A model generated the notes under the pieces. The model made no database searches, was not told the DNA's origin, and saw nothing but the letters and a program-made list of their open reading frames with translations. The position numbers were made by a program, and so were the translations under genes. This document shows, piece after piece, positions 1-64,000 of a stretch of 64,000 bases of DNA. The first letter of the stretch is position 1, and every line of letters begins with the position of its first letter. The stretch lies in NCBI RefSeq assembly GCF_000238275.3, contig NZ_AHCF03000003.1, positions 1,488,001 to 1,552,000 of the forward strand, written 5' to 3'. This DNA is from Pseudoalteromonas undina (GTDB lineage: Bacteria > Pseudomonadota > Gammaproteobacteria > Enterobacterales > Alteromonadaceae).

Positions 1-30
1 TTTATTGTTAAAACTTCAAGCGATCATCTC

Positions 31-660
31 ATGCTATTAACCATCGTTTATATTATAGGTATTACAGCAGAAGCCATGACCGGTGCTCTTAGCGCTGGGC
101 GCAGAAACATGGATTGGTTTGGTGTTATGTTAGTAGCCAGTGCCACAGCTATTGGTGGTGGTAGCGTACGAGATATTTTATTAGGTAACTACCCACTTAC
201 TTGGGTAAAACACCCAGAATATTTACTGATCACTTGCCTAGCCGGTATTGTTACCACTTGGTTGGCAAAATGGGTGGTTAAATTTAAAGGCATATTTATG
301 CGCCTAGATGCACTAGGTCTTGCTGCGTTTAGTATTATTGGCTGTCAAGTTGGACTTAATATGGGTTTGCACTATGGAATTTGTGTGGTCGCAGCTATAG
401 TAACAGGTGTATTTGGTGGATTATTACGAGATTTAATTTGTCGCCAAGCACCATTAGTACTTCATCATGAACTTTACGCAAGCGTAGCGCTTATAGTCGC
501 GTGTTTATACTTAGCGCTACACCACTACAACATTGATGACAATATCAGCGTGGTTGCAAGTTTAGTGGTAGGCTATTTAATTCGAATGGCATCGGTACGC
601 TTTAAGTGGCGCTTACCAACATTTAATTTATTAGAACCCGCTAATTTAAATAATGAGTAA
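31..660 (+). CDS. TRIC-type / UPF0126 (YadS-YicG family) membrane protein
   Basis: 209 residues, almost entirely hydrophobic, with about seven membrane segments. Two glycine-rich repeats carry the family signature: GGGSVRDILLG near residue 43 and GGLLRDLICR near residue 129, so the protein is an internal duplication, as is usual for UPF0126. Bacterial members are homologous to trimeric intracellular cation channels and are thought to conduct K+ or a similar ion across the inner membrane; the substrate is not visible here. Length fits the family (about 200). It is a single gene, convergent with the next small gene after a 12-bp gap. The family call is firm, the function is by homology only. 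Confidence 0.88.
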   Translation: MLLTIVYIIGITAEAMTGALSAGRRNMDWFGVMLVASATAIGGGSVRDILLGNYPLTWVKHPEYLLITCLAGIVTTWLAKWVVKFKGIFMRLDALGLAAFSIIGCQVGLNMGLHYGICVVAAIVTGVFGGLLRDLICRQAPLVLHHELYASVALIVACLYLALHHYNIDDNISVVASLVVGYLIRMASVRFKWRLPTFNLLEPANLNNE

Positions 661-672
661 TAACAGCAGCGG

Positions 673-912
673 TTAATGCCCACCTGCCCTAGCACTTTTA
701 AATAGCCCGAATACTTTTCGGGCTAACAAACTAACCACAAAAAGAACTCCCAAAGCAAAACACAGTATGCTCAAGGGCATAAACAAGCTTTCATGTAGAA
801 CACCATTATTATCAATATACTGATACATACTGTTTTCTATCAGCATAAAACCCGTGCCAAGCAATAAAAAGCAAACACTCAATGTGGCTGTTTTGTTTGT
901 AAAAAAGCGCAT
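673..912 (-). CDS. small two-TM membrane protein, unknown
   Basis: 79 residues with two hydrophobic segments (about 9-25 and 45-65) and a basic C-terminus. No family is recognised. A GC-rich inverted repeat (704-726) lies inside its last codons. It is convergent with the UPF0126 gene and separated from the upstream GNAT gene by 110 bp. Coding potential is supported by the membrane topology and the lack of any better frame, but no homologue can be named. Confidence 0.6.
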   Translation of the reverse strand: MRFFTNKTATLSVCFLLLGTGFMLIENSMYQYIDNNGVLHESLFMPLSILCFALGVLFVVSLLARKVFGLFKSARAGGH

Positions 913-1022
913 AATCTATCCATAACTATTTTATTAAATTGTCGGGATAGCAGTTTGAATGAGCGAATATTAATCTACAGTGACTGAGCAACATTAATTT
1001 TTTAAAATAAAAGTCACGCTCA

Positions 1023-1457
1023 TTAAACTAAGCTTTTAGACATATAATAAAACCTGTCGTCTGCTTTATCTATGCTGAAACCTGAACGTGTGTAAAGCTT
1101 GTGCGCAGGGCTTATTTTAAAAACCCGAAGCCTAAGTTGCATAGCACCTCTGTGCACAGCTAAACGAGAACACTCACTAATTGCTGCTGCACCAACACCT
1201 ATATTTTGAAACGCAGCATCTACTTGTAAGTCACGTATATAGCAACCCTCATCATCAAAAGCCAAGCGCATTGCACCCACTACATCGCCATTTAACAAAA
1301 CATCCCAATTTTCAAGGTCTGAAATTTGCTCACATATTTTAAGTTGCTGCCAATCAACGCCATAATGTTCATAATATCCACGCATATTGGTATAGGTTAA
1401 CTGTGCAGAAGCCATTAAATCGGCTGTGGGCTGATAACACATATTCATTATTGCCAT
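1023..1457 (-). CDS. GNAT-family N-acetyltransferase
   Basis: 144 residues. The central and C-terminal part has the GNAT layout: a strand with IRDLQVDAAFQNIGVGAAAI (about residues 73-92, the acetyl-CoA loop in a Q-x-x-G-x-G/A form), a following helix, then the typical LRVFKISPAHKLYTRSGF segment (about 109-126), where N-A-x-x-L-Y-x-x-x-G-F is the usual form. It transfers an acyl group from acyl-CoA to an unknown amine. It starts 15 bp from the region of the YidC-like gene stop, with no clear operon signal. The superfamily is secure; the substrate is unknown. Confidence 0.85.
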   Translation of the reverse strand: MAIMNMCYQPTADLMASAQLTYTNMRGYYEHYGVDWQQLKICEQISDLENWDVLLNGDVVGAMRLAFDDEGCYIRDLQVDAAFQNIGVGAAAISECSRLAVHRGAMQLRLRVFKISPAHKLYTRSGFSIDKADDRFYYMSKSLV

Positions 1458-1475
1458 TCCTTTGTTTAGCGACCT

Positions 1476-2126
1476 TTACAAAACTTGTTGTGCTTGCTGG
1501 TTTTTAAAATATCTATTTACTAATAATGACTGCAACAAGCTAGTACTACTTGATGCAGCCCAGTACAAACCAATTGCAGAAGGAAAGTTAACCAGAGTAA
1601 CAACACAAATAATTGCGGGAATTAGGAACAATAATGTGCTGGTTTGCTCTGCGCTACCAGGCATCATCATCATAGATAAATATGTAATAGCCCCCACTAG
1701 TAACGAAAGCGCAATATCAGGCTTTGCAATACTGGCAATCCAAGCAAACTTACTATTAAATACAATTTGTTGCAAAGCTTGAAAAGTTCCAAGGCCAAAT
1801 ACCCCTTGGCTTGCCATATTAGTCACACTTTTTTTATCGATAAACTTAATGTTGTGCTTTTTATACAGCGCCATAGTTAATTTTGCGATTTCGCTGGGCT
1901 GGTTTTTATAGTTGTTTTTTATGCTATCTAGCTCAGGTTTTAGTGCGGCAATTGCTTTTTTATTTCTAACCATATTAGCCATAGCAACAAGGTTAATCGG
2001 CATTAAAACTAATCGTCCAATAACGGTAAACAAAATAATTGCAACCGCTTGGCTTACGCCCACTTCTTGGGTAAAAAAGGTGATTGATTGCACAATAAAA
2101 TCAGTAAATAAATTCCAAATTTCCAT
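1476..2126 (-). CDS. short YidC/Oxa1-type membrane insertase paralogue
   Basis: 216 residues. The sequence aligns with the conserved C-terminal insertase core of YidC: TM2 with the groove arginine (VIGRLVLMPIN, about residues 36-46), the cytoplasmic helical hairpin (LKPELDSIKNNYKN and ALYKKHNIKFID), then further membrane helices ending in GLYWAASSSTSLLQSL. It lacks the large periplasmic P1 domain of gammaproteobacterial YidC and the rnpA/mnmE context, so it is a second, Oxa1-like copy rather than the housekeeping gene. A candidate sigma-70 promoter precedes it. Its role may be insertion of particular small membrane proteins (inference). Confidence 0.85.
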   Translation of the reverse strand: MEIWNLFTDFIVQSITFFTQEVGVSQAVAIILFTVIGRLVLMPINLVAMANMVRNKKAIAALKPELDSIKNNYKNQPSEIAKLTMALYKKHNIKFIDKKSVTNMASQGVFGLGTFQALQQIVFNSKFAWIASIAKPDIALSLLVGAITYLSMMMMPGSAEQTSTLLFLIPAIICVVTLVNFPSAIGLYWAASSSTSLLQSLLVNRYFKNQQAQQVL

Positions 2127-2155
2127 TTTAGTTTTCCTTTTAATATTATGTATTA

Positions 2156-2184
2156 AAAGTAATCATTGCGACATATTATGTCAA
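2156..2184 (-). promoter_or_regulatory. candidate sigma-70 promoter of the YidC-like gene
   Basis: Reading the - strand, TTGACA (2184-2179), a 17-bp spacer, and TACTTT (2161-2156) lie about 30 bp before the ATG of the YidC-like gene. The -35 is perfect, the -10 matches at only some positions. An AAGGAAAA ribosome-binding site follows before the start. Confidence 0.5.
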
Positions 2185-2266
2185 CAGTTTATTTTAAACT
2201 AAAAGAGATTTGCTGTGTTCGAGAGTCCACTTAAACGGGGAAAAGAGCAAATTCGAATCTAAAACT

Positions 2267-2707
2267 TTATTTGGCAGTGTGCTTTTTAATCCACCAGTTT
2301 GTAAATACTAAAACTAAAAAAATGCCTAAAAAGAAAAAATGCACTGCAACAAGAAAATAGTATGTCTGCGGACTTTGTTGGACAAAATAGTCAGTATTTC
2401 CTTTCCAAGAAATATTCCCCTCCGAAAAAGCATAATATAATTTGCTAGCTAAAATTATGCTGAGCAAAGATGTGATGACTTTTACGAAAACGAGCCTAGA
2501 AAAAAAGTCACGGTCTTTGAGAACTTGTCGTTCTTGAGGCTTGTTGGCCGCAACCTCAATCTGTTGGCAAATTTTAAAATACCGAAGTGGGTAAGCTTGC
2601 TGATCAATTGAGCTGCGCGCCTCCAATAACTCTTGGAGGCTATAGTTTTGGTAATCTGGCTCCATTAAGTATCCTGCGTAGATGCCTATAGATAATGACT
2701 CCCACAC
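2267..2707 (-). CDS. small membrane protein with N-terminal soluble helix, unknown
   Basis: 146 residues. The N-terminal part has the motif YSLQELLEARSSIDQQAYPLRYF (split here: YSLQELLEARSS, then IDQQAYPLRYF), a helix seen at the N-terminus of several uncharacterised gammaproteobacterial membrane proteins. Two hydrophobic segments follow (about 70-90 and 112-137), the tail being basic. No function can be assigned. It is the first of a block of AT-rich, small membrane-protein genes that runs to about 4.3 kb. Confidence 0.6.
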   Translation of the reverse strand: MWESLSIGIYAGYLMEPDYQNYSLQELLEARSSIDQQAYPLRYFKICQQIEVAANKPQERQVLKDRDFFSRLVFVKVITSLLSIILASKLYYAFSEGNISWKGNTDYFVQQSPQTYYFLVAVHFFFLGIFLVLVFTNWWIKKHTAK

Positions 2708-2923
2708 GGTGTTAGCTTAATTCAAAGCCAGAGCCATAATTAGTTTGTCAATTAACTAAACTACAAACGTTAACATGAATAAACATTCACATAAAGAATT
2801 CAATGACGCCCATCCTAACTGCCAGCTATAAACTTAATCATAATTAAATTCCTAAATACATTCTTACTTCTGTATATGTAAGAAATCCAATTATCTTATA
2901 AGTTTATTTTATTGAGCATACAC

Positions 2924-3280
2924 TTAAGTAATAACAGCAGATATTACTATTAATACCCCACTAAACATCAACCAAAAAAAAGCAAAAACAAACCACTTTT
3001 GAATATGTTTAGGTATACTCTGCCTTTTTTCAAACATTCCGTAACGCTTAGCATGAAAGGACCAAATAAAAACCGTAGCGTATTGTAGAATTCCGCTAGC
3101 GGATAAAAAGATGTTAAGGCTATAAAACTTAACACCATCATCAAGAGTTTCTTCGAGTAATGGTAACCACTTAGTTTTTAAGTAAATAACCAAACCAATC
3201 CAAATAAAAACACCTATACAACCACCGAAAAAAAAGTATGCTGAAATGACTTGAATGGAAGATGGATCAATTAATTGCAT
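2924..3280 (-). CDS. small membrane protein, tandem paralogue A
   Basis: 118 residues with three hydrophobic segments. It shares, position for position with the next upstream gene, the block D-D-G-x-x-FYSLNI, then G-I-L-x-YATVF and HAKRYxxFxKRQ-x-x-PKxxQ-x-WF. The two genes are therefore a tandem duplication, separated by 18 bp and probably cotranscribed. The charged HAKRY/KRQ segment between two membrane spans is the most conserved part. No known family is recognised and no attC site is found around it. Confidence 0.65.
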   Translation of the reverse strand: MQLIDPSSIQVISAYFFFGGCIGVFIWIGLVIYLKTKWLPLLEETLDDGVKFYSLNIFLSASGILQYATVFIWSFHAKRYGMFEKRQSIPKHIQKWFVFAFFWLMFSGVLIVISAVIT

Positions 3281-3298
3281 TAGTACAAGTGACCAACT

Positions 3299-3658
3299 TT
3301 AGCCTAACCCCAAATGTACAATCAAAACAGCAATAAAACATAAAGCAAACGTCACCATAAACAAGCAAAAATAGACGATAAACCATCGCTGAACACTTTT
3401 AGGTACTAACTGTCTTTTATCAAATAAGTCATACCGCTTTGCATGCCTGCCACAAAAGAAAACAGTAGCGTAATGCAATATTCCCATTCCAGCTGTTAGT
3501 ATGTTTAATGAATAAAAAGCCTTGCCATCATCAAGAATATTTTCCACATTTTTTAATTTTCTATTTTTAATAAAAAACAGCATCGGTGTTAATATTATAA
3601 AAAATAAAATAGAAATAGTAAGCCCTAAAGCGACTATAAAAAAATCGGGAAGGCTCAT
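3299..3658 (-). CDS. small membrane protein, tandem paralogue B
   Basis: 119 residues with three membrane segments, paralogous to the downstream neighbour (shared FYSLNI, YATVF, HAKRY and KRQ blocks). It is the upstream member of the pair and is preceded by an AAGGA-type ribosome-binding site directly before its ATG. The roughly 200 bp upstream (3659-3862) is AT-rich and shows no gene. Function unknown. Confidence 0.65.
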   Translation of the reverse strand: MSLPDFFIVALGLTISILFFIILTPMLFFIKNRKLKNVENILDDGKAFYSLNILTAGMGILHYATVFFCGRHAKRYDLFDKRQLVPKSVQRWFIVYFCLFMVTFALCFIAVLIVHLGLG

Positions 3659-3862
3659 CCTTTTTCCTTAACACTGTAAAAGAGCATATAGTGACAGCCA
3701 CCTTAACTTCTTAATGAACCTGCGCCACAAAATTTACCAACCCTAACATGACACTCATCACAAAGAAATTAAGATGAGTGTAAGCTTTGTTTTTATTGAA
3801 CCAACAATGTACACAGTAAACCTAATATTCAATTCACAAACAATCACACTTATCAAAAAAAT

Positions 3863-4337
3863 TTAATAAGCACGACAGAAAAATGCCTTACTATTGCTTA
3901 TTTTTAACCATAAGATAGTCAATAGTTGCAACACATATAGAAAAGTGAAGTACCCAAGGTATTTCCATAATAAGTACTTTGTACTATCGGGTGATGCAAT
4001 ATTAAAAGAAAATAAGCGGCCGTCCTTTATAACAAAGACTAAGGCCAGAAAAAGTAAACAACCCATTATATTTAAATAAGTTAAACGGTTAAGTTTATCA
4101 AGAATGAAAATGATAGGAATACCAATTACTGTATTACCCATATATGCAATCACCCCCCCCAAAAAAACAGATCATCTTATAAACTTCCCAGAGTCTACTT
4201 TGGGTGACTTCTAACTGTATAGAGAAAACACTAGCGAATAAAAATACAACGCCTAATGCCGGAAATATTATTAAAGGTGCGAATAGCAACATGCTTAAAT
4301 ATCTCAAAGCAACCTCCTTGCTATAAAAAAGCCGCAA
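3863..4337 (-). pseudogene. membrane protein gene split by a G8 tract (frameshift or phase-variable)
   Basis: The first frame (4337 to 4134, 67 codons) encodes two membrane segments and then runs into eight consecutive G's (C8 on the + strand, 4153-4160) preceded by seven T's. After the tract it reads a short tail to a stop. The next frame (from 4162 to 3863, 99 codons beginning with TTG inside the tract) continues with further hydrophobic segments. Removing one G joins the two frames into one 157-residue membrane protein with F-F-G-G-V-I-A at the junction. It could be a slipped-strand switch, a decayed gene or a sequencing error. No family is recognised. Confidence 0.7.
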
Positions 4338-4356
4338 TAACGGCGTACAATATTAG

Positions 4357-4518
4357 ATGGCTAAACATAGTGTGAGTGATTATATCAACGGATATTACAA
4401 CAACGTTAGGCCACATCATTATAATGCCCGTTTAGCACCAAATGAATCTGAGGTTAGATACAAAGACTCTAAAACTGTGGCCAAATTAGTTGACCCCTAT
4501 ACTTTAACGCTTTGCTAA
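4357..4518 (+). mobile_element. IS3-family transposase (OrfB) C-terminal remnant with IS end
   Basis: The + strand reads AKHSVSDYINGYYNNVRPHH followed by YNARLAPNESE, the classic C-terminal end of the IS3-family DDE transposase (Y-I-x-x-Y-N-x-x-R-P-H, then L-x-P-x-x-x-E). A stop codon sits directly upstream and nothing of the remainder is present. The segment TGTGGCCAAATTAGTTGACC (4476-4495) resembles an IS3-type terminal repeat. The frame runs on by chance to a stop in the adjacent attC. This is a dead fragment, and it lies 9 bp from the distal attC of the integron. Confidence 0.8.
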
Positions 4519-4598
4519 GCGGCAATAAAATAGCTGGCTAAAATTAGCGAGGAACGAGCAAAAGCCAGCTGTTTTTTGTCCGTTTAAGCAACTTGTTA
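4505..4598 (-). repeat. attC site 5 (distal end of array)
   Basis: On the - strand it starts TAACAAGTTGCTTAAACGG and ends CCGCTTAGCAAAGCGTTA, giving paired outer (TAAC/GTTA) and inner (GCTTAAACGG / CCGCTTAGC) arms. The central arms AGCTGGCT and AGCCAGCT also pair. 94 bp. It closes the HEPN-like cassette 5 and lies 9 bp from an IS3 remnant. Confidence 0.9.
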
Positions 4599-4601
4599 GA
4601 G

Positions 4602-5447
4602 CTATTTTTTAAAGGCTTTAATTATGGTCTCGAATGTAGTTAAATTTTTATAAGTAAAACAAAATAAAACAACGTAACAAGCAATACATTTATTTAAATC
4701 TATTACTGTAATTTCATTCTCTAACTTTCCGTGTGCAATTAGGTTTCGTATTTTTTTTACTTCACGTAATAAGCCTTGAAACTCTCCCCAGATTGGCACT
4801 TGTTTTAGATCGTCCGTAGCAAATGATTCTTTCGCAACAATTTTAACTTTTAAATCTAGTGCTAAGTGCTCTAGTGCATCATGAAGTTCTGTATGAATCT
4901 TCAGCTGAATTACATCAAGTTTACTGCGAATAATTGCTTCCATTGCGGAAAAGTACGTAAAAAAAGCCATTTTTATATTATTTTCAGATTCTAATAAATA
5001 TGCGTCAATAGCCAATTCTTTGTAGAGGCTTAAATTTACATAATCGCTTTTTAATAAGCCTGTTATGCAGATATCTGCTTCGGCATCCATGTCAATATCA
5101 GAGTAATCTCCCTGTAGGATACCTCTCAAAGTTACTTTTCTTTGACGTTCATTTACCTCTTCAATCTCATAGCTTAAACCTCGTTCGTCTCCTAAATCAG
5201 TATGTAAATCACCATCGATAACAAAGCCGTAATCCTCTAGGTTAGCATTCACAATGAACGAATAATCTGTCGATAAATCAATATCATCTTCTAGAAAGTA
5301 TTCTTTAAGTGAGAATCTATCATGTCGAATAAGATCAGGGTCTGGATAGGTATTGATCGTTACTCTTTCTGAGTGCTCACCTATTTCCTCAATTAAATCT
5401 AAATGTAAAATAGAACCGTCAGATATTCCTTGAATAATTTTTTGCAT
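4602..5447 (-). CDS. cassette 5: HEPN-like protein with RX4H motif
   Basis: 281 residues. The N-terminal half (1-145) is acidic and predicted mainly beta. The C-terminal half is helical and carries KKIRNLIAHGK, with R234-N235 and H239 forming the R-N-x-x-x-H motif of HEPN ribonucleases. It is preceded by a long helix (about 146-175) as in the HEPN four-helix bundle. HEPN proteins often act as RNA-cutting toxins or phage-defence effectors; activity here is inferred. It is the last gene of the array, with attC sites on both sides and an AGAGGTTAGGC ribosome-binding region. It could also be a non-catalytic HEPN binding protein. Confidence 0.7.
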   Translation of the reverse strand: MQKIIQGISDGSILHLDLIEEIGEHSERVTINTYPDPDLIRHDRFSLKEYFLEDDIDLSTDYSFIVNANLEDYGFVIDGDLHTDLGDERGLSYEIEEVNERQRKVTLRGILQGDYSDIDMDAEADICITGLLKSDYVNLSLYKELAIDAYLLESENNIKMAFFTYFSAMEAIIRSKLDVIQLKIHTELHDALEHLALDLKVKIVAKESFATDDLKQVPIWGEFQGLLREVKKIRNLIAHGKLENEITVIDLNKCIACYVVLFCFTYKNLTTFETIIKAFKK

Positions 5448-5467
5448 GCCTAACCTCTGGATAGCTC

Positions 5468-5558
5468 TAACGCCCGATTAACGGGTAAAAAATTGTGGGC
5501 TAAAATTGAGCGAAGCGAATAGCCCGCAAGTTTTTTATCCCTGTTGAATTGCTTGTTA
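5468..5558 (-). repeat. attC site 4
   Basis: 91 bp. On the - strand it starts TAACAAGCAATTCAACAGGG and ends CCCGTTAATCGGGCGTTA. The internal arms GCGGGCTA and TAGCCCAC pair around a loop with TTCGCTTCGCTC. It closes the TIR-like cassette 4. Confidence 0.9.
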
Positions 5559-5568
5559 TACGCACAAA

Positions 5569-6384
5569 CTACACACTGATTTTGTAACCAGCCGCTTTAA
5601 GTTCTCTTATTATTGCGTATGCTTGAGGATCAACTGAACCATCTACCTTTTTATAAACTAGACCGTTCAAATCACTTGGCAAAACCACATCGCCTTTATG
5701 CAAGCAACAAACACGATTTCGTCCTAATTTACCTACAAAATACCCAAACTCAAATATGACATTGGGCCTAGCTCTATACTCAATTACTTTATCCGGTTCA
5801 GGGATATTAATTTGATCAGCTGTATAACTAATTTCGTCAGGGGTTAACAAAATGAAAGCAAAACCTACATCACTATGTTTTTCAAATTTTTCAATCACAG
5901 TAGCGCCTTCATCGGCCTCACGATGAAGGACAACTGGCACTAAACCTATCTCGTGTAAAAAGCGTTCAACATCAGTTTTTAAACTTTCATCATGACCATG
6001 CACAACAAAAATTTTATTAGAAAGTGCTGCTGATGTCGGGGTGCTCTTTTCTTCTTTAAGCTCTCCATAAACATCATTTTTTAAAGTCGTTGCCAATATT
6101 TTTAATGCTTTAACTAAATTAGATTTTGCTATCTCAAATTTATCAGGCCCATTACCTTCGGTGTATTGCGTAAGCCCTTCGGCAATTAGAGACATTGCAG
6201 GAGAATTATCAGAAAGGTGTTTGGATACTATATTTTGAGCTCTTATTTTAAATATCCCCCATTCCGGAGAGTCAGGGCCACCATAACGTCCTTGATAATC
6301 ACCTACAGCTAAACAAAAATTTTGAAAAGTGAAATTTTCACCTTCCTCAATTAGTCTCTCGACTATCTCAATCTGACTTTCCAT
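5569..6384 (-). CDS. cassette 4: TIR-like (CAP12/Pycsar-type) domain protein
   Basis: 271 residues. The region from about 122 to the end is a TIR-like nucleotide-binding domain of the type found in CBASS/Pycsar effectors (PF10137-like): KIFVVHGHD (124-132), GLVPVVLHREADEGATVIEK with E165 as the likely catalytic glutamate, FILLTPDE (177-184), and FEFGYFVGKLGR (211-222). Such domains hydrolyse NAD+ when activated. The N-terminal ~120 residues are helical and unlike STING or a cyclic-nucleotide sensor, and no cyclase gene is adjacent, so the trigger is unknown. It is a single-gene cassette between attC 3 and attC 4. The domain call is firm, the defence role inferred. Confidence 0.85.
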   Translation of the reverse strand: MESQIEIVERLIEEGENFTFQNFCLAVGDYQGRYGGPDSPEWGIFKIRAQNIVSKHLSDNSPAMSLIAEGLTQYTEGNGPDKFEIAKSNLVKALKILATTLKNDVYGELKEEKSTPTSAALSNKIFVVHGHDESLKTDVERFLHEIGLVPVVLHREADEGATVIEKFEKHSDVGFAFILLTPDEISYTADQINIPEPDKVIEYRARPNVIFEFGYFVGKLGRNRVCCLHKGDVVLPSDLNGLVYKKVDGSVDPQAYAIIRELKAAGYKISV

Positions 6385-6428
6385 AGCTCTCTCTATGATT
6401 AAATTTAACGCTAAACTTTAGGTGCGTA

Positions 6429-6525
6429 TAACGCTTTGCTAAGAGGCTAAAATGGTTGGCTGGCTTTTTTGCGGTACTTTGCAAAAAACGAGCAAACTGT
6501 TTTAGTCCTTTTAAGCAACTTGTTA
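6429..6525 (-). repeat. attC site 3
   Basis: 97 bp. On the - strand it begins TAACAAGTTGCTTAAAAGGA and ends CCTCTTAGCAAAGCGTTA. Its outer arms are closest to those of attC 5, so these two sites form one sub-family. It closes the exported-protein cassette 3. Confidence 0.9.
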
Positions 6526-6532
6526 GCACTAT

Positions 6533-7036
6533 TTATTGAAGTTGTAAGGAGATGCGAGAATCACCTTTTTCAGATTTTTGGCTTTTAGATGAAGGAACTC
6601 CTACTTTAACTCCGTTCACTTTATAAGTAATAACTCTGCTATCTGTAGTCTTAGGGATTAACAAGTTATGTGGAGCACCTGTAGCATAGTAGTCTAGTGC
6701 TTCATTTGTACCGTTATATGTATTACTAACAAATGTATATGCAACATCATATACAGGAGATTTTGGAGTGGAACTTTCTGCTTGTGTTACATAAATAAGA
6801 TTAAAGTTACTTTCATTTTCTTTATTAATATCATTACTAATATGAGTAACGCCAACTTTAGAGTTTCTAAATAATTCAATATTATCAAAAGTTAGCTCTC
6901 TCATGGATTGAGCATCTCCAGCTAAAATTGAGACGTGAATTTTCAATTCTAATGGTAATGTTAATTCAGTTGCTGCGTTTACTGTATATGAAAATAAAGT
7001 AGATAAACAAAGGCTGGTCAATATTAATTTTTTCAA
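6533..7036 (-). CDS. cassette 3: exported protein, unknown
   Basis: 167 residues with a clear Sec signal peptide (MKKLILTSLCLSTLFSYTVNA, cut after A-N-A near residue 21). The mature part is polar and predicted beta-rich, with no cysteines. It has no recognised motif, and ends in a basic, serine-rich stretch (SSKSQKSEKGDS). It is probably periplasmic. It is a single-gene integron cassette whose function cannot be inferred from sequence. Confidence 0.7.
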   Translation of the reverse strand: MKKLILTSLCLSTLFSYTVNAATELTLPLELKIHVSILAGDAQSMRELTFDNIELFRNSKVGVTHISNDINKENESNFNLIYVTQAESSTPKSPVYDVAYTFVSNTYNGTNEALDYYATGAPHNLLIPKTTDSRVITYKVNGVKVGVPSSKSQKSEKGDSRISLQLQ

Positions 7037-7087
7037 GAAATTATTCCTTTAAATGTTAAATGATATTCTAGATGTAAGATATAGTGC

Positions 7088-7181
7088 TAACGCCCGCTTA
7101 AGCGGACAAAAATTGTTGGTTATAATGTGGAGCGAAGCGGAACCTAAGCAACTGTTTTTGTTCCGTTTAAAGCTCTTGTTA
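7088..7181 (-). repeat. attC site 2
   Basis: 94 bp. On the - strand it begins TAACAAGAGCTTTAAACGGA and ends TCCGCTTAAGCGGGCGTTA. The 5' end overlaps the TAA stop of cassette 2, as is common in integron cassettes. Confidence 0.9.
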
Positions 7182-7949
7182 GCTCACTGCTGATAGTTGA
7201 GTACTGAGTCTATTAAGTGGTTGAAGCTCTGACAAAAATGAATCGTTGAGATAATGTATCAGATCTTTAGATTCCTCATACATTACAGTAGCTTTTTCTA
7301 GAGTGCATTGTTCTTGCCAACTAGCACTAACGGTTGGGACAGATTCAGAAACGGATCGACTTTCAGCAGAGCTAAAACTTGCATCTACATGTTCAGTTCT
7401 ACCATGTGCGAGAGCATTTCTAGCCTCAAAAAGTTGATCATTTACCTGCAACCATTTATCGTATTCAGCTTGGGGAGTATTACATGCTTTAAGAACAGAT
7501 TTGAGCTTATCCTTTGTTGAAAACTTGTACACTCGTTCCATTGCATTGAATTCATTTGAACTCATTATATCTTTGTCAAATGCGTCCCTTTGCTTTCTAT
7601 GAACCGATTTCCTAAGATACTTCAACATTATGTCTGCTTGCGATTTGTAGCCTAAAATCTCCGCAAGTTTTACATTAAAAGGTTCATTTTTGTTTAAGTC
7701 TTTCATCAATTTCAAAGTATTGTGGATTTCTTCTTGATCACTATCGTCTAAATACTTCGATGCACGCGACTCATAGTCATAGATTCTTTCACAAAGGTAG
7801 TTTAGGTAGCTTTCAACCATAAATGCAGTTAGCGCAACACTTGTTAAACCAGCACACTGAATGCCAAAATTTTCTGCTGCTAATGTTCTCTCCACTGATG
7901 CAGAAAAATATGCATGAGCATAGACAGTACCTTTCGATTGTCCTTTCAT
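7179..7949 (-). CDS. cassette 2: helical HEPN-like protein with RX4H motif
   Basis: 256 residues, predicted all-helical. The segment FEARNALAHGR (175-184) carries R177-N178 and H182, the R-N-x-x-x-H motif of HEPN RNases. A long hydrophobic helix at 33-54 fits the first bundle helix. The start ATG has a good GGAGATAAA ribosome-binding site. The stop codon overlaps attC 2. RNase/toxin or host-defence function is an inference from the motif. It does not resemble cassette 5 outside that motif, so the two arrived independently. Confidence 0.65.
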   Translation of the reverse strand: MKGQSKGTVYAHAYFSASVERTLAAENFGIQCAGLTSVALTAFMVESYLNYLCERIYDYESRASKYLDDSDQEEIHNTLKLMKDLNKNEPFNVKLAEILGYKSQADIMLKYLRKSVHRKQRDAFDKDIMSSNEFNAMERVYKFSTKDKLKSVLKACNTPQAEYDKWLQVNDQLFEARNALAHGRTEHVDASFSSAESRSVSESVPTVSASWQEQCTLEKATVMYEESKDLIHYLNDSFLSELQPLNRLSTQLSAVS

Positions 7950-7983
7950 TTTATCTCCATAGGAAGAAATTTAACCGGTGAGC

Positions 7984-8047
7984 TAACGCCGCCATAATTT
8001 GACCGCCTGAAGCGCAGCGTAAGGCGGTCAAATTGATGGCTTTGTTA
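7984..8047 (-). repeat. attC site 1
   Basis: 64 bp, the shortest of the set. On the - strand it starts TAACAAAGCCATCAATTTGA and ends ATTATGGCGGCGTTA. The arms CAATTTGACCGCCT and AGGCGGTCAAATT pair almost perfectly around a small loop. It overlaps the stop of cassette 1. Confidence 0.9.
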
Positions 8048-8608
8048 GCTGCCAAACCCGAGCAACTTCTTAAAATCGATGCCGATACCACTGATATTTG
8101 GCTGAAGAATGAAAGCGTCTGCTGCAGAGCGCCAGCCACTTTTTTTCTTTATTTCTTTTTGAACCGAAAAATTCGTAAGTTCTTTCTTTTCTTCGATATC
8201 TTTAAATATTTTATGAATCAGTGCAACTACGTCACTCGTGGTTTTACAACATTTCTTTAGCGGAATAAGGAGAAGCTTGTCATCAAGCTCACCACTTTCT
8301 CTCCATGCATGATTATTTTCTTTAAAGTATCTAGGGTGCAATGTAGTAATCATTAATGCGGGCAGCATTTCTTCACCATGCTCACCATTGATTCCATGAA
8401 AGGAAAACACCTCATTTTCAAAATGAATCGGCTCTACACCTGCGATTACAACAGACTTAGATTTCGAGGCCAGCCTAGCCATATTGGTGAAGTTCGCACG
8501 CATAGCTTCTGACAACGGCTCATGCCAGCCGTAATCGAGCATGTAAATGAAATATTCCCTTTCCGCATCAGCAGGGAGGTTACCTAAATTATGAACATGT
8601 AAACCCAT
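8045..8608 (-). CDS. cassette 1: unknown soluble protein
   Basis: 187 residues, first gene after attI and so closest to the expected cassette promoter. It is soluble, mixed alpha/beta, with a central hydrophobic strand KSVVIAGVEP (about 51-60) and a lysine-rich helix (132-155). No family is recognised. The ribosome-binding site GGAGAAA lies 5 bp before the ATG (inside ATGGAGAAATCGGC). Its TAA overlaps attC 1. The first position suggests recent acquisition in the integron model. Confidence 0.65.
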   Translation of the reverse strand: MGLHVHNLGNLPADAEREYFIYMLDYGWHEPLSEAMRANFTNMARLASKSKSVVIAGVEPIHFENEVFSFHGINGEHGEEMLPALMITTLHPRYFKENNHAWRESGELDDKLLLIPLKKCCKTTSDVVALIHKIFKDIEEKKELTNFSVQKEIKKKSGWRSAADAFILQPNISGIGIDFKKLLGFGS

Positions 8609-8624
8609 GCCGATTTCTCCATAG

Positions 8625-8640
8625 CAGCTAACAGCTTATT
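8625..8640 (-). other. attI-like recombination site
   Basis: On the - strand AATAAGCTGTTAGCTGC contains the core GTTAGCT, identical in form to the 3' end of the attC sites (GCGTTAGCT at attC 1). It sits just before the first cassette and after the intI upstream region, where attI is expected. Recombination would occur at the G-TT step (about 8631/8632). The accessory integrase-binding sites are not resolved. Confidence 0.65.
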
Positions 8641-8699
8641 CAAAGGCTCTAAACCCGCAAGTTGTAGACATAAAATCCTTTGATTTTTTAATACTTTAA

Positions 8700-8728
8700 G
8701 TTTAACTCTGTATCTAAATGTAAATCAA
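8700..8728 (-). promoter_or_regulatory. candidate cassette promoter (Pc)
   Basis: On the - strand TTGATT (8728-8723), a 17-bp spacer and TTAAAC (8705-8700) point toward the cassette array, about 70 bp before attI. Position and direction fit a Pc promoter; the match to the consensus is moderate. Confidence 0.4.
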
Positions 8729-8812
8729 GGGATTTATATTTGTTGTTTTTTTGTTGTTGTAAAATACAAGAAATAATCCCGCGAGTTGTTGAAAAAAAAC
8801 TAAATACAACTA

Positions 8813-8828
8813 CTGTTTATATATACAG
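8813..8828 (+). promoter_or_regulatory. LexA (SOS) box of the integrase gene
   Basis: CTGTTTATATATACAG is a perfect CTGT-N8-ACAG LexA site with an AT-rich centre that may double as the -10 of the intI promoter. It lies just before the integrase reading frame. SOS control of integron integrases through such a box is established for Vibrio and class 1 integrons. Confidence 0.85.
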
Positions 8829-8882
8829 CACCAACTAGAGCAGATTATCGCTTCTATATTTTTAGAATCAATCCGTGACTTT

Positions 8883-9812
8883 ATGATAACGCGTCGTTAT
8901 GCCAAGCGTACTATAGACACTTATCAATATTGGATAAAATTTTACATTTTATACCATGGTAAAAAACATCCGGCGCAATTGGCAGAGTCGGAGGTTGAGC
9001 AATTCTTATCTTATTTAAGTAATCAGCGTAATGTTGCAATGAAAACTCAGGCAACGGCTTTAAATGCTTTGGTATTTTTATACCGTCATATTATTAGTCG
9101 ACCGTTATCACTTGAAATGAATTTTAATAAATCACTCGTGTCACCTAAATTACCTGTAGTACTGACCCGTGAAGAAATACAGCGTTTATTATTGGCAATG
9201 GATCCAAAGTATAAACTTATCGCTCAGATACTTTACGGTAGTGGTCTACGTTTAATGGAAGCTGTAAGGCTACGGGTAAAAGATGTCGATTATGACTATG
9301 TCTCATTAATGATTTGGCAGGGCAAAGGCAATAAAAACCGCAGAGTAACATTAGCACTCGAACTACTGCCGTTTTTGCGCAGCCAAAGTCACTTGGTAAA
9401 TGACTACTGGCATCGAGATAAACAAGCAACAGACTATGCCGGTGTCTGGCTTGCGAATGCATTAGCTAAAAAATACCCAGCGGCTCCTTATGAAATGAGC
9501 TGGCAATATTTGTTTCCTTCTGCCCAGTTAAGCATGGACCCAGAAAGTAAAAAGCTGCGTCGCCACCATATTGATGAAACAACAGTTCGTAAAGCAATTA
9601 AACAGGCAGCAAAGCTGGCAAAAATTCAAAAAAATGTTACCTGCCATACACTACGGCACTCGTTCGCTACCCACTTACTTGAATCTGGTGCAGATATACG
9701 CACTTTGCAAGAACAACTCGGCCATAGCGATGTTCGCACCACGCAAATATATACGCATGTTTTACAACAAGGCGCGAACGGGGTAATTAGCCCACTAAGT
9801 AAAATATTATAA
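8883..9812 (+). CDS. intI: integron integrase IntI (tyrosine recombinase)
   Basis: 309 residues from the first ATG. The N-terminal SAM-like domain (about 1-85) is followed by the catalytic domain with R123 (YGSGLR), H255 and R258 (CHTLRHS), H281 (LGHSDVRTTQIYTH) and nucleophile Y290. The extra IntI-only segment is present (about 190-215, with KYPAAPYEMSWQYLFPS), which separates it from XerC/D. It resembles Vibrio cholerae IntIA throughout. The same frame continues upstream of 8883 with IFLESIRDF, matching the IntIA N-terminus, but has no ATG, GTG or TTG between 8793 and 8883. Translation may therefore begin at a rare ATT/ATC near 8844-8847, or the protein is about 12 residues short. It acts on attI and attC in the array that runs away from it. 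Confidence 0.95.
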   Translation: MITRRYAKRTIDTYQYWIKFYILYHGKKHPAQLAESEVEQFLSYLSNQRNVAMKTQATALNALVFLYRHIISRPLSLEMNFNKSLVSPKLPVVLTREEIQRLLLAMDPKYKLIAQILYGSGLRLMEAVRLRVKDVDYDYVSLMIWQGKGNKNRRVTLALELLPFLRSQSHLVNDYWHRDKQATDYAGVWLANALAKKYPAAPYEMSWQYLFPSAQLSMDPESKKLRRHHIDETTVRKAIKQAAKLAKIQKNVTCHTLRHSFATHLLESGADIRTLQEQLGHSDVRTTQIYTHVLQQGANGVISPLSKIL

Positions 9813-9897
9813 AGTATGAATTTAAAAGACTTTTATCTAATCTAATAAACTTTAAAAATGAGCTATAACTTGGGGCAATGCAATAAAAACATTTCTA

Positions 9898-9930
9898 CAA
9901 AAAGGGGCTAACGCATGTTAGTCCCTTTTG
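9898..9930. terminator. bidirectional terminator between intI and the GH13 gene
   Basis: The arms AAAGGGGCTAAC and GTTAGTCCCTTTT form a hairpin with a GCAT loop, flanked by A and T runs. It separates the convergent integrase and alpha-glucosidase/amylase genes. Confidence 0.7.
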
Positions 9931-9942
9931 TGTGTGTTTTAT

Positions 9943-11655
9943 TTACAGTGTGTTATTCAGTAACAACAAACCATAACCAGCGAGTTGCTCGCCATTGAGG
10001 TCGTGTTGCCAGTTTGGCGTTAAATCATCGCGTTTGATGCTGCTGACGCTTTGCGGGTTAGCGGTTAAGTTAAACACAAACATACTTTTACTGCCGTTTA
10101 ACTCGCGGGTTATTTCAACTAGGCCATTGCTATGCTGTGTTAATTCATAACTGCCTTTAATGCCCAGCTCTGGGCGCTGTTTTTTTAGTGCGATTAAGTG
10201 CTGATATAAACGCCACAGTGAATTAGATTGTGCTTGTTGCGTTTTTACATTGCGATCAGCAGCATTAATTTGCTGTGCTAAATATTCAGGCCACCACTGG
10301 GTGTAGTTATCACCAAACAGTTCAGCCTGCTCAACCCAACTTGTTTGAGCTTGAGTAAAACCAGCTTGGTTGCTGTTATTCCACTGCATTGGTGCGCGTT
10401 TATACACATCGTGACCTGTGCCACCTTGTGTTAGGCCAATCTCTTCACCGTAATAAATATACGGCGTGCCAGGAGAGCTAAATAACATGGCAGCAGCAAG
10501 TTTTGCTTTATCGTCGTGCTCTGCAAGTTGATAAGCAACACGTTGTTGGTCGTGATTAGTTAAAAACGGTGCAAAAAAATCAAGCGGTGCAGTTGAATCA
10601 ATACGCTGTTGTAAGTTTTGTTTAAGCACATTGGCATCAACTGTACTCACTTGTTGATTAGACTGCATGGTGCCAAATTGTGCTTCACCACTGGCATCGG
10701 GTTTTAATAAGCCCAGTATTTTATAGCCCACTTCAAAATCAAAGCCTTGGTCGAGGCCTTTACCTTCGCCAAAGTATTTTGCTGCAACGGGAATGTCTGC
10801 CCAAGCTTCACCTACTAAGTACGCCTCTGGATCAACGCTTTTTACGTATTGGTTAAAGTGCTGCCAATATGCAATGGTTTCGTCGGTATCGGCTTGCGCA
10901 TCTGCGCCACCTTCCATTGCAAAACGAACTGCGTCTAATCTAAACCCTGCAACGCCTTTATCAAGCCAAAACTTAGCCATTTTTTCCATTTCGGCAACAA
11001 CATCAGGGTGGCGTAAATTCAAGTCTGGTTGGCTCGCTCCAAACGCACCATAGTAATACTGCTGACGTGTTTCATTCCAATGCCATACTGCGTCGGGTTG
11101 GTCGTTATTACTCCAAGCATGTCCCCAACCACTTCCGGCTTTTGGCATATCGTCGCGCCAAATAAAGTAATCTGCATAAGGGGCTTCATTATTTGCTGAA
11201 CGCTGAAACCATTCATGGTTACTTGATATATGGTTTATAACTAAATCAAGTATGACTTTCATGCCTTTGTCGTCAGCAGCTTTTATAAAGGCTTCAAACT
11301 CTGCCATGCTGCCGTAGTCGTTTTCTACTTGGTAAAATTCAGTAAAATCATAGCCATGATAAGAAGGTGCTTCAAACATCGGGGTTAACCACAATGCGTT
11401 AACGCCAAGCTCTTGTAGATACGGGAGCTTTTGGGTCATACCATTAAAATCGCCATGACCATCAGCATCGCTGTCGTAAAAACTGCGGGGCCAAATTTGG
11501 TAAAAAATGGCGTTTTCCCACCACGGATTTGCTTGTTGTTCAGTATTTAGTGGCGATGTTTCGGTGTTATTAGTGACGTTATTTAATGATGGTGCGCTTT
11601 GGCAGCCTGTTAGCATGATTGCTAATGCTAATGCGCTCAAGGTAAATGTTTTCAT
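9943..11655 (-). CDS. GH13 alpha-glucosidase/alpha-amylase-family lipoprotein
   Basis: 570 residues. Signal peptide with lipobox LTGC (Cys18), so it is a membrane-anchored lipoprotein. The GH13 barrel starts at WWENAIFYQIWPRSFYDSD (about 45). Region I is DLVINH (about 137), region II GFRLDAVRF with the nucleophile Asp (about 242), region III VGEAW with the acid Glu (about 280), and region IV NHDQQR (about 366). Motif style and length are nearest oligo-1,6-glucosidase/alpha-glucosidase enzymes. It is the last gene of the alpha-glucan cluster, 70 bp after the GH15 gene with a strong hairpin between them. It probably trims oligosaccharides in the periplasm. Exact specificity is not determined. 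Confidence 0.9.
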   Translation of the reverse strand: MKTFTLSALALAIMLTGCQSAPSLNNVTNNTETSPLNTEQQANPWWENAIFYQIWPRSFYDSDADGHGDFNGMTQKLPYLQELGVNALWLTPMFEAPSYHGYDFTEFYQVENDYGSMAEFEAFIKAADDKGMKVILDLVINHISSNHEWFQRSANNEAPYADYFIWRDDMPKAGSGWGHAWSNNDQPDAVWHWNETRQQYYYGAFGASQPDLNLRHPDVVAEMEKMAKFWLDKGVAGFRLDAVRFAMEGGADAQADTDETIAYWQHFNQYVKSVDPEAYLVGEAWADIPVAAKYFGEGKGLDQGFDFEVGYKILGLLKPDASGEAQFGTMQSNQQVSTVDANVLKQNLQQRIDSTAPLDFFAPFLTNHDQQRVAYQLAEHDDKAKLAAAMLFSSPGTPYIYYGEEIGLTQGGTGHDVYKRAPMQWNNSNQAGFTQAQTSWVEQAELFGDNYTQWWPEYLAQQINAADRNVKTQQAQSNSLWRLYQHLIALKKQRPELGIKGSYELTQHSNGLVEITRELNGSKSMFVFNLTANPQSVSSIKRDDLTPNWQHDLNGEQLAGYGLLLLNNTL

Positions 11656-11677
11656 TTCAGCCTCGTTATTATTGTAA

Positions 11678-11717
11678 TAACTAACATAGCCGTATTTTAC
11701 TACGGCTATGTTAGTTA
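11678..11717 (-). terminator. strong intercistronic hairpin between GH15 and GH13 genes
   Basis: A perfect 17-bp inverted repeat (TAACTAACATAGCCGTA and its complement) with a 6-nt loop. In the direction of transcription it is followed by TTATTACAATAATAA, not a clean U-run. It could terminate part of the transcripts or shield the upstream mRNA from 3' exonucleases, lowering expression of the last gene. Confidence 0.6.
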
Positions 11718-11725
11718 GTTTGCGG

Positions 11726-14128
11726 TTATTTTAGTGCTTTAGTTACCACTGGGTAATGATCCCATACCTGCTTGTCGCTTAGTGAGCGCACTAGCTTAAC
11801 GTATTCCGCATGTGTCCACGCCAATGGTGTGGCCGAGTTAGTACCCTCGCCTAACGTGTAACCCGCTTTATTAATGCCTACACCATCCCATACTTGTTCA
11901 GGTAGCATCATGCCTTGGTTAGCAAATTGCTCTAGGCCTTTTACATAACTATTTTTAATAGCCTGCTGTTTTGTTGCATCTAAACTGTTATTCGCACTTG
12001 CGGCGGCAATTTCGTAATGACCACGTTCACCGGTAAAAAATGGCCAAACTCGCCCACGTTGCCCTGGGCTATTTTTTCCACCTTGCGCATAGTTAGCGCC
12101 CGTTACTTCGTCTTCACCGTATCCGTCATTACCATAGCGGCGGTAGCCTGCAAATGTGCCGCTGCCGTCAGTAAACTCAAAGCTGTATTTAACTTGTAGG
12201 TTATCGGTTAGGGTTTCGTCATCATATTCTGGCAGTGTTTTGACTATGCTGGGCGCTAGTGCATCACGCACGCCATAGCGAACGAGTTCTAAAAATCCAC
12301 CATCGAGTATTTGCTTTTTATTAAACCCTTCACGGCCATTATTAGCGTTAATTTTAGTATTTGAATTGGCGTCTTTGTCTTGGCCAATACGAATAAAATA
12401 TTCACCATCAGAGGCACTCGACTCTAAATTACCAGCGGTTGTAAACATTAATTTTTCAATATCATTGTTATAACGCTTAGCTGTATTTAGGTAACGTGTT
12501 GCATTGGCATCATCACCTGCTAGTTTAGCGATATCGGCTGCAGTAATTAAACCGGCAACAACCGCGGCGGTGGTTGATGGAGAATACCCTTCTTGCTCTT
12601 CCCAGCGTTCTTGCTGAGTAGCTGGCGGCGTTATTTGTGCGTCGTTCCATAGAATGTTTGCACGGCCACCCTCAACTAAAAAGTCTGCTGCGGGCTTTAA
12701 CATACGGCTATACCAATCGGTGAGCTCTGCATCACTTAATACACCTGCCTGATGGAGTTTCCATGCAAGCATGAGTGGCATTGCTGTTTGGTCTAGCTGT
12801 ACGCCTACCCATTCTAGTTCACCATCAACATGTGTTTTTTGTAAAAACCACCCTGTATCGCCTTTATTGCCTGGGGTTTTGCTGTTTACTTGAACTTTTT
12901 CAAGGTATTCGAATGCGGTTTTAGCGGTCGCATTATCGCCCATGGCCATGAACGCCATGGCAACTTGATAAAAGTCGCGCACCCATACCGCTTTGTAACC
13001 AGTAGAGCCTGTTTTAGCCGATACGGTTTCGCCCCAAGGGTTAGATAGTGAGGCAATAAGCGCACCTGCATGAGTTTTATCTTCTTGCGCTTTAAGTACC
13101 ATTGCACTGGTGTAAAGTAACTTGCCGTTATCTGCGGTTTGTTCGCTCATGTTATTTAGCGGGGCAAGGCTTTGCAGGTAGTCTTGCCAACCAAGCGCTT
13201 CGCCTTTACCGTTGTAATTATCAAGCACCGCTTGGTAACCTTTGGCTAACGTAGCTTGGCCTTGTTTAAAGCTGGTTTGTTCGCTATTACCAAAGCTTAG
13301 GGTTAAATCGAACTGGCTGTTTTCACCAATTTCACCCAGCTCTGCTAGTAGGCTAACATTACCCGATTGTTCACCGGTATTTTTATAAACCTGAGTAAGC
13401 TGCTGAGTTGTTTTAAGCTGGCTTAAACCATCGCTCACACCTATAAAACCAACACTTGTTTGTTTAAATGGCTGAGCACCTTGCAATGAAAGGTAGCTGT
13501 TGTCTTGCCATGCAAGCAGTCCTTGTTCTGTGGTTTTAGCAAAATCATCAAGGCCGTTATTGTCAACATACGGGTTAACGCTTACGTATGCCTTAACGCC
13601 TTCAAGCTCGGTATTAAAAATACTGCGTACAAATAAGCTTTGCCCATCAGGATCGGTAAATATGTGTTTTTCGAGGCTAAAGCGGCCTTGTTTATCTTTA
13701 CTTACTACTTTGTAAGCTAATGATAACGGGCGGCCTTTATCGTCTTTGTATAAGTAGTCAATGGTAACGTCTAAATCGTCAGCTTCTGTGACTGTAAAAT
13801 CCTTTCCTACTACCACAAATTGCATGTCTTTAATTTGCGCTTGGTGAATAAGCCCAAACATTGTTTCGGTGATCATACCTTTAGCAATTGAAAACCATAC
13901 TTTTGAAACCGCTCCTGTAGGGGCCTCATCACTGTAATGGCCATTTTGATATTGCTCAAATGATGTGCCAATACCGGTTTTACCTGCATAGGCCCAAAAT
14001 GGATCTGCCCCAGGGGCTCCCGGTGCCGATACCTGAATTACAGCGCTGTTTGATGGCTCTTGCTGCGCGCCACAAGCTGTTAAACCAAGCATTAATAAAC
14101 TGGTGGTAATTGTATTTAATTTTTTCAT
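11726..14128 (-). CDS. GH15 glucan 1,4-alpha-glucosidase-type lipoprotein
   Basis: 800 residues. Lipobox LTAC at about residue 19. The N-terminal ~290 residues are a beta-sandwich as in bacterial glucodextranase/glucoamylase (N-domain, with DPFWAYAGKTGIGTS). The (alpha/alpha)6 catalytic domain follows, with VDGELEWVGVQLDQTA near 435 and WEEQEGYSPST near 508 (general-acid region) and the second catalytic Glu expected in the C-terminal part. It releases glucose from the non-reducing ends of alpha-glucans. It lies 36 bp after the MFS gene, likely in the same operon. It is anchored in the envelope and so acts before the inner-membrane carrier. Confidence 0.9.
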   Translation of the reverse strand: MKKLNTITTSLLMLGLTACGAQQEPSNSAVIQVSAPGAPGADPFWAYAGKTGIGTSFEQYQNGHYSDEAPTGAVSKVWFSIAKGMITETMFGLIHQAQIKDMQFVVVGKDFTVTEADDLDVTIDYLYKDDKGRPLSLAYKVVSKDKQGRFSLEKHIFTDPDGQSLFVRSIFNTELEGVKAYVSVNPYVDNNGLDDFAKTTEQGLLAWQDNSYLSLQGAQPFKQTSVGFIGVSDGLSQLKTTQQLTQVYKNTGEQSGNVSLLAELGEIGENSQFDLTLSFGNSEQTSFKQGQATLAKGYQAVLDNYNGKGEALGWQDYLQSLAPLNNMSEQTADNGKLLYTSAMVLKAQEDKTHAGALIASLSNPWGETVSAKTGSTGYKAVWVRDFYQVAMAFMAMGDNATAKTAFEYLEKVQVNSKTPGNKGDTGWFLQKTHVDGELEWVGVQLDQTAMPLMLAWKLHQAGVLSDAELTDWYSRMLKPAADFLVEGGRANILWNDAQITPPATQQERWEEQEGYSPSTTAAVVAGLITAADIAKLAGDDANATRYLNTAKRYNNDIEKLMFTTAGNLESSASDGEYFIRIGQDKDANSNTKINANNGREGFNKKQILDGGFLELVRYGVRDALAPSIVKTLPEYDDETLTDNLQVKYSFEFTDGSGTFAGYRRYGNDGYGEDEVTGANYAQGGKNSPGQRGRVWPFFTGERGHYEIAAASANNSLDATKQQAIKNSYVKGLEQFANQGMMLPEQVWDGVGINKAGYTLGEGTNSATPLAWTHAEYVKLVRSLSDKQVWDHYPVVTKALK

Positions 14129-14164
14129 TTTAAAGCCTTAATTAATTTCAGTTTACTCGTTACT

Positions 14165-15655
14165 TTACTGAGTGTGCTTAACACGCAATACCGCAACCGC
14201 TGCAAGTACAAACGACACAGCGCCCAGTACTAATGCGTAAATAGGTTGGTTTTCAAAAAAGTGGCGTAATATTAATCCCAGTGCGCTGGCGGCTAATAAT
14301 TGTGGGATCACAATGAAAAAGTTGAAAATGCCCATGTAAACGCCCATTTTATGACTCGGTACCGAGGTGCTTAACATTGCATAAGGCAGTGATAAAATAG
14401 ACGCCCACGCAAAACCTACGCCTATCATTGGCCAAATAAGTAAACTGGGATCTTTTATGAACATAAAGCTCGCTAGACCCAACGCACCTAAAATAAGGTT
14501 AAGTGCATGTGCTACTTTTAATCCCACGCGTTTAACGATGATCGGGATACATAAAGCAGCAATCGCGGCAAAACCGTTGTATGCAGCGAATAATATACCC
14601 ACCCAATCTGCACCGTTGTTGTAGGCTAACGAGCTGGTGTCGGTACTACCGTAATGAAAGCTAGTAACCGCTGAGGTGCTATAAATCCACATAGCAAATA
14701 ACGCAAACCAACTAAAAAATTGTACCCATGCCAATTGCTTCATCGCCTCAGGCATAGTGAATACATCATTCACTACATTATAAAAACCGCCGCTAGTGTG
14801 CTGTTTAGCTTTTAATGCCGCTGCAATAAATTGAATAACACCAAAACTAACTAACCCAGCAGCCAGCAAGTAAAGTTCTTTTTCCAGATCCAGCCCTAAT
14901 ACCGTGGCTAAAACAAGCAAACCTAAGCCGCTAAAAATAACGCCGCCTTTGGTAAAGTTTACGCTATTAGTAATATTGGTTTGTGTTGTTTGTGATTCTT
15001 GTTGATTAAATTGTGCAAGCTGCTCGGGTGAATACTCTTTTGTGGTGACAATAGTCCAGCCAACTGCAATAAATAAAATAACCCCACCAAAGTAAAACGA
15101 ATACTTTACAGAATCAGGAATTTGACCAATCGGTGCGGTATTAGCAATATCAAACCAGTTAGTCATCATCCAAGGGAGTGCTGAAGCAACCACTGCTCCT
15201 ACGCCAATAAAAAAGCTTTGCATAGCATAGCCTGTGGCGCGCTGCTTGTTTGGCAAGTTGTCGCCTACTAAAGCACGAAACGGTTCCATGGTAACGTTAA
15301 TTGACGCATCCATAATCCACAGCATACCTGCAGCAATCCAAAGCGTAGGAGAATTTGGCATAATAAAAAGCGATAACGTGGTTAATATAGCGCCATATAA
15401 AAAGAAAGGACGACGGCGACCTAATTTGCCCCAAGTTTTATCACTCCAATAACCAATAATTGGTTGCACAATTAAGCCTGTGAGCGGCGCTGCAACCCAT
15501 AAAATAGGAATATCATCGACATTAGCGCCAAGTGTTTGAAATATACGGCTTACGTTACCATTTTGCAGTGCAAAGCCAAATTGAATGCCTAAAAAGCCAA
15601 AGCACATATTCCATATTTGCCAAAAGCTTAAGGTTGGTTTGTTGTTATAATTCAT
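14165..15655 (-). CDS. MFS maltose/oligosaccharide transporter (GPH/SLC45-like)
   Basis: 496 residues, twelve membrane segments. The start FWQIWNMCFGFLGIQFGFAL, the loop GYWSDKTWGKLGRRRPFF (A-like motif with RRRP) and LWIMDASINVTMEPFRALVGD are typical of the proton-coupled sucrose/maltose carriers that replace malFGK in Alteromonadales and Xanthomonas (often called MalT there). The start codon overlaps the end of the amylase gene by 11 bp, with AAGGCTGATC before the ATG, showing translational coupling. It brings maltose or maltodextrins across the inner membrane for the divergent cytoplasmic glucosidase (inference). Confidence 0.88.
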   Translation of the reverse strand: MNYNNKPTLSFWQIWNMCFGFLGIQFGFALQNGNVSRIFQTLGANVDDIPILWVAAPLTGLIVQPIIGYWSDKTWGKLGRRRPFFLYGAILTTLSLFIMPNSPTLWIAAGMLWIMDASINVTMEPFRALVGDNLPNKQRATGYAMQSFFIGVGAVVASALPWMMTNWFDIANTAPIGQIPDSVKYSFYFGGVILFIAVGWTIVTTKEYSPEQLAQFNQQESQTTQTNITNSVNFTKGGVIFSGLGLLVLATVLGLDLEKELYLLAAGLVSFGVIQFIAAALKAKQHTSGGFYNVVNDVFTMPEAMKQLAWVQFFSWFALFAMWIYSTSAVTSFHYGSTDTSSLAYNNGADWVGILFAAYNGFAAIAALCIPIIVKRVGLKVAHALNLILGALGLASFMFIKDPSLLIWPMIGVGFAWASILSLPYAMLSTSVPSHKMGVYMGIFNFFIVIPQLLAASALGLILRHFFENQPIYALVLGAVSFVLAAVAVLRVKHTQ

Positions 15656-17516
15656 GATCAGCCTTATTTGTTAAAACGGCACTACTGAGTGCATCAAGGG
15701 TCAGCGTAAAGGTTGTACTTTGTTTCTCATCGCTCACCAAAATACCGTTATGCGACTCTAGTAGGTCGTATAGCGTTGAGTTTGGTTTGAGCATAGTTGC
15801 TTGATTCGGCGTGAGCGTAATAGTGACTGTTTGCGCTTGCTGGCTAAAGTTGCTCAGCACCCACAATGATTGCTGCCCTAGGGTGCGTACAAAACCCACC
15901 ACTCTATCACTGCCTGTTACCATCAAGGGTGCCATATCACCGGCAACAACAGCAGGTAAGCCATTAAGTTCCATAATTGCGATATAGTATTGACGTAACT
16001 GTGCTTGCTCAGGAGTTAAATTTGCGCCATCAAACTTGCCATTATTCATCCACGCTTGGTGCGCTGGTACGCCAATGTAATCAAAAATACTAGTGCGTGT
16101 AGGCGAACCAAAGCCTGCGTTTTCAGATCCATCTTCACCTACGTCTTGACCAAAATAAAGCAAGGTTGGCGAACGACTAATTAAGTTAGAAACCACCATA
16201 GCCGGTTTACCCCATGCAGCGTTGCCAGCAAAGTCAGGACTTGCGATACGTTGTTCGTCATGGTTTTCTAAAAAGTGCAGCATGTGCTGCTCAATGTCTG
16301 CCACTTCTGCTTGTGCTTTAAATAGAGTGTTAGCGGGTTGCTTACCTTGCATAATCCCTTTTAGGGTGTCGTAAAAACCGACTTTGTCATACAAGTAGTC
16401 CATTTTACCTTGGTGAATATAGGTGCGGTACATCAACGGGTTATATACTTCGGCGAGTAGAAACGCATCAGGTTTATGTGTTTTTATTGATGAATTTAAA
16501 AAGCTCCAAAACTCAACAGGTACCATTTCAGCCATATCATAGCGAAAGCCATCAACCCCTTTATCTAACCAATAAAGGGCAATATTTCTAAATTTATACC
16601 AACTATTTGGCAGTTCTTTATCTTGCCAAAATTCATAATGTGCACGGTAATCTTGGTTTTCAAGCGATTTAGGTAAAGTTGGAAAGTCTAGGCTGCCATC
16701 GGGTTTAACACCGTAGTTAACTTTTACCGTTTCGTACCAGTCGTTTATATCAGGCTTTGGAGCACGTGCACCATTGCCAGTCCATTTTGCTGGGATTTCA
16801 CTAAATTGACCATCGGCTAAAGGGTGTTTGTTGCCACCTAATACTTGGTAGCTGTCGCTTGTTGGTACTTTAAATGATTCACCCGGTACATAGTAAAAAT
16901 TATTATTTTTAGCATACGCCTTGCTAGTATCATCGTCCTCACCAAAGTCTTTCACGCCGTTAGGCTTTGCGATTGAGTGATAATCTCGAGCCACATGATT
17001 AGGAACAATATCAATAATTACTTTCATATCATGATCATGAGTACGCTCAATTAGCGCGCTGAACTCTTCGAGTCTATTAGTAACATTAATTGCCAAATCA
17101 GGGTTTACATCGTAATAATCTTTTATTGCGTAAGGCGAACCTGCACGCCCTTTTACCACATCAGGATCGTCTTGTTTTATACCGTACTCAGTGTAATCAC
17201 CCACCAAGGCATGATGCAAAACGCCGGTGTACCACACATGCGTGGTACCTAGCTCTTTAATGCCTTTTAATGCCTCGTCGTTAAAATCAGCAAACTTACC
17301 AACTCCATTTTGCTCTTTGGTTCCCCATGGCACATTAGCGGTTTGGGTGTTACCAAATAAACGAGTAAATACTTGATATACCACTGGCTTAACTGGGTCT
17401 GTTTGCTTAACTAACAAATCTGTTTTTATCTCTTTGTCATCACTGCAACCGTGCACCAGCAATGCGCTGCATATAAGCAACGGCGTGTAAAATCTTTTTT
17501 TCATTGTGTGTGTCAT
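15645..17516 (-). CDS. GH13 alpha-amylase lipoprotein
   Basis: 623 residues. The signal peptide ends in VHGC (Cys at about 24), giving a lipoprotein. Catalytic regions: DIVPNH (about 168), GFRYDMAEM with the nucleophile (about 320), LLAEVYN (about 353) and FLENHDEQR (about 417). The long, calcium-binding-type domain B (about 175-300) fits alpha-amylase more than glucosidase. A start four codons downstream (ATG at 17504) is equally possible. A TGCATACGTATTCA operator lies 61 bp upstream, so this gene probably heads its own transcript into the MFS and GH15 genes. Confidence 0.88.
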   Translation of the reverse strand: MTHTMKKRFYTPLLICSALLVHGCSDDKEIKTDLLVKQTDPVKPVVYQVFTRLFGNTQTANVPWGTKEQNGVGKFADFNDEALKGIKELGTTHVWYTGVLHHALVGDYTEYGIKQDDPDVVKGRAGSPYAIKDYYDVNPDLAINVTNRLEEFSALIERTHDHDMKVIIDIVPNHVARDYHSIAKPNGVKDFGEDDDTSKAYAKNNNFYYVPGESFKVPTSDSYQVLGGNKHPLADGQFSEIPAKWTGNGARAPKPDINDWYETVKVNYGVKPDGSLDFPTLPKSLENQDYRAHYEFWQDKELPNSWYKFRNIALYWLDKGVDGFRYDMAEMVPVEFWSFLNSSIKTHKPDAFLLAEVYNPLMYRTYIHQGKMDYLYDKVGFYDTLKGIMQGKQPANTLFKAQAEVADIEQHMLHFLENHDEQRIASPDFAGNAAWGKPAMVVSNLISRSPTLLYFGQDVGEDGSENAGFGSPTRTSIFDYIGVPAHQAWMNNGKFDGANLTPEQAQLRQYYIAIMELNGLPAVVAGDMAPLMVTGSDRVVGFVRTLGQQSLWVLSNFSQQAQTVTITLTPNQATMLKPNSTLYDLLESHNGILVSDEKQSTTFTLTLDALSSAVLTNKADHEL

Positions 17517-17576
17517 TTTTATTTCAGTGTTGTTATAGGTTTATACTAAAGCTAAGTAAGGCTTGGTTACAGTTGC

Positions 17577-17590
17577 TGCATACGTATTCA
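17577..17590. promoter_or_regulatory. putative LacI-family operator upstream of the alpha-amylase
   Basis: TGCATACGTATTCA, one base from the perfect palindrome at 22586-22599 and identical to the copy before the TonB receptor. It lies 61 bp upstream of the amylase gene, between it and the halogenase gene. The central ACGT dyad is typical of LacI-family operators. Confidence 0.65.
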
Positions 17591-17642
17591 CAGCCATATT
17601 CAGTGACAATTAACCCGCAACCAAAGCACCACGTCACGCCAC

Positions 17643-19148
17643 TTAGTTTGTTTTTAACTTAGCTAAAAACTCTTTATGAGTAGGTAGTTTATCTACCGTT
17701 GAATTTATTAGGGTTTTTAACGTTATGAATAAATCCGTTAGTTGTTCACTGCTTAATGAGTCAACAATACTGTTATAGTCATTTGGTATTAGGCCTTGAC
17801 CTATAAACACTTGCTGCCAAGCTACTTCTGCAAATAACTCGTCGTTTTCGCGCACGACTTTGCCCGTTTGTTTAAATAAATCCATTTTATGCGCTAACGA
17901 TTGAGGAATTTCCATTTGCTTACATTGACGCCAAAATGGGGTGTCTTCTCGCTCAGTTAATTTATAGTGCAAAATAATGAAGTCACGAATATGCTCGATT
18001 TCACTGATGCTTTGCTTATTAAATTCAGTTACTAACGCATCACTAACCCCATTATGAGGAAACAACTTAATTAAACGTGTGACCGCACTTTGTATTAAGT
18101 GAATACTAGTAGACTCTAAGGGCTCTAAAAATCCACTAGAGAGCCCTACTGCGACTACATTTTTATGCCACTGCTTTAAACGACGACCTGTTTTAAATTT
18201 AATTAAACGCGGGCTTGTTGTTGGCTCACCCGGTAAGTTATTTAATAAAAGCGCGGTTGCCGACTCATCCGATAAATAACGGCTGCAATACACTAAGCCA
18301 TTACCTGTTCGATTTTGTAGCGGAATTTGCCACTGCCAACCTGCGTTATGTGCTATTGATCGCGTATAGGGCTTTAATTCGTTACTGCCTGTTGATTGCA
18401 CTGCAACAGCACTATCGCAAGGTAAATAATGTGACCAATCAACAAACCCCGCATTAAGAGTTTGCTCAATTAAAAGTGCGCGCTGGCCAGTACAATCTAT
18501 AAATAAATCGCCTTGGATTTGGCTATTATCGTCAAGTGTTAAGTTGGTGATATTACCTGTGTCTGGGCATTGCTCAACACGTTCTATTTTTGCATCAATG
18601 TGTTTAACGCCGCGTGATAATGCAAGATTTTTTAAATATTCAGCATACAAAGTGGCGTCAAAGTGAAACGCATAACTAAGCCCTGGTAATTGAGTATTAG
18701 GAATAGTATTTAGTAGCGTAAATTTGTGCTGTTTAGCGACTTGATAGTTAAGAGAAAAATCCCATAAAGAGTCCTCGCTGCCATTAATGTGCCCTTTTAC
18801 CCAAAAATTATAAAAGTCACAAAAGGGAAAATCTTTACCAAACGAGCCAAATGCATGCATGTAGCTATGCCCTGGTGTTTTCCAATTTTCGAACTCTATA
18901 CCCAGTTTGATAGACGCATTAGTAGCATTTATAAAATCTTGCTCATTAATACCGAGCGCATTATTAAGCCCAATAATAGGAGGAATAGTGGCCTCTCCCA
19001 CACCTATAGTGCCAATGCTACTTGATTCAATAAGGGTAATATTAATTACTTTACCTAACACTTTATTAAGTAGTGCTGCGGTTATCCAACCAGCTGTTCC
19101 ACCGCCTGCAATGACGACATGTTTTATTGGCTTCATATTATTGCTCAC
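17643..19148 (-). CDS. flavin-dependent tryptophan-halogenase-family protein
   Basis: 501 residues. FAD-binding GGGTAG (15-20) after a hydrophobic strand, VGEATIPP (50-57), the catalytic lysine position NASIKLGIEF (K81, matching K79 of PrnA), the halogenase motif W-x-W-x-I-P as GWQWQIPL (about 272), and LEPLESTSIHL near 345. All key halogenase residues are present. It lies directly after the TonB receptor and inside a carbohydrate locus, as many halogenase-like genes do in this order. No NRPS, PKS or other natural-product genes are near. Its real substrate is unknown and may not be free tryptophan. It is preceded by a terminator that closes the receptor gene. Confidence 0.85.
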   Translation of the reverse strand: MSNNMKPIKHVVIAGGGTAGWITAALLNKVLGKVINITLIESSSIGTIGVGEATIPPIIGLNNALGINEQDFINATNASIKLGIEFENWKTPGHSYMHAFGSFGKDFPFCDFYNFWVKGHINGSEDSLWDFSLNYQVAKQHKFTLLNTIPNTQLPGLSYAFHFDATLYAEYLKNLALSRGVKHIDAKIERVEQCPDTGNITNLTLDDNSQIQGDLFIDCTGQRALLIEQTLNAGFVDWSHYLPCDSAVAVQSTGSNELKPYTRSIAHNAGWQWQIPLQNRTGNGLVYCSRYLSDESATALLLNNLPGEPTTSPRLIKFKTGRRLKQWHKNVVAVGLSSGFLEPLESTSIHLIQSAVTRLIKLFPHNGVSDALVTEFNKQSISEIEHIRDFIILHYKLTEREDTPFWRQCKQMEIPQSLAHKMDLFKQTGKVVRENDELFAEVAWQQVFIGQGLIPNDYNSIVDSLSSEQLTDLFITLKTLINSTVDKLPTHKEFLAKLKTN

Positions 19149-19206
19149 TTTTTTAAATCAGATTTAAAAAGTTTGATAAAACTTAGGTAAAGTAGCTATA
19201 AAAAAA

Positions 19207-19230
19207 CCCTTGTAAAACTAATTACAAGGG
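19207..19230 (-). terminator. terminator after the TonB receptor gene
   Basis: The arms CCCTTGTAA and TTACAAGGG are followed on the - strand by a run of T's. It lies between the receptor stop and the halogenase start, so the halogenase is expressed by read-through or from its own promoter. Confidence 0.75.
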
Positions 19231-19253
19231 CTAATAACTTAACTAAATTTCAG

Positions 19254-22046
19254 TTAAAGCTTGTAGCTAAATCCAAGAATAAAGTTACGCCCATAATCTT
19301 GGTAATCACGCACTTGTAAAGCATTATCACCACTTAGTGTTGTAAATGGTTCTTCAGTGATATTTTGTACTTGGAATGTCACATTTAAGCCATCTAAGCT
19401 CTCAACACCTGCTTCGCCAAAATCGTAACCAACTTGTACGTCCCAAATTGTTTCACCTAAGATATTCACTTGCTGAGTTTCATAACCTGCGTTGTAAATA
19501 TCACCTTTAAAGTCGCTACGTTTACGCATACTAGTACGTGCTTGGAAGCCATAGTTTTCATAATAAAAAGTTAAGCTTTCAATTTTATCCGACAAACCAG
19601 GTAATTCGTATTCATTACCGTTTTGATCTTCAATATCTTGTTCAATTCCTGTATGGCTGGCAATTAAACCAAAACCTTCTAATGAATCACTAAAAATATT
19701 AAACGGTAGAGCAAGAGACAATTCATAGCCCCAAAGATCTCCACCACCGCCATTCACTTTACCTGATCCAGTACCGGTACTATTCTCTGGTATCTCACCC
19801 GTTGAAGGGTTAGCAACTCCTGACATATCAACTTCGTATACACCATCAAATATCCATTGGCTTAAGTCTTTATAAAATACAGCCGCTGAGAAGTATCCTT
19901 CTGCACTAAAGTAGTTTTCATAAGTAAAATCAAAACCCGTTGCTTCTTTTGGTTCAAGTGTAGGATTACCACCAGATACTGACCAATAGTTGCCATTCTC
20001 ATCAGGACGCTCAGAATTGTAGCTCGCATTAACAGAAGCATTCATTTCATCTAGGCGGGCTCGTGAGATAGTTTTAGCGGCACCAAAACGCACAGTTTGA
20101 TTTTCATCTAGCGCTAAAGATAAATTAAGACTAGGTAAAACATGACTATAATCGTGTGACACATTGTTAGGAACGGCTTCAACTAGACCAGTCACGTCAT
20201 TCGGCACAGCCGCAAAACCTTGCGAAGATTGCTCAGTTCTAACATAGCGAACACCAAAGTTACCTGTTAATGGTAGTTCACCTACTTCAGCATTAATATC
20301 AGCTTGAACAAAAAACGCCGTAACTTTTTCTTGAACTGTGTACGACTGCGTAGTGTGTTTTATATCCGTTAAACTTTCTTGAATTGAGTCATAATATCCA
20401 TCGTCAACTAGTGCACGGGTATCATAGGCAATCATATCCCCCATACCGATAAAGCCTAAGCTAGCTGTTCCGAGGCGATATTGCTCTGGAACGACAAGCG
20501 TACCAGGATTATCTAATGAGAAATCGCTTAATGTTAAGTAATACCCTTCAGACTTTTTACTCTTCTCACGGTCGCGATATGACATACCAAAACTTACTTT
20601 GCTTAAGTAATCGTTTTCTAATAGCTTGCTTGCTGCTAGTTTTAAAGTATGTAGTTCATCATTAACTTCAGGTGCATTAATAAAGCCATCTTGTGCTGTG
20701 TTTTGATAAGCCGTATCATTTAAGCCGTACTTATTATTTAGCGCTGAGCTGGTTCCCCATGACAAAGGACCACCTAACTGAATTAAAGCATAATCACTAT
20801 AATCTAACTCGTGGCTAAATTTGGCGCCGGTATTGCCGCCATCAAGTGAGTAACCAATGTTGTCAGCAATACCGTTTGCATCGCCACGGCCTGTGCCAGA
20901 ATAACTTTGTAAGCTCCAGTCCTTACGCTCAACTTCAGATAAGCTCGCATCAAACTCTACCGACCATGAATCGTCAATGTCATATTTAGTATTAAATCCA
21001 AATTGCGTTAATTCAGCATCACGTTCTTCAACATCATTGCGAACTACAACGCGTTGACCTTGCGTTGTTGCACTGGTGATAAAGCCAGACTGTTCATCTA
21101 CAGTAACACTATTTGGGTCGATGCTACCTTGACCCCAGGCGAAAGGTACTTCAATACCACGTAAGATTTTTTCATCGTTAAAATCTACATATAACGCATC
21201 AAACGTCATGTTTAGACGATCATTTGGTGCTGCTTCCACTACTAGCATCGCTGAATCACGTTCAAGTGTTGATGAACGTACGAATGGTTTGGCGCCGCCT
21301 AAGATTGAATAATTCTGTCCTTCAACGTCGAATTCAGGGTATCCCCAAGAATTCCAGCGTTTTTCTTGGTTTGGTGAGCTCATTGTGTTGTAAGCAAATG
21401 CAACACCTATAGTGTCATCTGCAAACTGGTCTATGTATGAAACTGTGCCACGAAAGCCTTTATCATCACCATCAGGATTTAGCTTATCAAAACCTGACTG
21501 CTCTAACTGACCATTAAACATGATCACGCGCTCGCCTTTACTTAAAGGCTTTACCGTTTGCATGTCGATTACACCGGCAATACCTTCAGCTTCAATACTG
21601 GCACTTGGTGTTTTATAAACGGTTACGCCGCTCATTATTTCTGATGGGTAAAGGTCAAACTCAACACCACGGTTGTCACCAATAGAGACTTGCTCACGAC
21701 CATTAAAAGTTGTTGCACTTTCGTTTTCGCTAAAACCACGAACACTTACACGACTAGCACGGCCATCAAGACGTTGCGCTGTTAAACCTGGTAAACGTGC
21801 GATTGACTCTGCAATAGATGTATCTGGAAGTTTACCAATGTCTTCAGCAGAAATTGACTCAACCACCTGTGTTGAAAAACGCTTAGTATTTATTGATTCA
21901 ACAACACTACCGCGAAAACCTTTCACTTCGATGATTTCTACATCATCATTTTTTATTGTTTCTTCTTGTGCCGCAGTGGTGGCAAAGCTTGATAATCCGG
22001 CAGCAGTTAATGCTAGCGTTAGTATACTTGGTTTGAACATAGCCAT
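19254..22046 (-). CDS. TonB-dependent outer-membrane receptor (alpha-glucan/maltodextrin)
   Basis: 930 residues. Signal peptide (1-26, TTAAQ region). TonB-box-like segment EIIEVKG (about 38), plug domain with ISAEDIGKLPDTSIAESIAR and VSVRGFSENESATTFNGRE, then a long beta-barrel ending in NFILGFSYKL with the terminal aromatic pattern. The plug style (KLPDxxxAExLxRLPG) is that of the sugar-uptake receptors of Alteromonadales/Xanthomonas/Caulobacter. The locus gives the substrate: alpha-1,4-glucans or maltodextrins (inference). A LacI-type operator lies about 125 bp upstream and a terminator follows. Confidence 0.9.
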   Translation of the reverse strand: MAMFKPSILTLALTAAGLSSFATTAAQEETIKNDDVEIIEVKGFRGSVVESINTKRFSTQVVESISAEDIGKLPDTSIAESIARLPGLTAQRLDGRASRVSVRGFSENESATTFNGREQVSIGDNRGVEFDLYPSEIMSGVTVYKTPSASIEAEGIAGVIDMQTVKPLSKGERVIMFNGQLEQSGFDKLNPDGDDKGFRGTVSYIDQFADDTIGVAFAYNTMSSPNQEKRWNSWGYPEFDVEGQNYSILGGAKPFVRSSTLERDSAMLVVEAAPNDRLNMTFDALYVDFNDEKILRGIEVPFAWGQGSIDPNSVTVDEQSGFITSATTQGQRVVVRNDVEERDAELTQFGFNTKYDIDDSWSVEFDASLSEVERKDWSLQSYSGTGRGDANGIADNIGYSLDGGNTGAKFSHELDYSDYALIQLGGPLSWGTSSALNNKYGLNDTAYQNTAQDGFINAPEVNDELHTLKLAASKLLENDYLSKVSFGMSYRDREKSKKSEGYYLTLSDFSLDNPGTLVVPEQYRLGTASLGFIGMGDMIAYDTRALVDDGYYDSIQESLTDIKHTTQSYTVQEKVTAFFVQADINAEVGELPLTGNFGVRYVRTEQSSQGFAAVPNDVTGLVEAVPNNVSHDYSHVLPSLNLSLALDENQTVRFGAAKTISRARLDEMNASVNASYNSERPDENGNYWSVSGGNPTLEPKEATGFDFTYENYFSAEGYFSAAVFYKDLSQWIFDGVYEVDMSGVANPSTGEIPENSTGTGSGKVNGGGGDLWGYELSLALPFNIFSDSLEGFGLIASHTGIEQDIEDQNGNEYELPGLSDKIESLTFYYENYGFQARTSMRKRSDFKGDIYNAGYETQQVNILGETIWDVQVGYDFGEAGVESLDGLNVTFQVQNITEEPFTTLSGDNALQVRDYQDYGRNFILGFSYKL

Positions 22047-22168
22047 AATGTTTTCCCGTTACCCATAATGTGATACCCGCTTACTTGCTTAAGTGATAGT
22101 TAAACATGCGAGCTTATTTTGTTGTCGGAATGAATATTAACGCTCGTATTATTTTATTAACAACTTAT

Positions 22169-22182
22169 TGCATACGTATTCA
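22169..22182. promoter_or_regulatory. putative LacI-family operator upstream of the TonB receptor
   Basis: TGCATACGTATTCA, identical to the copy at 17577-17590. On the - strand it overlaps a TTGAAT that, with a 17-bp spacer, is followed by TTAATA, so bound repressor would cover a candidate receptor promoter. Confidence 0.65.
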
Positions 22183-22585
22183 AAATAGCACCGCACGCAC
22201 AAATTTAACATTAAATTTACAAGCCAACATGTAACCAACTGTTTTAAAATAGGTTATTTTGGTGCAAGAGTATTTTATGAGTTAAGTGATAACCACTATT
22301 TATTTTTTTATGAAATAAACCTTTCATAAAACGCTGATAGAGAGAAGCAAGAAAATTTTCTTTTTTAATTAATTACTAAACACACAATCTACACAAATTA
22401 AATTGGTAAGACCAATAACTAAAAACACCAATTCAGTGCAGACCTTTGTTTTTGTGCACCTAAACAGCGCAAACAATAAATTAACAACTCCATATTAGAA
22501 TTGGTAAAATATAATAAGAATAATCCACGACTCAAATCGATTGCCTGAACGATTATTTCATCCAGTTTTAATACCTTAAAATCGG

Positions 22586-22599
22586 TGCATACGTATGCA
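22586..22599. promoter_or_regulatory. putative LacI-family operator upstream of the GH13 glucosidase
   Basis: TGCATACGTATGCA, a perfect 14-bp palindrome, 106 bp before the proposed start of the cytoplasmic glucosidase. It is the best match of the three sites and defines the consensus for a small regulon. Confidence 0.7.
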
Positions 22600-22705
22600 G
22601 GATTTTTACAGTATGACAGGCTTCAAGTATGCTTTTTCAAATAAACGGGGATTATTACCTCTAAAAAAAGAACAACACAAAGACAGTGTGAAAACGGAGA
22701 AAAGC

Positions 22706-24346
22706 ATGGCCCAAAAGCAATGGTATAAAGGTGCGGTTATTTATCAGGTTTATCCGCGTAGCTTTCAAGATAGCAACAACGATGGCATTGGTGATTTAAA
22801 AGGGATAATAAATCGTATTGATTACATTAAAAGCTTAGGGGTGGATGCTATTTGGATCTCACCTTTCTTTAAATCGCCGATGAAAGATTTTGGTTATGAT
22901 ATTAGCGACTATCGTGATATTGACCCGCTTTTTGGTAATTTAGCAGATTTTGATGAGTTAATTGCGCAAGCGCATCAACGCGATATTAAAATTATTATTG
23001 ACCAAGTGCTTAGCCATACCTCAGACCAACATCAATGGTTTATTGATAGTCGTGAAGACTTAACCAACGATAAAGCTGATTGGTATGTATGGGCCGATGC
23101 TAAAGAAGACGGCACAGCACCTAATAATTGGTTGTCTATTTTTGGTGGCGGTGCATGGCAATGGGAGCCGCGTCGTGGACAATACTACTTGCATAACTTT
23201 TTTACTGAACAGCCTGATCTTAACTTTCATAACCCCGATGTTCGCCAAGCCGTACTAGATAATGTTGAATTTTGGCTTAAAAAAGGCGTGGATGGCTTTA
23301 GGTTAGACGCAATTAACTTTTGTTACCATGACGCTTTGCTTCGTGATAACCCAGCTAAACCAAAAGAAAAACGTCAAGGCCGTGGCTTTAGCGAAGATAA
23401 CCCGTATGCATTTCAGTATCATTACTACAATAACACCCAACCTGAAAACATAGAGTTTATGCGTGATATTCGTACTTTACTCAACAAGTACCCAGGTACC
23501 GTGTCATTGGGTGAAATTTCATCTGAAGATTCATTAGCCACAATGGCAGAATACACCCAAGGCGGCGATAAACTGCATATGGGTTATAGCTTTGAGCTGT
23601 TAACGGATGATTACTCGAGCGAGTATATAAGAAATACCGTTACTACACTTGAGGAACGCATGACTGAAGGCTGGCCTTGCTGGGCATTTAGCAACCATGA
23701 CGTAGAACGTGTTGCTAGCCGTTGGAGTGAAACGGGAGAGGTAAACCCAGCTCAATGTAAAATGTTGACCGCCCTACTCGCTTCGCTTCGTGGCAGCGTG
23801 TGTATGTATCAAGGTGAAGAACTCGGACTCGGTGAAGCCAGTGTTGCTTTTGAAGATTTACAAGACCCATACGGTATAACTTTTTGGCCAAACTTTAAAG
23901 GTCGCGATGGATGTCGTACCCCAATGCCTTGGGAAAACCGTGATAACTCACAACCAAATGCACACAATGCAGGATTTAGCGAGGTAAAACCGTGGTTACC
24001 TGTTGATCAACAACACAAGCTCCAAGCAGTTGCTGAGCAAGAGAATGATGCAAACTCAATATTAAATGCGTACCGTGAGTTTATGGCCTGGCGTAAAAAC
24101 CAGCCAGTATTACTTGAAGGTGATATTGAGTTTATACAAACCGCCGAGCCAATTTTGGCTTTTTACCGCACGTTAAACGAAGAAAAGATGTTGTGTGTAT
24201 TCAATTTAAGCGGGGCAAAAGCAGAGCTTGCTATTGATATTGTTGTTGAAAAAGAGCATAGCGCGCTTTCTCATTACAACGCGCAGCTTAATAATAAAAC
24301 ACTGACCGTTGAGCCATTTGGTAGTTATTACGCCAACTGCAGTTAA
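22706..24346 (+). CDS. cytoplasmic GH13 alpha-glucosidase
   Basis: 546 residues from ATG 22706, which has GGAGA 5 bp upstream and begins MAQKQWYKGAVIYQVYPRSF as in the family. The open frame runs back to an ATG at 22595, but that start lies in the operator and has no ribosome-binding site. GH13 regions: DQVLSH (about 99), GFRLDAINF (nucleophile, about 198), LGEISSE (acid, about 268), NHDVERV (about 329). No signal peptide, so it is cytoplasmic. It resembles oligo-alpha-glucosidases that split maltose and short maltodextrins. It is divergent from the transport operon. Confidence 0.9.
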   Translation: MAQKQWYKGAVIYQVYPRSFQDSNNDGIGDLKGIINRIDYIKSLGVDAIWISPFFKSPMKDFGYDISDYRDIDPLFGNLADFDELIAQAHQRDIKIIIDQVLSHTSDQHQWFIDSREDLTNDKADWYVWADAKEDGTAPNNWLSIFGGGAWQWEPRRGQYYLHNFFTEQPDLNFHNPDVRQAVLDNVEFWLKKGVDGFRLDAINFCYHDALLRDNPAKPKEKRQGRGFSEDNPYAFQYHYYNNTQPENIEFMRDIRTLLNKYPGTVSLGEISSEDSLATMAEYTQGGDKLHMGYSFELLTDDYSSEYIRNTVTTLEERMTEGWPCWAFSNHDVERVASRWSETGEVNPAQCKMLTALLASLRGSVCMYQGEELGLGEASVAFEDLQDPYGITFWPNFKGRDGCRTPMPWENRDNSQPNAHNAGFSEVKPWLPVDQQHKLQAVAEQENDANSILNAYREFMAWRKNQPVLLEGDIEFIQTAEPILAFYRTLNEEKMLCVFNLSGAKAELAIDIVVEKEHSALSHYNAQLNNKTLTVEPFGSYYANCS

Positions 24347-24366
24347 TATTTAAAATTATTACAAAT

Positions 24367-24396
24367 AAAAAACCCGAGCATTGCTCGGGTTTTTTA
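24367..24396. terminator. bidirectional terminator
   Basis: AAAAACCCGAGCA and TGCTCGGGTTTTTT form a GC-rich hairpin with A and T runs, between the convergent glucosidase and UPF0114 genes. Confidence 0.88.
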
Positions 24397-24406
24397 TAAC
24401 AAATTT

Positions 24407-24961
24407 TTAGTGGTTAATTGTTTTACTATTTAAATAATCAGTAAAAGCAAATAGTACACCTGATACCACAAACGTAACGTGTATCAGTACTTTCCAGAGT
24501 AATTCATTATTAGAATGAGACGTGGAACTTATAAATACCTTAAGCAGCTCAACGGCTGAAATGGCCACTATTGCACTGATCAGCTTCATTTTTAAACCAG
24601 AAAACCCGACCTTACCCATCCATACAGGGCGGTCTTCATGATTTTCGATATTAAGCTTAGAGACAAAGTTTTCGTAACCGCTAAAAATAATAATCAATAG
24701 CAGACCTGCTAACAATGCAGTATCAACTAAAGTTAAAATACCAACCAACAGCTCTTGATTACTAGCAGTAAACGTCGCTATCCCCATCATATATAGTTGT
24801 TTAAAAAACTTTATAAGTAGTAAAATCACAGCAAATAATAAACCTACAAAAAATGGGGCGAGTAGCCAGCGTCCTTTAAATATCAACGACTCAAGACCGT
24901 GTTCAACTTTATGAACAGGGTGTATTTTTTTATTTGTATTATTTGTGTGTGGCTCTGACAT
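24407..24961 (-). CDS. UPF0114 (YqhA-like) membrane protein
   Basis: 184 residues with four membrane segments. The family pattern is clear: VEHGLESLIFKGRWLLAPFF, then VDTALLAGLLLIIIFSGYENF and an MKLISAIVAISAVELLKVF helix. UPF0114 proteins are inner-membrane proteins of unknown role. Length fits (about 165-185). It stands alone between two terminated units. Confidence 0.88.
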   Translation of the reverse strand: MSEPHTNNTNKKIHPVHKVEHGLESLIFKGRWLLAPFFVGLLFAVILLLIKFFKQLYMMGIATFTASNQELLVGILTLVDTALLAGLLLIIIFSGYENFVSKLNIENHEDRPVWMGKVGFSGLKMKLISAIVAISAVELLKVFISSTSHSNNELLWKVLIHVTFVVSGVLFAFTDYLNSKTINH

Positions 24962-25204
24962 AGGGGCACCTAAAAATTAAAACGCGACATTAGCTTAAAT
25001 TAAACGCTAACACAATCACTTCAGCCTAAAAGTAGGTACGCAATATGCTTATCCTGACGATAAAAATTTTTCGTTTTCCTTTGTGTGAATTGTGATTAAA
25101 AATCAGTTTACCAACAGAGATGTTCTGCCTTGGTTACACTTGTTTTATGTAGGCATTATTTGAATGCATAATTCGATTGTTACTCCATTTTTAGGAATAA
25201 AAAA

Positions 25205-25447
25205 ATGAATAAAGCATTACTCGCGTTAATCGTTGCACCGTTTTTCGCTTTATCAGCTGCAAATGCAGTTGCAAGCGATACTACAGACGCTTCAGCCGAA
25301 ACGATTCAAGAGTTCACAGAAATGTGTATTAGCTGGGCTAAAGAAGACGACGTAAGCGATGAAGCAATTTATAACTATGTTTTAAAGTGTGTGAATGATG
25401 AACTAACATCTGAAGGCTATAACAAAGTCACTGCTGTTAAGATTTAA
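25205..25447 (+). CDS. small exported protein with two cysteines, unknown
   Basis: 80 residues. Signal peptide MNKALLALIVAPFFALSAAN with cleavage near A-N-A/V-A-S. The mature part is short, acidic and helical with two cysteines (ICISW-type position near 41 and KCVND near 66), which may form one disulphide. An AGGA ribosome-binding site precedes the ATG, and a terminator follows. Probably periplasmic; no family is named. Confidence 0.75.
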   Translation: MNKALLALIVAPFFALSAANAVASDTTDASAETIQEFTEMCISWAKEDDVSDEAIYNYVLKCVNDELTSEGYNKVTAVKI

Positions 25448-25544
25448 TGAATAATTGAGCGGTTCAAACCTAAATTGGTTACATTTTAACTCTGTAAAAT
25501 AAAAAATCAGGTTAAAAATGCCATTGCGATAGGTTTGATAATGC

Positions 25545-25587
25545 AAAAAAACCGGAACTGTCACAGGCTGTGCGTTCCGGTTTTTTT
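25545..25587. terminator. bidirectional terminator
   Basis: ACCGGAAC (25551-25558) and GTTCCGGT (25574-25581) flanked by A6 and T7, between the small exported-protein gene and the end of topA. Confidence 0.85.
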
Positions 25588-25611
25588 ATTATTAAAGCGA
25601 TGAATAATTAA

Positions 25612-28320
25612 TTATTCATCATCTTTTTTTGGTTTGGCTTTAGCTTTACTTTTAGCTGGCGCTTTTTTAGCTGCAGCTTTCTTTTTAGGCGCAGCTTTTT
25701 TCTTAGCCTCTTCTACCCATTTACCACCCTCGTAATGGGCCGTCCAACCAGTTGCTTTACCATCAACTTCAGTCATCACATATTGGACTTTGTTTTTACG
25801 ACTGTAACGCACAACAGCAAGGTTGCCATCAGGATCTTTGGCTGGTGCATCAGCTAGGTAGTAAAACTTAGGCGAAATACGATCTCTAAAGCGTTGTAAC
25901 TCTTCTACTTTAGGAGCACGTGTTTCTCGTGATTTAGGGAACGTATTTGCAGCTAAGAAAATACCGGCCGCGCCATCACGTAATACAAAATAGGCTTCAG
26001 ACTTTTCACATTCTAATTCAGGAATATGAACTGGATCTTCTTTTGGTGGCGCAGCTTCGCCATTTTTTAACAACTTGCGTGTGTTTTTACATTCATCGTT
26101 GTTACAACCAAAATACTTACCAAATCGACCTGATTTTAACTCCATATCAGCGCCACATTTATCACACTCGATAATAGGTCCGTCGTAGCCTTTAATTTTA
26201 AAGGTACCCTCTTCAACAACATGCCCCTGACATGCTGGGTTATTACCACACACATGCAATTTACGGGTTTCGTCGATAAGGTATGAATCCATCGCTGTTT
26301 CACAAATAGGACAGCGCTTCATTTGCATTAATGTTTCTGTTTCAACGTCTTCAACATCAGCTGCAACCGCTTCATCACCCGACACTAAATTCATAGTAGT
26401 AGTACAGCGCTCTTTAGGTGGCAGGTTATAACCTGTACAGCCTAAGAATACGCCCGTTGAAGCAGTACGAATGCCCATTTTTCTGCCACAGGTTGGACAG
26501 TCAATATCGGTTTCTACCATTTGATTAAGACGCATGCCGCCTTCATCTGGTTCGCCTTTAGCAATGTTTAACTGGGTTGAGAAATCAGCATAAAACTTAT
26601 CGAGAACTTGCGTCCAAACACGCTCGCCTTCGGCGATATCATCTAAACGACCTTCCATTTTAGCGGTAAAGTCAAAGTTCATTAAATCTGTAAAGTTTTC
26701 AACTAGGCGATCGGTAACAATTTCACCCATTTTTTCAGCAAAAAAGCGACGATTTTCTACTCGTACATAACCACGATCTTGTATTGTCGAAATAATAGAC
26801 GCGTAAGTTGAAGGACGGCCAATGCCACGCTTTTCAAGTTCTTTAACTAAGCTCGCTTCACTAAAACGTGCTGGCGGCTTGGTAAAATGCTGCTTAGGAT
26901 CAAGCTCAACTAAGGTGAGAACTTCACCTTGCTTAACAGCAGGAAGTGATTGATCTTCTTCGTTCTTTTTACGCACTGCTGGCTGTACTCTTGTCCAACC
27001 ATCAAAGCGAAGCACACGGCCTTTTGCCTTTAATGTGAAATCATTGGCGGCAACGGTTAATGTGGTTAAGTCGTATTCAGCAGGCACCATTTGACAAGCC
27101 ACGAACTGACGCCAGATAAGCTCATAAAGCTTTTTAGCATCTGCATCCACACCTTCAACATGCCCTGAAAGTACCGATACGCTGGAAGGACGAATCGCTT
27201 CGTGCGCCTCTTGTGCATTACCCTTTGAGCTGTAATTAATTGGATCAGCAGGTAAATATTTTGCACCAAACTCATTGGTTACATACTCACGACACATCTC
27301 AACCGCATCTTTCGATAAGTTAGTAGAATCGGTACGCATATAGGTAATGTAACCACCTTCATATAGGCGCTGCGCAAGCATCATGGTCTTTTTAACGCCA
27401 TAACCGAGTCGAGTACTGGCGGCTTGTTGCATGGTTGAAGTAATAAATGGCGCACTTGGGCGACTCTTACTTGGTTTTTCTTCAACGCTTACAACTTTGT
27501 ATTCGGCATTCTCAAGGCTTTTAACTGCTGCTGTAGCTTGCGCTTCATTTACAGGCTTAAATGGCTTGTCTGCTTGTTTAGTGACTTCTAAACGTAAGTC
27601 AGACTCGCTATTTTTAACATCTGCATGAATATCCCAGAACTCTTCAGGAATAAACGCTTTAATTTCACGTTCGCGTTCTACCAATAAACGCACTGCAACA
27701 GATTGAACTCGTCCTGCCGATAAACCTCGTGCAACTTTAGCCCACAACAAAGGTGAGACCATAAAACCAACCACACGGTCTAGAAAACGACGGGTCTGCT
27801 GTGCAAAAACCATATCGGTGTTCAATTCACCCGGTGTTTCAAACGCTTGTTGTATTGCATTTTTAGTGATTTCGTTAAACACGACGCGCTTATACTTTTC
27901 AGGTTCGCCACCAATAATTTCTTGAAGGTGCCAAGCAACTGCTTCCCCTTCTCTATCCAAATCCGTTGCGAGATAGATTTGATCAGCATTTTGGGCAAGC
28001 TTTTGTAATTCTTGAACAACCTTTTCTTTACCCGGCAATACTTCGTAATGTGGTTCCCACCCTTTTTCAGGATCGATGCCCATGCGCGCGACTAAGTTAG
28101 AATAGTCACGTTGCTGTTTATACGCTGCTTTCTCATCAGGTGGCATTTTACGAACCTCAGCAGGTGTTTTGCTTGCTGGTACTTTGTTTTTGCCCGATCC
28201 TGATGTAGGTAAATCTCGTACGTGTCCAATACTGGACTTAACGATAAAATCATTACCTAAGTATTTATTAATTGTTTTAGCCTTAGCAGGTGACTCTACA
28301 ATTACTAGCGATTTGCCCAT
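25612..28320 (-). CDS. topA: DNA topoisomerase I
   Basis: 902 residues. The TOPRIM start is [20 protein letters not shown], and [18 protein letters not shown] carries the acidic triad. The active tyrosine lies in [10 protein letters not shown] (about 326). Several C-terminal four-cysteine zinc ribbons follow ([26 protein letters not shown], with the second cysteine pairs after each). The C-terminus is a long Lys/Ala tail ([18 protein letters not shown]). It relaxes negative supercoils. A single transcription unit, terminated before the small exported-protein gene. Confidence 0.97.
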
Positions 28321-28526
28321 AGTTGCCTATTTCTAACCTAGTTTTTTAAATGTGTTTAGCCGACTCATACGGCGCGAATATTTATAGGTATATCTACAAA
28401 CACTAGTTCTTACAAGCTTTTAATACAAACTTTTCAGTATTTACTGAATAAACAAACAATTTCTGTTGTTAATTTAAACAAACCAGCGTTTTTTGAATAA
28501 TTGATGTGGAATATATAGAATAGAAA

Positions 28527-28559
28527 CAAAAATGCCAACCTTATTGGTTGGCATTTTTT
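28527..28559 (-). terminator. terminator of the Ig-repeat lipoprotein gene
   Basis: AATGCCAACC and GGTTGGCATT with a 5-nt loop and flanking A/T runs. It sits 15 bp after the stop of the - strand gene. Confidence 0.8.
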
Positions 28560-28573
28560 AGACTTCACATATT

Positions 28574-31276
28574 CTAAACCTTAGGTTCGTCTAAAATCGA
28601 CATTACGGTATATTGAGTTTTCACACCACCGGGCGTTTCAAATTCAATGTATAAGAACCCAGAATCAACCTCATTTGGCTCTGACTCTTTAGTAATGTTA
28701 ACGGAAACTGAGATTGGCGTTTTTTGTGCTGTATTAACCACGGTGTAATCTGTTAACCCTCTTAATACACCATTATCGGCCGTTACAGTAACAGTAGTAC
28801 CTGCCGGCATTGGGTTGTTATGAATATCACTAAAGAAAATGGTTACTGAAATCGCGCTGTAAGGTGTTGAGTTGCTAATATCAATAAGGTTTATGTCGCA
28901 CATACCTGCCATATCAGAAGCTTCTAAGCGAATACCATCACTTAAACTACAGTCATTTAAAGCCGTCACAGCTCTAATATAAGGTGTACTACCTGACATA
29001 ACTAACTCTGAGCGAGCACGCACATTAACAGTTTCACGTGTACACGCATTTGCAGCTAAAGCTTCATCACTACACAACAAGCCGTTATAAATTCCATCAC
29101 CACTGTCATACTGACCATTATTTAATGGCCCTGAGCGTTCCACGTACCATTCATCCTCACCACCATTAGAATCCACAGGGTTTGTTGGTGCTGGTAAATT
29201 CCCATCAAACACACCATTTTCGTTAAAATCTATAAAGGCTTCAGGCAAATCTTGTAAAGTTGAGTCAAACTCGTTTTGATTAAACTCACCGTTGGCAGAT
29301 ACATCATTAAACGACTCTTCACCCACAGAATAAGCAAGTAAGCTAACACGTCCACCAAGTGGATAATCAATTGGCGCGTTATTAGGCGCATCAGTTAGCG
29401 CAATTGGATCGCCATTGCTATCTAAATAATTAATTAAATTGCCATTTGCGTCCAGTTCTGACTCTCTAATACCTAAAGAACAAGGAGCAGCTTGACCAAA
29501 ATAGCGGTCACACTTATCAGCAACAGAATTATTATAAATGCTGTAATGGTATGGGACAGGGTTTTGGCTGCGCCACTGAGCGTTACACACACCGTCTGTG
29601 GTGCGACAAAGTAATAAAGGTGTAAATTGTTCATCATCAATAGTGCCAACTGCACCACCTTCACTGGCAATATAAATTGCTGTGTTATCTGGTACAAAAT
29701 TATTAAAATGATCGGCTGCAAATACGGTTAAGTCTGTAGTTACTCCTGCTTCGTTTAATGACTCGGTATTAAAGGTTTGCACTGCAAGCGTGAAACTATC
29801 CTGATCTGGCACACCTGTCGTAATAGTAATGTCATTAGAAACAATAGAGATCACACTATTCTGTGAGGTATCACTACTATCAATCTGATGCGAAGCAATC
29901 ACAGATAAAATACCAGCAGCTTTTCCTGAGCGAACGTTTACAGTCACTAAACCTTCGTTGTTAGTAAATTGAAATGCGCTGTCTAATAGAGCCCCACCAG
30001 GGTTTTGTGAAAGTGCAAAATCAATTTGCTTTTGACCCACTGGATTTCCATTTACATCTAAAAGCTTAAAGGTGAGTTCTGAGTTCTCGGTCAAGGTTTG
30101 ACCACCCGCTCCTTTAATAGCTAACACTTGATTAGTCGCCCCCATAAACGCAATTGAGCCAGTTTGAGCCGCAGCAACATTTATGTTAATAGTTTTTGTT
30201 GCTACATTGCCACCAGTCACCACAGTCGCGGTAATCGTATCTATACCATTACAGCCATCAGCTTTATAAGTTGCACTTGCCGTACCACCAATACTCGTTA
30301 CCACATTATCGATAGTGGCTTTAGGGGTCGACTCTTCTGCGCAAGCAGAAGTGAATTGCACTTCCAACGGTGTAGTAAATACATTATTACTACCATCTAC
30401 AATCTGAGCCGTAATAATAGTAGTAGAACCTGCAGATAAAACATCATCCGAAGCAATACCCGCGCTTAAATTAACATTTACTTGAACAGCGTTAATTTCA
30501 AATAAAGCACTCGCAATTCCGCCCTGTGCGGTTAATTCAACTTGACCAACACCTGAGCTACTGCCAGGCAATAAATTCAAAATAGCCACACCAAACGCAT
30601 CAGTTTTAGCTGTTAAGCTTTCTGGTAGTAAAATTCCTAGCGTGGTTGTCGCTTGAACCAGTACATTACGGGCTGGCGTATTACTACCAGGTTTTGTGAT
30701 TTTTGCATAAACAATCGCTTGTTGCCCAAGTAAGTTGCTATTTTGTGAACAATCAGATGGATCAAGTTCTGTAGAATCTCTATCAATATTTAACCAACTA
30801 TCAGGACAGTTTTGTAAGATTTTAATGTCAATATTTGCAGCCGATTCATTAGATTGCGGCTCATCACCTGCGGTATAAAAACCGAGCTTACTTGTGGAGC
30901 CTTCGTAGCTGGCAACAATAGTTCCCGCTCCTTCAACACTGCCTGCACTGAGCTCAATAGTTGCAACACCACTTGTATTTGTTAATGCGCTTGCTGTAGC
31001 AGGTATGAAAGAGCCAAGTGTTGTAGTAAAACTAACTTCTTGACGAACAACAGGCTGTCCATCACTGTCAGTTACAGTCGCAACGACCTCAAGCGGATTG
31101 TTAGCGGTAACGATTCGATCTTCAAAATTAAGTTCAACTTGGGTATCTAGTACGGCATTGTCGCCTCCAGTATCACCGCCAACGGTTCCACTTTCTTTCT
31201 CAAGTGAGCCCCCACCGCCACAAGCAATGAGTAATGAGCTGAGCAATATAATGCTGAGCAAACGGTTTAAAGGCAT
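28574..31276 (-). CDS. large Ig-like-repeat (Big_1/invasin-type) lipoprotein
   Basis: About 900 residues. The ATG at 31276 is preferred over the one at 31288 because GGAGAAACCT lies directly before it. Signal peptide with lipobox LLIACGGGGS. Two or more Ig-like modules follow with the Big_1 pattern (TVTDSDGQPVVRQEVSFTT, TNTSGVATIELSAGS; later DVNGNPVGQKQIDFALS). A C-terminal region has aspartate/asparagine-rich loops (DSNGDP, DFNENGVFDG) that may bind Ca2+. Cysteines are paired in the middle part. It is likely surface exposed and adhesive or structural. The domains are seen, the role is inferred. Confidence 0.8.
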   Translation of the reverse strand: MPLNRLLSIILLSSLLIACGGGGSLEKESGTVGGDTGGDNAVLDTQVELNFEDRIVTANNPLEVVATVTDSDGQPVVRQEVSFTTTLGSFIPATASALTNTSGVATIELSAGSVEGAGTIVASYEGSTSKLGFYTAGDEPQSNESAANIDIKILQNCPDSWLNIDRDSTELDPSDCSQNSNLLGQQAIVYAKITKPGSNTPARNVLVQATTTLGILLPESLTAKTDAFGVAILNLLPGSSSGVGQVELTAQGGIASALFEINAVQVNVNLSAGIASDDVLSAGSTTIITAQIVDGSNNVFTTPLEVQFTSACAEESTPKATIDNVVTSIGGTASATYKADGCNGIDTITATVVTGGNVATKTININVAAAQTGSIAFMGATNQVLAIKGAGGQTLTENSELTFKLLDVNGNPVGQKQIDFALSQNPGGALLDSAFQFTNNEGLVTVNVRSGKAAGILSVIASHQIDSSDTSQNSVISIVSNDITITTGVPDQDSFTLAVQTFNTESLNEAGVTTDLTVFAADHFNNFVPDNTAIYIASEGGAVGTIDDEQFTPLLLCRTTDGVCNAQWRSQNPVPYHYSIYNNSVADKCDRYFGQAAPCSLGIRESELDANGNLINYLDSNGDPIALTDAPNNAPIDYPLGGRVSLLAYSVGEESFNDVSANGEFNQNEFDSTLQDLPEAFIDFNENGVFDGNLPAPTNPVDSNGGEDEWYVERSGPLNNGQYDSGDGIYNGLLCSDEALAANACTRETVNVRARSELVMSGSTPYIRAVTALNDCSLSDGIRLEASDMAGMCDINLIDISNSTPYSAISVTIFFSDIHNNPMPAGTTVTVTADNGVLRGLTDYTVVNTAQKTPISVSVNITKESEPNEVDSGFLYIEFETPGGVKTQYTVMSILDEPKV

Positions 31277-31461
31277 AGGTTTCTCCATTGGACAGTTACT
31301 AAGTTAAACTTATTTACTTAATGTTAACCTATAACTTAGTCTAAAATCTCAGATTTTTACTCTTTTTTGCGATAAAAATTTTTAAAAAGTTGACGTTTTT
31401 TCTGTAAAAAAAATTACATGCTGTTAGTCTATGCCAAATTTATAAAAAATAGATTGGAAAT

Positions 31462-32793
31462 ATGTCTAAAATCCGTTCAATGAGTTTAACTACTCGCATC
31501 ATGATTGGTATGGTGCTTGGTGTTGCAGTAGGCTTTATATTTCAGGCTATATTAGCTGGTGAAGACGATTACCTAATCCCTCTTGGGTTATTCTCTTTGC
31601 CAATTAAAGCTTTTTTTGTTGATGGCCTATTTCATGTAGGTGGGCAAATATTTATAGCTAGTTTAAAAATGCTAGTTGTTCCCTTGGTATTTGTATCCCT
31701 TGTGTGTGGTACTTGTAGTTTAAGCGATCCTAAAAAATTGGGCCGTTTAGGTGGAAAGTCGATTGGTTTATATCTGGTGACCACAGCAATTGCTATTACA
31801 GTGGCAATTACACTAGCGCTACTATTTAACCCAGGTGAAGGTATTGGTTTACCCTCTCAAGCAAGCTACGACGCAAAAGAAGCGCCTACTTTAGCTCGTG
31901 TTATCATTGATATGTTCCCTACCAACCCATTTGAAGCAATGGCAAAAGGAAACATGCTACAAGTTATTGTGTTTGCTTTGTTATTTGGTATTGCAATGGC
32001 GCTTAGCGGTAAAGCAGGTAAACGTGTAGCAACGGTATTTGAAGACTTAAACACGGTTATCTTAAAACTAGTTACTTTGTTAATGAATATTGCTCCTTAC
32101 GGCGTATTCTTCCTAATGGCTAAGTTATTTACAACTATCGAACTTAACTTAATTGTAAGCTTAGCTAAGTACTTTGGCGTCGTTGTTTTAGCCCTGTTAT
32201 TGCATGCATTCGTAAACTACACACTGCTGTTAAAAGTGCTGACTGGATTAAACCCACTTACTTTCTTAGCTAAAATGAAGCACACCTGTTTATTTGCTTT
32301 TAGCACCTCAAGTTCAAGCGCTACGATGCCTATCACACTTGAGACTGCGACTAAGAAGCTCGGTGCTAATAATTCAGTGGCCTCATTTACTATTCCATTA
32401 GGCGCAACCATTAATATGGATGGCACTGCAATTATGCAAGGTGTCGCTACGGTATTTATTGCTCAAGTATTTAGTGTTGATTTAACTATTTCTGATTACT
32501 TAATGGTGATACTAACGGCAACGCTTGCCTCGGTTGGCACAGCAGGTGTTCCTGGCGTTGGCTTGATCATGCTGGCTATGGTATTAAACCAAGTAGGCCT
32601 ACCTGTTGAAGGCATAGCAATTATAATAGGTGTTGATAGACTACTTGATATGACCCGCACAGCAGTTAATGTAACCGGTGACTGTATGGTAACTTGTGTT
32701 GTCGCTAAAAGTGAGGGTGAACTAGATGAAAATATCTTTAACGACCCAAATGCAGCTAAAGATTTAGAAGACTATCACAAGTCAATTGACTAA
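31462..32793 (+). CDS. dicarboxylate/amino acid:cation symporter (DAACS/SLC1)
   Basis: 443 residues, SLC1 fold. Signature elements are the serine-rich re-entrant loop STSSSSATMPIT (about 282-293), NMDGTA (about 318), and DRLLDMTRTAVNVTGD (about 392-407) with the substrate-binding Asp, Arg and Asn. It takes up glutamate, aspartate or C4-dicarboxylates with Na+ or H+; the exact substrate cannot be told from sequence. Single gene divergent from the Ig lipoprotein, with a terminator downstream. Confidence 0.93.
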   Translation: MSKIRSMSLTTRIMIGMVLGVAVGFIFQAILAGEDDYLIPLGLFSLPIKAFFVDGLFHVGGQIFIASLKMLVVPLVFVSLVCGTCSLSDPKKLGRLGGKSIGLYLVTTAIAITVAITLALLFNPGEGIGLPSQASYDAKEAPTLARVIIDMFPTNPFEAMAKGNMLQVIVFALLFGIAMALSGKAGKRVATVFEDLNTVILKLVTLLMNIAPYGVFFLMAKLFTTIELNLIVSLAKYFGVVVLALLLHAFVNYTLLLKVLTGLNPLTFLAKMKHTCLFAFSTSSSSATMPITLETATKKLGANNSVASFTIPLGATINMDGTAIMQGVATVFIAQVFSVDLTISDYLMVILTATLASVGTAGVPGVGLIMLAMVLNQVGLPVEGIAIIIGVDRLLDMTRTAVNVTGDCMVTCVVAKSEGELDENIFNDPNAAKDLEDYHKSID

Positions 32794-32812
32794 CAGCTCT
32801 ACCGTTAGTTAT

Positions 32813-32852
32813 AAAAAAAGCCTTGCTACTTTTTAAGTAACAAGGCTTTTTT
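32813..32852. terminator. bidirectional terminator
   Basis: AAGCCTTGCTAC and GTAACAAGGCTT arms with flanking A and T runs, between the convergent symporter and sohB genes. Confidence 0.85.
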
Positions 32853-32875
32853 ATTGTCTATAAGCTATCAAAGTA

Positions 32876-33922
32876 TTAAGGGTTTAACGCCTTGAATTTT
32901 GACATTAAACTCACACCTGCTTTATTCACGCCATGGCTCAGTCCTATTGCAAACTTATCACTTAGCCCTTTTTTAATTTTGTATTGCACCTTGTATATTT
33001 GATGCTGATGTTGCTGCTCTAATAAGGCATCATCACTGGTTTTAATGTTATCAACTAACCCTTTCTCAATAGCTTGTGTTGCAAACCAGTGCTCACCTGT
33101 GGCCACTAAATCCATATTCAAACTTGGGCGCTGCGTGCTAACAAAGGTTTTAAATAGCACATGGGTTTGCTCTATCTCTTCGCGGAATTTTTCGCGGGCT
33201 TTATCTGTATTTTCACCAAAGAGTGTGAGTGTACGTTTAAATTCGCCCGCCGTAATTTGTTCAAAATCTACGTCATTCTTCTTTAAAATTTTATTAAAGT
33301 TTGGAATTTGTGCAATCACACCGATAGAGCCAACAATTGCAAACGGTGCGGCAATAATATGATCTGCGACACAAGCCATCATGTAACCACCACTGGCGGC
33401 GACTTTGTCTATCGATACTGTTAACTCAATACCAGCTGACTTAAACCGCTGTAGTTGTGATGCAGCTAACCCATAACCATGTACCACGCCACCACCGCTT
33501 TCAAGACGAACTAGCACTTTATCTTTTTTAGGGTCCGCGATTGAAATAATCGCAGTCACTTCTTCGCGTAAACTTTCTACTTCATGCGCATCCATACTAC
33601 CATTAAAATCAATAACGTAGAGTCGTGATTTAGGGGCTTCTTTTTCAGCTTTTTTTTGCTCTAGTTTTTGTTGCTTTTGGTAGGCTTTTAACTCTTTTTT
33701 ACCTAGCGTATTATTTAAAAAGCTTTCTTTTATATTGGTAAGTTGCTCTGATAAGTCATCTATTTCTATCTCACCTTTTTTTGCTTTTGGCTTAACAGCC
33801 GAGCTTACAATTAAGGTTAAAATAACAGCGATAGCAATAACAAAGGTAATGGTTTTAGCAAAAAACAAACCGTACTCGTATAAAAATTCCAACAGTGTTC
33901 TCCATTTATAAATTTCAGCCAA
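32876..33922 (-). CDS. sohB: SohB inner-membrane protease (S49)
   Basis: 348 residues. One N-terminal membrane helix (about 12-35), a charged linker (about 75-105), then the S49 (SppA-like) domain. Serine nucleophile in AASGGYM (about 177); general-base lysine in GEFKRTLTLFGE (about 227). Length matches E. coli SohB (349). It degrades membrane or periplasm-facing peptides. It lies downstream of a terminator closing the lipase gene and stands alone. Confidence 0.93.
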   Translation of the reverse strand: MAEIYKWRTLLEFLYEYGLFFAKTITFVIAIAVILTLIVSSAVKPKAKKGEIEIDDLSEQLTNIKESFLNNTLGKKELKAYQKQQKLEQKKAEKEAPKSRLYVIDFNGSMDAHEVESLREEVTAIISIADPKKDKVLVRLESGGGVVHGYGLAASQLQRFKSAGIELTVSIDKVAASGGYMMACVADHIIAAPFAIVGSIGVIAQIPNFNKILKKNDVDFEQITAGEFKRTLTLFGENTDKAREKFREEIEQTHVLFKTFVSTQRPSLNMDLVATGEHWFATQAIEKGLVDNIKTSDDALLEQQHQHQIYKVQYKIKKGLSDKFAIGLSHGVNKAGVSLMSKFKALNP

Positions 33923-33944
33923 TTTAGCATGCTTTAAAATAAAA

Positions 33945-33968
33945 AAAAGCCACTATACAGTGGCTTTT
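33945..33968 (-). terminator. terminator of the VolA-like lipase gene
   Basis: AAAAGCCACT and AGTGGCTTTT with an ATAC loop and a T-run on the - strand, 25 bp after the lipase stop. Confidence 0.82.
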
Positions 33969-33992
33969 AGTACTTAATTGAATGGTTGATTA

Positions 33993-36431
33993 TTAATTCG
34001 TCACAATCTCAGTGTTTTGCACCATTAAAAGGCGACCTCTTGAAGCTAGGTAAGTAGCAACCTGCAATTGCATTTCAGCATTCGCAGCTGCACTACCAGC
34101 AACTGTAGACGACTCACCTTCATCTTGTGCTGGTGTTAATATTGACCCATGATGACCTTGAGTAAACTTAACTAAATAGCTAGAGCCCATTTCTGTTGGC
34201 GCTTGACTGGTACTCACCGTGTCTAACCCCATAAAGTTAGCCAAAGGGACAGTACCTGCAATTGGGTTATTGGCAGTCATCGGCGGAATAACTTGATCAG
34301 GCTTGTTATTATCTGTGCCATCACCTACCACTACGTTCATGTAAACAGGTGTTTCTAGTGCTTTTACCGTAGCAGCGCAGTTAGTAGGGTCGCCACTGTC
34401 TAATGCTGTTTGAGCTGCAAATACAAACTGCGTCATCACGCCTTTAATATTAGCAAGCTTATCAGTTTCGCCGGCCATCGTTAGTGCTTTTGCAAACTCA
34501 GTAAAGCCACATGAGATACTTGCTTGCGTTTGCGCTGACTCACCACAGTTAGAAACAGCGGGGCCATCTCTGAATGCCTTAAACTCTATCGATTCAGCAG
34601 TACCTGCTTGAGAAAGTACAGAGCCTTGAATAAATGGACCAAATGCTGCTGATTCTAACAAGAAGCTGGCAATACCGCCGCCGCCACTTGCTAATGCTAC
34701 AGCGTTAACCTTAAATAATGGATCTACTTGATCGGCCAATGGGCTATTAGCTTGTGCAATAAATGCAGGTGCTACAATTGAGCCCAGTGAATGGCCAATA
34801 TAAGATACATCGGTATAACTGAGTGAACTATCACCGCTGAATCTTAAGCTTAAGCGTAAACCAAGTAAGTCAGCACTTGACTGACGCAAGCTATCTCTAG
34901 CTACCAATAACGAATTCAAGTTCATGTAACTAAGTACAGAGCCTTTTCCAGAAGTTGCATTAAAGTCATCATTACCGTCTAAATCAACGTCTACACCACG
35001 CTCGCCATGACGAGGATGGTCAATTGCAACTGTGGCAAAGCCTTGCAGTGAAAGCTGCGCCGTTAGTGTTAACATGCTTTCTTTTTGTGTGGTTATACCG
35101 TGTTGCATAATCACTACTGGCCAACCACCTGCTGGCATAGCAGTAAATGGCTCTAAACCTAAACCTGTACGGTATGCATTAACAACCGGTAAAATCGGCT
35201 TAGTAATTTGCACTGGCACATTAGCCATGCTCTGCACTTTGGGAAGTGAATTATATTTAGTTAAGTGTTTAGTGCTATCAAGCCCTAAATCACGAAGCTG
35301 TCCATCACTCAAAGCAGCACACATTGCATCGTTAGTGCTAATAGGATCGGTTGGGAACGCTTCACCAGCTTGCGCTTTATAGCCTAAAATAGCGACAGCA
35401 CTATCACACATACCTTGCCAGTAAGTATCGTTTAAATCACTGATCTCTTTACCTTCAGGCGTGCCTAAATACATAGGTAATTGAATGCTGCCTTTTTGAT
35501 ACTGTGCAGCTTGGAACACGTCAGGTACAGTCACTCCCTGCAATGCAAAAGCTTGTTGTACGTTAGCCATAGGCTGAGTTGGAATTTGCAACGCAGGGGT
35601 TGGAATTGTTGGCTCTGTTAAGCTTGCTGCTAAAATCTTTTTAATCGTGCCAAGCACTGGTCCTGCTGATTGCATAGTCATGGCAGCAGAAAAAATAATA
35701 TCGTCTTTTGTGATATCGCCTGAGCTAACCACTACATTTTCGTAACTATTAACTGCACCTTGTAGCGCAAGTTGTGATGGCGTCACTAAAGGGGCTTCTT
35801 GTTTAACTGTTGCATAGGTCGATGAAGGCTCAATTGCACGCCCTTCTGAATCTTTTAGCCCAGTCGTTAATACATTAATATAAGAGCTACCTGCTTTAAA
35901 TGGTTTAAGTGGAATAATGGCCACCGCATCGCCTGAAGCTTGGGTCACAAAATCAACACCAAAGGTTAATTCGCCCACTAATTTACACGCAGCACCGGCT
36001 GGAGCTTGTGAACATTCGGCATCTGTTAAGCTTGCACCCATTATAACTTCAAAAATACGAACAGAACCTGGAGTGCCCGCTGATGTAGCATCTAGGCTTA
36101 CATTAGGTGGAAAAGTTAAATCAATTTTAAATGGAACCTGGGTAGACCAACCATCAAGCGCGCCTAACGCTAATTGTGGATCGGCATAGGCTGCGCGAGG
36201 GATTGAAACGTTTTCGTCATTTAATTCCCCAGGAATATTCAATGTGCCATCGCGCGTACCGCTCATTAATAAGTCATTAGGAACCGAAATTACACCGTTA
36301 GCAGGGTCAAATTTTACCGTAGCTTTTGGAATAACTGTAACCGAGTCATTTTTTACATCTTCTAACGTTTCTCCGCCGCCACAGCCTGCTAGAGCAGCTG
36401 CAACAGAGAGCGAGAGTAGCATTTTTTTCAT
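33993..36431 (-). CDS. VolA/Pla-1-type surface lipoprotein lipase
   Basis: 812 residues. Lipobox AAALAGCGGGE with a glycine run after the Cys. The N-terminal domain (VKFDPANGVISVPNDLLMSG, GALDGWSTQVPFKI) is that of the bacterial virulence-factor lipase family (Lipase_bact_N), and an alpha/beta hydrolase follows with YIGHSLGSIV, nucleophile Ser in G-H-S-L-G (about 547). Family members are surface-exposed lysophospholipases that free fatty acids for uptake. The catalytic Asp and His are expected downstream; GHHGSIL near the C-terminus can supply the His. Confidence 0.9.
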   Translation of the reverse strand: MKKMLLSLSVAAALAGCGGGETLEDVKNDSVTVIPKATVKFDPANGVISVPNDLLMSGTRDGTLNIPGELNDENVSIPRAAYADPQLALGALDGWSTQVPFKIDLTFPPNVSLDATSAGTPGSVRIFEVIMGASLTDAECSQAPAGAACKLVGELTFGVDFVTQASGDAVAIIPLKPFKAGSSYINVLTTGLKDSEGRAIEPSSTYATVKQEAPLVTPSQLALQGAVNSYENVVVSSGDITKDDIIFSAAMTMQSAGPVLGTIKKILAASLTEPTIPTPALQIPTQPMANVQQAFALQGVTVPDVFQAAQYQKGSIQLPMYLGTPEGKEISDLNDTYWQGMCDSAVAILGYKAQAGEAFPTDPISTNDAMCAALSDGQLRDLGLDSTKHLTKYNSLPKVQSMANVPVQITKPILPVVNAYRTGLGLEPFTAMPAGGWPVVIMQHGITTQKESMLTLTAQLSLQGFATVAIDHPRHGERGVDVDLDGNDDFNATSGKGSVLSYMNLNSLLVARDSLRQSSADLLGLRLSLRFSGDSSLSYTDVSYIGHSLGSIVAPAFIAQANSPLADQVDPLFKVNAVALASGGGGIASFLLESAAFGPFIQGSVLSQAGTAESIEFKAFRDGPAVSNCGESAQTQASISCGFTEFAKALTMAGETDKLANIKGVMTQFVFAAQTALDSGDPTNCAATVKALETPVYMNVVVGDGTDNNKPDQVIPPMTANNPIAGTVPLANFMGLDTVSTSQAPTEMGSSYLVKFTQGHHGSILTPAQDEGESSTVAGSAAANAEMQLQVATYLASRGRLLMVQNTEIVTN

Positions 36432-36638
36432 ATTGTTCTCCGCACAAATCTTATTTTTATAGTGTGTTTATAGTCAGTGTAATTAAGTTAAAACAATGTA
36501 ACCAGTATATTAATGAGACATTAGACCAGTTAAACTTAACGTAAAGTTTCTAGTTTCGCCACCTATATTTGCAATAAATTCGATTACTTGTCGATTTGCT
36601 ATGTTAAAATCAAAAAAAATCTAAACATTGGTACTTTT

Positions 36639-37385
36639 ATGCATACCTATCAAGCAACTGAAAACGCACTCAAAGACAAAGTGATTTTGATCACAGGCGC
36701 AGGTGATGGTATTGGCCGTGTCGCAGCTATTACCTATGCTAAACATGGTGCAACCGTTATTTTATTAGGAAAAACAACTAATAAACTAGAATGTGTATAT
36801 GACGAAATCGTCAATGCAGGCTACCCACAGCCAGCTATTGTGCCTATGGACTTAAAAGGTGCAACCAAGCAGAACTATCGTGATTTAGCCGCAACTATCG
36901 AAAGTCAGTTTGGTCGCTTAGATGGGTTATTAAATAATGCGGGTATTTTAGGTACTTTAGGCCCATTGGAACATTTTTGTTCATCAACATTTGAAAACGT
37001 CATGAAAGTAAACGTGACGGCACAAGCCATGATCACAAAAGCACTGTTTCCTGTCATGCGCAAATCAAAGAGTGCCTCAGTGGTATTTACTTCTTCGGGT
37101 GTTGGTCGTAAAGGAAGAGAGTTTTGGGGACCTTACGCTATTTCTAAATTTGCGGTAGAAGGTATGATGCAAACGTGGGCGTGTGAAGTCGAAAAAACAC
37201 CAATTCGTGTTAACTGTATCAACCCAGGCGCAACGCGCACATCAATGCGAGCAAGTGCATTCCCAGGTGAAGATCGTGATTTACTTGCGACACCTGAAGA
37301 TTTAATGCCAACTTATCTGTATTTAATGAGCGATGACTCAAAAGATATCAATGGCCAATCGTTAGACGCACAAGCTAAAAAGTAA
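36639..37385 (+). CDS. yciK: YciK-family short-chain dehydrogenase/reductase
   Basis: 248 residues from ATG 36639 (MHTYQATENALKDK), which matches the family start; the longer frame from 36588 adds a low-complexity leader. Rossmann motif TGAGDGIG, NNAG, catalytic Ser (FTSSG), and YAISK. It is an NAD(P)H-dependent oxidoreductase whose physiological substrate is unknown. Convergent with rluB and separated by a terminator. Confidence 0.93.
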   Translation: MHTYQATENALKDKVILITGAGDGIGRVAAITYAKHGATVILLGKTTNKLECVYDEIVNAGYPQPAIVPMDLKGATKQNYRDLAATIESQFGRLDGLLNNAGILGTLGPLEHFCSSTFENVMKVNVTAQAMITKALFPVMRKSKSASVVFTSSGVGRKGREFWGPYAISKFAVEGMMQTWACEVEKTPIRVNCINPGATRTSMRASAFPGEDRDLLATPEDLMPTYLYLMSDDSKDINGQSLDAQAKK

Positions 37386-37402
37386 TATTTAGTTTTAAAC
37401 GT

Positions 37403-37430
37403 AAAAAGCCGCTATTAAAGCGGCTTTATT
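37403..37430. terminator. bidirectional terminator between yciK and rluB
   Basis: AAAGCCGCT and AGCGGCTTT with a short loop and A/T flanks. Confidence 0.83.
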
Positions 37431-37448
37431 GTTTTATTAGTAGCGTAA

Positions 37449-38318
37449 TTACTTACGTTTAGTCGGTTTTACACGTTGATTATGCTTTTTAACCGCCTTA
37501 CGAATTTGATTTATTTTCGCGCGCTTATCTTTACGTTTTTCAGGGATAACCGACAGCTTAGTTTGCGTTTCTTTACCAAGTTTAACTGTTTTACGTAAAT
37601 AGTTAACTGTGTCTAAATCGTACTCAATCCAACCACCTTGTGGTACACGCTTATCAAGCTCTAATTTACCGTAACGTATACGAATTAGGCGTGACACTTC
37701 CACATCTTGTGATTGCCATAAACGACGAACTTCACGATTACGACCTTCGTTAAGAGTTACGTTGTACCAGCGGTTAATGCCTTCACCGCCCATAGGCTTA
37801 ATACCGGTAAATTTAGCCGGACCATCTTCAAGCTCTACACCGCGAAGTAAGTTTTTCATTGTTTCGTCAGTCACTTCACCAAATACACGAGCTGAATATT
37901 CGCGTTCAACTTCGTAGCTCGGGTGCATTAAGCGATTTGCTAATTCACCATCATTGGTAAAGAGCATCAACCCTGACGTATTCACATCTAATCGCCCTAC
38001 TGCTATCCAACGATCGCCATCTATACGTGGCAAACGGTCGAATACAGTACGACGACCTTCTGGATCTTTACGAGTACTTAGTTCGCCCTCTGGCTTGTTG
38101 TACATAATTACGCGACAAATTCTGTCAGCTTTTTCTTCAATTTTAACAGTGTGGCCGTCAACACGAATTAAATCGGTTTCTTCAACCCTGTCACCTAACT
38201 TAGCTACTTTACCGTTTACACTCACACGATTAGCGTCAATGTATTTTTCCATTTCGCGGCGTGAACCTACCCCTGCGCGGGCTAGGACTTTTTGTAACTT
38301 TTCACCTTGTATACTCAT
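37449..38318 (-). CDS. rluB: 23S rRNA pseudouridine(2605) synthase
   Basis: 289 residues. N-terminal S4 domain ([20 protein letters not shown], 8-27), then the RsuA-type catalytic domain with [17 protein letters not shown] (catalytic Asp about 110) and [12 protein letters not shown]. The C-terminal tail is very basic ([18 protein letters not shown]), as in other RluB. The start codon overlaps the scpB stop as ATGA, so the two are translationally coupled. Confidence 0.95.
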
Positions 38319-38905
38319 TTGGATGGTTCTCTCACAGAAGGATCACTTAATAACTGGGTAATTTTACTTTGCTGTTGCTCTGGCAATGCAGGTAAATCAT
38401 GAAGTCCGGTTATCGAAAAATAATCTAAAAATTGTTTAGTCGTTGCATAAAGTGCCGGTTTCCCAGGTACTTCTTTATGCCCAACTACTTTAACCCACTC
38501 TCTTTCAAGCAGAGTTTTAATAATATTTGAGCCTGTTGCTACGCCCCGTACTTGCTCAATTTCACCACGGGTAATAGGTTGTTTATATGCAATTAGCGAC
38601 AAGGTTTCGAGTAAAGCTCGCGAGTACTTAGGAGCGCGTTCTTGCCATAAATTACTCAACCATGGGCTTAAACTGCTACACGCTTGAAAACGATACCCAC
38701 TGCCTACCTCAACTAAGCGTATACCGCGGGTTTGATAATGAACTTGAATTGCCTCTACAGCATCATTAATGCGCGCCATAGAAATTGCTAAATCGTTTAA
38801 AACCGTGTCCTTAAGATGACGTTTTGATACGGGCTTATCTGCCACAAAAATCGCCGCTTCAATGATTTCAATTAATTGTTCATCACTAATTCGCCGACCT
38901 ACCAT
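38315..38905 (-). CDS. scpB: segregation and condensation protein B
   Basis: 196 residues from ATG 38905 ([20 protein letters not shown]), with AAGAGTGAT before it; the longer frame from 38956 adds an unlikely leader. Two winged-helix domains, with the conserved [23 protein letters not shown] (split: [23 protein letters not shown]) and GRxEVPGKPxLY-like [18 protein letters not shown]. It is the kleisin-complex partner of ScpA/SMC. It is coupled to rluB by a 4-bp overlap, as in many gammaproteobacteria. Confidence 0.93.
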
Positions 38906-39006
38906 AATCACTCTTAAGTTAATAAAAACACACAGCCATCTATTATGACAGAACAATCACAAACTAGGAAAACATATTAACAAAATAACGTTTCATAGGC
39001 ATAAAA

Positions 39007-39029
39007 AAGCCAGTGAAAAACACTGGCTT
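39007..39029 (-). terminator. terminator of the EF-hand gene
   Basis: AAGCCAGTG and CACTGGCTT with a 5-nt loop; T-run on the - strand. 28 bp after the stop of the EF-hand lipoprotein. Confidence 0.82.
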
Positions 39030-39056
39030 GATATCAAGTACATTCAGTAACGTAAT

Positions 39057-39578
39057 TTAACTGTTTTTAAATTGCTCAAGTGCATCATCTTCTGCAACAG
39101 AATCACCATGCTTTTGAATATAGCTGTTGAACTCTTTTTTGCTTACTTGTTTATCTTTATTACGATCCATGTAACCAAAATGATTTGATATATCATCGTC
39201 ATCAGCTTCAGTAACTGAAATGAAGCCATTGCTATCATTATCTAAGCTTTTAAAATCATTTTCTATTTTATCAAACTTAGCAATATCAGCTTTAAATGCA
39301 GACTCACTCACTTCACTATCTGTAGCAACTTTTCCAGCATTTAGCTGCATATAAGCATCATATTCATTACGGCTTATTTGATTATCCATATTTGTATCTA
39401 TGTTTGAAAAGTGCTGCCAAATACTATCATCGTCGGCTTCTGTTTTAGAAATAAAGCCATCGCTGTCGTTATCTAAGCTTGCAAAATCACTGTCGATTTT
39501 TTCTAAACCTTGATTTGAAGAACAAGCTGCTAAACTCAATGCGGCTAAAACAGTAGAAGCTATCGTTAATTTTTTCAT
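39057..39578 (-). CDS. EF-hand calcium-binding lipoprotein, internally duplicated
   Basis: 173 residues from ATG 39578 (MKKLTIASTVLAALSLAACS), with AAGGATA before it; the longer frame has no support. Lipobox LAAC. Four EF-hand loops in two near-repeats: DNDSDGFISKTE and DTNMDNQISRNE, then DNDSNGFISVTE and DRNKDKQVSKKE. Each has Asp/Asn at 1, 3, 5 and Glu at 12. The pair 25-75 is thus duplicated at 105-155. It is a Ca2+-binding envelope protein with no known partner. Confidence 0.9.
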   Translation of the reverse strand: MKKLTIASTVLAALSLAACSSNQGLEKIDSDFASLDNDSDGFISKTEADDDSIWQHFSNIDTNMDNQISRNEYDAYMQLNAGKVATDSEVSESAFKADIAKFDKIENDFKSLDNDSNGFISVTEADDDDISNHFGYMDRNKDKQVSKKEFNSYIQKHGDSVAEDDALEQFKNS

Positions 39579-39734
39579 CAGACGTATCCTTGTATTAATA
39601 AATTTCAATTTTAGTGATACAAATACGATGCCAAAAAAATAAACCATTAAAATCAGACAATTAAACAAAAACAACTTCTATTGCGATATTCAATAATGCA
39701 ATTTATCCAAACTACATAGGTAATTTTTACAAAA

Positions 39735-39760
39735 AAAAGCTCGGTAAAAACCGAGCTTTT
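39735..39760 (-). terminator. terminator of the DUF3718-like gene
   Basis: AAAAGCTCGGT and ACCGAGCTTTT with a 4-nt loop and a T-run on the - strand, 20 bp after the stop. Confidence 0.82.
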
Positions 39761-39780
39761 TATATATTAAATACAGTAAT

Positions 39781-40212
39781 TTAGATTGCAGCGTTTTGGT
39801 AACGCTTCACAAAATCAGTTACGTTTTGGCCATTACACTTTAATGTGTTTAAGTTACCAATTTGCTTACGCACTGGTTGTAAGCCTTGCTTTAATGCAGT
39901 TATACATAACTGTGTTTCTTGATGTGAATCTTTTGCAAATACTTCAACTTTTGATGCTGCAGGCTGTGCTGCAGTTTGTTGTTTTGCAATATCGCGAATG
40001 TCTTGACCGTTACATAGGATACTTTTTGAATAACGAGATAAGTATATACCATGCTTTGCTGCCATTTTACGTGCAGCTGAAAAACCTTCATTGGCGCTTA
40101 CTACGCACAAGTTTGACTCTAATTTATTGTCTTTGCTGTAATACGCATTGCTTTGTGCAGAAGCGGTAACAGAAACAAAAAGAGAGGCAGCTAAAAGTAA
40201 TTGAGTTTTCAT
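39781..40212 (-). CDS. exported protein with duplicated DUF3718-like module
   Basis: 143 residues. Signal peptide (MKTQLLLAASLFVSVTASA). Two repeats, each with one early and one late cysteine: LCVVSANEGFSAARK then ILCNGQDIRDIAK, and LCITALKQGLQPVRK then LKCNGQNVTDFVK. The second cysteine is always in a C-N-G-Q motif. This is the DUF3718 pattern in two copies. It is periplasmic, of unknown function, with one probable disulphide per repeat. Confidence 0.8.
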   Translation of the reverse strand: MKTQLLLAASLFVSVTASAQSNAYYSKDNKLESNLCVVSANEGFSAARKMAAKHGIYLSRYSKSILCNGQDIRDIAKQQTAAQPAASKVEVFAKDSHQETQLCITALKQGLQPVRKQIGNLNTLKCNGQNVTDFVKRYQNAAI

Positions 40213-40452
40213 CAGGTAGTCCTATTTGAACGAGTTAAACAAACGATTTTTGCGCATTATATAGACAACTTTTAACATATCAATTGAATATTTTATTTAT
40301 TTTATTATTTAATAATGCATTTACAATGTTTAAACATTAAACAGTAATTGATCAACAATTGTGCAGTTATTTTCTCATTTCAGTCATGTTATGTCGCTCT
40401 AAATGCTGATACAATTTGACGAATAGAAAAAATAAATTTGAAGGTTAACTTT

Positions 40453-41259
40453 ATGAAAGTGATTTCTTTTAATATCAATGGTCTGCGTGCTCGACTACAC
40501 CAGTTACAAGCTATTATTGATAAACACCAGCCAGATATTATTGGTCTTCAAGAGATCAAGGTACATGATGAAGCGTTTCCGCTAGACGATGTACAAAAGA
40601 TGGGTTACCACGTTTATTTTCATGGGCAAAAAGCGCATTACGGCGTGGCAATGTTATGCAAAAAAGAGCCTAAATCGGTATTAAAAGGCTTCACTACTGA
40701 CACCGATGACTCGCAAAAGCGTATGATTAGCATCACTGTAGAACAAGAGAATGGCCGCGATTTACATGTAATGAATGGCTATTTCCCACAAGGCGATAAC
40801 ATTAATCACGAAACTAAGTTCCCCTACAAACGTCAATTTTATAAAGATCTAATGACCCATCTGAATGGCCATTTCACCCCTGATCAAGATGTAATTGTTA
40901 TGGGTGATATTAATATCTCACCAACCGATTTAGATATTGGCATTGGCGAGGTAAATGCAAAACGGTGGTTAAAAACGGGTAAATGTTCATTTCAACCTGT
41001 TGAGCGTGAATGGCTTGCTACCTTATTAAATTGGGGTTTTAAAGACACCTTTAGAGAACAAAACCCAGAAATTAACGACCAATATTCTTGGTTTGACTAT
41101 CGTTCAAAAGGATTTGTTGATAACCGCGGCCTACGAATTGATGTGGTACTAGCAACGCATGATTTAGCAGCTCGCTGTATCGACACAGGCATAGATTATG
41201 AATTGCGCGCTATCGATAAACCATCAGATCATGCGCCTATTTGGTCAGAGTTTAGTTAA
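40453..41259 (+). CDS. xthA: exodeoxyribonuclease III
   Basis: 268 residues from ATG 40453 ([19 protein letters not shown]), with GAAGG 9 bp before; a start at 40438 is less likely. EEP-fold AP endonuclease with [34 protein letters not shown] and the C-terminal KPSDHAPIW. Close to E. coli XthA along its length. Acts on abasic sites and 3' blocked ends. The 5-bp gap to the next gene suggests cotranscription. Confidence 0.96.
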
Positions 41260-41264
41260 TAATT

Positions 41265-41912
41265 ATGTTAAGCGTGCAGTTGCAAGGGTTACTGTGGATT
41301 GTTGTCATCGTTATCGGCTTTTTAAGCGTTAACAAATCAACATACAGTAATTTATTTAATACCCCAGCAAGACAATCAGGTGTGTTTGCCTGTGCACTGG
41401 TACTCGCTTTGTTATGGCGTATAAAGGCCGGTATTTTACCCGGTCTCGATCTGCATATTTTAGGCATTACCGCAGTTACCCTAACATTAGGTTGGCGTCT
41501 TGCTATATTAAGTTGTGTACTCGCAACAGCGCTTTTAACTGCTTTTGGACAAATAACACCTGAATTAGTCGCATTAAAACTCATCATTAGTGCGTTTATA
41601 CCGGTGTTATTCAGCTATTTAGTTTTTATCGTGTGTTATCACTATTTAGCACGGCATTTTTTTATCTATATATTTGTTTGTAGCTTTTTAACAGCGGGTG
41701 TCGTTGCCTGTATTAACATTATACTCGGTGGCGCTTTTTATTACACAATAGGTGAATATAGTTGGCATCAGCTGAGCGAGAATTATATTTACCTAAGTCC
41801 TATTTTGGCCTTTCCTGAAGCTATGCTAAACGGTATGGCAATCACTGTACTGATCACCTATCGCCCACATTGGGTAAAAACTTTTTTTGATAAGGACTAT
41901 TTAGGCTCATGA
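41265..41912 (+). CDS. CbiM-like membrane protein (ECF permease-related)
   Basis: 215 residues with six or more membrane segments. The core AGILPGLDLHILGITAVTLTLGW resembles the substrate-binding component of CbiM/NikM-type energy-coupling-factor transporters (H-x-x-G at the second and third spans). The usual N-terminal His motif is absent and no ATPase gene is adjacent, so metal transport is not certain. It overlaps rlmA by 4 bp (ATGA) and follows xthA by 5 bp. It is widely found in this position as a conserved hypothetical. Confidence 0.7.
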   Translation: MLSVQLQGLLWIVVIVIGFLSVNKSTYSNLFNTPARQSGVFACALVLALLWRIKAGILPGLDLHILGITAVTLTLGWRLAILSCVLATALLTAFGQITPELVALKLIISAFIPVLFSYLVFIVCYHYLARHFFIYIFVCSFLTAGVVACINIILGGAFYYTIGEYSWHQLSENYIYLSPILAFPEAMLNGMAITVLITYRPHWVKTFFDKDYLGS

Positions 41913-42712
41913 GTCTTCATTACCATTGCCCTATTTGTAAACAGCCACTAGCACTTAATGATAAAACATTACGATGCGATAACAATCACAGCTTCGATTT
42001 TGCCAAAGAAGGCTACGTAAACTTACTCCCTGTGCAAAACAAAAACTCTAAACAGCCTGGCGATTCGTTGGAAATGGTGCAAGCTAGGCGCTCATTTTTG
42101 GAGCAAGGTTATTATGGCTTTTTACAAACTGCTTTAGCCAATATGGTAAAGCCACTTAATGCTGAAATAGTAATTGATTTGGGGTGTGGTGAAGGGTTTT
42201 ATACTCACGCTATTGCTAACAACAGCCAGGCTAGCGTATACGGTGTGGATATATCAAAGTCGGCAGTAAAATATGCGGCAAAACGTTACAAGCAATGCCA
42301 TTTTAGTGTTGCTTCAATTAGCCAAGCGCCTTTTGATGATCAGCTTGCTGACGTTTTGGTTAGTGTATTTGCGCCTTTATTTGACAGTGAACTTGCACGT
42401 CTGGTCAAAGATAATGGTTGCTTAATTGTGGCAAGCCCAGGCCCAACTCATTTGAAAGAACTAAAAGATTATATTTATAGCAACGTAAACGAGCACACAC
42501 AAATAGCAGCACCTGCGGGCTTTGAAAATACATCGCAACAATTAATAACAGAGCAGGTGTCGCTTACATTTAACGATGTTAAGAACTTAATTATGATGAC
42601 GCCATTTGCGTGGAAGTTTAGACCAGAACATTGGCAAGCACTTGAGCAAAAACAACAGCATAGCGTCACATTGTCATTTTACATTACGCAATTTACTAAA
42701 ACTGCTCTTTAG
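41909..42712 (+). CDS. rlmA: 23S rRNA (guanine(745)-N1)-methyltransferase
   Basis: 267 residues. N-terminal zinc finger HCPICKQPL and RCDNNHSF, then GYVNLLPVQ, SAM motif IDLGCGEGFYT (about 90-100), and the PGP motif ASPGPTHLKEL. It matches RlmA (RrmA) of enteric bacteria. Starts with an ATGA overlap to the previous gene. Its 3' end overlaps the convergent yfbV gene by 17 bp. Confidence 0.93.
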   Translation: MSLHYHCPICKQPLALNDKTLRCDNNHSFDFAKEGYVNLLPVQNKNSKQPGDSLEMVQARRSFLEQGYYGFLQTALANMVKPLNAEIVIDLGCGEGFYTHAIANNSQASVYGVDISKSAVKYAAKRYKQCHFSVASISQAPFDDQLADVLVSVFAPLFDSELARLVKDNGCLIVASPGPTHLKELKDYIYSNVNEHTQIAAPAGFENTSQQLITEQVSLTFNDVKNLIMMTPFAWKFRPEHWQALEQKQQHSVTLSFYITQFTKTAL

Positions 42713-43142
42713 TAAACGTTTTATCCATTTTATCGAACATATCTTTTAGTAATTCGGCAAGCTCCAAATAGCGGGGCTTGTTTTTTCCCATTTGCGCGTC
42801 GTAACCGTTAGCAACCATTTTTGCAAATAACTCGTTATACCATTGCTGCATAGCAGGCTCTAATTCGGTTTGCGCACGTTTACCTAACCATAAAAGCCCT
42901 TGTAATGGCAAAGAAATAAAAAACAGACTACTGGCAATCGCTTGGGGCAGAAAACCCGAGCCTAAATAATTAATCTGAAAAAACAGGGTCAGCATGGCTA
43001 ATATTGGCATAACTGTAATCGCAAGCTCTGTGGCTCTGATCACCTTAAATTCTGCAAATAATGGCGCAACCTCTTTTCGCATTGGCCATGTTTTAGCATA
43101 AGAACGCCCTAATTGAACTTGCGACATCACACTTTTTTGCAT
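42696..43142 (-). CDS. yfbV: UPF0208 / YfbV membrane protein
   Basis: 148 residues with two membrane segments (about 38-57 and 68-87). YAKTWPMRKEVAPLFAEFKVI matches the Y-x-K-T-W-P start of YfbV, and LPLQGLLWLGKRA plus the C-terminal DKMDKTF also match. The ATG at 43142 has AGGA 8 bp before it. In E. coli YfbV limits MatP action at the Ter macrodomain and sits next to ackA-pta as here. Its tail overlaps the convergent rlmA tail by 17 bp. Confidence 0.9.
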   Translation of the reverse strand: MQKSVMSQVQLGRSYAKTWPMRKEVAPLFAEFKVIRATELAITVMPILAMLTLFFQINYLGSGFLPQAIASSLFFISLPLQGLLWLGKRAQTELEPAMQQWYNELFAKMVANGYDAQMGKNKPRYLELAELLKDMFDKMDKTFTKEQF

Positions 43143-43390
43143 TAATAAATCCTCATAGTCACGGTTTGTAACACTTCAACAAACGTAATACTTATAAAAG
43201 TGTAACACAATTATAGCTGCTTTCACTTTATCGGTAAAAATGCTCAATTTCATTAGTAAAACTCACAAAAAGCATAAATTATCGAAAGAATTTCACAAAG
43301 CCCTTTTAATAAAGTCTACTACACTTTAGTCTACACTTATTTAAGCCACAAAGGCTTATACATCAACCAAGTGTACTGATTAATACTTAA

Positions 43391-44620
43391 ATGGAAAATG
43401 AATCTATGCCAACACTCCCAAATAATCCAAACCACGTTTTGGTACTCAATTGTGGAAGCTCAAGTCTAAAGTTTGCGATTATTGATGCAAACACAGGAAA
43501 CGACATCATATCAGGTTTAGCTGAGCGCCTAGGTGATGATGCTCCCTCAATTAAATATAAGTTTAAGGGAGAAAAAACCACTATTAAGCTTGCTGCTAAC
43601 CAGGCACATGCCCATGCGATTGATACGCTGGTTGATTTGATAAAAGATCACAACCTCGACGAGCAATTAGTGGCAGTGGGTCATCGTGTTGTACATGGCG
43701 GCGAGCACTTTACCCAATCAGTTTTAATTGACGAAAACGTCATTGCAGGTATTACTCAAGCAGCCACACTGGCCCCTTTACATGGTCACGCTAATTTACT
43801 AGGTATTTCATCAGCACAAGCATCATTTAAAGATTTACCACAAATAGCTGTGTTTGATACTGCATTTCATCAAACTATGGATGAGGTTGCTTATCTATAT
43901 GCCCTTCCTTATCAGCTATATAAAGACTTTGGGGTTAGACGCTATGGATTTCATGGCACTAGCCATTTTTATGTAGCAGGTCAAACCGCTAAAATGTTGT
44001 CTTTACCTGTTGAAGAAAGTAACTTTATTAGCGCCCACTTAGGCAATGGCTGCTCTGTGTGTGCGATCAAAAATGGTAAAAGTGTCGATACCAGCATGGG
44101 CTTAACCCCGCTTGAAGGACTTGTTATGGGTACTCGTTGTGGTGACATTGACCCAGGGCTATTTAACTTTTTAACGACCCAACTTGATTACACCGCACAG
44201 CAAATTGATGACCTGCTAAATCAAAAAAGTGGCTTATTAGGAATAAGCGAGCTATCAAACGATTGCCGTACTATTGAAGAGGCTGCCATTGCTGGCAACT
44301 CGCAAGCCATGCTGGCACTTAATATGTTTTGCTACCGCTTAGCAAAACAAATAGCCGCCTACATGGTACCGCTGCAAAAATTAGATGCGCTTATTTTTAC
44401 CGGTGGGATTGGCGAGAATTCCGATATTATTCGCGAAAAAGTACTTACACAGTTAGCCTTTTTAGGTATCAATTTAGACCCTCAAGCAAACCTTGATGCA
44501 AGGTTTGGCCAAGCTGGATTAATTAGCGCTGCAAATTCAACAAGCAAAGCGGTGGTTATGCCTACCAACGAAGAATGGGTTATTGCACTCGACGCCGCAA
44601 ACATCACCAAGGAGTTATAA
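43391..44620 (+). CDS. ackA: acetate kinase
   Basis: 409 residues. [12 protein letters not shown] (13-24), the acetate/phosphate motif [45 protein letters not shown] and [13 protein letters not shown] are all present. A start at 43406 (MPTLPN) is possible, as neither ATG has a strong ribosome-binding site. It forms acetyl-phosphate from acetate, or ATP from acetyl-phosphate. Operon with pta immediately downstream (1-bp gap). Confidence 0.96.
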
Positions 44621-44621
44621 T

Positions 44622-46775
44622 ATGGCTCGTCGTATTATGTTGGTTCCTATCTCTACAGGGGTAGGTTTAACCTCAGTATCAGTTGGTTTAGTAAGAGCGC
44701 TGGAACAAAAGACGGTTAAGGTTAATTTTTTCAAACCTATCGCCCAGCCGCGTGCAGGTGAAACAGGCCCTGAAAAATCGACCCAAATTGTCACTCAAGG
44801 CTCACCAATTAAGCCGCCAACACCGTTTGCGCTCGATTACGCAGAACAAATGATTGGTGATGGTAAAGGTGATGACTTATTAGAGGAAATTGTTGAGCGT
44901 TTTCAAAGTAAGATCAACGATGACGAAGTGGCCATAATAGAAGGAATGGTGCCTACTCGACGCCAACCTTATGCGGGGCGCATAAACCGTGAAATTGCAC
45001 AAACCTTAGGGGCCGATATTGTATTTGTGCTTACCCCTGGGAATTACAGTATTACCCAAATTGAAGATCGCCTTGAAATTGCTGCTGGAAATTACGGTGG
45101 CATAGATCACCCTCGTGTGCTGGGTTGTATTTTCAATAAAGTAAATGCCCCTCTAGATGAAGAAGGTCGCGCTCGCGCTGATTTAGTCGATACTTACAAG
45201 CCAGAAGCGCTTGATAACGAGCTTAACCGCCTGGCCTCTTTACCTATTTTTAGAAAAAATCCTTTTATGTTACTTGGTGCCATTCCGTGGGATTTTGAGC
45301 TCGTAGCGCCGCGCGTTAAAGATTTAAGTGCCTATTTAAAAGCCACTATTATTAACGAAGGTGACATGGTACATCGTCGACTAAGACGCATTACTTTTTG
45401 CGCCCGCACGGTATCAAATATTCTAAATTATTTTACCCCAGGTGCGTTATTGGTCACCCCAGGCGATCGTTCAGATATATTGGTTGCAGCCTGCTTGTCT
45501 GCCATGAATGGTACTAAACTAGGCGCTATTTTGCTCACCGGTGGCTTTGAGCCTGAGCCGCGCATCATGGCGCTGTGCGAACAAGCCATGCAAACAGGGC
45601 TGCCTATTTTAGCAACCGAAGGGGACACTTGGCGCACCTCGTTATTACTGCATAACTTTAACCTAGAAGTGCCAAGCGATGATGAACAGCGCATTGAAAA
45701 GGTAAAAGATCATAACGCAGAGTATATAGATTCTGATTGGTTAGATAGCTTAGCTAAAAGTGTGGGGAAAACCCGAAAACTATCCCCTCCTGCCTTTAGG
45801 TATTTATTGACTGAAAAAGCTCGTAAAGCCGAAAAAACAATTGTACTGCCTGAGGGTAACGAACCTAGAACCATTAAAGCAGCCGCTATTTGTGGCCAGC
45901 GGGGCATTGCTAAAACAATTTTATTGGGTGACCGTGATGAAATATTGCGTATAGCCGAGCAACAAGGCATTGAGCTTAACGAGCATGTAACTGTAATTGA
46001 GCCAAGCAGTATCATAAATGATTACGTAGCACCTATGGTGGAAATTCGTAAAAATAAAGGTCTTACCGAAGTAGTCGCCCAAGAGCAACTTCAAGATCAC
46101 GTCGTACTTGGCACTATGATGCTAGAGCAAGGTAAAGTCGATGGCCTGGTATCGGGTGCGGTAAACACCACTGCCAATACCATTCGCCCACCGTTACAGT
46201 TAATTAAAACCGCGCCAGGTTCATCATTAGTGTCTTCTGTATTCTTTATGCTATTGCCTGATCAGGTTTTGGTTTATGGTGATTGCGCTATTAATCCCGA
46301 TCCTAATGCCGAACAACTAGCTGACATTGCAATTCAATCTGCCGACTCAGCAGCAGCATTTGGTATTGAACCTCGCGTAGCCATGATAAGTTACAGCACC
46401 GGTGACTCAGGCAGTGGGGCTGATGTAGAAAAAGTGCGAGCGGCAACTAAACTGGCCCAGCAAAAGCGCCCTGATCTAATTATAGACGGGCCACTACAGT
46501 ACGATGCGGCGATTATGGAAAGTGTAGCGATTAAAAAAGCACCTAACAGCCCTGTTGCAGGTAAAGCAACGGTGTTTATATTCCCTGATTTAAATACTGG
46601 CAACACCACCTATAAAGCGGTACAACGAAGCGCTGATTTGATCAGTATCGGTCCGATGCTGCAAGGGATGCGTAAACCAGTTAACGACTTAAGCCGTGGC
46701 GCATTAGTTGACGACATAGTGTATACCATTGCTTTAACTGCCATTCAAGCAGCGCAAGCTGAGGCACTTAATTAA
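44622..46775 (+). CDS. pta: phosphate acetyltransferase
   Basis: 717 residues from ATG 44622 with AAGGAG before it; the frame is open back into ackA but those codons are not needed. N-terminal P-loop-like domain ([17 protein letters not shown]), middle DRTGG region, and C-terminal PTA_PTB catalytic domain ([53 protein letters not shown]). It is the long enteric-type Pta. Makes acetyl-phosphate from acetyl-CoA. Confidence 0.96.
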
Positions 46776-46866
46776 CCCCTTTAACTAACATGTCCTTTTT
46801 ATAGCCTAGCCATTTTTTAATTACTTATTAATAGGTTAGGCTATTTATACCTTACAACCCCCAAGC

Positions 46867-46889
46867 TTATCCACAGAAATTGTGGACAA
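46867..46889. promoter_or_regulatory. inverted pair of DnaA-box-like sequences
   Basis: TTATCCACA (46867-46875) and, in reverse, TTGTCCACA (46889-46881), separated by 5 bp. The first is a perfect DnaA box, the second differs at one consensus base. Together they form a near-perfect palindrome upstream of the ACT-protein operon. It may instead be an operator of an unrelated regulator. Confidence 0.45.
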
Positions 46890-46997
46890 TTATTTTTTAA
46901 TTAATAAAAACTTTAACAACGGCTCAGTTTGGGCCTTTAACTTAGATTCAATACTCTATACTATAAAGCTATTATCTTGCTGCTATGGATGGGTTTT

Positions 46998-47381
46998 ATG
47001 TCAAAACAAACACTACAATTACACAGCACTGTTTTATCAATTCATAGTTTAGCGCTTGATGCCGACATCCCTCCTGCCCTGTTAAAGCAACCATTATTTT
47101 TTATTTCAAAAACGCACGATGAACTCTCGGTCGTTTGCCCTGATGACTTTATAATTGATAGCCAAGATACAGAATCGAATTGGCAAGCATTAGAAGTAAT
47201 TGGCCCATTAGGATTTTCGTTAACCGGTATTATGGCAAATATTTCAGGAGTATTAGCAAGAGCTGGCGTGTCAATTTTTTCAATTTCAACCTATGACACC
47301 GACTATATCTTAGTAAAAAAGCAAACAGTCAACAAAGCGATGGCTGCTCTTAGAGCCGATGGCTACAATGTGGTAACTTAA
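46998..47381 (+). CDS. ACT-domain protein
   Basis: 127 residues from ATG 46998 (MSKQTLQLHSTVLSIHSLA), which follows a GGATGG. The C-terminal half is an ACT domain of the ACT_7/CASTOR-like type: VIGPLGFSLTGIMANISGVLARAGVSIFSISTYDTDYILV (split by motif: GPLGFSLTGIMANIS, LARAGVSIFSISTYDTDYI). Small stand-alone proteins of this kind are thought to bind amino acids as regulators. First gene of an operon that includes dapE, which hints at an amino-acid link. Confidence 0.83.
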   Translation: MSKQTLQLHSTVLSIHSLALDADIPPALLKQPLFFISKTHDELSVVCPDDFIIDSQDTESNWQALEVIGPLGFSLTGIMANISGVLARAGVSIFSISTYDTDYILVKKQTVNKAMAALRADGYNVVT

Positions 47382-47387
47382 TTAATA

Positions 47388-47885
47388 ATGAAATCTGAAG
47401 ACGTTAGCTATTTAACTAAAAATAAAATTGGCCGAAGCGCGATACAAATAACTAGCCCATTCAGTGGCAAAGTTATGCAGATGGACGCGCATCCTGAAGC
47501 TTTTTTCCGCTTTGGAACTTTGGGGCCAGGGATTATTGTCAGCTTAACCAGCCATAAAGTGTTAGCGCCATTTAATGGCACTTTATTGCAAGTTAAAAGC
47601 GGCGGGTGCGAATTTATTCTAAAAGCTAAAAATGGCTTAAAAGTATTAATAAACTTAGCCGTACCTGATTCTCAAACTCTCACGCATACTCATATTGCTC
47701 AGCTTAATGGCAGCAAAATAACCAAAGGACAGCGCCTCGCTTACTTTGATTTGCGTGAACTCGATGCGCCTATTTTAGCTAGCCTTATCATACTCAATGG
47801 CCACGACTTAGGCACTTTTCATTATTCTCACCCGCAGGTCAATGCTGGTGTAGATACCTTATTAACTATTATCAAAAAGAAGTAG
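47388..47885 (+). CDS. degenerate EIIA-Glc-like protein lacking both active-site histidines
   Basis: 165 residues. It aligns along the core with E. coli EIIA-Glc: ITSPFSGKVMQM to IIAPLSGEIVNI, LAPFNGTLLQV to VAPVDGTIGKI, ITKGQRLAYFDL to VKVGDTVIEFDL. The phosphorylated His (LFVHFG) is replaced by Asn in VLINLA (about residue 87), and the accessory His (NHAF) by Cys in GGCEF. It cannot be phosphorylated in the usual way. It may be a fold-only regulator. It lies 6 bp after the ACT gene and 4 bp before the arsC-family gene. Confidence 0.75.
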   Translation: MKSEDVSYLTKNKIGRSAIQITSPFSGKVMQMDAHPEAFFRFGTLGPGIIVSLTSHKVLAPFNGTLLQVKSGGCEFILKAKNGLKVLINLAVPDSQTLTHTHIAQLNGSKITKGQRLAYFDLRELDAPILASLIILNGHDLGTFHYSHPQVNAGVDTLLTIIKKK

Positions 47886-47889
47886 GTTT

Positions 47890-49363
<1,474 letters not shown>

Positions 49364-49364
<1 letters not shown>

Positions 49365-50059
49365 TGACTGCAAATAAAGAACTCATACAATGCATCACCG
49401 GACAAAGTGATGCACACCTAGTCGCCATACAAAACCATTTTTTGCATACCAATATTGTCAACGACTTTGTTGCACTGCAATCAGCGGCCGCATCCGCTGG
49501 CTTTGATTTATGTATTGCATCAAGCTTTCGGGATTTTAATCGTCAATCGGCTATTTGGAATGCTAAATTTTCAAATAAGCGCGTGGTGTTAAATAAAGCG
49601 CAACAAGCCGTTGAACTAAATTCACTGAGTGATATTGAAAAATGTACCGCCATAATGCTGTACTCTGCACTGCCAGGGGCAAGTCGCCATCATTTAGGCA
49701 CTGACTTAGATATTTTTGATAAACGCGCAGTGAGTAACGATTATGAGTTGCAACTAACCCCCGATGAATATCAGCATGGCGGACCTTTTGCCGAACTGAG
49801 TCAATGGCTAGACACCCACCTAGCAGAATTTGGATTTTATCGGCCTTATCAGCATGATTTAGGCGGTGTTGCCCCAGAACTTTGGCATATTAGCCACATT
49901 GCGCAATCAGAGCAGCTTATGAGGCACCTGTCAGTTGAGGTATTACATAACTGCATTAAAGAAAGTGATTTATTAGGTAAAGACGCTATTTTAACCCACT
50001 TACCTGCTTTATATGAACGCTTTGTGCTTAATGTGAGCCCACCTGCTAAGCGGTGTTAG
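49364..50059 (+). CDS. M15-family metallopeptidase (VanY-type), no signal peptide
   Basis: 231 residues. The VanY core is present: IASSFRDFNRQSAIW, SRHHLGTDLDIF (zinc His and Asp) and PELWHISH (catalytic Glu and zinc His). There is no signal peptide or membrane helix, so it appears cytoplasmic, unlike typical D,D-carboxypeptidases. It is coupled to dapE (stop TAATG overlap), suggesting a link with peptidoglycan precursor or peptide recycling (inference). Its end overlaps the convergent transporter gene by 14 bp. Confidence 0.85.
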
Positions 50060-50921
50060 TTTTTTTATTTAACGTAAAAACCAATACAGCCAGTAAAATG
50101 ATACTGCTGGGGAGCATAAATTGCACAGTTAAGGTTTCTGATAAAAACACCGCTCCTGCAATAGCTGCCAAAACGGGCACGCATAACTGCACTATAGCTG
50201 CATGCGTGCTTTTTAATAAAGGCATAGCCACATACCAAATACTATAACCTACGCCTGATGCGATGGCACCTGAGGCTATTGCAAGTAACACCCCTTCCAT
50301 ACGTACATTTTTAAGCTGGCTCATACCCACCACAATTAAAATAGGTAGCACTAATAAGCTGCGAATAAAGTTATAAGTGGTGGCCCTAAGTGGTGACACA
50401 CACGCTTTGCCTCTAATACTGTATATTCCCCATGCCACGCCACTTATGCTCATTAATACTGCCGCCATTACCGGTGGCGCTGTTTGCGAAGGCAGCATTA
50501 AATAAACAAAAGCCACAAACGCCACAATAAATGCAAGCCATTGCACAGCGGTTAAGCGCTCTTGCTTATAGATGCCCCAGCCGATCATGGTAAATTGCAC
50601 CGCGGAGAATAAAATAAGCGCGCCCATACCGGTATCTAGCTCTATATAAGCTATAGAAAAACACAGCGCATATATCAGCAAGCTCACACTGCTTCGCCAG
50701 CTTCCGATATCGTTAATAACGGAGCTACTTAATTGTGCTTTTTTATTTAATTGCTTTGTATAGAGCAGCATAATAATAGCCAAACACACTGCCCCGCTGA
50801 GAAGCCGTATAACAGTGAAATTCCACGCATCAATATAACCTTGAGCTAATGCTAAGCGACACAATAACGAATTGGCAGCAAAGGCAACTAACGCGATAAT
50901 AGTAAACAGAGTGGCTTTCAA
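50046..50921 (-). CDS. EamA/DMT-family transporter
   Basis: 291 residues with ten membrane segments in two EamA repeats. The typical N-terminal AANSLLCRLAL and FTVIRLLSGAVCL (the R/K of the first repeat) and the second repeat start SGVAWGIYSIRGK, ending in VLAAIAGAVFLSETLT (the E of the motif). Exporter or importer of an unknown small metabolite. Convergent with the M15 gene with a 14-bp overlap. Confidence 0.88.
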   Translation of the reverse strand: MKATLFTIIALVAFAANSLLCRLALAQGYIDAWNFTVIRLLSGAVCLAIIMLLYTKQLNKKAQLSSSVINDIGSWRSSVSLLIYALCFSIAYIELDTGMGALILFSAVQFTMIGWGIYKQERLTAVQWLAFIVAFVAFVYLMLPSQTAPPVMAAVLMSISGVAWGIYSIRGKACVSPLRATTYNFIRSLLVLPILIVVGMSQLKNVRMEGVLLAIASGAIASGVGYSIWYVAMPLLKSTHAAIVQLCVPVLAAIAGAVFLSETLTVQFMLPSSIILLAVLVFTLNKKTNTA

Positions 50922-51117
50922 ATAAATTCCTAACGTGTTGATAAATATATACCGTATTTATATACAGATTAAATTAGCGTCCATTGTTGTAAACGTTAAT
51001 ATGGTTATTTTTTAATGATAAAGCTTCAATGTTTATACACTACGCTTTTTTACAATCTTTCACACCTACATTTATAAGCCATGTGTTAACCTTATAAAAT
51101 AGATAAAAGGAGTGCGT

Positions 51118-52482
51118 GTGCGTCACATTTTAATTTTCAGTTTTTGCTTTATTGTAAGTGGTTGCAGCACTATTGGCTTTAACGACTTGTTTAATGATTA
51201 TGCCACAAACACCACCCCTGTTAGGCAAGCTATTAGCAATAATAATATTGAAAATGCACGCACCCTTATAAAAACCAACAGTAAAGCCCACAGTAATTAT
51301 TTACTGAACCAATTAGAGCAAGGGCGTATTGCTGATTTAGCTAATAATCCAGATAGTTCGCAAACATATTTTGAAACTGTCTACCAACAGATGCAAGCAA
51401 AGCGCCAAGCAGCCAAAATACAAGTAAGTGCAGGGCTTGAACAAAGTAATGCGCTGTTAACTAACGATTCAGCAATAGGTTATATCCCACCAGCCTACGA
51501 AATGAGTATGTTGCATAGCTACAAAGCACTTAATTATGTTTATAAACGCGATATTGAGAGCGCGTTAGTTGAAATACGCCGTGCCAATAAAGTACAAGTT
51601 GATGCACTACTCGATAATCAAAGCGAGTTTGATAATGCCGTTGCTCAAGCACAGCAACACTATCCAGGCATGGATAATTTAACTCGCTCGGTAAAAAATG
51701 GCTTTCAAAATGCGTACACGTTTTACTTATCAGGGTTGTTATATGAAACGGCAAAGCAAGGCGATGATGCCTACATAGACTATAAAAAAGCACTCGAAAT
51801 ACAACCTAATAATCAGTATTTACAGCAAGATATATTGCGCCTTGCTAAGCAGCAAGGCTTTGCGGATGACTACAAACAATTTAAGCGACAGTTTGGTGAA
51901 GTAAACACCATAGATAAAAATCAAGGCGAAGTGGTTATATTATTTGAACAAGGCCTAATACCAAAACAGCACGAGTTTAAATTGCGATTGCCTATTTATA
52001 CTTCGCAGGGGGATGCCCGCTTTTATAGCTTAGCAATGCCCGTTTATATAAATAACGCCTACAGCAGCGCCGTGAATAATATAAAAGTTAATAACCAAGT
52101 ATTAGCATTAAGTCCGTTAGTGCATTTAGAGGCACTGGCCGCTAAAACGTTAGAGCAGCAAGTAGCTGGGCGTGTTTCAAGGCAAATATTACGTCTTGTC
52201 GCTAAAGAAAAAATGCGTGCAGAGCTTGCGCGCAGTGCCGGTGATGTGGGGAACATTTTGGCAAATTTGTATAATCTTGCATCTGAGCAAGCAGATACGC
52301 GTAGTTGGCTTACCCTGCCTAATCAGATCAGCCTTGCCCGCAGCGCCGTAAAAGCAGGCGAACATACTCTAAACGTTGGCTCGCAACCGCCAATAAATTT
52401 TACCGTTAGTAAGCAAGGGTTAACGTTAATCTACCTAACCTCTGTTAATAACTATTTTAACTCCCATGTAGTGCAACTTTAG
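51118..52482 (+). CDS. COG3014-type outer-membrane lipoprotein
   Basis: 454 residues from GTG 51118, 5 bp after AAGGAG; the GTG at 51112 overlaps that ribosome-binding site. Lipobox IVSGCS (Cys about 16). Helical, TPR-like region (about 30-240) and a C-terminal beta domain. It belongs to a conserved lipoprotein family (COG3014) found before lpoB in this order. First gene of a four-gene envelope operon with ycfL, lpoB and a glycine-zipper protein. Confidence 0.83.
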   Translation: MRHILIFSFCFIVSGCSTIGFNDLFNDYATNTTPVRQAISNNNIENARTLIKTNSKAHSNYLLNQLEQGRIADLANNPDSSQTYFETVYQQMQAKRQAAKIQVSAGLEQSNALLTNDSAIGYIPPAYEMSMLHSYKALNYVYKRDIESALVEIRRANKVQVDALLDNQSEFDNAVAQAQQHYPGMDNLTRSVKNGFQNAYTFYLSGLLYETAKQGDDAYIDYKKALEIQPNNQYLQQDILRLAKQQGFADDYKQFKRQFGEVNTIDKNQGEVVILFEQGLIPKQHEFKLRLPIYTSQGDARFYSLAMPVYINNAYSSAVNNIKVNNQVLALSPLVHLEALAAKTLEQQVAGRVSRQILRLVAKEKMRAELARSAGDVGNILANLYNLASEQADTRSWLTLPNQISLARSAVKAGEHTLNVGSQPPINFTVSKQGLTLIYLTSVNNYFNSHVVQL

Positions 52483-52490
52483 GAGCCATC

Positions 52491-52916
52491 ATGAAATACA
52501 TACTTCCCGTTATTGCGTTAATTATGCTCAGCGCGTGTAGCAGCCGACCTGTAACCTCAGGTATTGGGGTTGAGCAAACTGCCAACGCTTACAAAGAGCA
52601 GCTCAATGTTAATAATCCACAATTAGCTAAAAAGCTTTTAATAAGTGATGTAAAAACGCGTCAAACAAATAACCTTACCGACGTGGTAGTTACTTTAGCG
52701 AGTACCTATAAAAAATCGCAATACTTACAGTATCAATTTAACTGGTTTGATAAAGATGGCTTTGTTATTAAAGGCAACCACTCACCGTGGCAAGCCCTAA
52801 CATTATTTGGCTTTGCTAAAACTCAGCTTGCAGGACTAGCACCTAGCTCTAATGCCGTTACCTTCTCATTAGCTGTAAGAGAAGTTTCAACCGACGCACA
52901 AGAATTTAAAGATTAA
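52491..52916 (+). CDS. ycfL: YcfL-like lipoprotein
   Basis: 141 residues. Signal peptide with lipobox MLSACS. The mature part has FNWFDKDGFVIKGNHSPWQALTL (YcfL/DUF1425 pattern: a strand W-F-D-x-x-G then W-x-x-L). Placed between the COG3014 lipoprotein and lpoB, as ycfL is in E. coli. Role in envelope maintenance is inferred. Confidence 0.85.
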   Translation: MKYILPVIALIMLSACSSRPVTSGIGVEQTANAYKEQLNVNNPQLAKKLLISDVKTRQTNNLTDVVVTLASTYKKSQYLQYQFNWFDKDGFVIKGNHSPWQALTLFGFAKTQLAGLAPSSNAVTFSLAVREVSTDAQEFKD

Positions 52917-52924
52917 AGGAAATC

Positions 52925-53545
52925 ATGATGATCAATAAACAATTTAAATCACTGTCTAGTTATGCAATTTTAGGCTTAGCGGCACTGACACTTGCAGGCT
53001 GTGCCAACAAAGCTGTTGTCAGCTATGGTGATGCCCAAGCCGTAGAAACCACAGATATAAACTTTGGCTCTACTGACTTACAAAAAGTTGCCTCGCAAAT
53101 GACCGACTCTCTGCTTAGTTCGCCTGTGGTTGGTACTATGACCGCCAATACACGCCCTGTGGTATTTGTAGAGCGTATTAAAAATAAAACCAGTGAACAC
53201 ATAGATACAGAATCAATCACCGACTCAATCTCTACTCAATTACTGCGTAGCGGCAAATTTAGATTTGTTGATATGACCCGTGTAGAGGCGGTTCGTGAGC
53301 AAATTACATTTCAAAACGAAGACGCCTTAGTCAACCCAAGTACTGCGGTGGCTTTTGGTAAGCAAATTGGTGCGCAATATATGCTGTACGGTAACCTATC
53401 AAGCATTGTTAAATCTAATGCAGATAAAGCCGATGTGTACTACAAATTTACAATGCGTTTAATGGATATGCAAAGCGGTCTTGTTGAATGGGCTGACGAA
53501 ACTGAAATTCGTAAGACGCGTGAAAAATCAACGTTTGGTTGGTAA
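52925..53545 (+). CDS. lpoB: penicillin-binding-protein activator LpoB
   Basis: 206 residues. Lipobox LTLAGCAN. The conserved LpoB segment FGSTDLQKVASQMTDSLLSS, RPVVFVERIKNKTSEHIDT, SISTQLLRSGKFRFVD and FGKQIGAQYMLYGNLSSI. In E. coli LpoB is an outer-membrane lipoprotein that activates PBP1b. The proline-rich linker is short here. ATG is preceded by AAGGA. Confidence 0.92.
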   Translation: MMINKQFKSLSSYAILGLAALTLAGCANKAVVSYGDAQAVETTDINFGSTDLQKVASQMTDSLLSSPVVGTMTANTRPVVFVERIKNKTSEHIDTESITDSISTQLLRSGKFRFVDMTRVEAVREQITFQNEDALVNPSTAVAFGKQIGAQYMLYGNLSSIVKSNADKADVYYKFTMRLMDMQSGLVEWADETEIRKTREKSTFGW

Positions 53546-53560
53546 TAACAGGAGCGAATT

Positions 53561-54028
53561 ATGAAAACGCTTAGCTTAATTTTATGCGCTTTATTAGTAG
53601 TAAGTGCCCCAACGTTTGCCAAGTACGAACGAAATAAAGCCGTTCCTGTACAGCAAGTACTATTTGGTAAAGTAAAGTCGGTGCGCACTATTACTGAGCA
53701 ACAACTAGTACAAGACAAAAGTAACGGCTGGAAAACCTTTGGCGGTGCCTTACTAGGCGGTGTTATTGGTAACCAGTTTGGCGGCGGCAGTGGTCGTACT
53801 GTAGCGACTATTTTAGGATCGGTGATTGGTGGTAACGTTGCTCATAATCAGCAGCAAACACAGCGCTATGAAAACACACAGCTCGTTGAATTACTGATAC
53901 AAGTAGAAAGTGGTGAGCAATTTATGGTGGTACAAGACAACGATCCCGCTATGCGTTTTCACCAAGGGGATAATGTTCGCCTTATTTACTTAACTAATAA
54001 CACGGTGCGAGTAGATAGCGCGTATTAA
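53561..54028 (+). CDS. exported glycine-zipper (2TM) protein
   Basis: 155 residues. Signal peptide (MKTLSLILCALLVVSAPTFA). The middle part has a glycine zipper: GGALLGGVIGNQFGGGSG and ATILGSVIGGNVA, the SlyB/17-kDa-antigen 2TM pattern. No lipobox. Probably outer-membrane or periplasmic. Last gene of the envelope operon, with a terminator after it. Confidence 0.85.
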   Translation: MKTLSLILCALLVVSAPTFAKYERNKAVPVQQVLFGKVKSVRTITEQQLVQDKSNGWKTFGGALLGGVIGNQFGGGSGRTVATILGSVIGGNVAHNQQQTQRYENTQLVELLIQVESGEQFMVVQDNDPAMRFHQGDNVRLIYLTNNTVRVDSAY

Positions 54029-54050
54029 TATTCTTTTGACGGCATAGCTG

Positions 54051-54089
54051 AAAAAAAACCTAACTTAGGTAACTAAGTTAGGTTTTTTT
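54051..54089. terminator. bidirectional terminator
   Basis: AACCTAACTT and AAGTTAGGTT arms with an 8-nt loop and A/T flanks, between the glycine-zipper gene and the convergent DUF4826-like gene. Confidence 0.85.
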
Positions 54090-54109
54090 AAAAGCTAATT
54101 ACGCTTATT

Positions 54110-54556
54110 TTAAGCTGGTTCTTTTGCCCAAAGCTGCTCATTTTCATGCATTTCATATAAGCCATGAGCACGGTTAATCAGTAAGTTTGCAAAGTCGGCT
54201 TGGGTTTTATCTCGTGCACCCGCTGTAATAATTTGGTCGGCCTTTAACTGCCACTGCAATGAAAAATAACGCATGGCATCACGTGCATCTTTTGCTGCAG
54301 ACGCTTCAGCGTGATCTGTTGGTAAACGACCGGTGATCACCCAGTAGCTTTTACCGTTTTGCGCTTTAAATTTCCAAAGCGCGCATAAAGGCGCTAAAAA
54401 ACGGCTTTCTTTTTCAAGCAAGGTTTTAGGCATAATGCCTTTTTCAGCTAAATGTTTTTGCGCATTTTGAAAACATTCGCGCTGCCATTGAATTTCTTGT
54501 TGCTGAAGTTCAGCTTGCTGCTCTGGTGTTAATGGTTTTTGTTCTTGTTGCTGCAT
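54110..54556 (-). CDS. DUF4826-like soluble protein
   Basis: 148 residues from ATG 54556 (MQQQEQKPLTPEQQAEL), with AAAGG before it; the longer frame to 54598 has no support. A Gln-rich coiled N-terminus, then IQWQRECFQNAQKHLAEKG, LAPLCALWKFKA, YWVITGRLPTDHA and AKDARDAMRYFSLQWQLKA. It matches the pattern of an uncharacterised marine gammaproteobacterial family. Function unknown. Confidence 0.7.
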   Translation of the reverse strand: MQQQEQKPLTPEQQAELQQQEIQWQRECFQNAQKHLAEKGIMPKTLLEKESRFLAPLCALWKFKAQNGKSYWVITGRLPTDHAEASAAKDARDAMRYFSLQWQLKADQIITAGARDKTQADFANLLINRAHGLYEMHENEQLWAKEPA

Positions 54557-54677
54557 TTTAATAACCTTTTTACTTCTTTGTTTACACTTTAAGGGCATAA
54601 CAAATAAGGCGCAAGCATAAATAGCGTGCTTAACACCTTATTCGCAGCTGTTTGCTGGGTTTTTAAGCAAAGTACAC

Positions 54678-56072
54678 TTACTTTTTGTTGTGATCAAACG
54701 AACCCACAGCACCTGGGAATACCACTGGCGACTCAATACCCTGTTTATTCACGCTAGCAACTCCAAAATAGTAATTATCAATAACCACATTTTTTAGGGT
54801 AAATTCACTGACCTTATCAACCCATTGACTGTATTGCCATTGTGGTTCACTAGTATAGCGCCAGTATATACGATAGCCTGCTACATTTTTATCCTCTGTT
54901 GGCTGCCAAGAAAGTGTGGTACTGGCGCGTACGGCACCACTAATTTTCACCTCTTTTGGTGGCGCAGGGGCCCACGCCATTGACGCAAGGCTTACCGCAT
55001 TTAATGAGGTAAGTTTTGCGGCGTAATCAAAATCCACCCCATCAATAGTATCACCGTACACTACCCCATTTTCGGTGCGCAGGTCTTGATGTTGGCGATC
55101 ATAATGCTCGTTGGTTTCCATAATGCGCACAGCCGCAAAACCCGCATCATTAAACGGACGATGATGCCCGCCTCGTGCAAAACGGTCGAGCCTATATACC
55201 AGCATGGTATCTAAGTTCTCAATGTATTTATCAGCAATGGTGTCTATGTAACGCGCTAAATTACGGCTCGCTGAGTCAACTTCGCCGCCAGTAAAACGAC
55301 GTGTACGGGCTTGTTCTTTAGTTTCAACTACACGCGTACCTTCAGAAAAAATACGTGCAGTAGTGTTATCGGTGACGCCATTAATGCCGGTGATGTTACC
55401 AATCATGTCGTTATTTAAAACACCATGAACCTGCCAATTATTTTTTTGTGCGTAAGCAGTTAAAATTTTACCGCCAAATAAACCTTGCTCTTCACCTGAG
55501 AGTGCTGCATATACCACTGAGCCATTAAATGTATATTGCGATAACACCCGTGCCGCTTCAATCACACCGGCAACCCCTGATGCATTATCGTTTGCCCCAG
55601 GTGAATCGCTAGTAAAATCCATAACATCACTAACGCGTGAGTCTATATCTCCCGACATCATCACCATACGGTTAGGATCGGTGTTACCGCGCTGAATCGC
55701 AATTATGTTAACCACTTCCACGGGTTCAGGAATGCGCTTTTCACCCGAGATGGTTTGTTTTACTTCTAGTATCTCTAAACAGCCACCACACTGTGCCGAA
55801 ATTGCTTCAAATTCTTTTTTTATCCAGCGTCTTGCCGCGCCAATACCACGGGTATCCGATTTAGTTTCAGATAAAGTATGGCGGGTACCAAAATCCACTA
55901 ACGTTTGAATATCATCTCCAATACGCTGCGCTGAAATTTGATCTGCAATATTGTGCAATGATGCTTGTTGTGTGGTTTGTGCCGCCACACTATAAAATGA
56001 CGCGCTACAAACAGATGCAACCGCACTATACTTAATAATCCGAGTAACTAACTTTAAAGGTGAAATTGACAT
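54678..56072 (-). CDS. exported M28-family metallopeptidase with fibronectin-III-like tail
   Basis: 464 residues. Signal peptide (cleavage near SVAA, about 30). M28 aminopeptidase core with metal ligands in SGDIDSR (zinc-ligand position, Asp for His), SPGANDNASGVAG, SGEEQGLFGG, LNNDMIG and the C-terminal HHRPFNDAGFAAVRIMETNEHYDRQHQ (split by motif). About 90 C-terminal residues form a FnIII-like domain (TTLSWQPTEDKNVAGYRIYWRY). Acts on peptides outside the inner membrane; the exact substrate is unknown. The first ligand has Asp in place of the usual His and deserves checking. Confidence 0.85.
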   Translation of the reverse strand: MSISPLKLVTRIIKYSAVASVCSASFYSVAAQTTQQASLHNIADQISAQRIGDDIQTLVDFGTRHTLSETKSDTRGIGAARRWIKKEFEAISAQCGGCLEILEVKQTISGEKRIPEPVEVVNIIAIQRGNTDPNRMVMMSGDIDSRVSDVMDFTSDSPGANDNASGVAGVIEAARVLSQYTFNGSVVYAALSGEEQGLFGGKILTAYAQKNNWQVHGVLNNDMIGNITGINGVTDNTTARIFSEGTRVVETKEQARTRRFTGGEVDSASRNLARYIDTIADKYIENLDTMLVYRLDRFARGGHHRPFNDAGFAAVRIMETNEHYDRQHQDLRTENGVVYGDTIDGVDFDYAAKLTSLNAVSLASMAWAPAPPKEVKISGAVRASTTLSWQPTEDKNVAGYRIYWRYTSEPQWQYSQWVDKVSEFTLKNVVIDNYYFGVASVNKQGIESPVVFPGAVGSFDHNKK

Positions 56073-56330
56073 AGCAGTTTAATCCTTATTGTTGATGTTT
56101 TTAAAATGACAGCTCTGCAGGTATACAGCAATGCATTTGAGATAGACGTTAAAAACCTCAGGTTAAATTACATTTAATTAACACGCTTAGTTTAGGTATC
56201 GCTTGCTCAGTTTCTAGTTTAATAAAAATAATCACTTATGCTGTTTTGTACGTATATTAAAGAGAGAAACACGATTAATCAGCTATCATTTTATATACCC
56301 AGTTTAAAAATAATAAGGTGCTGTAAAAAT

Positions 56331-56786
56331 ATGAAGAAACACGAAGAATTACCAGAGGATCATGTTGACCCGCTTATGCAGTATTTACATCATGCGATTC
56401 GCTTTGCTATTAAAATATTAGCGGTGCTCATGGTGCTAGTTATTTTTTGGAGTATTGCTGATGTAGTATATGTTTTATATATGCGATTGAGCTCTCCCCC
56501 TTATTTTTTATTAAACATTGAAGACATTCTGCAAACCTTTGGTGCTTTTATGGTGGTGCTTATTGCGGTAGAAATATTTACCAATATTCGTTTATATTTA
56601 GGCTCAAGTTCACTGCCTGTTGAGCTGGTCATTGCCACCGCACTAATGGCTGTGGCGCGTAAAATTATTGTTTTAGATTTAAAATTAGTGACCTCAGAAC
56701 AAATTATTGGCCTTGCATTAGTGACTTTAGCCTTAGGTATATCTTACTGGCTGGTAAAAAATAAAACCGGTCATACAAAACTGTAA
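56331..56786 (+). CDS. PsiE-like (phosphate-starvation-inducible) membrane protein
   Basis: 151 residues from ATG 56331 (MKKHEELPEDHVDP), with AAGG 11 bp before; the frame back to 56238 is open but unlike the family. Four membrane segments; ILQTFGAFMVVLIAVEIFTNIRLYL and ATALMAVARKIIVLD match the PsiE signature. Inner membrane, role unknown. Stands alone between the M28 and ABC genes. Confidence 0.83.
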   Translation: MKKHEELPEDHVDPLMQYLHHAIRFAIKILAVLMVLVIFWSIADVVYVLYMRLSSPPYFLLNIEDILQTFGAFMVVLIAVEIFTNIRLYLGSSSLPVELVIATALMAVARKIIVLDLKLVTSEQIIGLALVTLALGISYWLVKNKTGHTKL

Positions 56787-56895
56787 ATCGTTAACTTAAC
56801 TTAAGATAACAGCTAAATACCTCATTCCCACTGCGCCTTTGCGCTTTACAATGGTATAGTGGGATACCTCTATAAATACTTAATAAGCTTCTAAT

Positions 56896-58743
56896 ATGTA
56901 TCGATTATTTGAACGGATGACTAAACCGTTCCCGGAGCGTACTCCGTCTCAGCCTCCTAATACCTTATTTGCATTTTGCCGCCATTACACCAAAGGCATG
57001 GAACTGTCGTTAGTCCTTATGTCGCTCAGTGCCGCATTATTAGCTATTTTAGAAGTGTCTTTATTTAGTTACATGGGACAGCTGGTTGACTGGCTTGGCG
57101 AGTACACCCCTGAAGAACTTTTTTCGCAGCAACAATCCGAATTAATAAAAATGGGGTTAATGCTTTTGGTTGTGATGCCTGTGGTAGTCTTTTTTAGGTC
57201 AGCTATTTTACATCAAGCACTGTTGGGCAACTATCCGATGTCGATACGTTGGTTAGCGCACCGTTATTTATTACGCCAAAGTGTCAGCTTTTATCAAAAT
57301 GAATTTGCCGGGCGAATAGCCACTAAAGTGTTACAAACCTCATTAGCTGTGCGTGAGTCAGTCACTAAGTTACTTGATGTATTGATGTACATTGCCGTTT
57401 ATTTTGGCTCAATGGTGTTTTTAGTAGCCGCCTCAGATTGGCGCTTAATGCTGCCATTATTAGTGTGGTTAGCATTATATATTTGCGTGCAAATTTACTT
57501 TGTACCACGGTTAAAAAGCATTGCTAGCTCACAAGCTGATGCACGCTCAGAAATGACCGGCCGTATTGTTGACAGCTACACCAATATTTCAACCATTAAG
57601 CTGTTTTCTTATACTCAACGCGAAGAGCAATATGCTAAACAAAGCATGGATGTATTTTTACAGCCTGTATATAAACAAATGCGTTTGGTAACCAGCCTTA
57701 ACGTGGTTATTCAAAGCTTGAACTATTTACTGGTATTTTCGGTGGCAGCAGTGTCTTTGTATTTATGGTCGTTAAGTGCCATTAGTGCGGGGGCTATTGC
57801 AGTAGCATTGAGTTTGTCGTTAAGGCTTAATGGTATGGCCCAATGGATCATGTGGGAAATTAGCAGCTTATTTGAAAACATTGGTACCGTAGCCGATGGC
57901 ATGCGCACCCTTTCAAACCCGATTGCGGTTGATGACAAGCCAAAAGCCGATAGTTTAAAAGTAACTCAAGGTTCAATCGACTTTAACAATGTACACTTTA
58001 ATTATGGTAAAGCCGCTAATGAAAATAACCGAGGTCCTGTAATTAACGGTTTAAACTTAAATATTAAACCGGGCGAAAAAATTGGCTTAGTGGGTCGCTC
58101 TGGCGCGGGTAAATCCACATTAGTTAACTTGTTGCTACGTTTTTACGATACAGACAAAGGCTGTATTAGTATTGATGGCCAAAATATAACTGATGTAAGC
58201 CAAGAAAGCCTTCGCCGCTATATCGCTATGGTCACCCAAGACACCTCACTACTGCACCGCTCAGTAAAAGACAACATCTTATACGGCAGACCTGATGCAA
58301 CCGAAGCGGAAATGCTCGATGCGACCAAACAAGCCAAAGCGCTCGATTTTATAAACGATTTAGAAGACAGCAAAGGCAATAAAGGCTTTGATGCACAAGT
58401 GGGCGAACGAGGGGTAACCCTCTCGGGCGGGCAACGCCAGCGGATTGCTATTGCTCGGGTGTTACTCAAAAACGCGCCTATTCTTATACTTGATGAGGCC
58501 ACCAGCGCTTTAGACTCAGAGGTAGAAGCAGCTATTCAAGCCAGCTTAGATGATTTAATGACAGGCAAAACGGTCATTGCTATTGCACACCGATTATCAA
58601 CCATTGCACAAATGGACAGGCTTATTGTGCTTGATGAAGGTGGCGTTGTAGAGCAAGGCAGTCACGATGAGTTAATTGCCCAAGGCGGCATTTACGCTGC
58701 ACTGTGGGCACATCAAACCGGCGGCTTTATTGGTATTGAATAA
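56896..58743 (+). CDS. ABC exporter, fused permease and ATPase
   Basis: 615 residues. Type-I exporter permease with six membrane segments (about 30-320), then the ATPase with Walker A GRSGAGKST (about 398-406), Q-loop VTQDT, signature LSGGQRQR (about 510), Walker B ILILDEATSALD (about 530), and H-loop IAHRLST. MsbA/multidrug-type half transporter working as a homodimer. The permease is not closely tied to a named substrate. Single gene with a weak GU-paired hairpin after it (58755-58785). Confidence 0.9.
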   Translation: MYRLFERMTKPFPERTPSQPPNTLFAFCRHYTKGMELSLVLMSLSAALLAILEVSLFSYMGQLVDWLGEYTPEELFSQQQSELIKMGLMLLVVMPVVVFFRSAILHQALLGNYPMSIRWLAHRYLLRQSVSFYQNEFAGRIATKVLQTSLAVRESVTKLLDVLMYIAVYFGSMVFLVAASDWRLMLPLLVWLALYICVQIYFVPRLKSIASSQADARSEMTGRIVDSYTNISTIKLFSYTQREEQYAKQSMDVFLQPVYKQMRLVTSLNVVIQSLNYLLVFSVAAVSLYLWSLSAISAGAIAVALSLSLRLNGMAQWIMWEISSLFENIGTVADGMRTLSNPIAVDDKPKADSLKVTQGSIDFNNVHFNYGKAANENNRGPVINGLNLNIKPGEKIGLVGRSGAGKSTLVNLLLRFYDTDKGCISIDGQNITDVSQESLRRYIAMVTQDTSLLHRSVKDNILYGRPDATEAEMLDATKQAKALDFINDLEDSKGNKGFDAQVGERGVTLSGGQRQRIAIARVLLKNAPILILDEATSALDSEVEAAIQASLDDLMTGKTVIAIAHRLSTIAQMDRLIVLDEGGVVEQGSHDELIAQGGIYAALWAHQTGGFIGIE

Positions 58744-58926
58744 AAAAACCATCTCAGAGTAGGTCATCATTTGGCCTGCTCTTGTTTACTAAAATTTAAC
58801 TTTATTATTGATTTTAAACGCTATTTATAGCCTTTTAGTCGAATTTTATAGCCCACCTCTTGCCTCACTGTTTTTATAATGTCACATTCGCGACTGACTT
58901 TTTTATCATTCATCAGGCAATTCACC

Positions 58927-59829
58927 ATGTCTTTATTAAGCAAACATAAATACACCCTTTATGGAGTGCTCGCTATTTTACTTTGGAGCAGTTTAACTGC
59001 CTTTATTCGTGATTTATCAGAATTATTTAGCCCAATTGGCGGTGCCGCTTTAATTTATAGCGTCAGTGCGATTTTTTTAATGTTAGTCATGGGTGTACCA
59101 AAGCTAAGCAATTATCCAAAACGCTATTTAGTCTTTGGTGGCAGCTTATTTGTTATTTACGAAATATGTTTAGCTTTATCCCTCGGCTTTGCAAATAGTC
59201 GCCAGCAAGCGTTGGAAATGGCGATTATTAACTACCTTTGGCCAGCGTTAACCATTTTATTATCGATTATTGTTAACCGTACTAAAGTAAGCATATTAGT
59301 ATACCCGAGCATATTGATTGCGTTTTTAGGCGTTGCATGGTGCATTGCAGGTAATAGTGGTTTATCTGTAGGAGTATTAACCGCTAATATTAGTGACAAT
59401 CCATTACCCTACTCCATGGCGTTCGCAGCGGCGTTTATTTGGGCTATATATTGCAGTGTAACGGTTAAACTTAGCGAGGGTAAAAATGCCATTAGTGTAT
59501 TTTTTGCAGCCACGGCAATCTCTTTATGGATAAGTTACAGATTGAGTAATGAACCCAGCTTTGAGTTTAGCCTAGATTCTAGCTTTACCTTAATATTGGC
59601 AGGCGTGGTTATTGGTGGAGGTTACGCACTGTGGAACCAAGCAATAATTGGCGGTAACCTAGTGTTGTTAGGCACCTTGTCTTACTTTATCCCTGTGTTA
59701 TCAACACTATTTGCTGCTATTTACTTATCAGTATCGCTCACCAGCGCATTCTGGCAAGGCGTTGTGTTAGTGACATTAGGCTCATTAATGTGTTTTATTG
59801 TGACCCGAAAAACAAAGCCAGCCCGATAA
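58927..59829 (+). CDS. yddG: YddG-like aromatic amino acid exporter (EamA)
   Basis: 300 residues from ATG 58927 (MSLLSKHKYTLYGVLAILLW), with CAGG 9 bp before; the open frame from 58879 is an unlikely leader. Ten membrane segments. The match to YddG includes GVLAILLWSSLTAFIRDLSE, YEICLALSLGFANSRQQALEM and NYLWPALTI. YddG exports aromatic amino acids. The gene symbol is by homology. Confidence 0.87.
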   Translation: MSLLSKHKYTLYGVLAILLWSSLTAFIRDLSELFSPIGGAALIYSVSAIFLMLVMGVPKLSNYPKRYLVFGGSLFVIYEICLALSLGFANSRQQALEMAIINYLWPALTILLSIIVNRTKVSILVYPSILIAFLGVAWCIAGNSGLSVGVLTANISDNPLPYSMAFAAAFIWAIYCSVTVKLSEGKNAISVFFAATAISLWISYRLSNEPSFEFSLDSSFTLILAGVVIGGGYALWNQAIIGGNLVLLGTLSYFIPVLSTLFAAIYLSVSLTSAFWQGVVLVTLGSLMCFIVTRKTKPAR

Positions 59830-59836
59830 AATATGT

Positions 59837-59870
59837 AAGCGAAAAGCTAGAGGCTGTCTGCTTTTCGCTT
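59837..59870. terminator. bidirectional terminator
   Basis: Perfect 11-bp arms AAGCGAAAAGC and GCTTTTCGCTT. It lies between the convergent yddG and MAPEG genes. Confidence 0.78.
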
Positions 59871-59881
59871 TAATCATTTAC

Positions 59882-60301
59882 TTAACTAGCTAATCGCAGC
59901 CCTAACAGCACTAACATCACAATGTTTGCTATCACACTGATTAAAAAGAAGTAACTACGCGGGCTGGGGTTTTTCTCGGTGGCAATTGCGTAATACAGTG
60001 CCATATGAATTAAACGTGCAATCACATATACCCAAATACATATTGCAAATACCGAGCTGTGATAATTCATCACAAAAGCAAATAAAACCGTTCCTATAAA
60101 CAACGCGCTGTTTTCTAGGGTGTTATGAAAAGTACGATGCGCCCTAAATATAAAACTCTCATGAGATAGCTCTTTATCTATTTTTCCTGGCACTGCACCG
60201 GGTTGTTTAGCCTTACTAAACGTCGCCACGGCCCACTGAACTAACATCATAATTAAGTATAAATAAAATGCTACAAACGCAGAATGTGCAATATCGGTCA
60301 T
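59882..60301 (-). CDS. MAPEG-family membrane protein
   Basis: 139 residues with four membrane segments. HESFIFRAHRTFHNTLENSALFIG (the R-A-x-R-x-x-x-N-x-x-E-x MAPEG motif; split HESFIFRAHR, TFHNTLENSA) and VYVIARLIHMALYY are characteristic. MAPEG proteins include glutathione- and eicosanoid-linked enzymes; bacterial function is mostly unknown. Confidence 0.88.
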   Translation of the reverse strand: MTDIAHSAFVAFYLYLIMMLVQWAVATFSKAKQPGAVPGKIDKELSHESFIFRAHRTFHNTLENSALFIGTVLFAFVMNYHSSVFAICIWVYVIARLIHMALYYAIATEKNPSPRSYFFLISVIANIVMLVLLGLRLAS

Positions 60302-60568
60302 TGTTTTTTCCTTTGTGTTGTTATTAGAGTAATAGTTACAGCAACTATTAAGCCAAATTTAAACCACTGATATGTATATAAATTATTTTATAAAATATAC
60401 ATTTTTTGTAATAGATTCCTGCTTTATATAAAAATTACGGTGTTTATGTAATGTATATCAAACCGCAAGCCAAGATTAATACTAATTACGTATTTTATAA
60501 ATTTAACTTGAGCATTTATTCTAATTATTGTTTTATAGTGTTACTAGAAACGGAACGGCGGAATTTGT
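60302..60568. other. intergenic region, no gene seen
   Basis: 267 bp, AT-rich, between divergent MAPEG and DUF3103-like genes. It should hold both promoters, but no clear -35/-10 pair, operator or hairpin could be supported. Confidence 0.5.
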
Positions 60569-61732
60569 ATGAAAAATAAAATAACCAAATCTTTAGCTAC
60601 AGCGGCATTATTGAACTTTATATCAGTACCTGCTTTTTCAGCTCAAGATCATATTGAAAATACAGAAAACTTGGTACAGCAAGCTCAATACAAAAACGTA
60701 GCAACTATTAAGCGTAATTTCGCAAAGCAAGTAGCGCTTAATTATCCAGTGTTGGATGCTGATTTAAAACAATCATTAAATAAATATAACTTAGTTTTAA
60801 ATGCTGATCAGTTATCAACTGTAGCACGGCATACAAAGCGTAATATAAGTCAGGCAAATAGCGCCTTACAACAACTTAAAGGCTTACCAAACAATACAGG
60901 AAGCTTGTTACAAGTTCGCTTGGCAAGTGAGTCCATGCTTACTGATTGGCAACAAGGTGAAAGCCCTTTATTCGCATTTGCACCCGCTGGTGACGATAGC
61001 CAATGGAGCGAGATTGAAGCGTTCGATCAGTTTGGTGACATTCATTATCTGAGCGTTGACCAAATGCCAACCCAACCTGTTTTTATTGTGGAGTTAGATC
61101 AACAAAAAGTACAGGATGCGGGTATTGCAGTAATGAAAGGAATTTTGTCTGCTAACAAGTTCAGCAAAAACATGGTTAGCCCACAAAATCAATTAAGTAA
61201 TGAGCAGCCATTACAAACTAGTGTGCTAAAAAAAATACATTTAGAGGATGATAAAGAGCCTTGGATTTCAGGAAAGGCAGAAGTTTATGCCATCGTAACG
61301 GGGATTAATCCTAGCAGAGATGAACCAATATTAGATATTGTTGATTTACCTTATTTAGATCATGACCAAACCACTTACAGCCCTAATCAGGTTTTAATTC
61401 ATTGGCAACGTTATCGTTGGCAAGCGGTCGATTTGCTTTTAATGGAGCAAGATGACAACACTAATTATAAAACCTTAGCAATGAAATTATTAGAAATATC
61501 AGAGCAAGTAATGGCAAGTATCCCTGATTTACAAGCACAGGGCTATACTATTATTCCTAAACTTACTAATGAATTGCTTAAAGCAATGCCTGATGAATGG
61601 TTTACCAATAATGATGATTATGTTGATGTTTTTTACACGCTATTTGAAAACAAAGACTATCAAGAATATAAAGGGGCCAGCAGTAATGCTACTATTACCT
61701 TGTCACCTTTAGAGATTAACCCTCGTCAGTAA
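60569..61732 (+). CDS. exported protein, probably DUF3103 family
   Basis: 387 residues. Signal peptide (cleavage near SAFSA, about 23). Helical N-terminal half (30-120), then a mixed region with the acidic segment ISGKAEVYAIVTGIN, where calcium binding is possible. The C-terminal part has WQRYRWQAVDLLLMEQDDNTNYK. The layout and length resemble DUF3103 proteins of Vibrio and Pseudoalteromonas, but the family call is from memory of pattern only. Function unknown. Confidence 0.65.
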   Translation: MKNKITKSLATAALLNFISVPAFSAQDHIENTENLVQQAQYKNVATIKRNFAKQVALNYPVLDADLKQSLNKYNLVLNADQLSTVARHTKRNISQANSALQQLKGLPNNTGSLLQVRLASESMLTDWQQGESPLFAFAPAGDDSQWSEIEAFDQFGDIHYLSVDQMPTQPVFIVELDQQKVQDAGIAVMKGILSANKFSKNMVSPQNQLSNEQPLQTSVLKKIHLEDDKEPWISGKAEVYAIVTGINPSRDEPILDIVDLPYLDHDQTTYSPNQVLIHWQRYRWQAVDLLLMEQDDNTNYKTLAMKLLEISEQVMASIPDLQAQGYTIIPKLTNELLKAMPDEWFTNNDDYVDVFYTLFENKDYQEYKGASSNATITLSPLEINPRQ

Positions 61733-61739
61733 ATAGCGA

Positions 61740-61777
61740 CTCGCCACTGTTTGGCTTGGTAACTAAACAGTGGTGAG
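61740..61777. terminator. hairpin after the DUF3103-like gene
   Basis: Arms CTCGCCACTGTTT and AAACAGTGGTGAG (one G-T pair) with a 12-nt loop. No clear T-run, so it may be a weak terminator. It lies between convergent genes. Confidence 0.6.
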
Positions 61778-61784
61778 TTAATCA

Positions 61785-62876
61785 TTACTCCCGCAGTTTA
61801 AGCGTGATACATACAACGCCGTGATCGGTACTTAAATCGTCGCGCTCAAACTCGGGGTTAATTAAATGACGATCATAAGTATGATAATCGCTTACTTCAA
61901 AAAAACTGTCGTCATAGCCAGAATCAAACTCACAAGACAACAAAATATAATCAAGTACTGAACTGCTTGCGCCAAAGTAATGTGTTGCTTTTCGTAGTGG
62001 TTTTAAGCCTTGATTATCTTTATCGATAACACCTTGTATTGACTCATTAGCTACTTCATTAGGCTCGCAGTCATCGTTTAACTTTGTAAATAACTGCCAC
62101 GCATCGTTAAGACAATATTTTGCAAGGTAGGTTTTACTATCAAACGCAGGGGCAAAACGCAGTGTATTGGTTAGTAAATGGCTTAAAACGCCATCAGCTA
62201 GGTCGTTATTAAAATCTCCCATTAGTATCATAGGCTGTTGCGTGGCCTCACGACGGCTTATCATTTCTATCATCAGCAATGTTGCTTCACTACCGCGCTG
62301 AATAGTTGAGCCCCAGCCACCCGCTACATTCGCTTTTAAAATTTCAATAATGTTTTTTTCAGCTGTTAGCTCTTTATTAGTTTCATCAATCTCAATTAAT
62401 GGCCGTTTAGATTTAAAATGCACCACATAGCAATCGGTATTACCGATATGCGGCAAATTTATTGTGGCTCTAAGAACTTTACGACTAAAGGCAAAATCTT
62501 CAGTTAAACCTAAAGTATTGGCAAGCTCATAGTCGTGTTTAACGCTCGCTACTTCAACGATGGGGTATTTTGCTGCTATTGCAACAACGGGGCGTTTATA
62601 AATAAAATCATCTATTACCTGTGGCTCATCCACCACAGCGAGGTGCGCATAACCTTGCTGCTTTACTAATTCTTTAAGCGACTCAATGCTAAACACTTCC
62701 TGAAAGCCAATTACATCGGGCTGATGCTCGGTTAAATAATCAATAATCCAGCGCTGTTTTTTTGCCCATTGCTCCGCGGTATATATCCGCTCAAACTCAT
62801 AATAAGCATTAGGTGGCTCAAGATAATTAAACAGGTTAAATGTGGCTATTTTTAATGTTGAATTGGTTATCATCAT
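61785..62876 (-). CDS. endonuclease/exonuclease/phosphatase-family protein
   Basis: 363 residues if it starts at 62876 (MMITNSTLKIATFNLFNYLE), which fits the EEP core start; the frame to 63023 adds a poorly conserved leader. EEP motifs: IATFNLFNY, VIGFQEVFS (catalytic Glu), ILMGDFNNDLADG (Asp/Asn), and the C-terminal STDHGVV (Asp-His). Substrate unknown; may be a nuclease or a phosphodiesterase. No signal peptide with the preferred start. Confidence 0.83.
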   Translation of the reverse strand: MMITNSTLKIATFNLFNYLEPPNAYYEFERIYTAEQWAKKQRWIIDYLTEHQPDVIGFQEVFSIESLKELVKQQGYAHLAVVDEPQVIDDFIYKRPVVAIAAKYPIVEVASVKHDYELANTLGLTEDFAFSRKVLRATINLPHIGNTDCYVVHFKSKRPLIEIDETNKELTAEKNIIEILKANVAGGWGSTIQRGSEATLLMIEMISRREATQQPMILMGDFNNDLADGVLSHLLTNTLRFAPAFDSKTYLAKYCLNDAWQLFTKLNDDCEPNEVANESIQGVIDKDNQGLKPLRKATHYFGASSSVLDYILLSCEFDSGYDDSFFEVSDYHTYDRHLINPEFERDDLSTDHGVVCITLKLRE

Positions 62877-63255
62877 CTCAGGGGATTGTTCTGAGTTATC
62901 AGTTAAAGGTGATGTATTACAGTCACTAATAATGGTCGCCTTTGAAAGTTTATATTGTGTGCTATTGTCAACATCATATAAGATTTTTGCTGAGTGCCAA
63001 AGCTTGATAACAACTAAAACCAATTAAATCGTTTAAATTTTAAGCAAACGAAACCTATCCCCTTTAAATTTATATACAAGTTGGTATGCTACGCGACCTT
63101 TTTTAACATATGGTTATCAAAAAAGGCAAAGCCAAGGGGCGGCTAATGCTGCAAGGCACTTAGTATAAGTGGCAGCAATATTACAGGCATCACGTTAAAC
63201 AAACGTTAGGTGTAACTTTAAATAGCAATATAAAAAGCACTATTAGGGTCAAACT

Positions 63256-64000
63256 ATGCGATTAGGACCAGGACTACTCGTCACCGCTGCCTTCATTGGA
63301 CCAGGGACTATTACCACCGCGAGCGTAGCGGGTGCAAACTTTGGTTTTGCACTAATATGGACATTACTATTTTCAGTAATTGCCACCATATTATTACAAT
63401 CTATGGCGGCGCGCCTAGGCGTAGCCACTGGGCAAGACTTAGCACAAGCACTAAGAGCCCATATTGAAACTCCCCTATTTAAATCTCTCGCTATATTTTT
63501 AGTGATCAGCGCCATTGGTGTTGGCAGTGCCGCCTACGAGGCTGGTAATTTAAGCGGTGCCAGCATGGGATTAATTGAAATATTCCCTCAGGTAAATGCC
63601 CAACTTTGGACGCCACTGATTGCATTTTTAAGTGCCATACTACTTTATAGCGGTAAACACAAAGTTGTTGAAAATGCGCTTATTTTACTAGTGATTTTAA
63701 TGAGCCTAGTGTTTATCTCTACGCTTGTTATGGCGGCTCCCTCGCTCAGTGACGTATTAGCTGGTTTTATTCCTAGCATGCCTGAGGGCTCAGTCACCAC
63801 AGTATTAGCATTGGTAGGTACGACCATAGTGCCATACAACTTATTTTTACACTCAGGGGTACTGGCTGCTCGCCATGACAGCGAGAGTGACAAACAAAAA
63901 GTAATTAAAGAAACCAATATAGATACGGGCGTGTCCATCACCCTAGGTGGTGTGATCACCTTAGCTATTTTATCAACCGCATCAGTGGCATTTTATGGCA
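63256..64000 (+). CDS. Nramp-related divalent metal transporter, truncated at window edge
   Basis: ATG 63256, 8 bp after AGGG, and open to the end of the window (at least 248 codons). Hydrophobic with Nramp/SLC11 layout. The first helix reads GPGLLVTAAFIGPGTITTAS where Nramp has D-P-G-N, and the sixth reads GTTIVPYNLFLHSG where Nramp has M-P-H-N. The metal-coordinating Asp, Asn and Met are therefore replaced (Gly, Thr, Val). It belongs to the Nramp-related group, and its substrate may not be Mn2+/Fe2+. The stop lies outside the window. Confidence 0.85.
   Translation, partial: MRLGPGLLVTAAFIGPGTITTASVAGANFGFALIWTLLFSVIATILLQSMAARLGVATGQDLAQALRAHIETPLFKSLAIFLVISAIGVGSAAYEAGNLSGASMGLIEIFPQVNAQLWTPLIAFLSAILLYSGKHKVVENALILLVILMSLVFISTLVMAAPSLSDVLAGFIPSMPEGSVTTVLALVGTTIVPYNLFLHSGVLAARHDSESDKQKVIKETNIDTGVSITLGGVITLAILSTASVAFYG

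What the first reader, a model, noticed from the sequence alone, without database searches (positions are those of the whole stretch)
4505..9812. Compact chromosomal integron with defence-type cassette cargo
Seen: an IntI with the integron-specific extra segment, an attI-like site and five attC sites, each after a single ORF. Three of five cassettes carry domains common in phage defence: TIR-like (cassette 4) and HEPN-like with RX4H motifs (cassettes 2 and 5). Known: chromosomal integron cassettes of Vibrio have been reported to hold many anti-phage genes. Inference: this array is a small defence store. The N-terminal parts of the TIR and HEPN proteins match no sensor I know, so they may be new single-gene systems.
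Basis: partly seen in the sequence, partly recalled or inferred. Interest (0 to 1): 0.85.

Follow-up and report, generated by a model that had tools for sequence, protein, structure and literature searches.

The report
Small integron swapping bacterial defence genes
This is a genuine five-cassette gene-capture array in a bacterial chromosome; three of its five genes look like toxins that bacteria use against viruses, and close relatives carry different genes at the same spot.

Summary
In detail: a small chromosomal integron with IntI (TIGR02249, 449 bits), a LexA-like box, an attI junction at 8632 and five single-ORF cassettes, each closed by an attC. An attC model built from another species' array finds all five and nothing else in the window. 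Five congeneric genomes with IntI at least 95% identical match up to attI and differ after it; in two, both flanks match, so the whole array was exchanged.

Cassette 4 is a TIR protein, but it matches the PADLOC candidate PDC-S35 over its whole length, so it is not new. Cassette 5 is modelled as a beta-sandwich plus HEPN domain with an invariant RX4H; a beta-rich HEPN N-terminus was tabulated in 2013. Cassette 2 is HEPN-like by motif and weak profile hits; its fold was not modelled. Cassettes 1 and 3 show no defence signature. One sister's array is all defence-like, including an ABC-3C/Lamassu-like three-gene cassette; the others' are not. Integrons as defence stores were published in 2025. 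No activity is shown, and this IntI lacks the start codon its relatives use.

The parts
8883..9812 (+). intI, integron integrase (309 aa from the first ATG; the frame is open back to 8793)
   Evidence: TIGR02249 449.3 bits, cut-off 265; 95-99% identical relatives in five congeneric genomes
8847..8849 (+). position of the start codon used by relatives: ATG in five sister genomes (and in a second, broken copy in one of them), ATC here
8811..8830 (+). LexA-like box TACTGTTTATATATACAGCA upstream of intI; CTGT-N8-ACAG kept in 6 of 6 orthologous integrons
   Evidence: pattern written after seeing the site; 0.01 expected; the bare core CTGT-N8-ACAG occurs twice in the window, 0.71 expected
8629..8846 (-). 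attI region, nearly the same in six orthologous integrons up to the G|TT junction at 8632/8631
8045..8608 (-). cassette 1 ORF, 187 aa, orphan family; thioredoxin-like topology in a medium-confidence model; no known defence domain
7981..8050 (-). attC of cassette 1 (folding strand is +)
7179..7949 (-). cassette 2 ORF, 256 aa, HEPN-like, RX4H R177-H182
7085..7184 (-). attC of cassette 2
6533..7036 (-). cassette 3 ORF, 167 aa, TTG start, signal-peptide-like N-terminus by eye, no family found
6428..6527 (-). attC of cassette 3
5569..6384 (-). cassette 4 ORF, 271 aa, TIR (CAP12/Pycsar type), PADLOC candidate PDC-S35; Glu212 in NVIFEFG aligned with a Glu of Cap12 proteins
5465..5562 (-). attC of cassette 4
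4602..5447 (-). cassette 5 ORF, 281 aa: beta-sandwich (about 22-136) + HEPN (about 139-269), RX4H R234-H239
4503..4599 (-). attC of cassette 5, last of the array
4357..4518 (+). short ORF with an IS3-transposase-like C-terminal remnant in the flank at the array end
   Evidence: NF033516 E 6e-4, 19.1 bits, below its cut-off of 160

Best explanation
A small chromosomal integron platform with fast-changing cargo, which at present holds three probable defence effectors. SHOWN: an IntI frame with a LexA-like box, an attI, and five attC-bounded single-gene cassettes; relatives keep the platform and change the cargo. INFERRED: DNA damage or incoming DNA releases LexA, and IntI recombines folded bottom-strand attC at attI. 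Cassette 4 would be a TIR NADase triggered by an unknown phage cue through its N-terminal part. Cassettes 5 and 2 would be HEPN dimers that cut RNA when triggered. All three would work by stopping growth or killing the infected cell (abortive infection). Cassettes 1 and 3 are unknown cargo. Current IntI output may be reduced, since the start codon used by its relatives is changed.
Confidence: 0.62

Rival explanations
1. The HEPN and TIR cassettes are stress or dormancy toxins, or array-stabilising addiction genes, not phage defence.
For: Anantharaman et al. 2013 proposed that integron-cassette HEPN proteins act as dormancy-inducing RNases (passages). HEPN domains pair with MNT antitoxins elsewhere in that paper (passages).
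Against: Each cassette holds one ORF, and no MNT or other antitoxin family was hit by the five ORFs. Cassette 4 belongs to a PADLOC phage-defence candidate family. The G068 array at the same site carries recognised defence-type genes.
Confidence: 0.2
2. The three defence-type cassettes are a chance draw; the array is ordinary mixed cargo with no bias to defence.
For: Only 3 of 5 here; no PADLOC hit in the G092, G050 and G048 cassette ORFs scanned; 1 of 10 scanned ORFs in G012. Reported active numbers elsewhere are at least 16 of 179 cassettes (88 of unknown function were tested) and 9 of 57 tested (passages of PMC12409362).
Against: Over the six orthologous arrays about 6 of 16 cassettes are defence-type (3 of 5 here, 3 of 3 in G068), but that criterion (profile hit or HEPN motif) is looser than a phage assay, so the fractions cannot be compared strictly.
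Confidence: 0.3
3. The integron is becoming a relic: IntI is poorly translated here and the array no longer moves.
For: The start codon used by relatives is ATC in this genome; other congeners hold broken or partial IntI copies.
Against: The frame is otherwise open with catalytic motifs and 98-99% identity to two sisters that keep the ATG; the cargo differs completely from those sisters, so exchange was recent on that scale.
Confidence: 0.3

Closest known systems
Chromosomal integrons as defence stores in Vibrio (Darracq et al. 2025; Getz et al. 2025; neither held; known here through passages of the review PMC12409362)
   Same: Chromosomal IntI/attI/attC platform with many unknown cassettes, some anti-phage.
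   Different: Five cassettes instead of more than 20; other genus; no activity tested.
PADLOC candidate PDC-S35 (TIR, PF10137)
   Same: Cassette 4 matches model PDLC05005 over residues 3-270 of 271 at 2.8e-73.
   Different: Nothing found that sets it apart; its N-terminus is covered by the model.
CBASS Cap12 / Pycsar PycTIR
   Same: Shared TIR segment with the NV-FE-G glutamate.
   Different: No STING-like or cyclic-nucleotide-binding domain hit; 33.9 bits against a Cap12 cut-off of 450.
HEPN families MAE_28990/MAE_18760 with a beta-rich N-terminus (MAE_18760-NTD1, Anantharaman et al. 2013, passages)
   Same: Cassette 5: beta-rich part of similar length followed by a HEPN domain; 9 of 12 family members hit PF18737 at E<=0.1.
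   Different: Best E 8.7e-5; not compared with the paper's NTD1 sequence. H-type-lectin likeness not mentioned there ('lectin' 0 occurrences in the main text).
Integron cassette HEPN (PDB 3jrt)
   Same: HEPN-type protein carried in a cassette.
   Different: 3jrt not among the hits of profiles A2 or A3 at E<=5; sequence comparison only.

Membership tests
Integron | IntI of the integron-specific tyrosine recombinase subfamily | tested here: met
   TIGR02249 449.3 bits over cut-off 265
Integron | attC sites with folding bottom strand behind each cassette | tested here: met
   5 of 5
Integron | attI beside intI at which cassettes enter | tested here: met
   six orthologous integrons diverge at the same place
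Integron | recombination activity of this IntI | not testable with these tools
   start codon changed; needs an assay
Large sedentary chromosomal integron (more than 20 cassettes) | cassette number above 20 | tested here: not met
   5 attC in the window
PDC-S35 | full-length match to the PADLOC model | tested here: met
   2.8e-73, residues 3-270 on 3-258 of 264
CBASS Cap12 | score over the equivalog cut-off | tested here: not met
   33.9 bits against 450
HEPN, cassette 5 | RX4-6H motif | tested here: met
   R234/H239 invariant in 12 of 12
HEPN, cassette 5 | HEPN helical fold | tested here: met
HEPN, cassette 2 | RX4-6H motif | tested here: met
   R177/H182 invariant in the 29 aligned of 32 found
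HEPN, cassette 2 | HEPN helical fold | not tested
HEPN/MNT toxin-antitoxin | adjacent MNT partner | tested here: not met
   single-ORF cassettes, no MNT hit among the five ORFs
MAE_18760-NTD1 fusions | homology to the NTD1 sequence of the 2013 paper | not tested
   only length and beta content compared
Integron cassette HEPN (3jrt) | sequence homology to 3jrt | tested here: inconclusive
   not listed at E<=5 for A2 and A3
Thioredoxin fold, cassette 1 | thioredoxin topology over residues 1-141 | tested here: inconclusive

The most novel reading that the evidence does not exclude
Cassette 5 is a self-contained phage sensor-killer of a new make: an H-type-lectin-like beta-sandwich fused to a HEPN RNase. 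The sandwich would recognise a phage structural component (its nearest folds include a pyocin fibre and phage tailspikes) or hold a dimer inactive until phage products appear. It would sit in an SOS-linked integron that exchanges whole defence sets between sister species, including a three-gene ABC-3C system carried as one cassette in G068.
Probability: 0.12. Interest if true: 0.7.

Novelty: new member of a known kind. Interest (0 to 1): 0.45.

Why it matters
It extends the 2025 finding of defence stores in Vibrio integrons to a compact integron of another genus. It also gives a natural experiment: nearly identical flanks and attI with different cargo in sister species, so each array can be tested against the same phages. 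Two HEPN proteins and a small orphan family are ready candidates for assays. [quoted passage not shown]

Tried and rejected
Conserved neighbours of cassette 1 relatives: 53 loci, many phyla by record title, no neighbour family in more than 4 loci, so no function by association. PADLOC on 31 cassette 1 family members (of 110 found): 0 hits. tblastn of cassette 1 in plasmids and phages and of cassette 2 in plasmids: no match. Cassette 5 in plasmids: 6 weak relatives (22-26% identity, 81-98% of the query) in Rhizobium, Agrobacterium, Ensifer and Sphingobium records; of the two neighbourhoods read, one held a type I endonuclease-methyltransferase fusion gene nearby, the other no annotated defence gene. 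Genome-contig scan with the cassette 5 alignment: 169 pattern matches, no relative. Cassettes 5 and 2 in 295 genomes of the order: 1 and 3 genomes, own included. Profile comparison of the two HEPN families: probability 29%, the RX4H parts aligned. Promoter scans: near the shuffled expectation. Rfam at gathering threshold: no match in the window. tRNA: none. Foldseek of cassette 5 in the PDB and viral libraries: no E<=0.001; H-type lectins recur in both lists. The idea that cassette 4 is a CBASS Cap12 was dropped. The idea that the G096 trypsin-like cassette is a Lamassu effector was not pursued (25.7 bits).

Rows left out before counting. Sister arrays: I chose one to five ORFs per array, those between attI and the last attC found; IS-like and short overlapping ORFs were dropped. 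Not scanned: L062 4143-4637 (overlapping) and 5896-6533 (two ORFs beyond the last attC found, a toxin-antitoxin-like pair by eye), L065 137-976 (beyond the last attC found), L063 16958-17488. L063 (broken IntI copy of G092; two ORFs scanned, no hit) is outside the 16-cassette count. In G012, 10 ORFs were scanned; 8526-9158 and 9218-9625 of L089 lie inside the array and were not. Protein alignments: 29 of 32 for cassette 2 (P0032, P0033, P0044 left out as short), 12 of 12 for cassette 5, 31 of 110 for cassette 1. Against 'rare in the genus': the 108 genomes are one per species held; outside them the protein search lists a P. rubra relative of cassette 1 (63%) and a P. tetraodonis relative of cassette 2 (34%). 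Cassette lengths were first computed from cut positions that I had typed, three of them off by one; one search recomputes them and they are the ones given.
Full report
WHAT IS THERE. The window is G000:C3:1488001-1552000 of a 4.03 Mb genome. No call names the organism; I take it for a Pseudoalteromonas (inference from protein relatives). At 8883-9812 (+) lies an integron integrase, TIGR02249 449.3 bits over a cut-off of 265. On the other strand, running away from it, lie five single ORFs, each closed by an attC. The five sites fold as long hairpins; the + strand (bottom strand of the array) folds better than the other in 5 of 5, with z-scores of -7.5 to -3.1. A covariance model from the five sites finds 11 attC in an array of another congener, G012; a second model from those 11 alone finds all five window sites at E 6e-20 to 3e-5 and no other site in the window at E<=0.1. 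Cassettes are 645, 896, 659, 961 and 963 bp.

PLATFORM AND CARGO. IntI relatives at 95-99% identity occur in five congeners: G096, G068, G092, G050, and G048 (matched from residue 19 on). In all six genomes the DNA between intI and the array is nearly the same up to a GTT junction (window 8632; GTA in G096) and differs from there on. In G096 window bases 1-4505 and 8626-12324 match at about 97%; in G068 the left-flank pieces 6-2271 and 3739-4428 and the stretch 8629-12021 match at 95-97%. Between them only attC-like stretches match at E<=1e-5, apart from short flank pieces. Among 108 congeneric genomes (one per species held, own included), cassette 1 has a relative in 2 (43% identity in the other, G011), cassette 3 in 1, cassette 4 in 2 (E<=1e-60), cassette 2 in 1 and cassette 5 in 1. 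Outside those genomes the protein search lists a P. rubra relative of cassette 1 (63%) and a P. tetraodonis relative of cassette 2 (34%). The cassette 4 relative in G012 (52% identity) lies between attC sites of that genome's integron, and a cassette 2 relative in G176 lies directly behind an attC. Full-length cassette 4 relatives in G360 (61%) and G199 (58%) have no attC found nearby, so the gene also lives outside integrons.

SOS LINK AND A WEAK POINT. A LexA-like box, TACTGTTTATATATACAGCA, lies at 8811-8830 (the bare core CTGT-N8-ACAG occurs twice in the window with 0.71 expected). CTGT-N8-ACAG is kept before intI in all six orthologous integrons, not in the broken second copy of G092. SOS control is known for other integrases (a title in the reference list of PMC3710099; otherwise recalled). 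In this genome the ATG used by the five relatives reads ATC at 8847-8849; the first usual start is the ATG at 8883, 12 codons on. IntI may thus be made poorly here. A sequencing error cannot be excluded.

CASSETTE 4. TIR of the CAP12/Pycsar type (PF10137, 5.2e-35, residues 124-248). A glutamate (212, NVIFEFG) aligns with Cap12 proteins; that this Glu is catalytic in Cap12 is recalled. Likely mechanism: NAD+ cleavage after an unknown trigger. Relatives of the TIR part are common in plasmids (1142 records with a match, 2 of them covering at least 80% of the query).

CASSETTE 2. 31 relatives plus itself, some from Vibrio, Shewanella, Moritella, Psychromonas, Marinomonas and Pseudoalteromonas records. 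In the 29 aligned, R177 and H182 are invariant. Profile hits to HEPN families are weak but many: 24 of 29 to PF18735 and 10 of 29 to PF18737 at E<=0.1. In G248 a 71% identical relative sits 122 bp upstream of a caspase-like peptidase (PF00656, 9.3e-18). The fold was not predicted.

THE SISTER ARRAYS. In G068 the same site holds three cassettes. The first carries CTD9 (2.2e-32), MC5 (5.9e-46) and an LmuB-like ATPase (2e-42), an ABC-3C/Lamassu-like trio with one attC behind it. The second carries a SIR2-like, ThsA-like protein (9.7e-20 and 1e-21; PDB ThsA 5.1e-8). The third carries a SAVED-HNH-like N-terminal part (3.8e-22). The scanned cassette ORFs of G092 (3 cassettes), G050 (1) and G048 (3) give no PADLOC hit at E<=0.01, and G096 (1) gives only a weak one; in G012 1 of 10 scanned ORFs hits. 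So about 6 of 16 cassettes over the six orthologous integrons are defence-type by profile or HEPN motif, all in two of the six; by PADLOC profile alone 4 of 16. That fits a defence-leaning but mixed store.

WHAT IS KNOWN. The review PMC12409362 (passages) reports that at least 16 of 179 V. cholerae integron cassettes (88 of unknown function tested) and 9 of 57 tested V. parahaemolyticus cassettes protect against phages, that mobile integrons carry phage-resistance cassettes too, and that larger systems of more than two genes were absent from integrons. HEPN in integron cassettes was noted in 2013 (passages). DefensePredictor (PMC13092281, passages) validated other HEPN-bearing systems. Searches for PDC-S35, RiboL-PSP and MAE_28990, and integron with HEPN/TIR or Lamassu listed, in titles and abstracts, no paper on these cassettes; the library lacks most subscription papers and all bioRxiv preprints.

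VERDICT. It is a new member of a known kind, interesting mainly as a natural experiment and for the beta-sandwich HEPN protein.

Noticed in passing
L061 3393-8976 (G068): Sister integron whose three cassettes are all defence-like; the first is a three-gene ABC-3C/LmuB-type set with one attC, although systems of more than two genes were reported absent from integrons.
   Followed up: partly
window 8847-8849: Start codon of IntI reads ATC here while five sister genomes have ATG; may weaken the integrase or be a sequencing error.
   Followed up: partly
L093 8621-11022 (G248): Relative of the cassette 2 HEPN protein sits 122 bp upstream of a caspase-like peptidase; a protein with a similar start lies about 5 kb from the relative in G176 (L092 13679-15217, by eye).
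   Followed up: partly
L094 9125-11402 (G011): Cassette 1 relative directly upstream of a DUF6119 protein (455 bits).
   Followed up: no
L091 8119-8934 (G199): Full-length relative of the cassette 4 TIR protein (58% identity) sits between what look by eye like histidine-biosynthesis genes, an odd place.
   Followed up: no
L063 12515-17500 (G092): Second, broken copy of the integrase region with its own attC sites about 30 kb from the intact one.
   Followed up: no
window 4357-4518: Remnant resembling the end of an IS3 transposase at the distal end of the array; its part from about 4429 on has no match in G068.
   Followed up: partly
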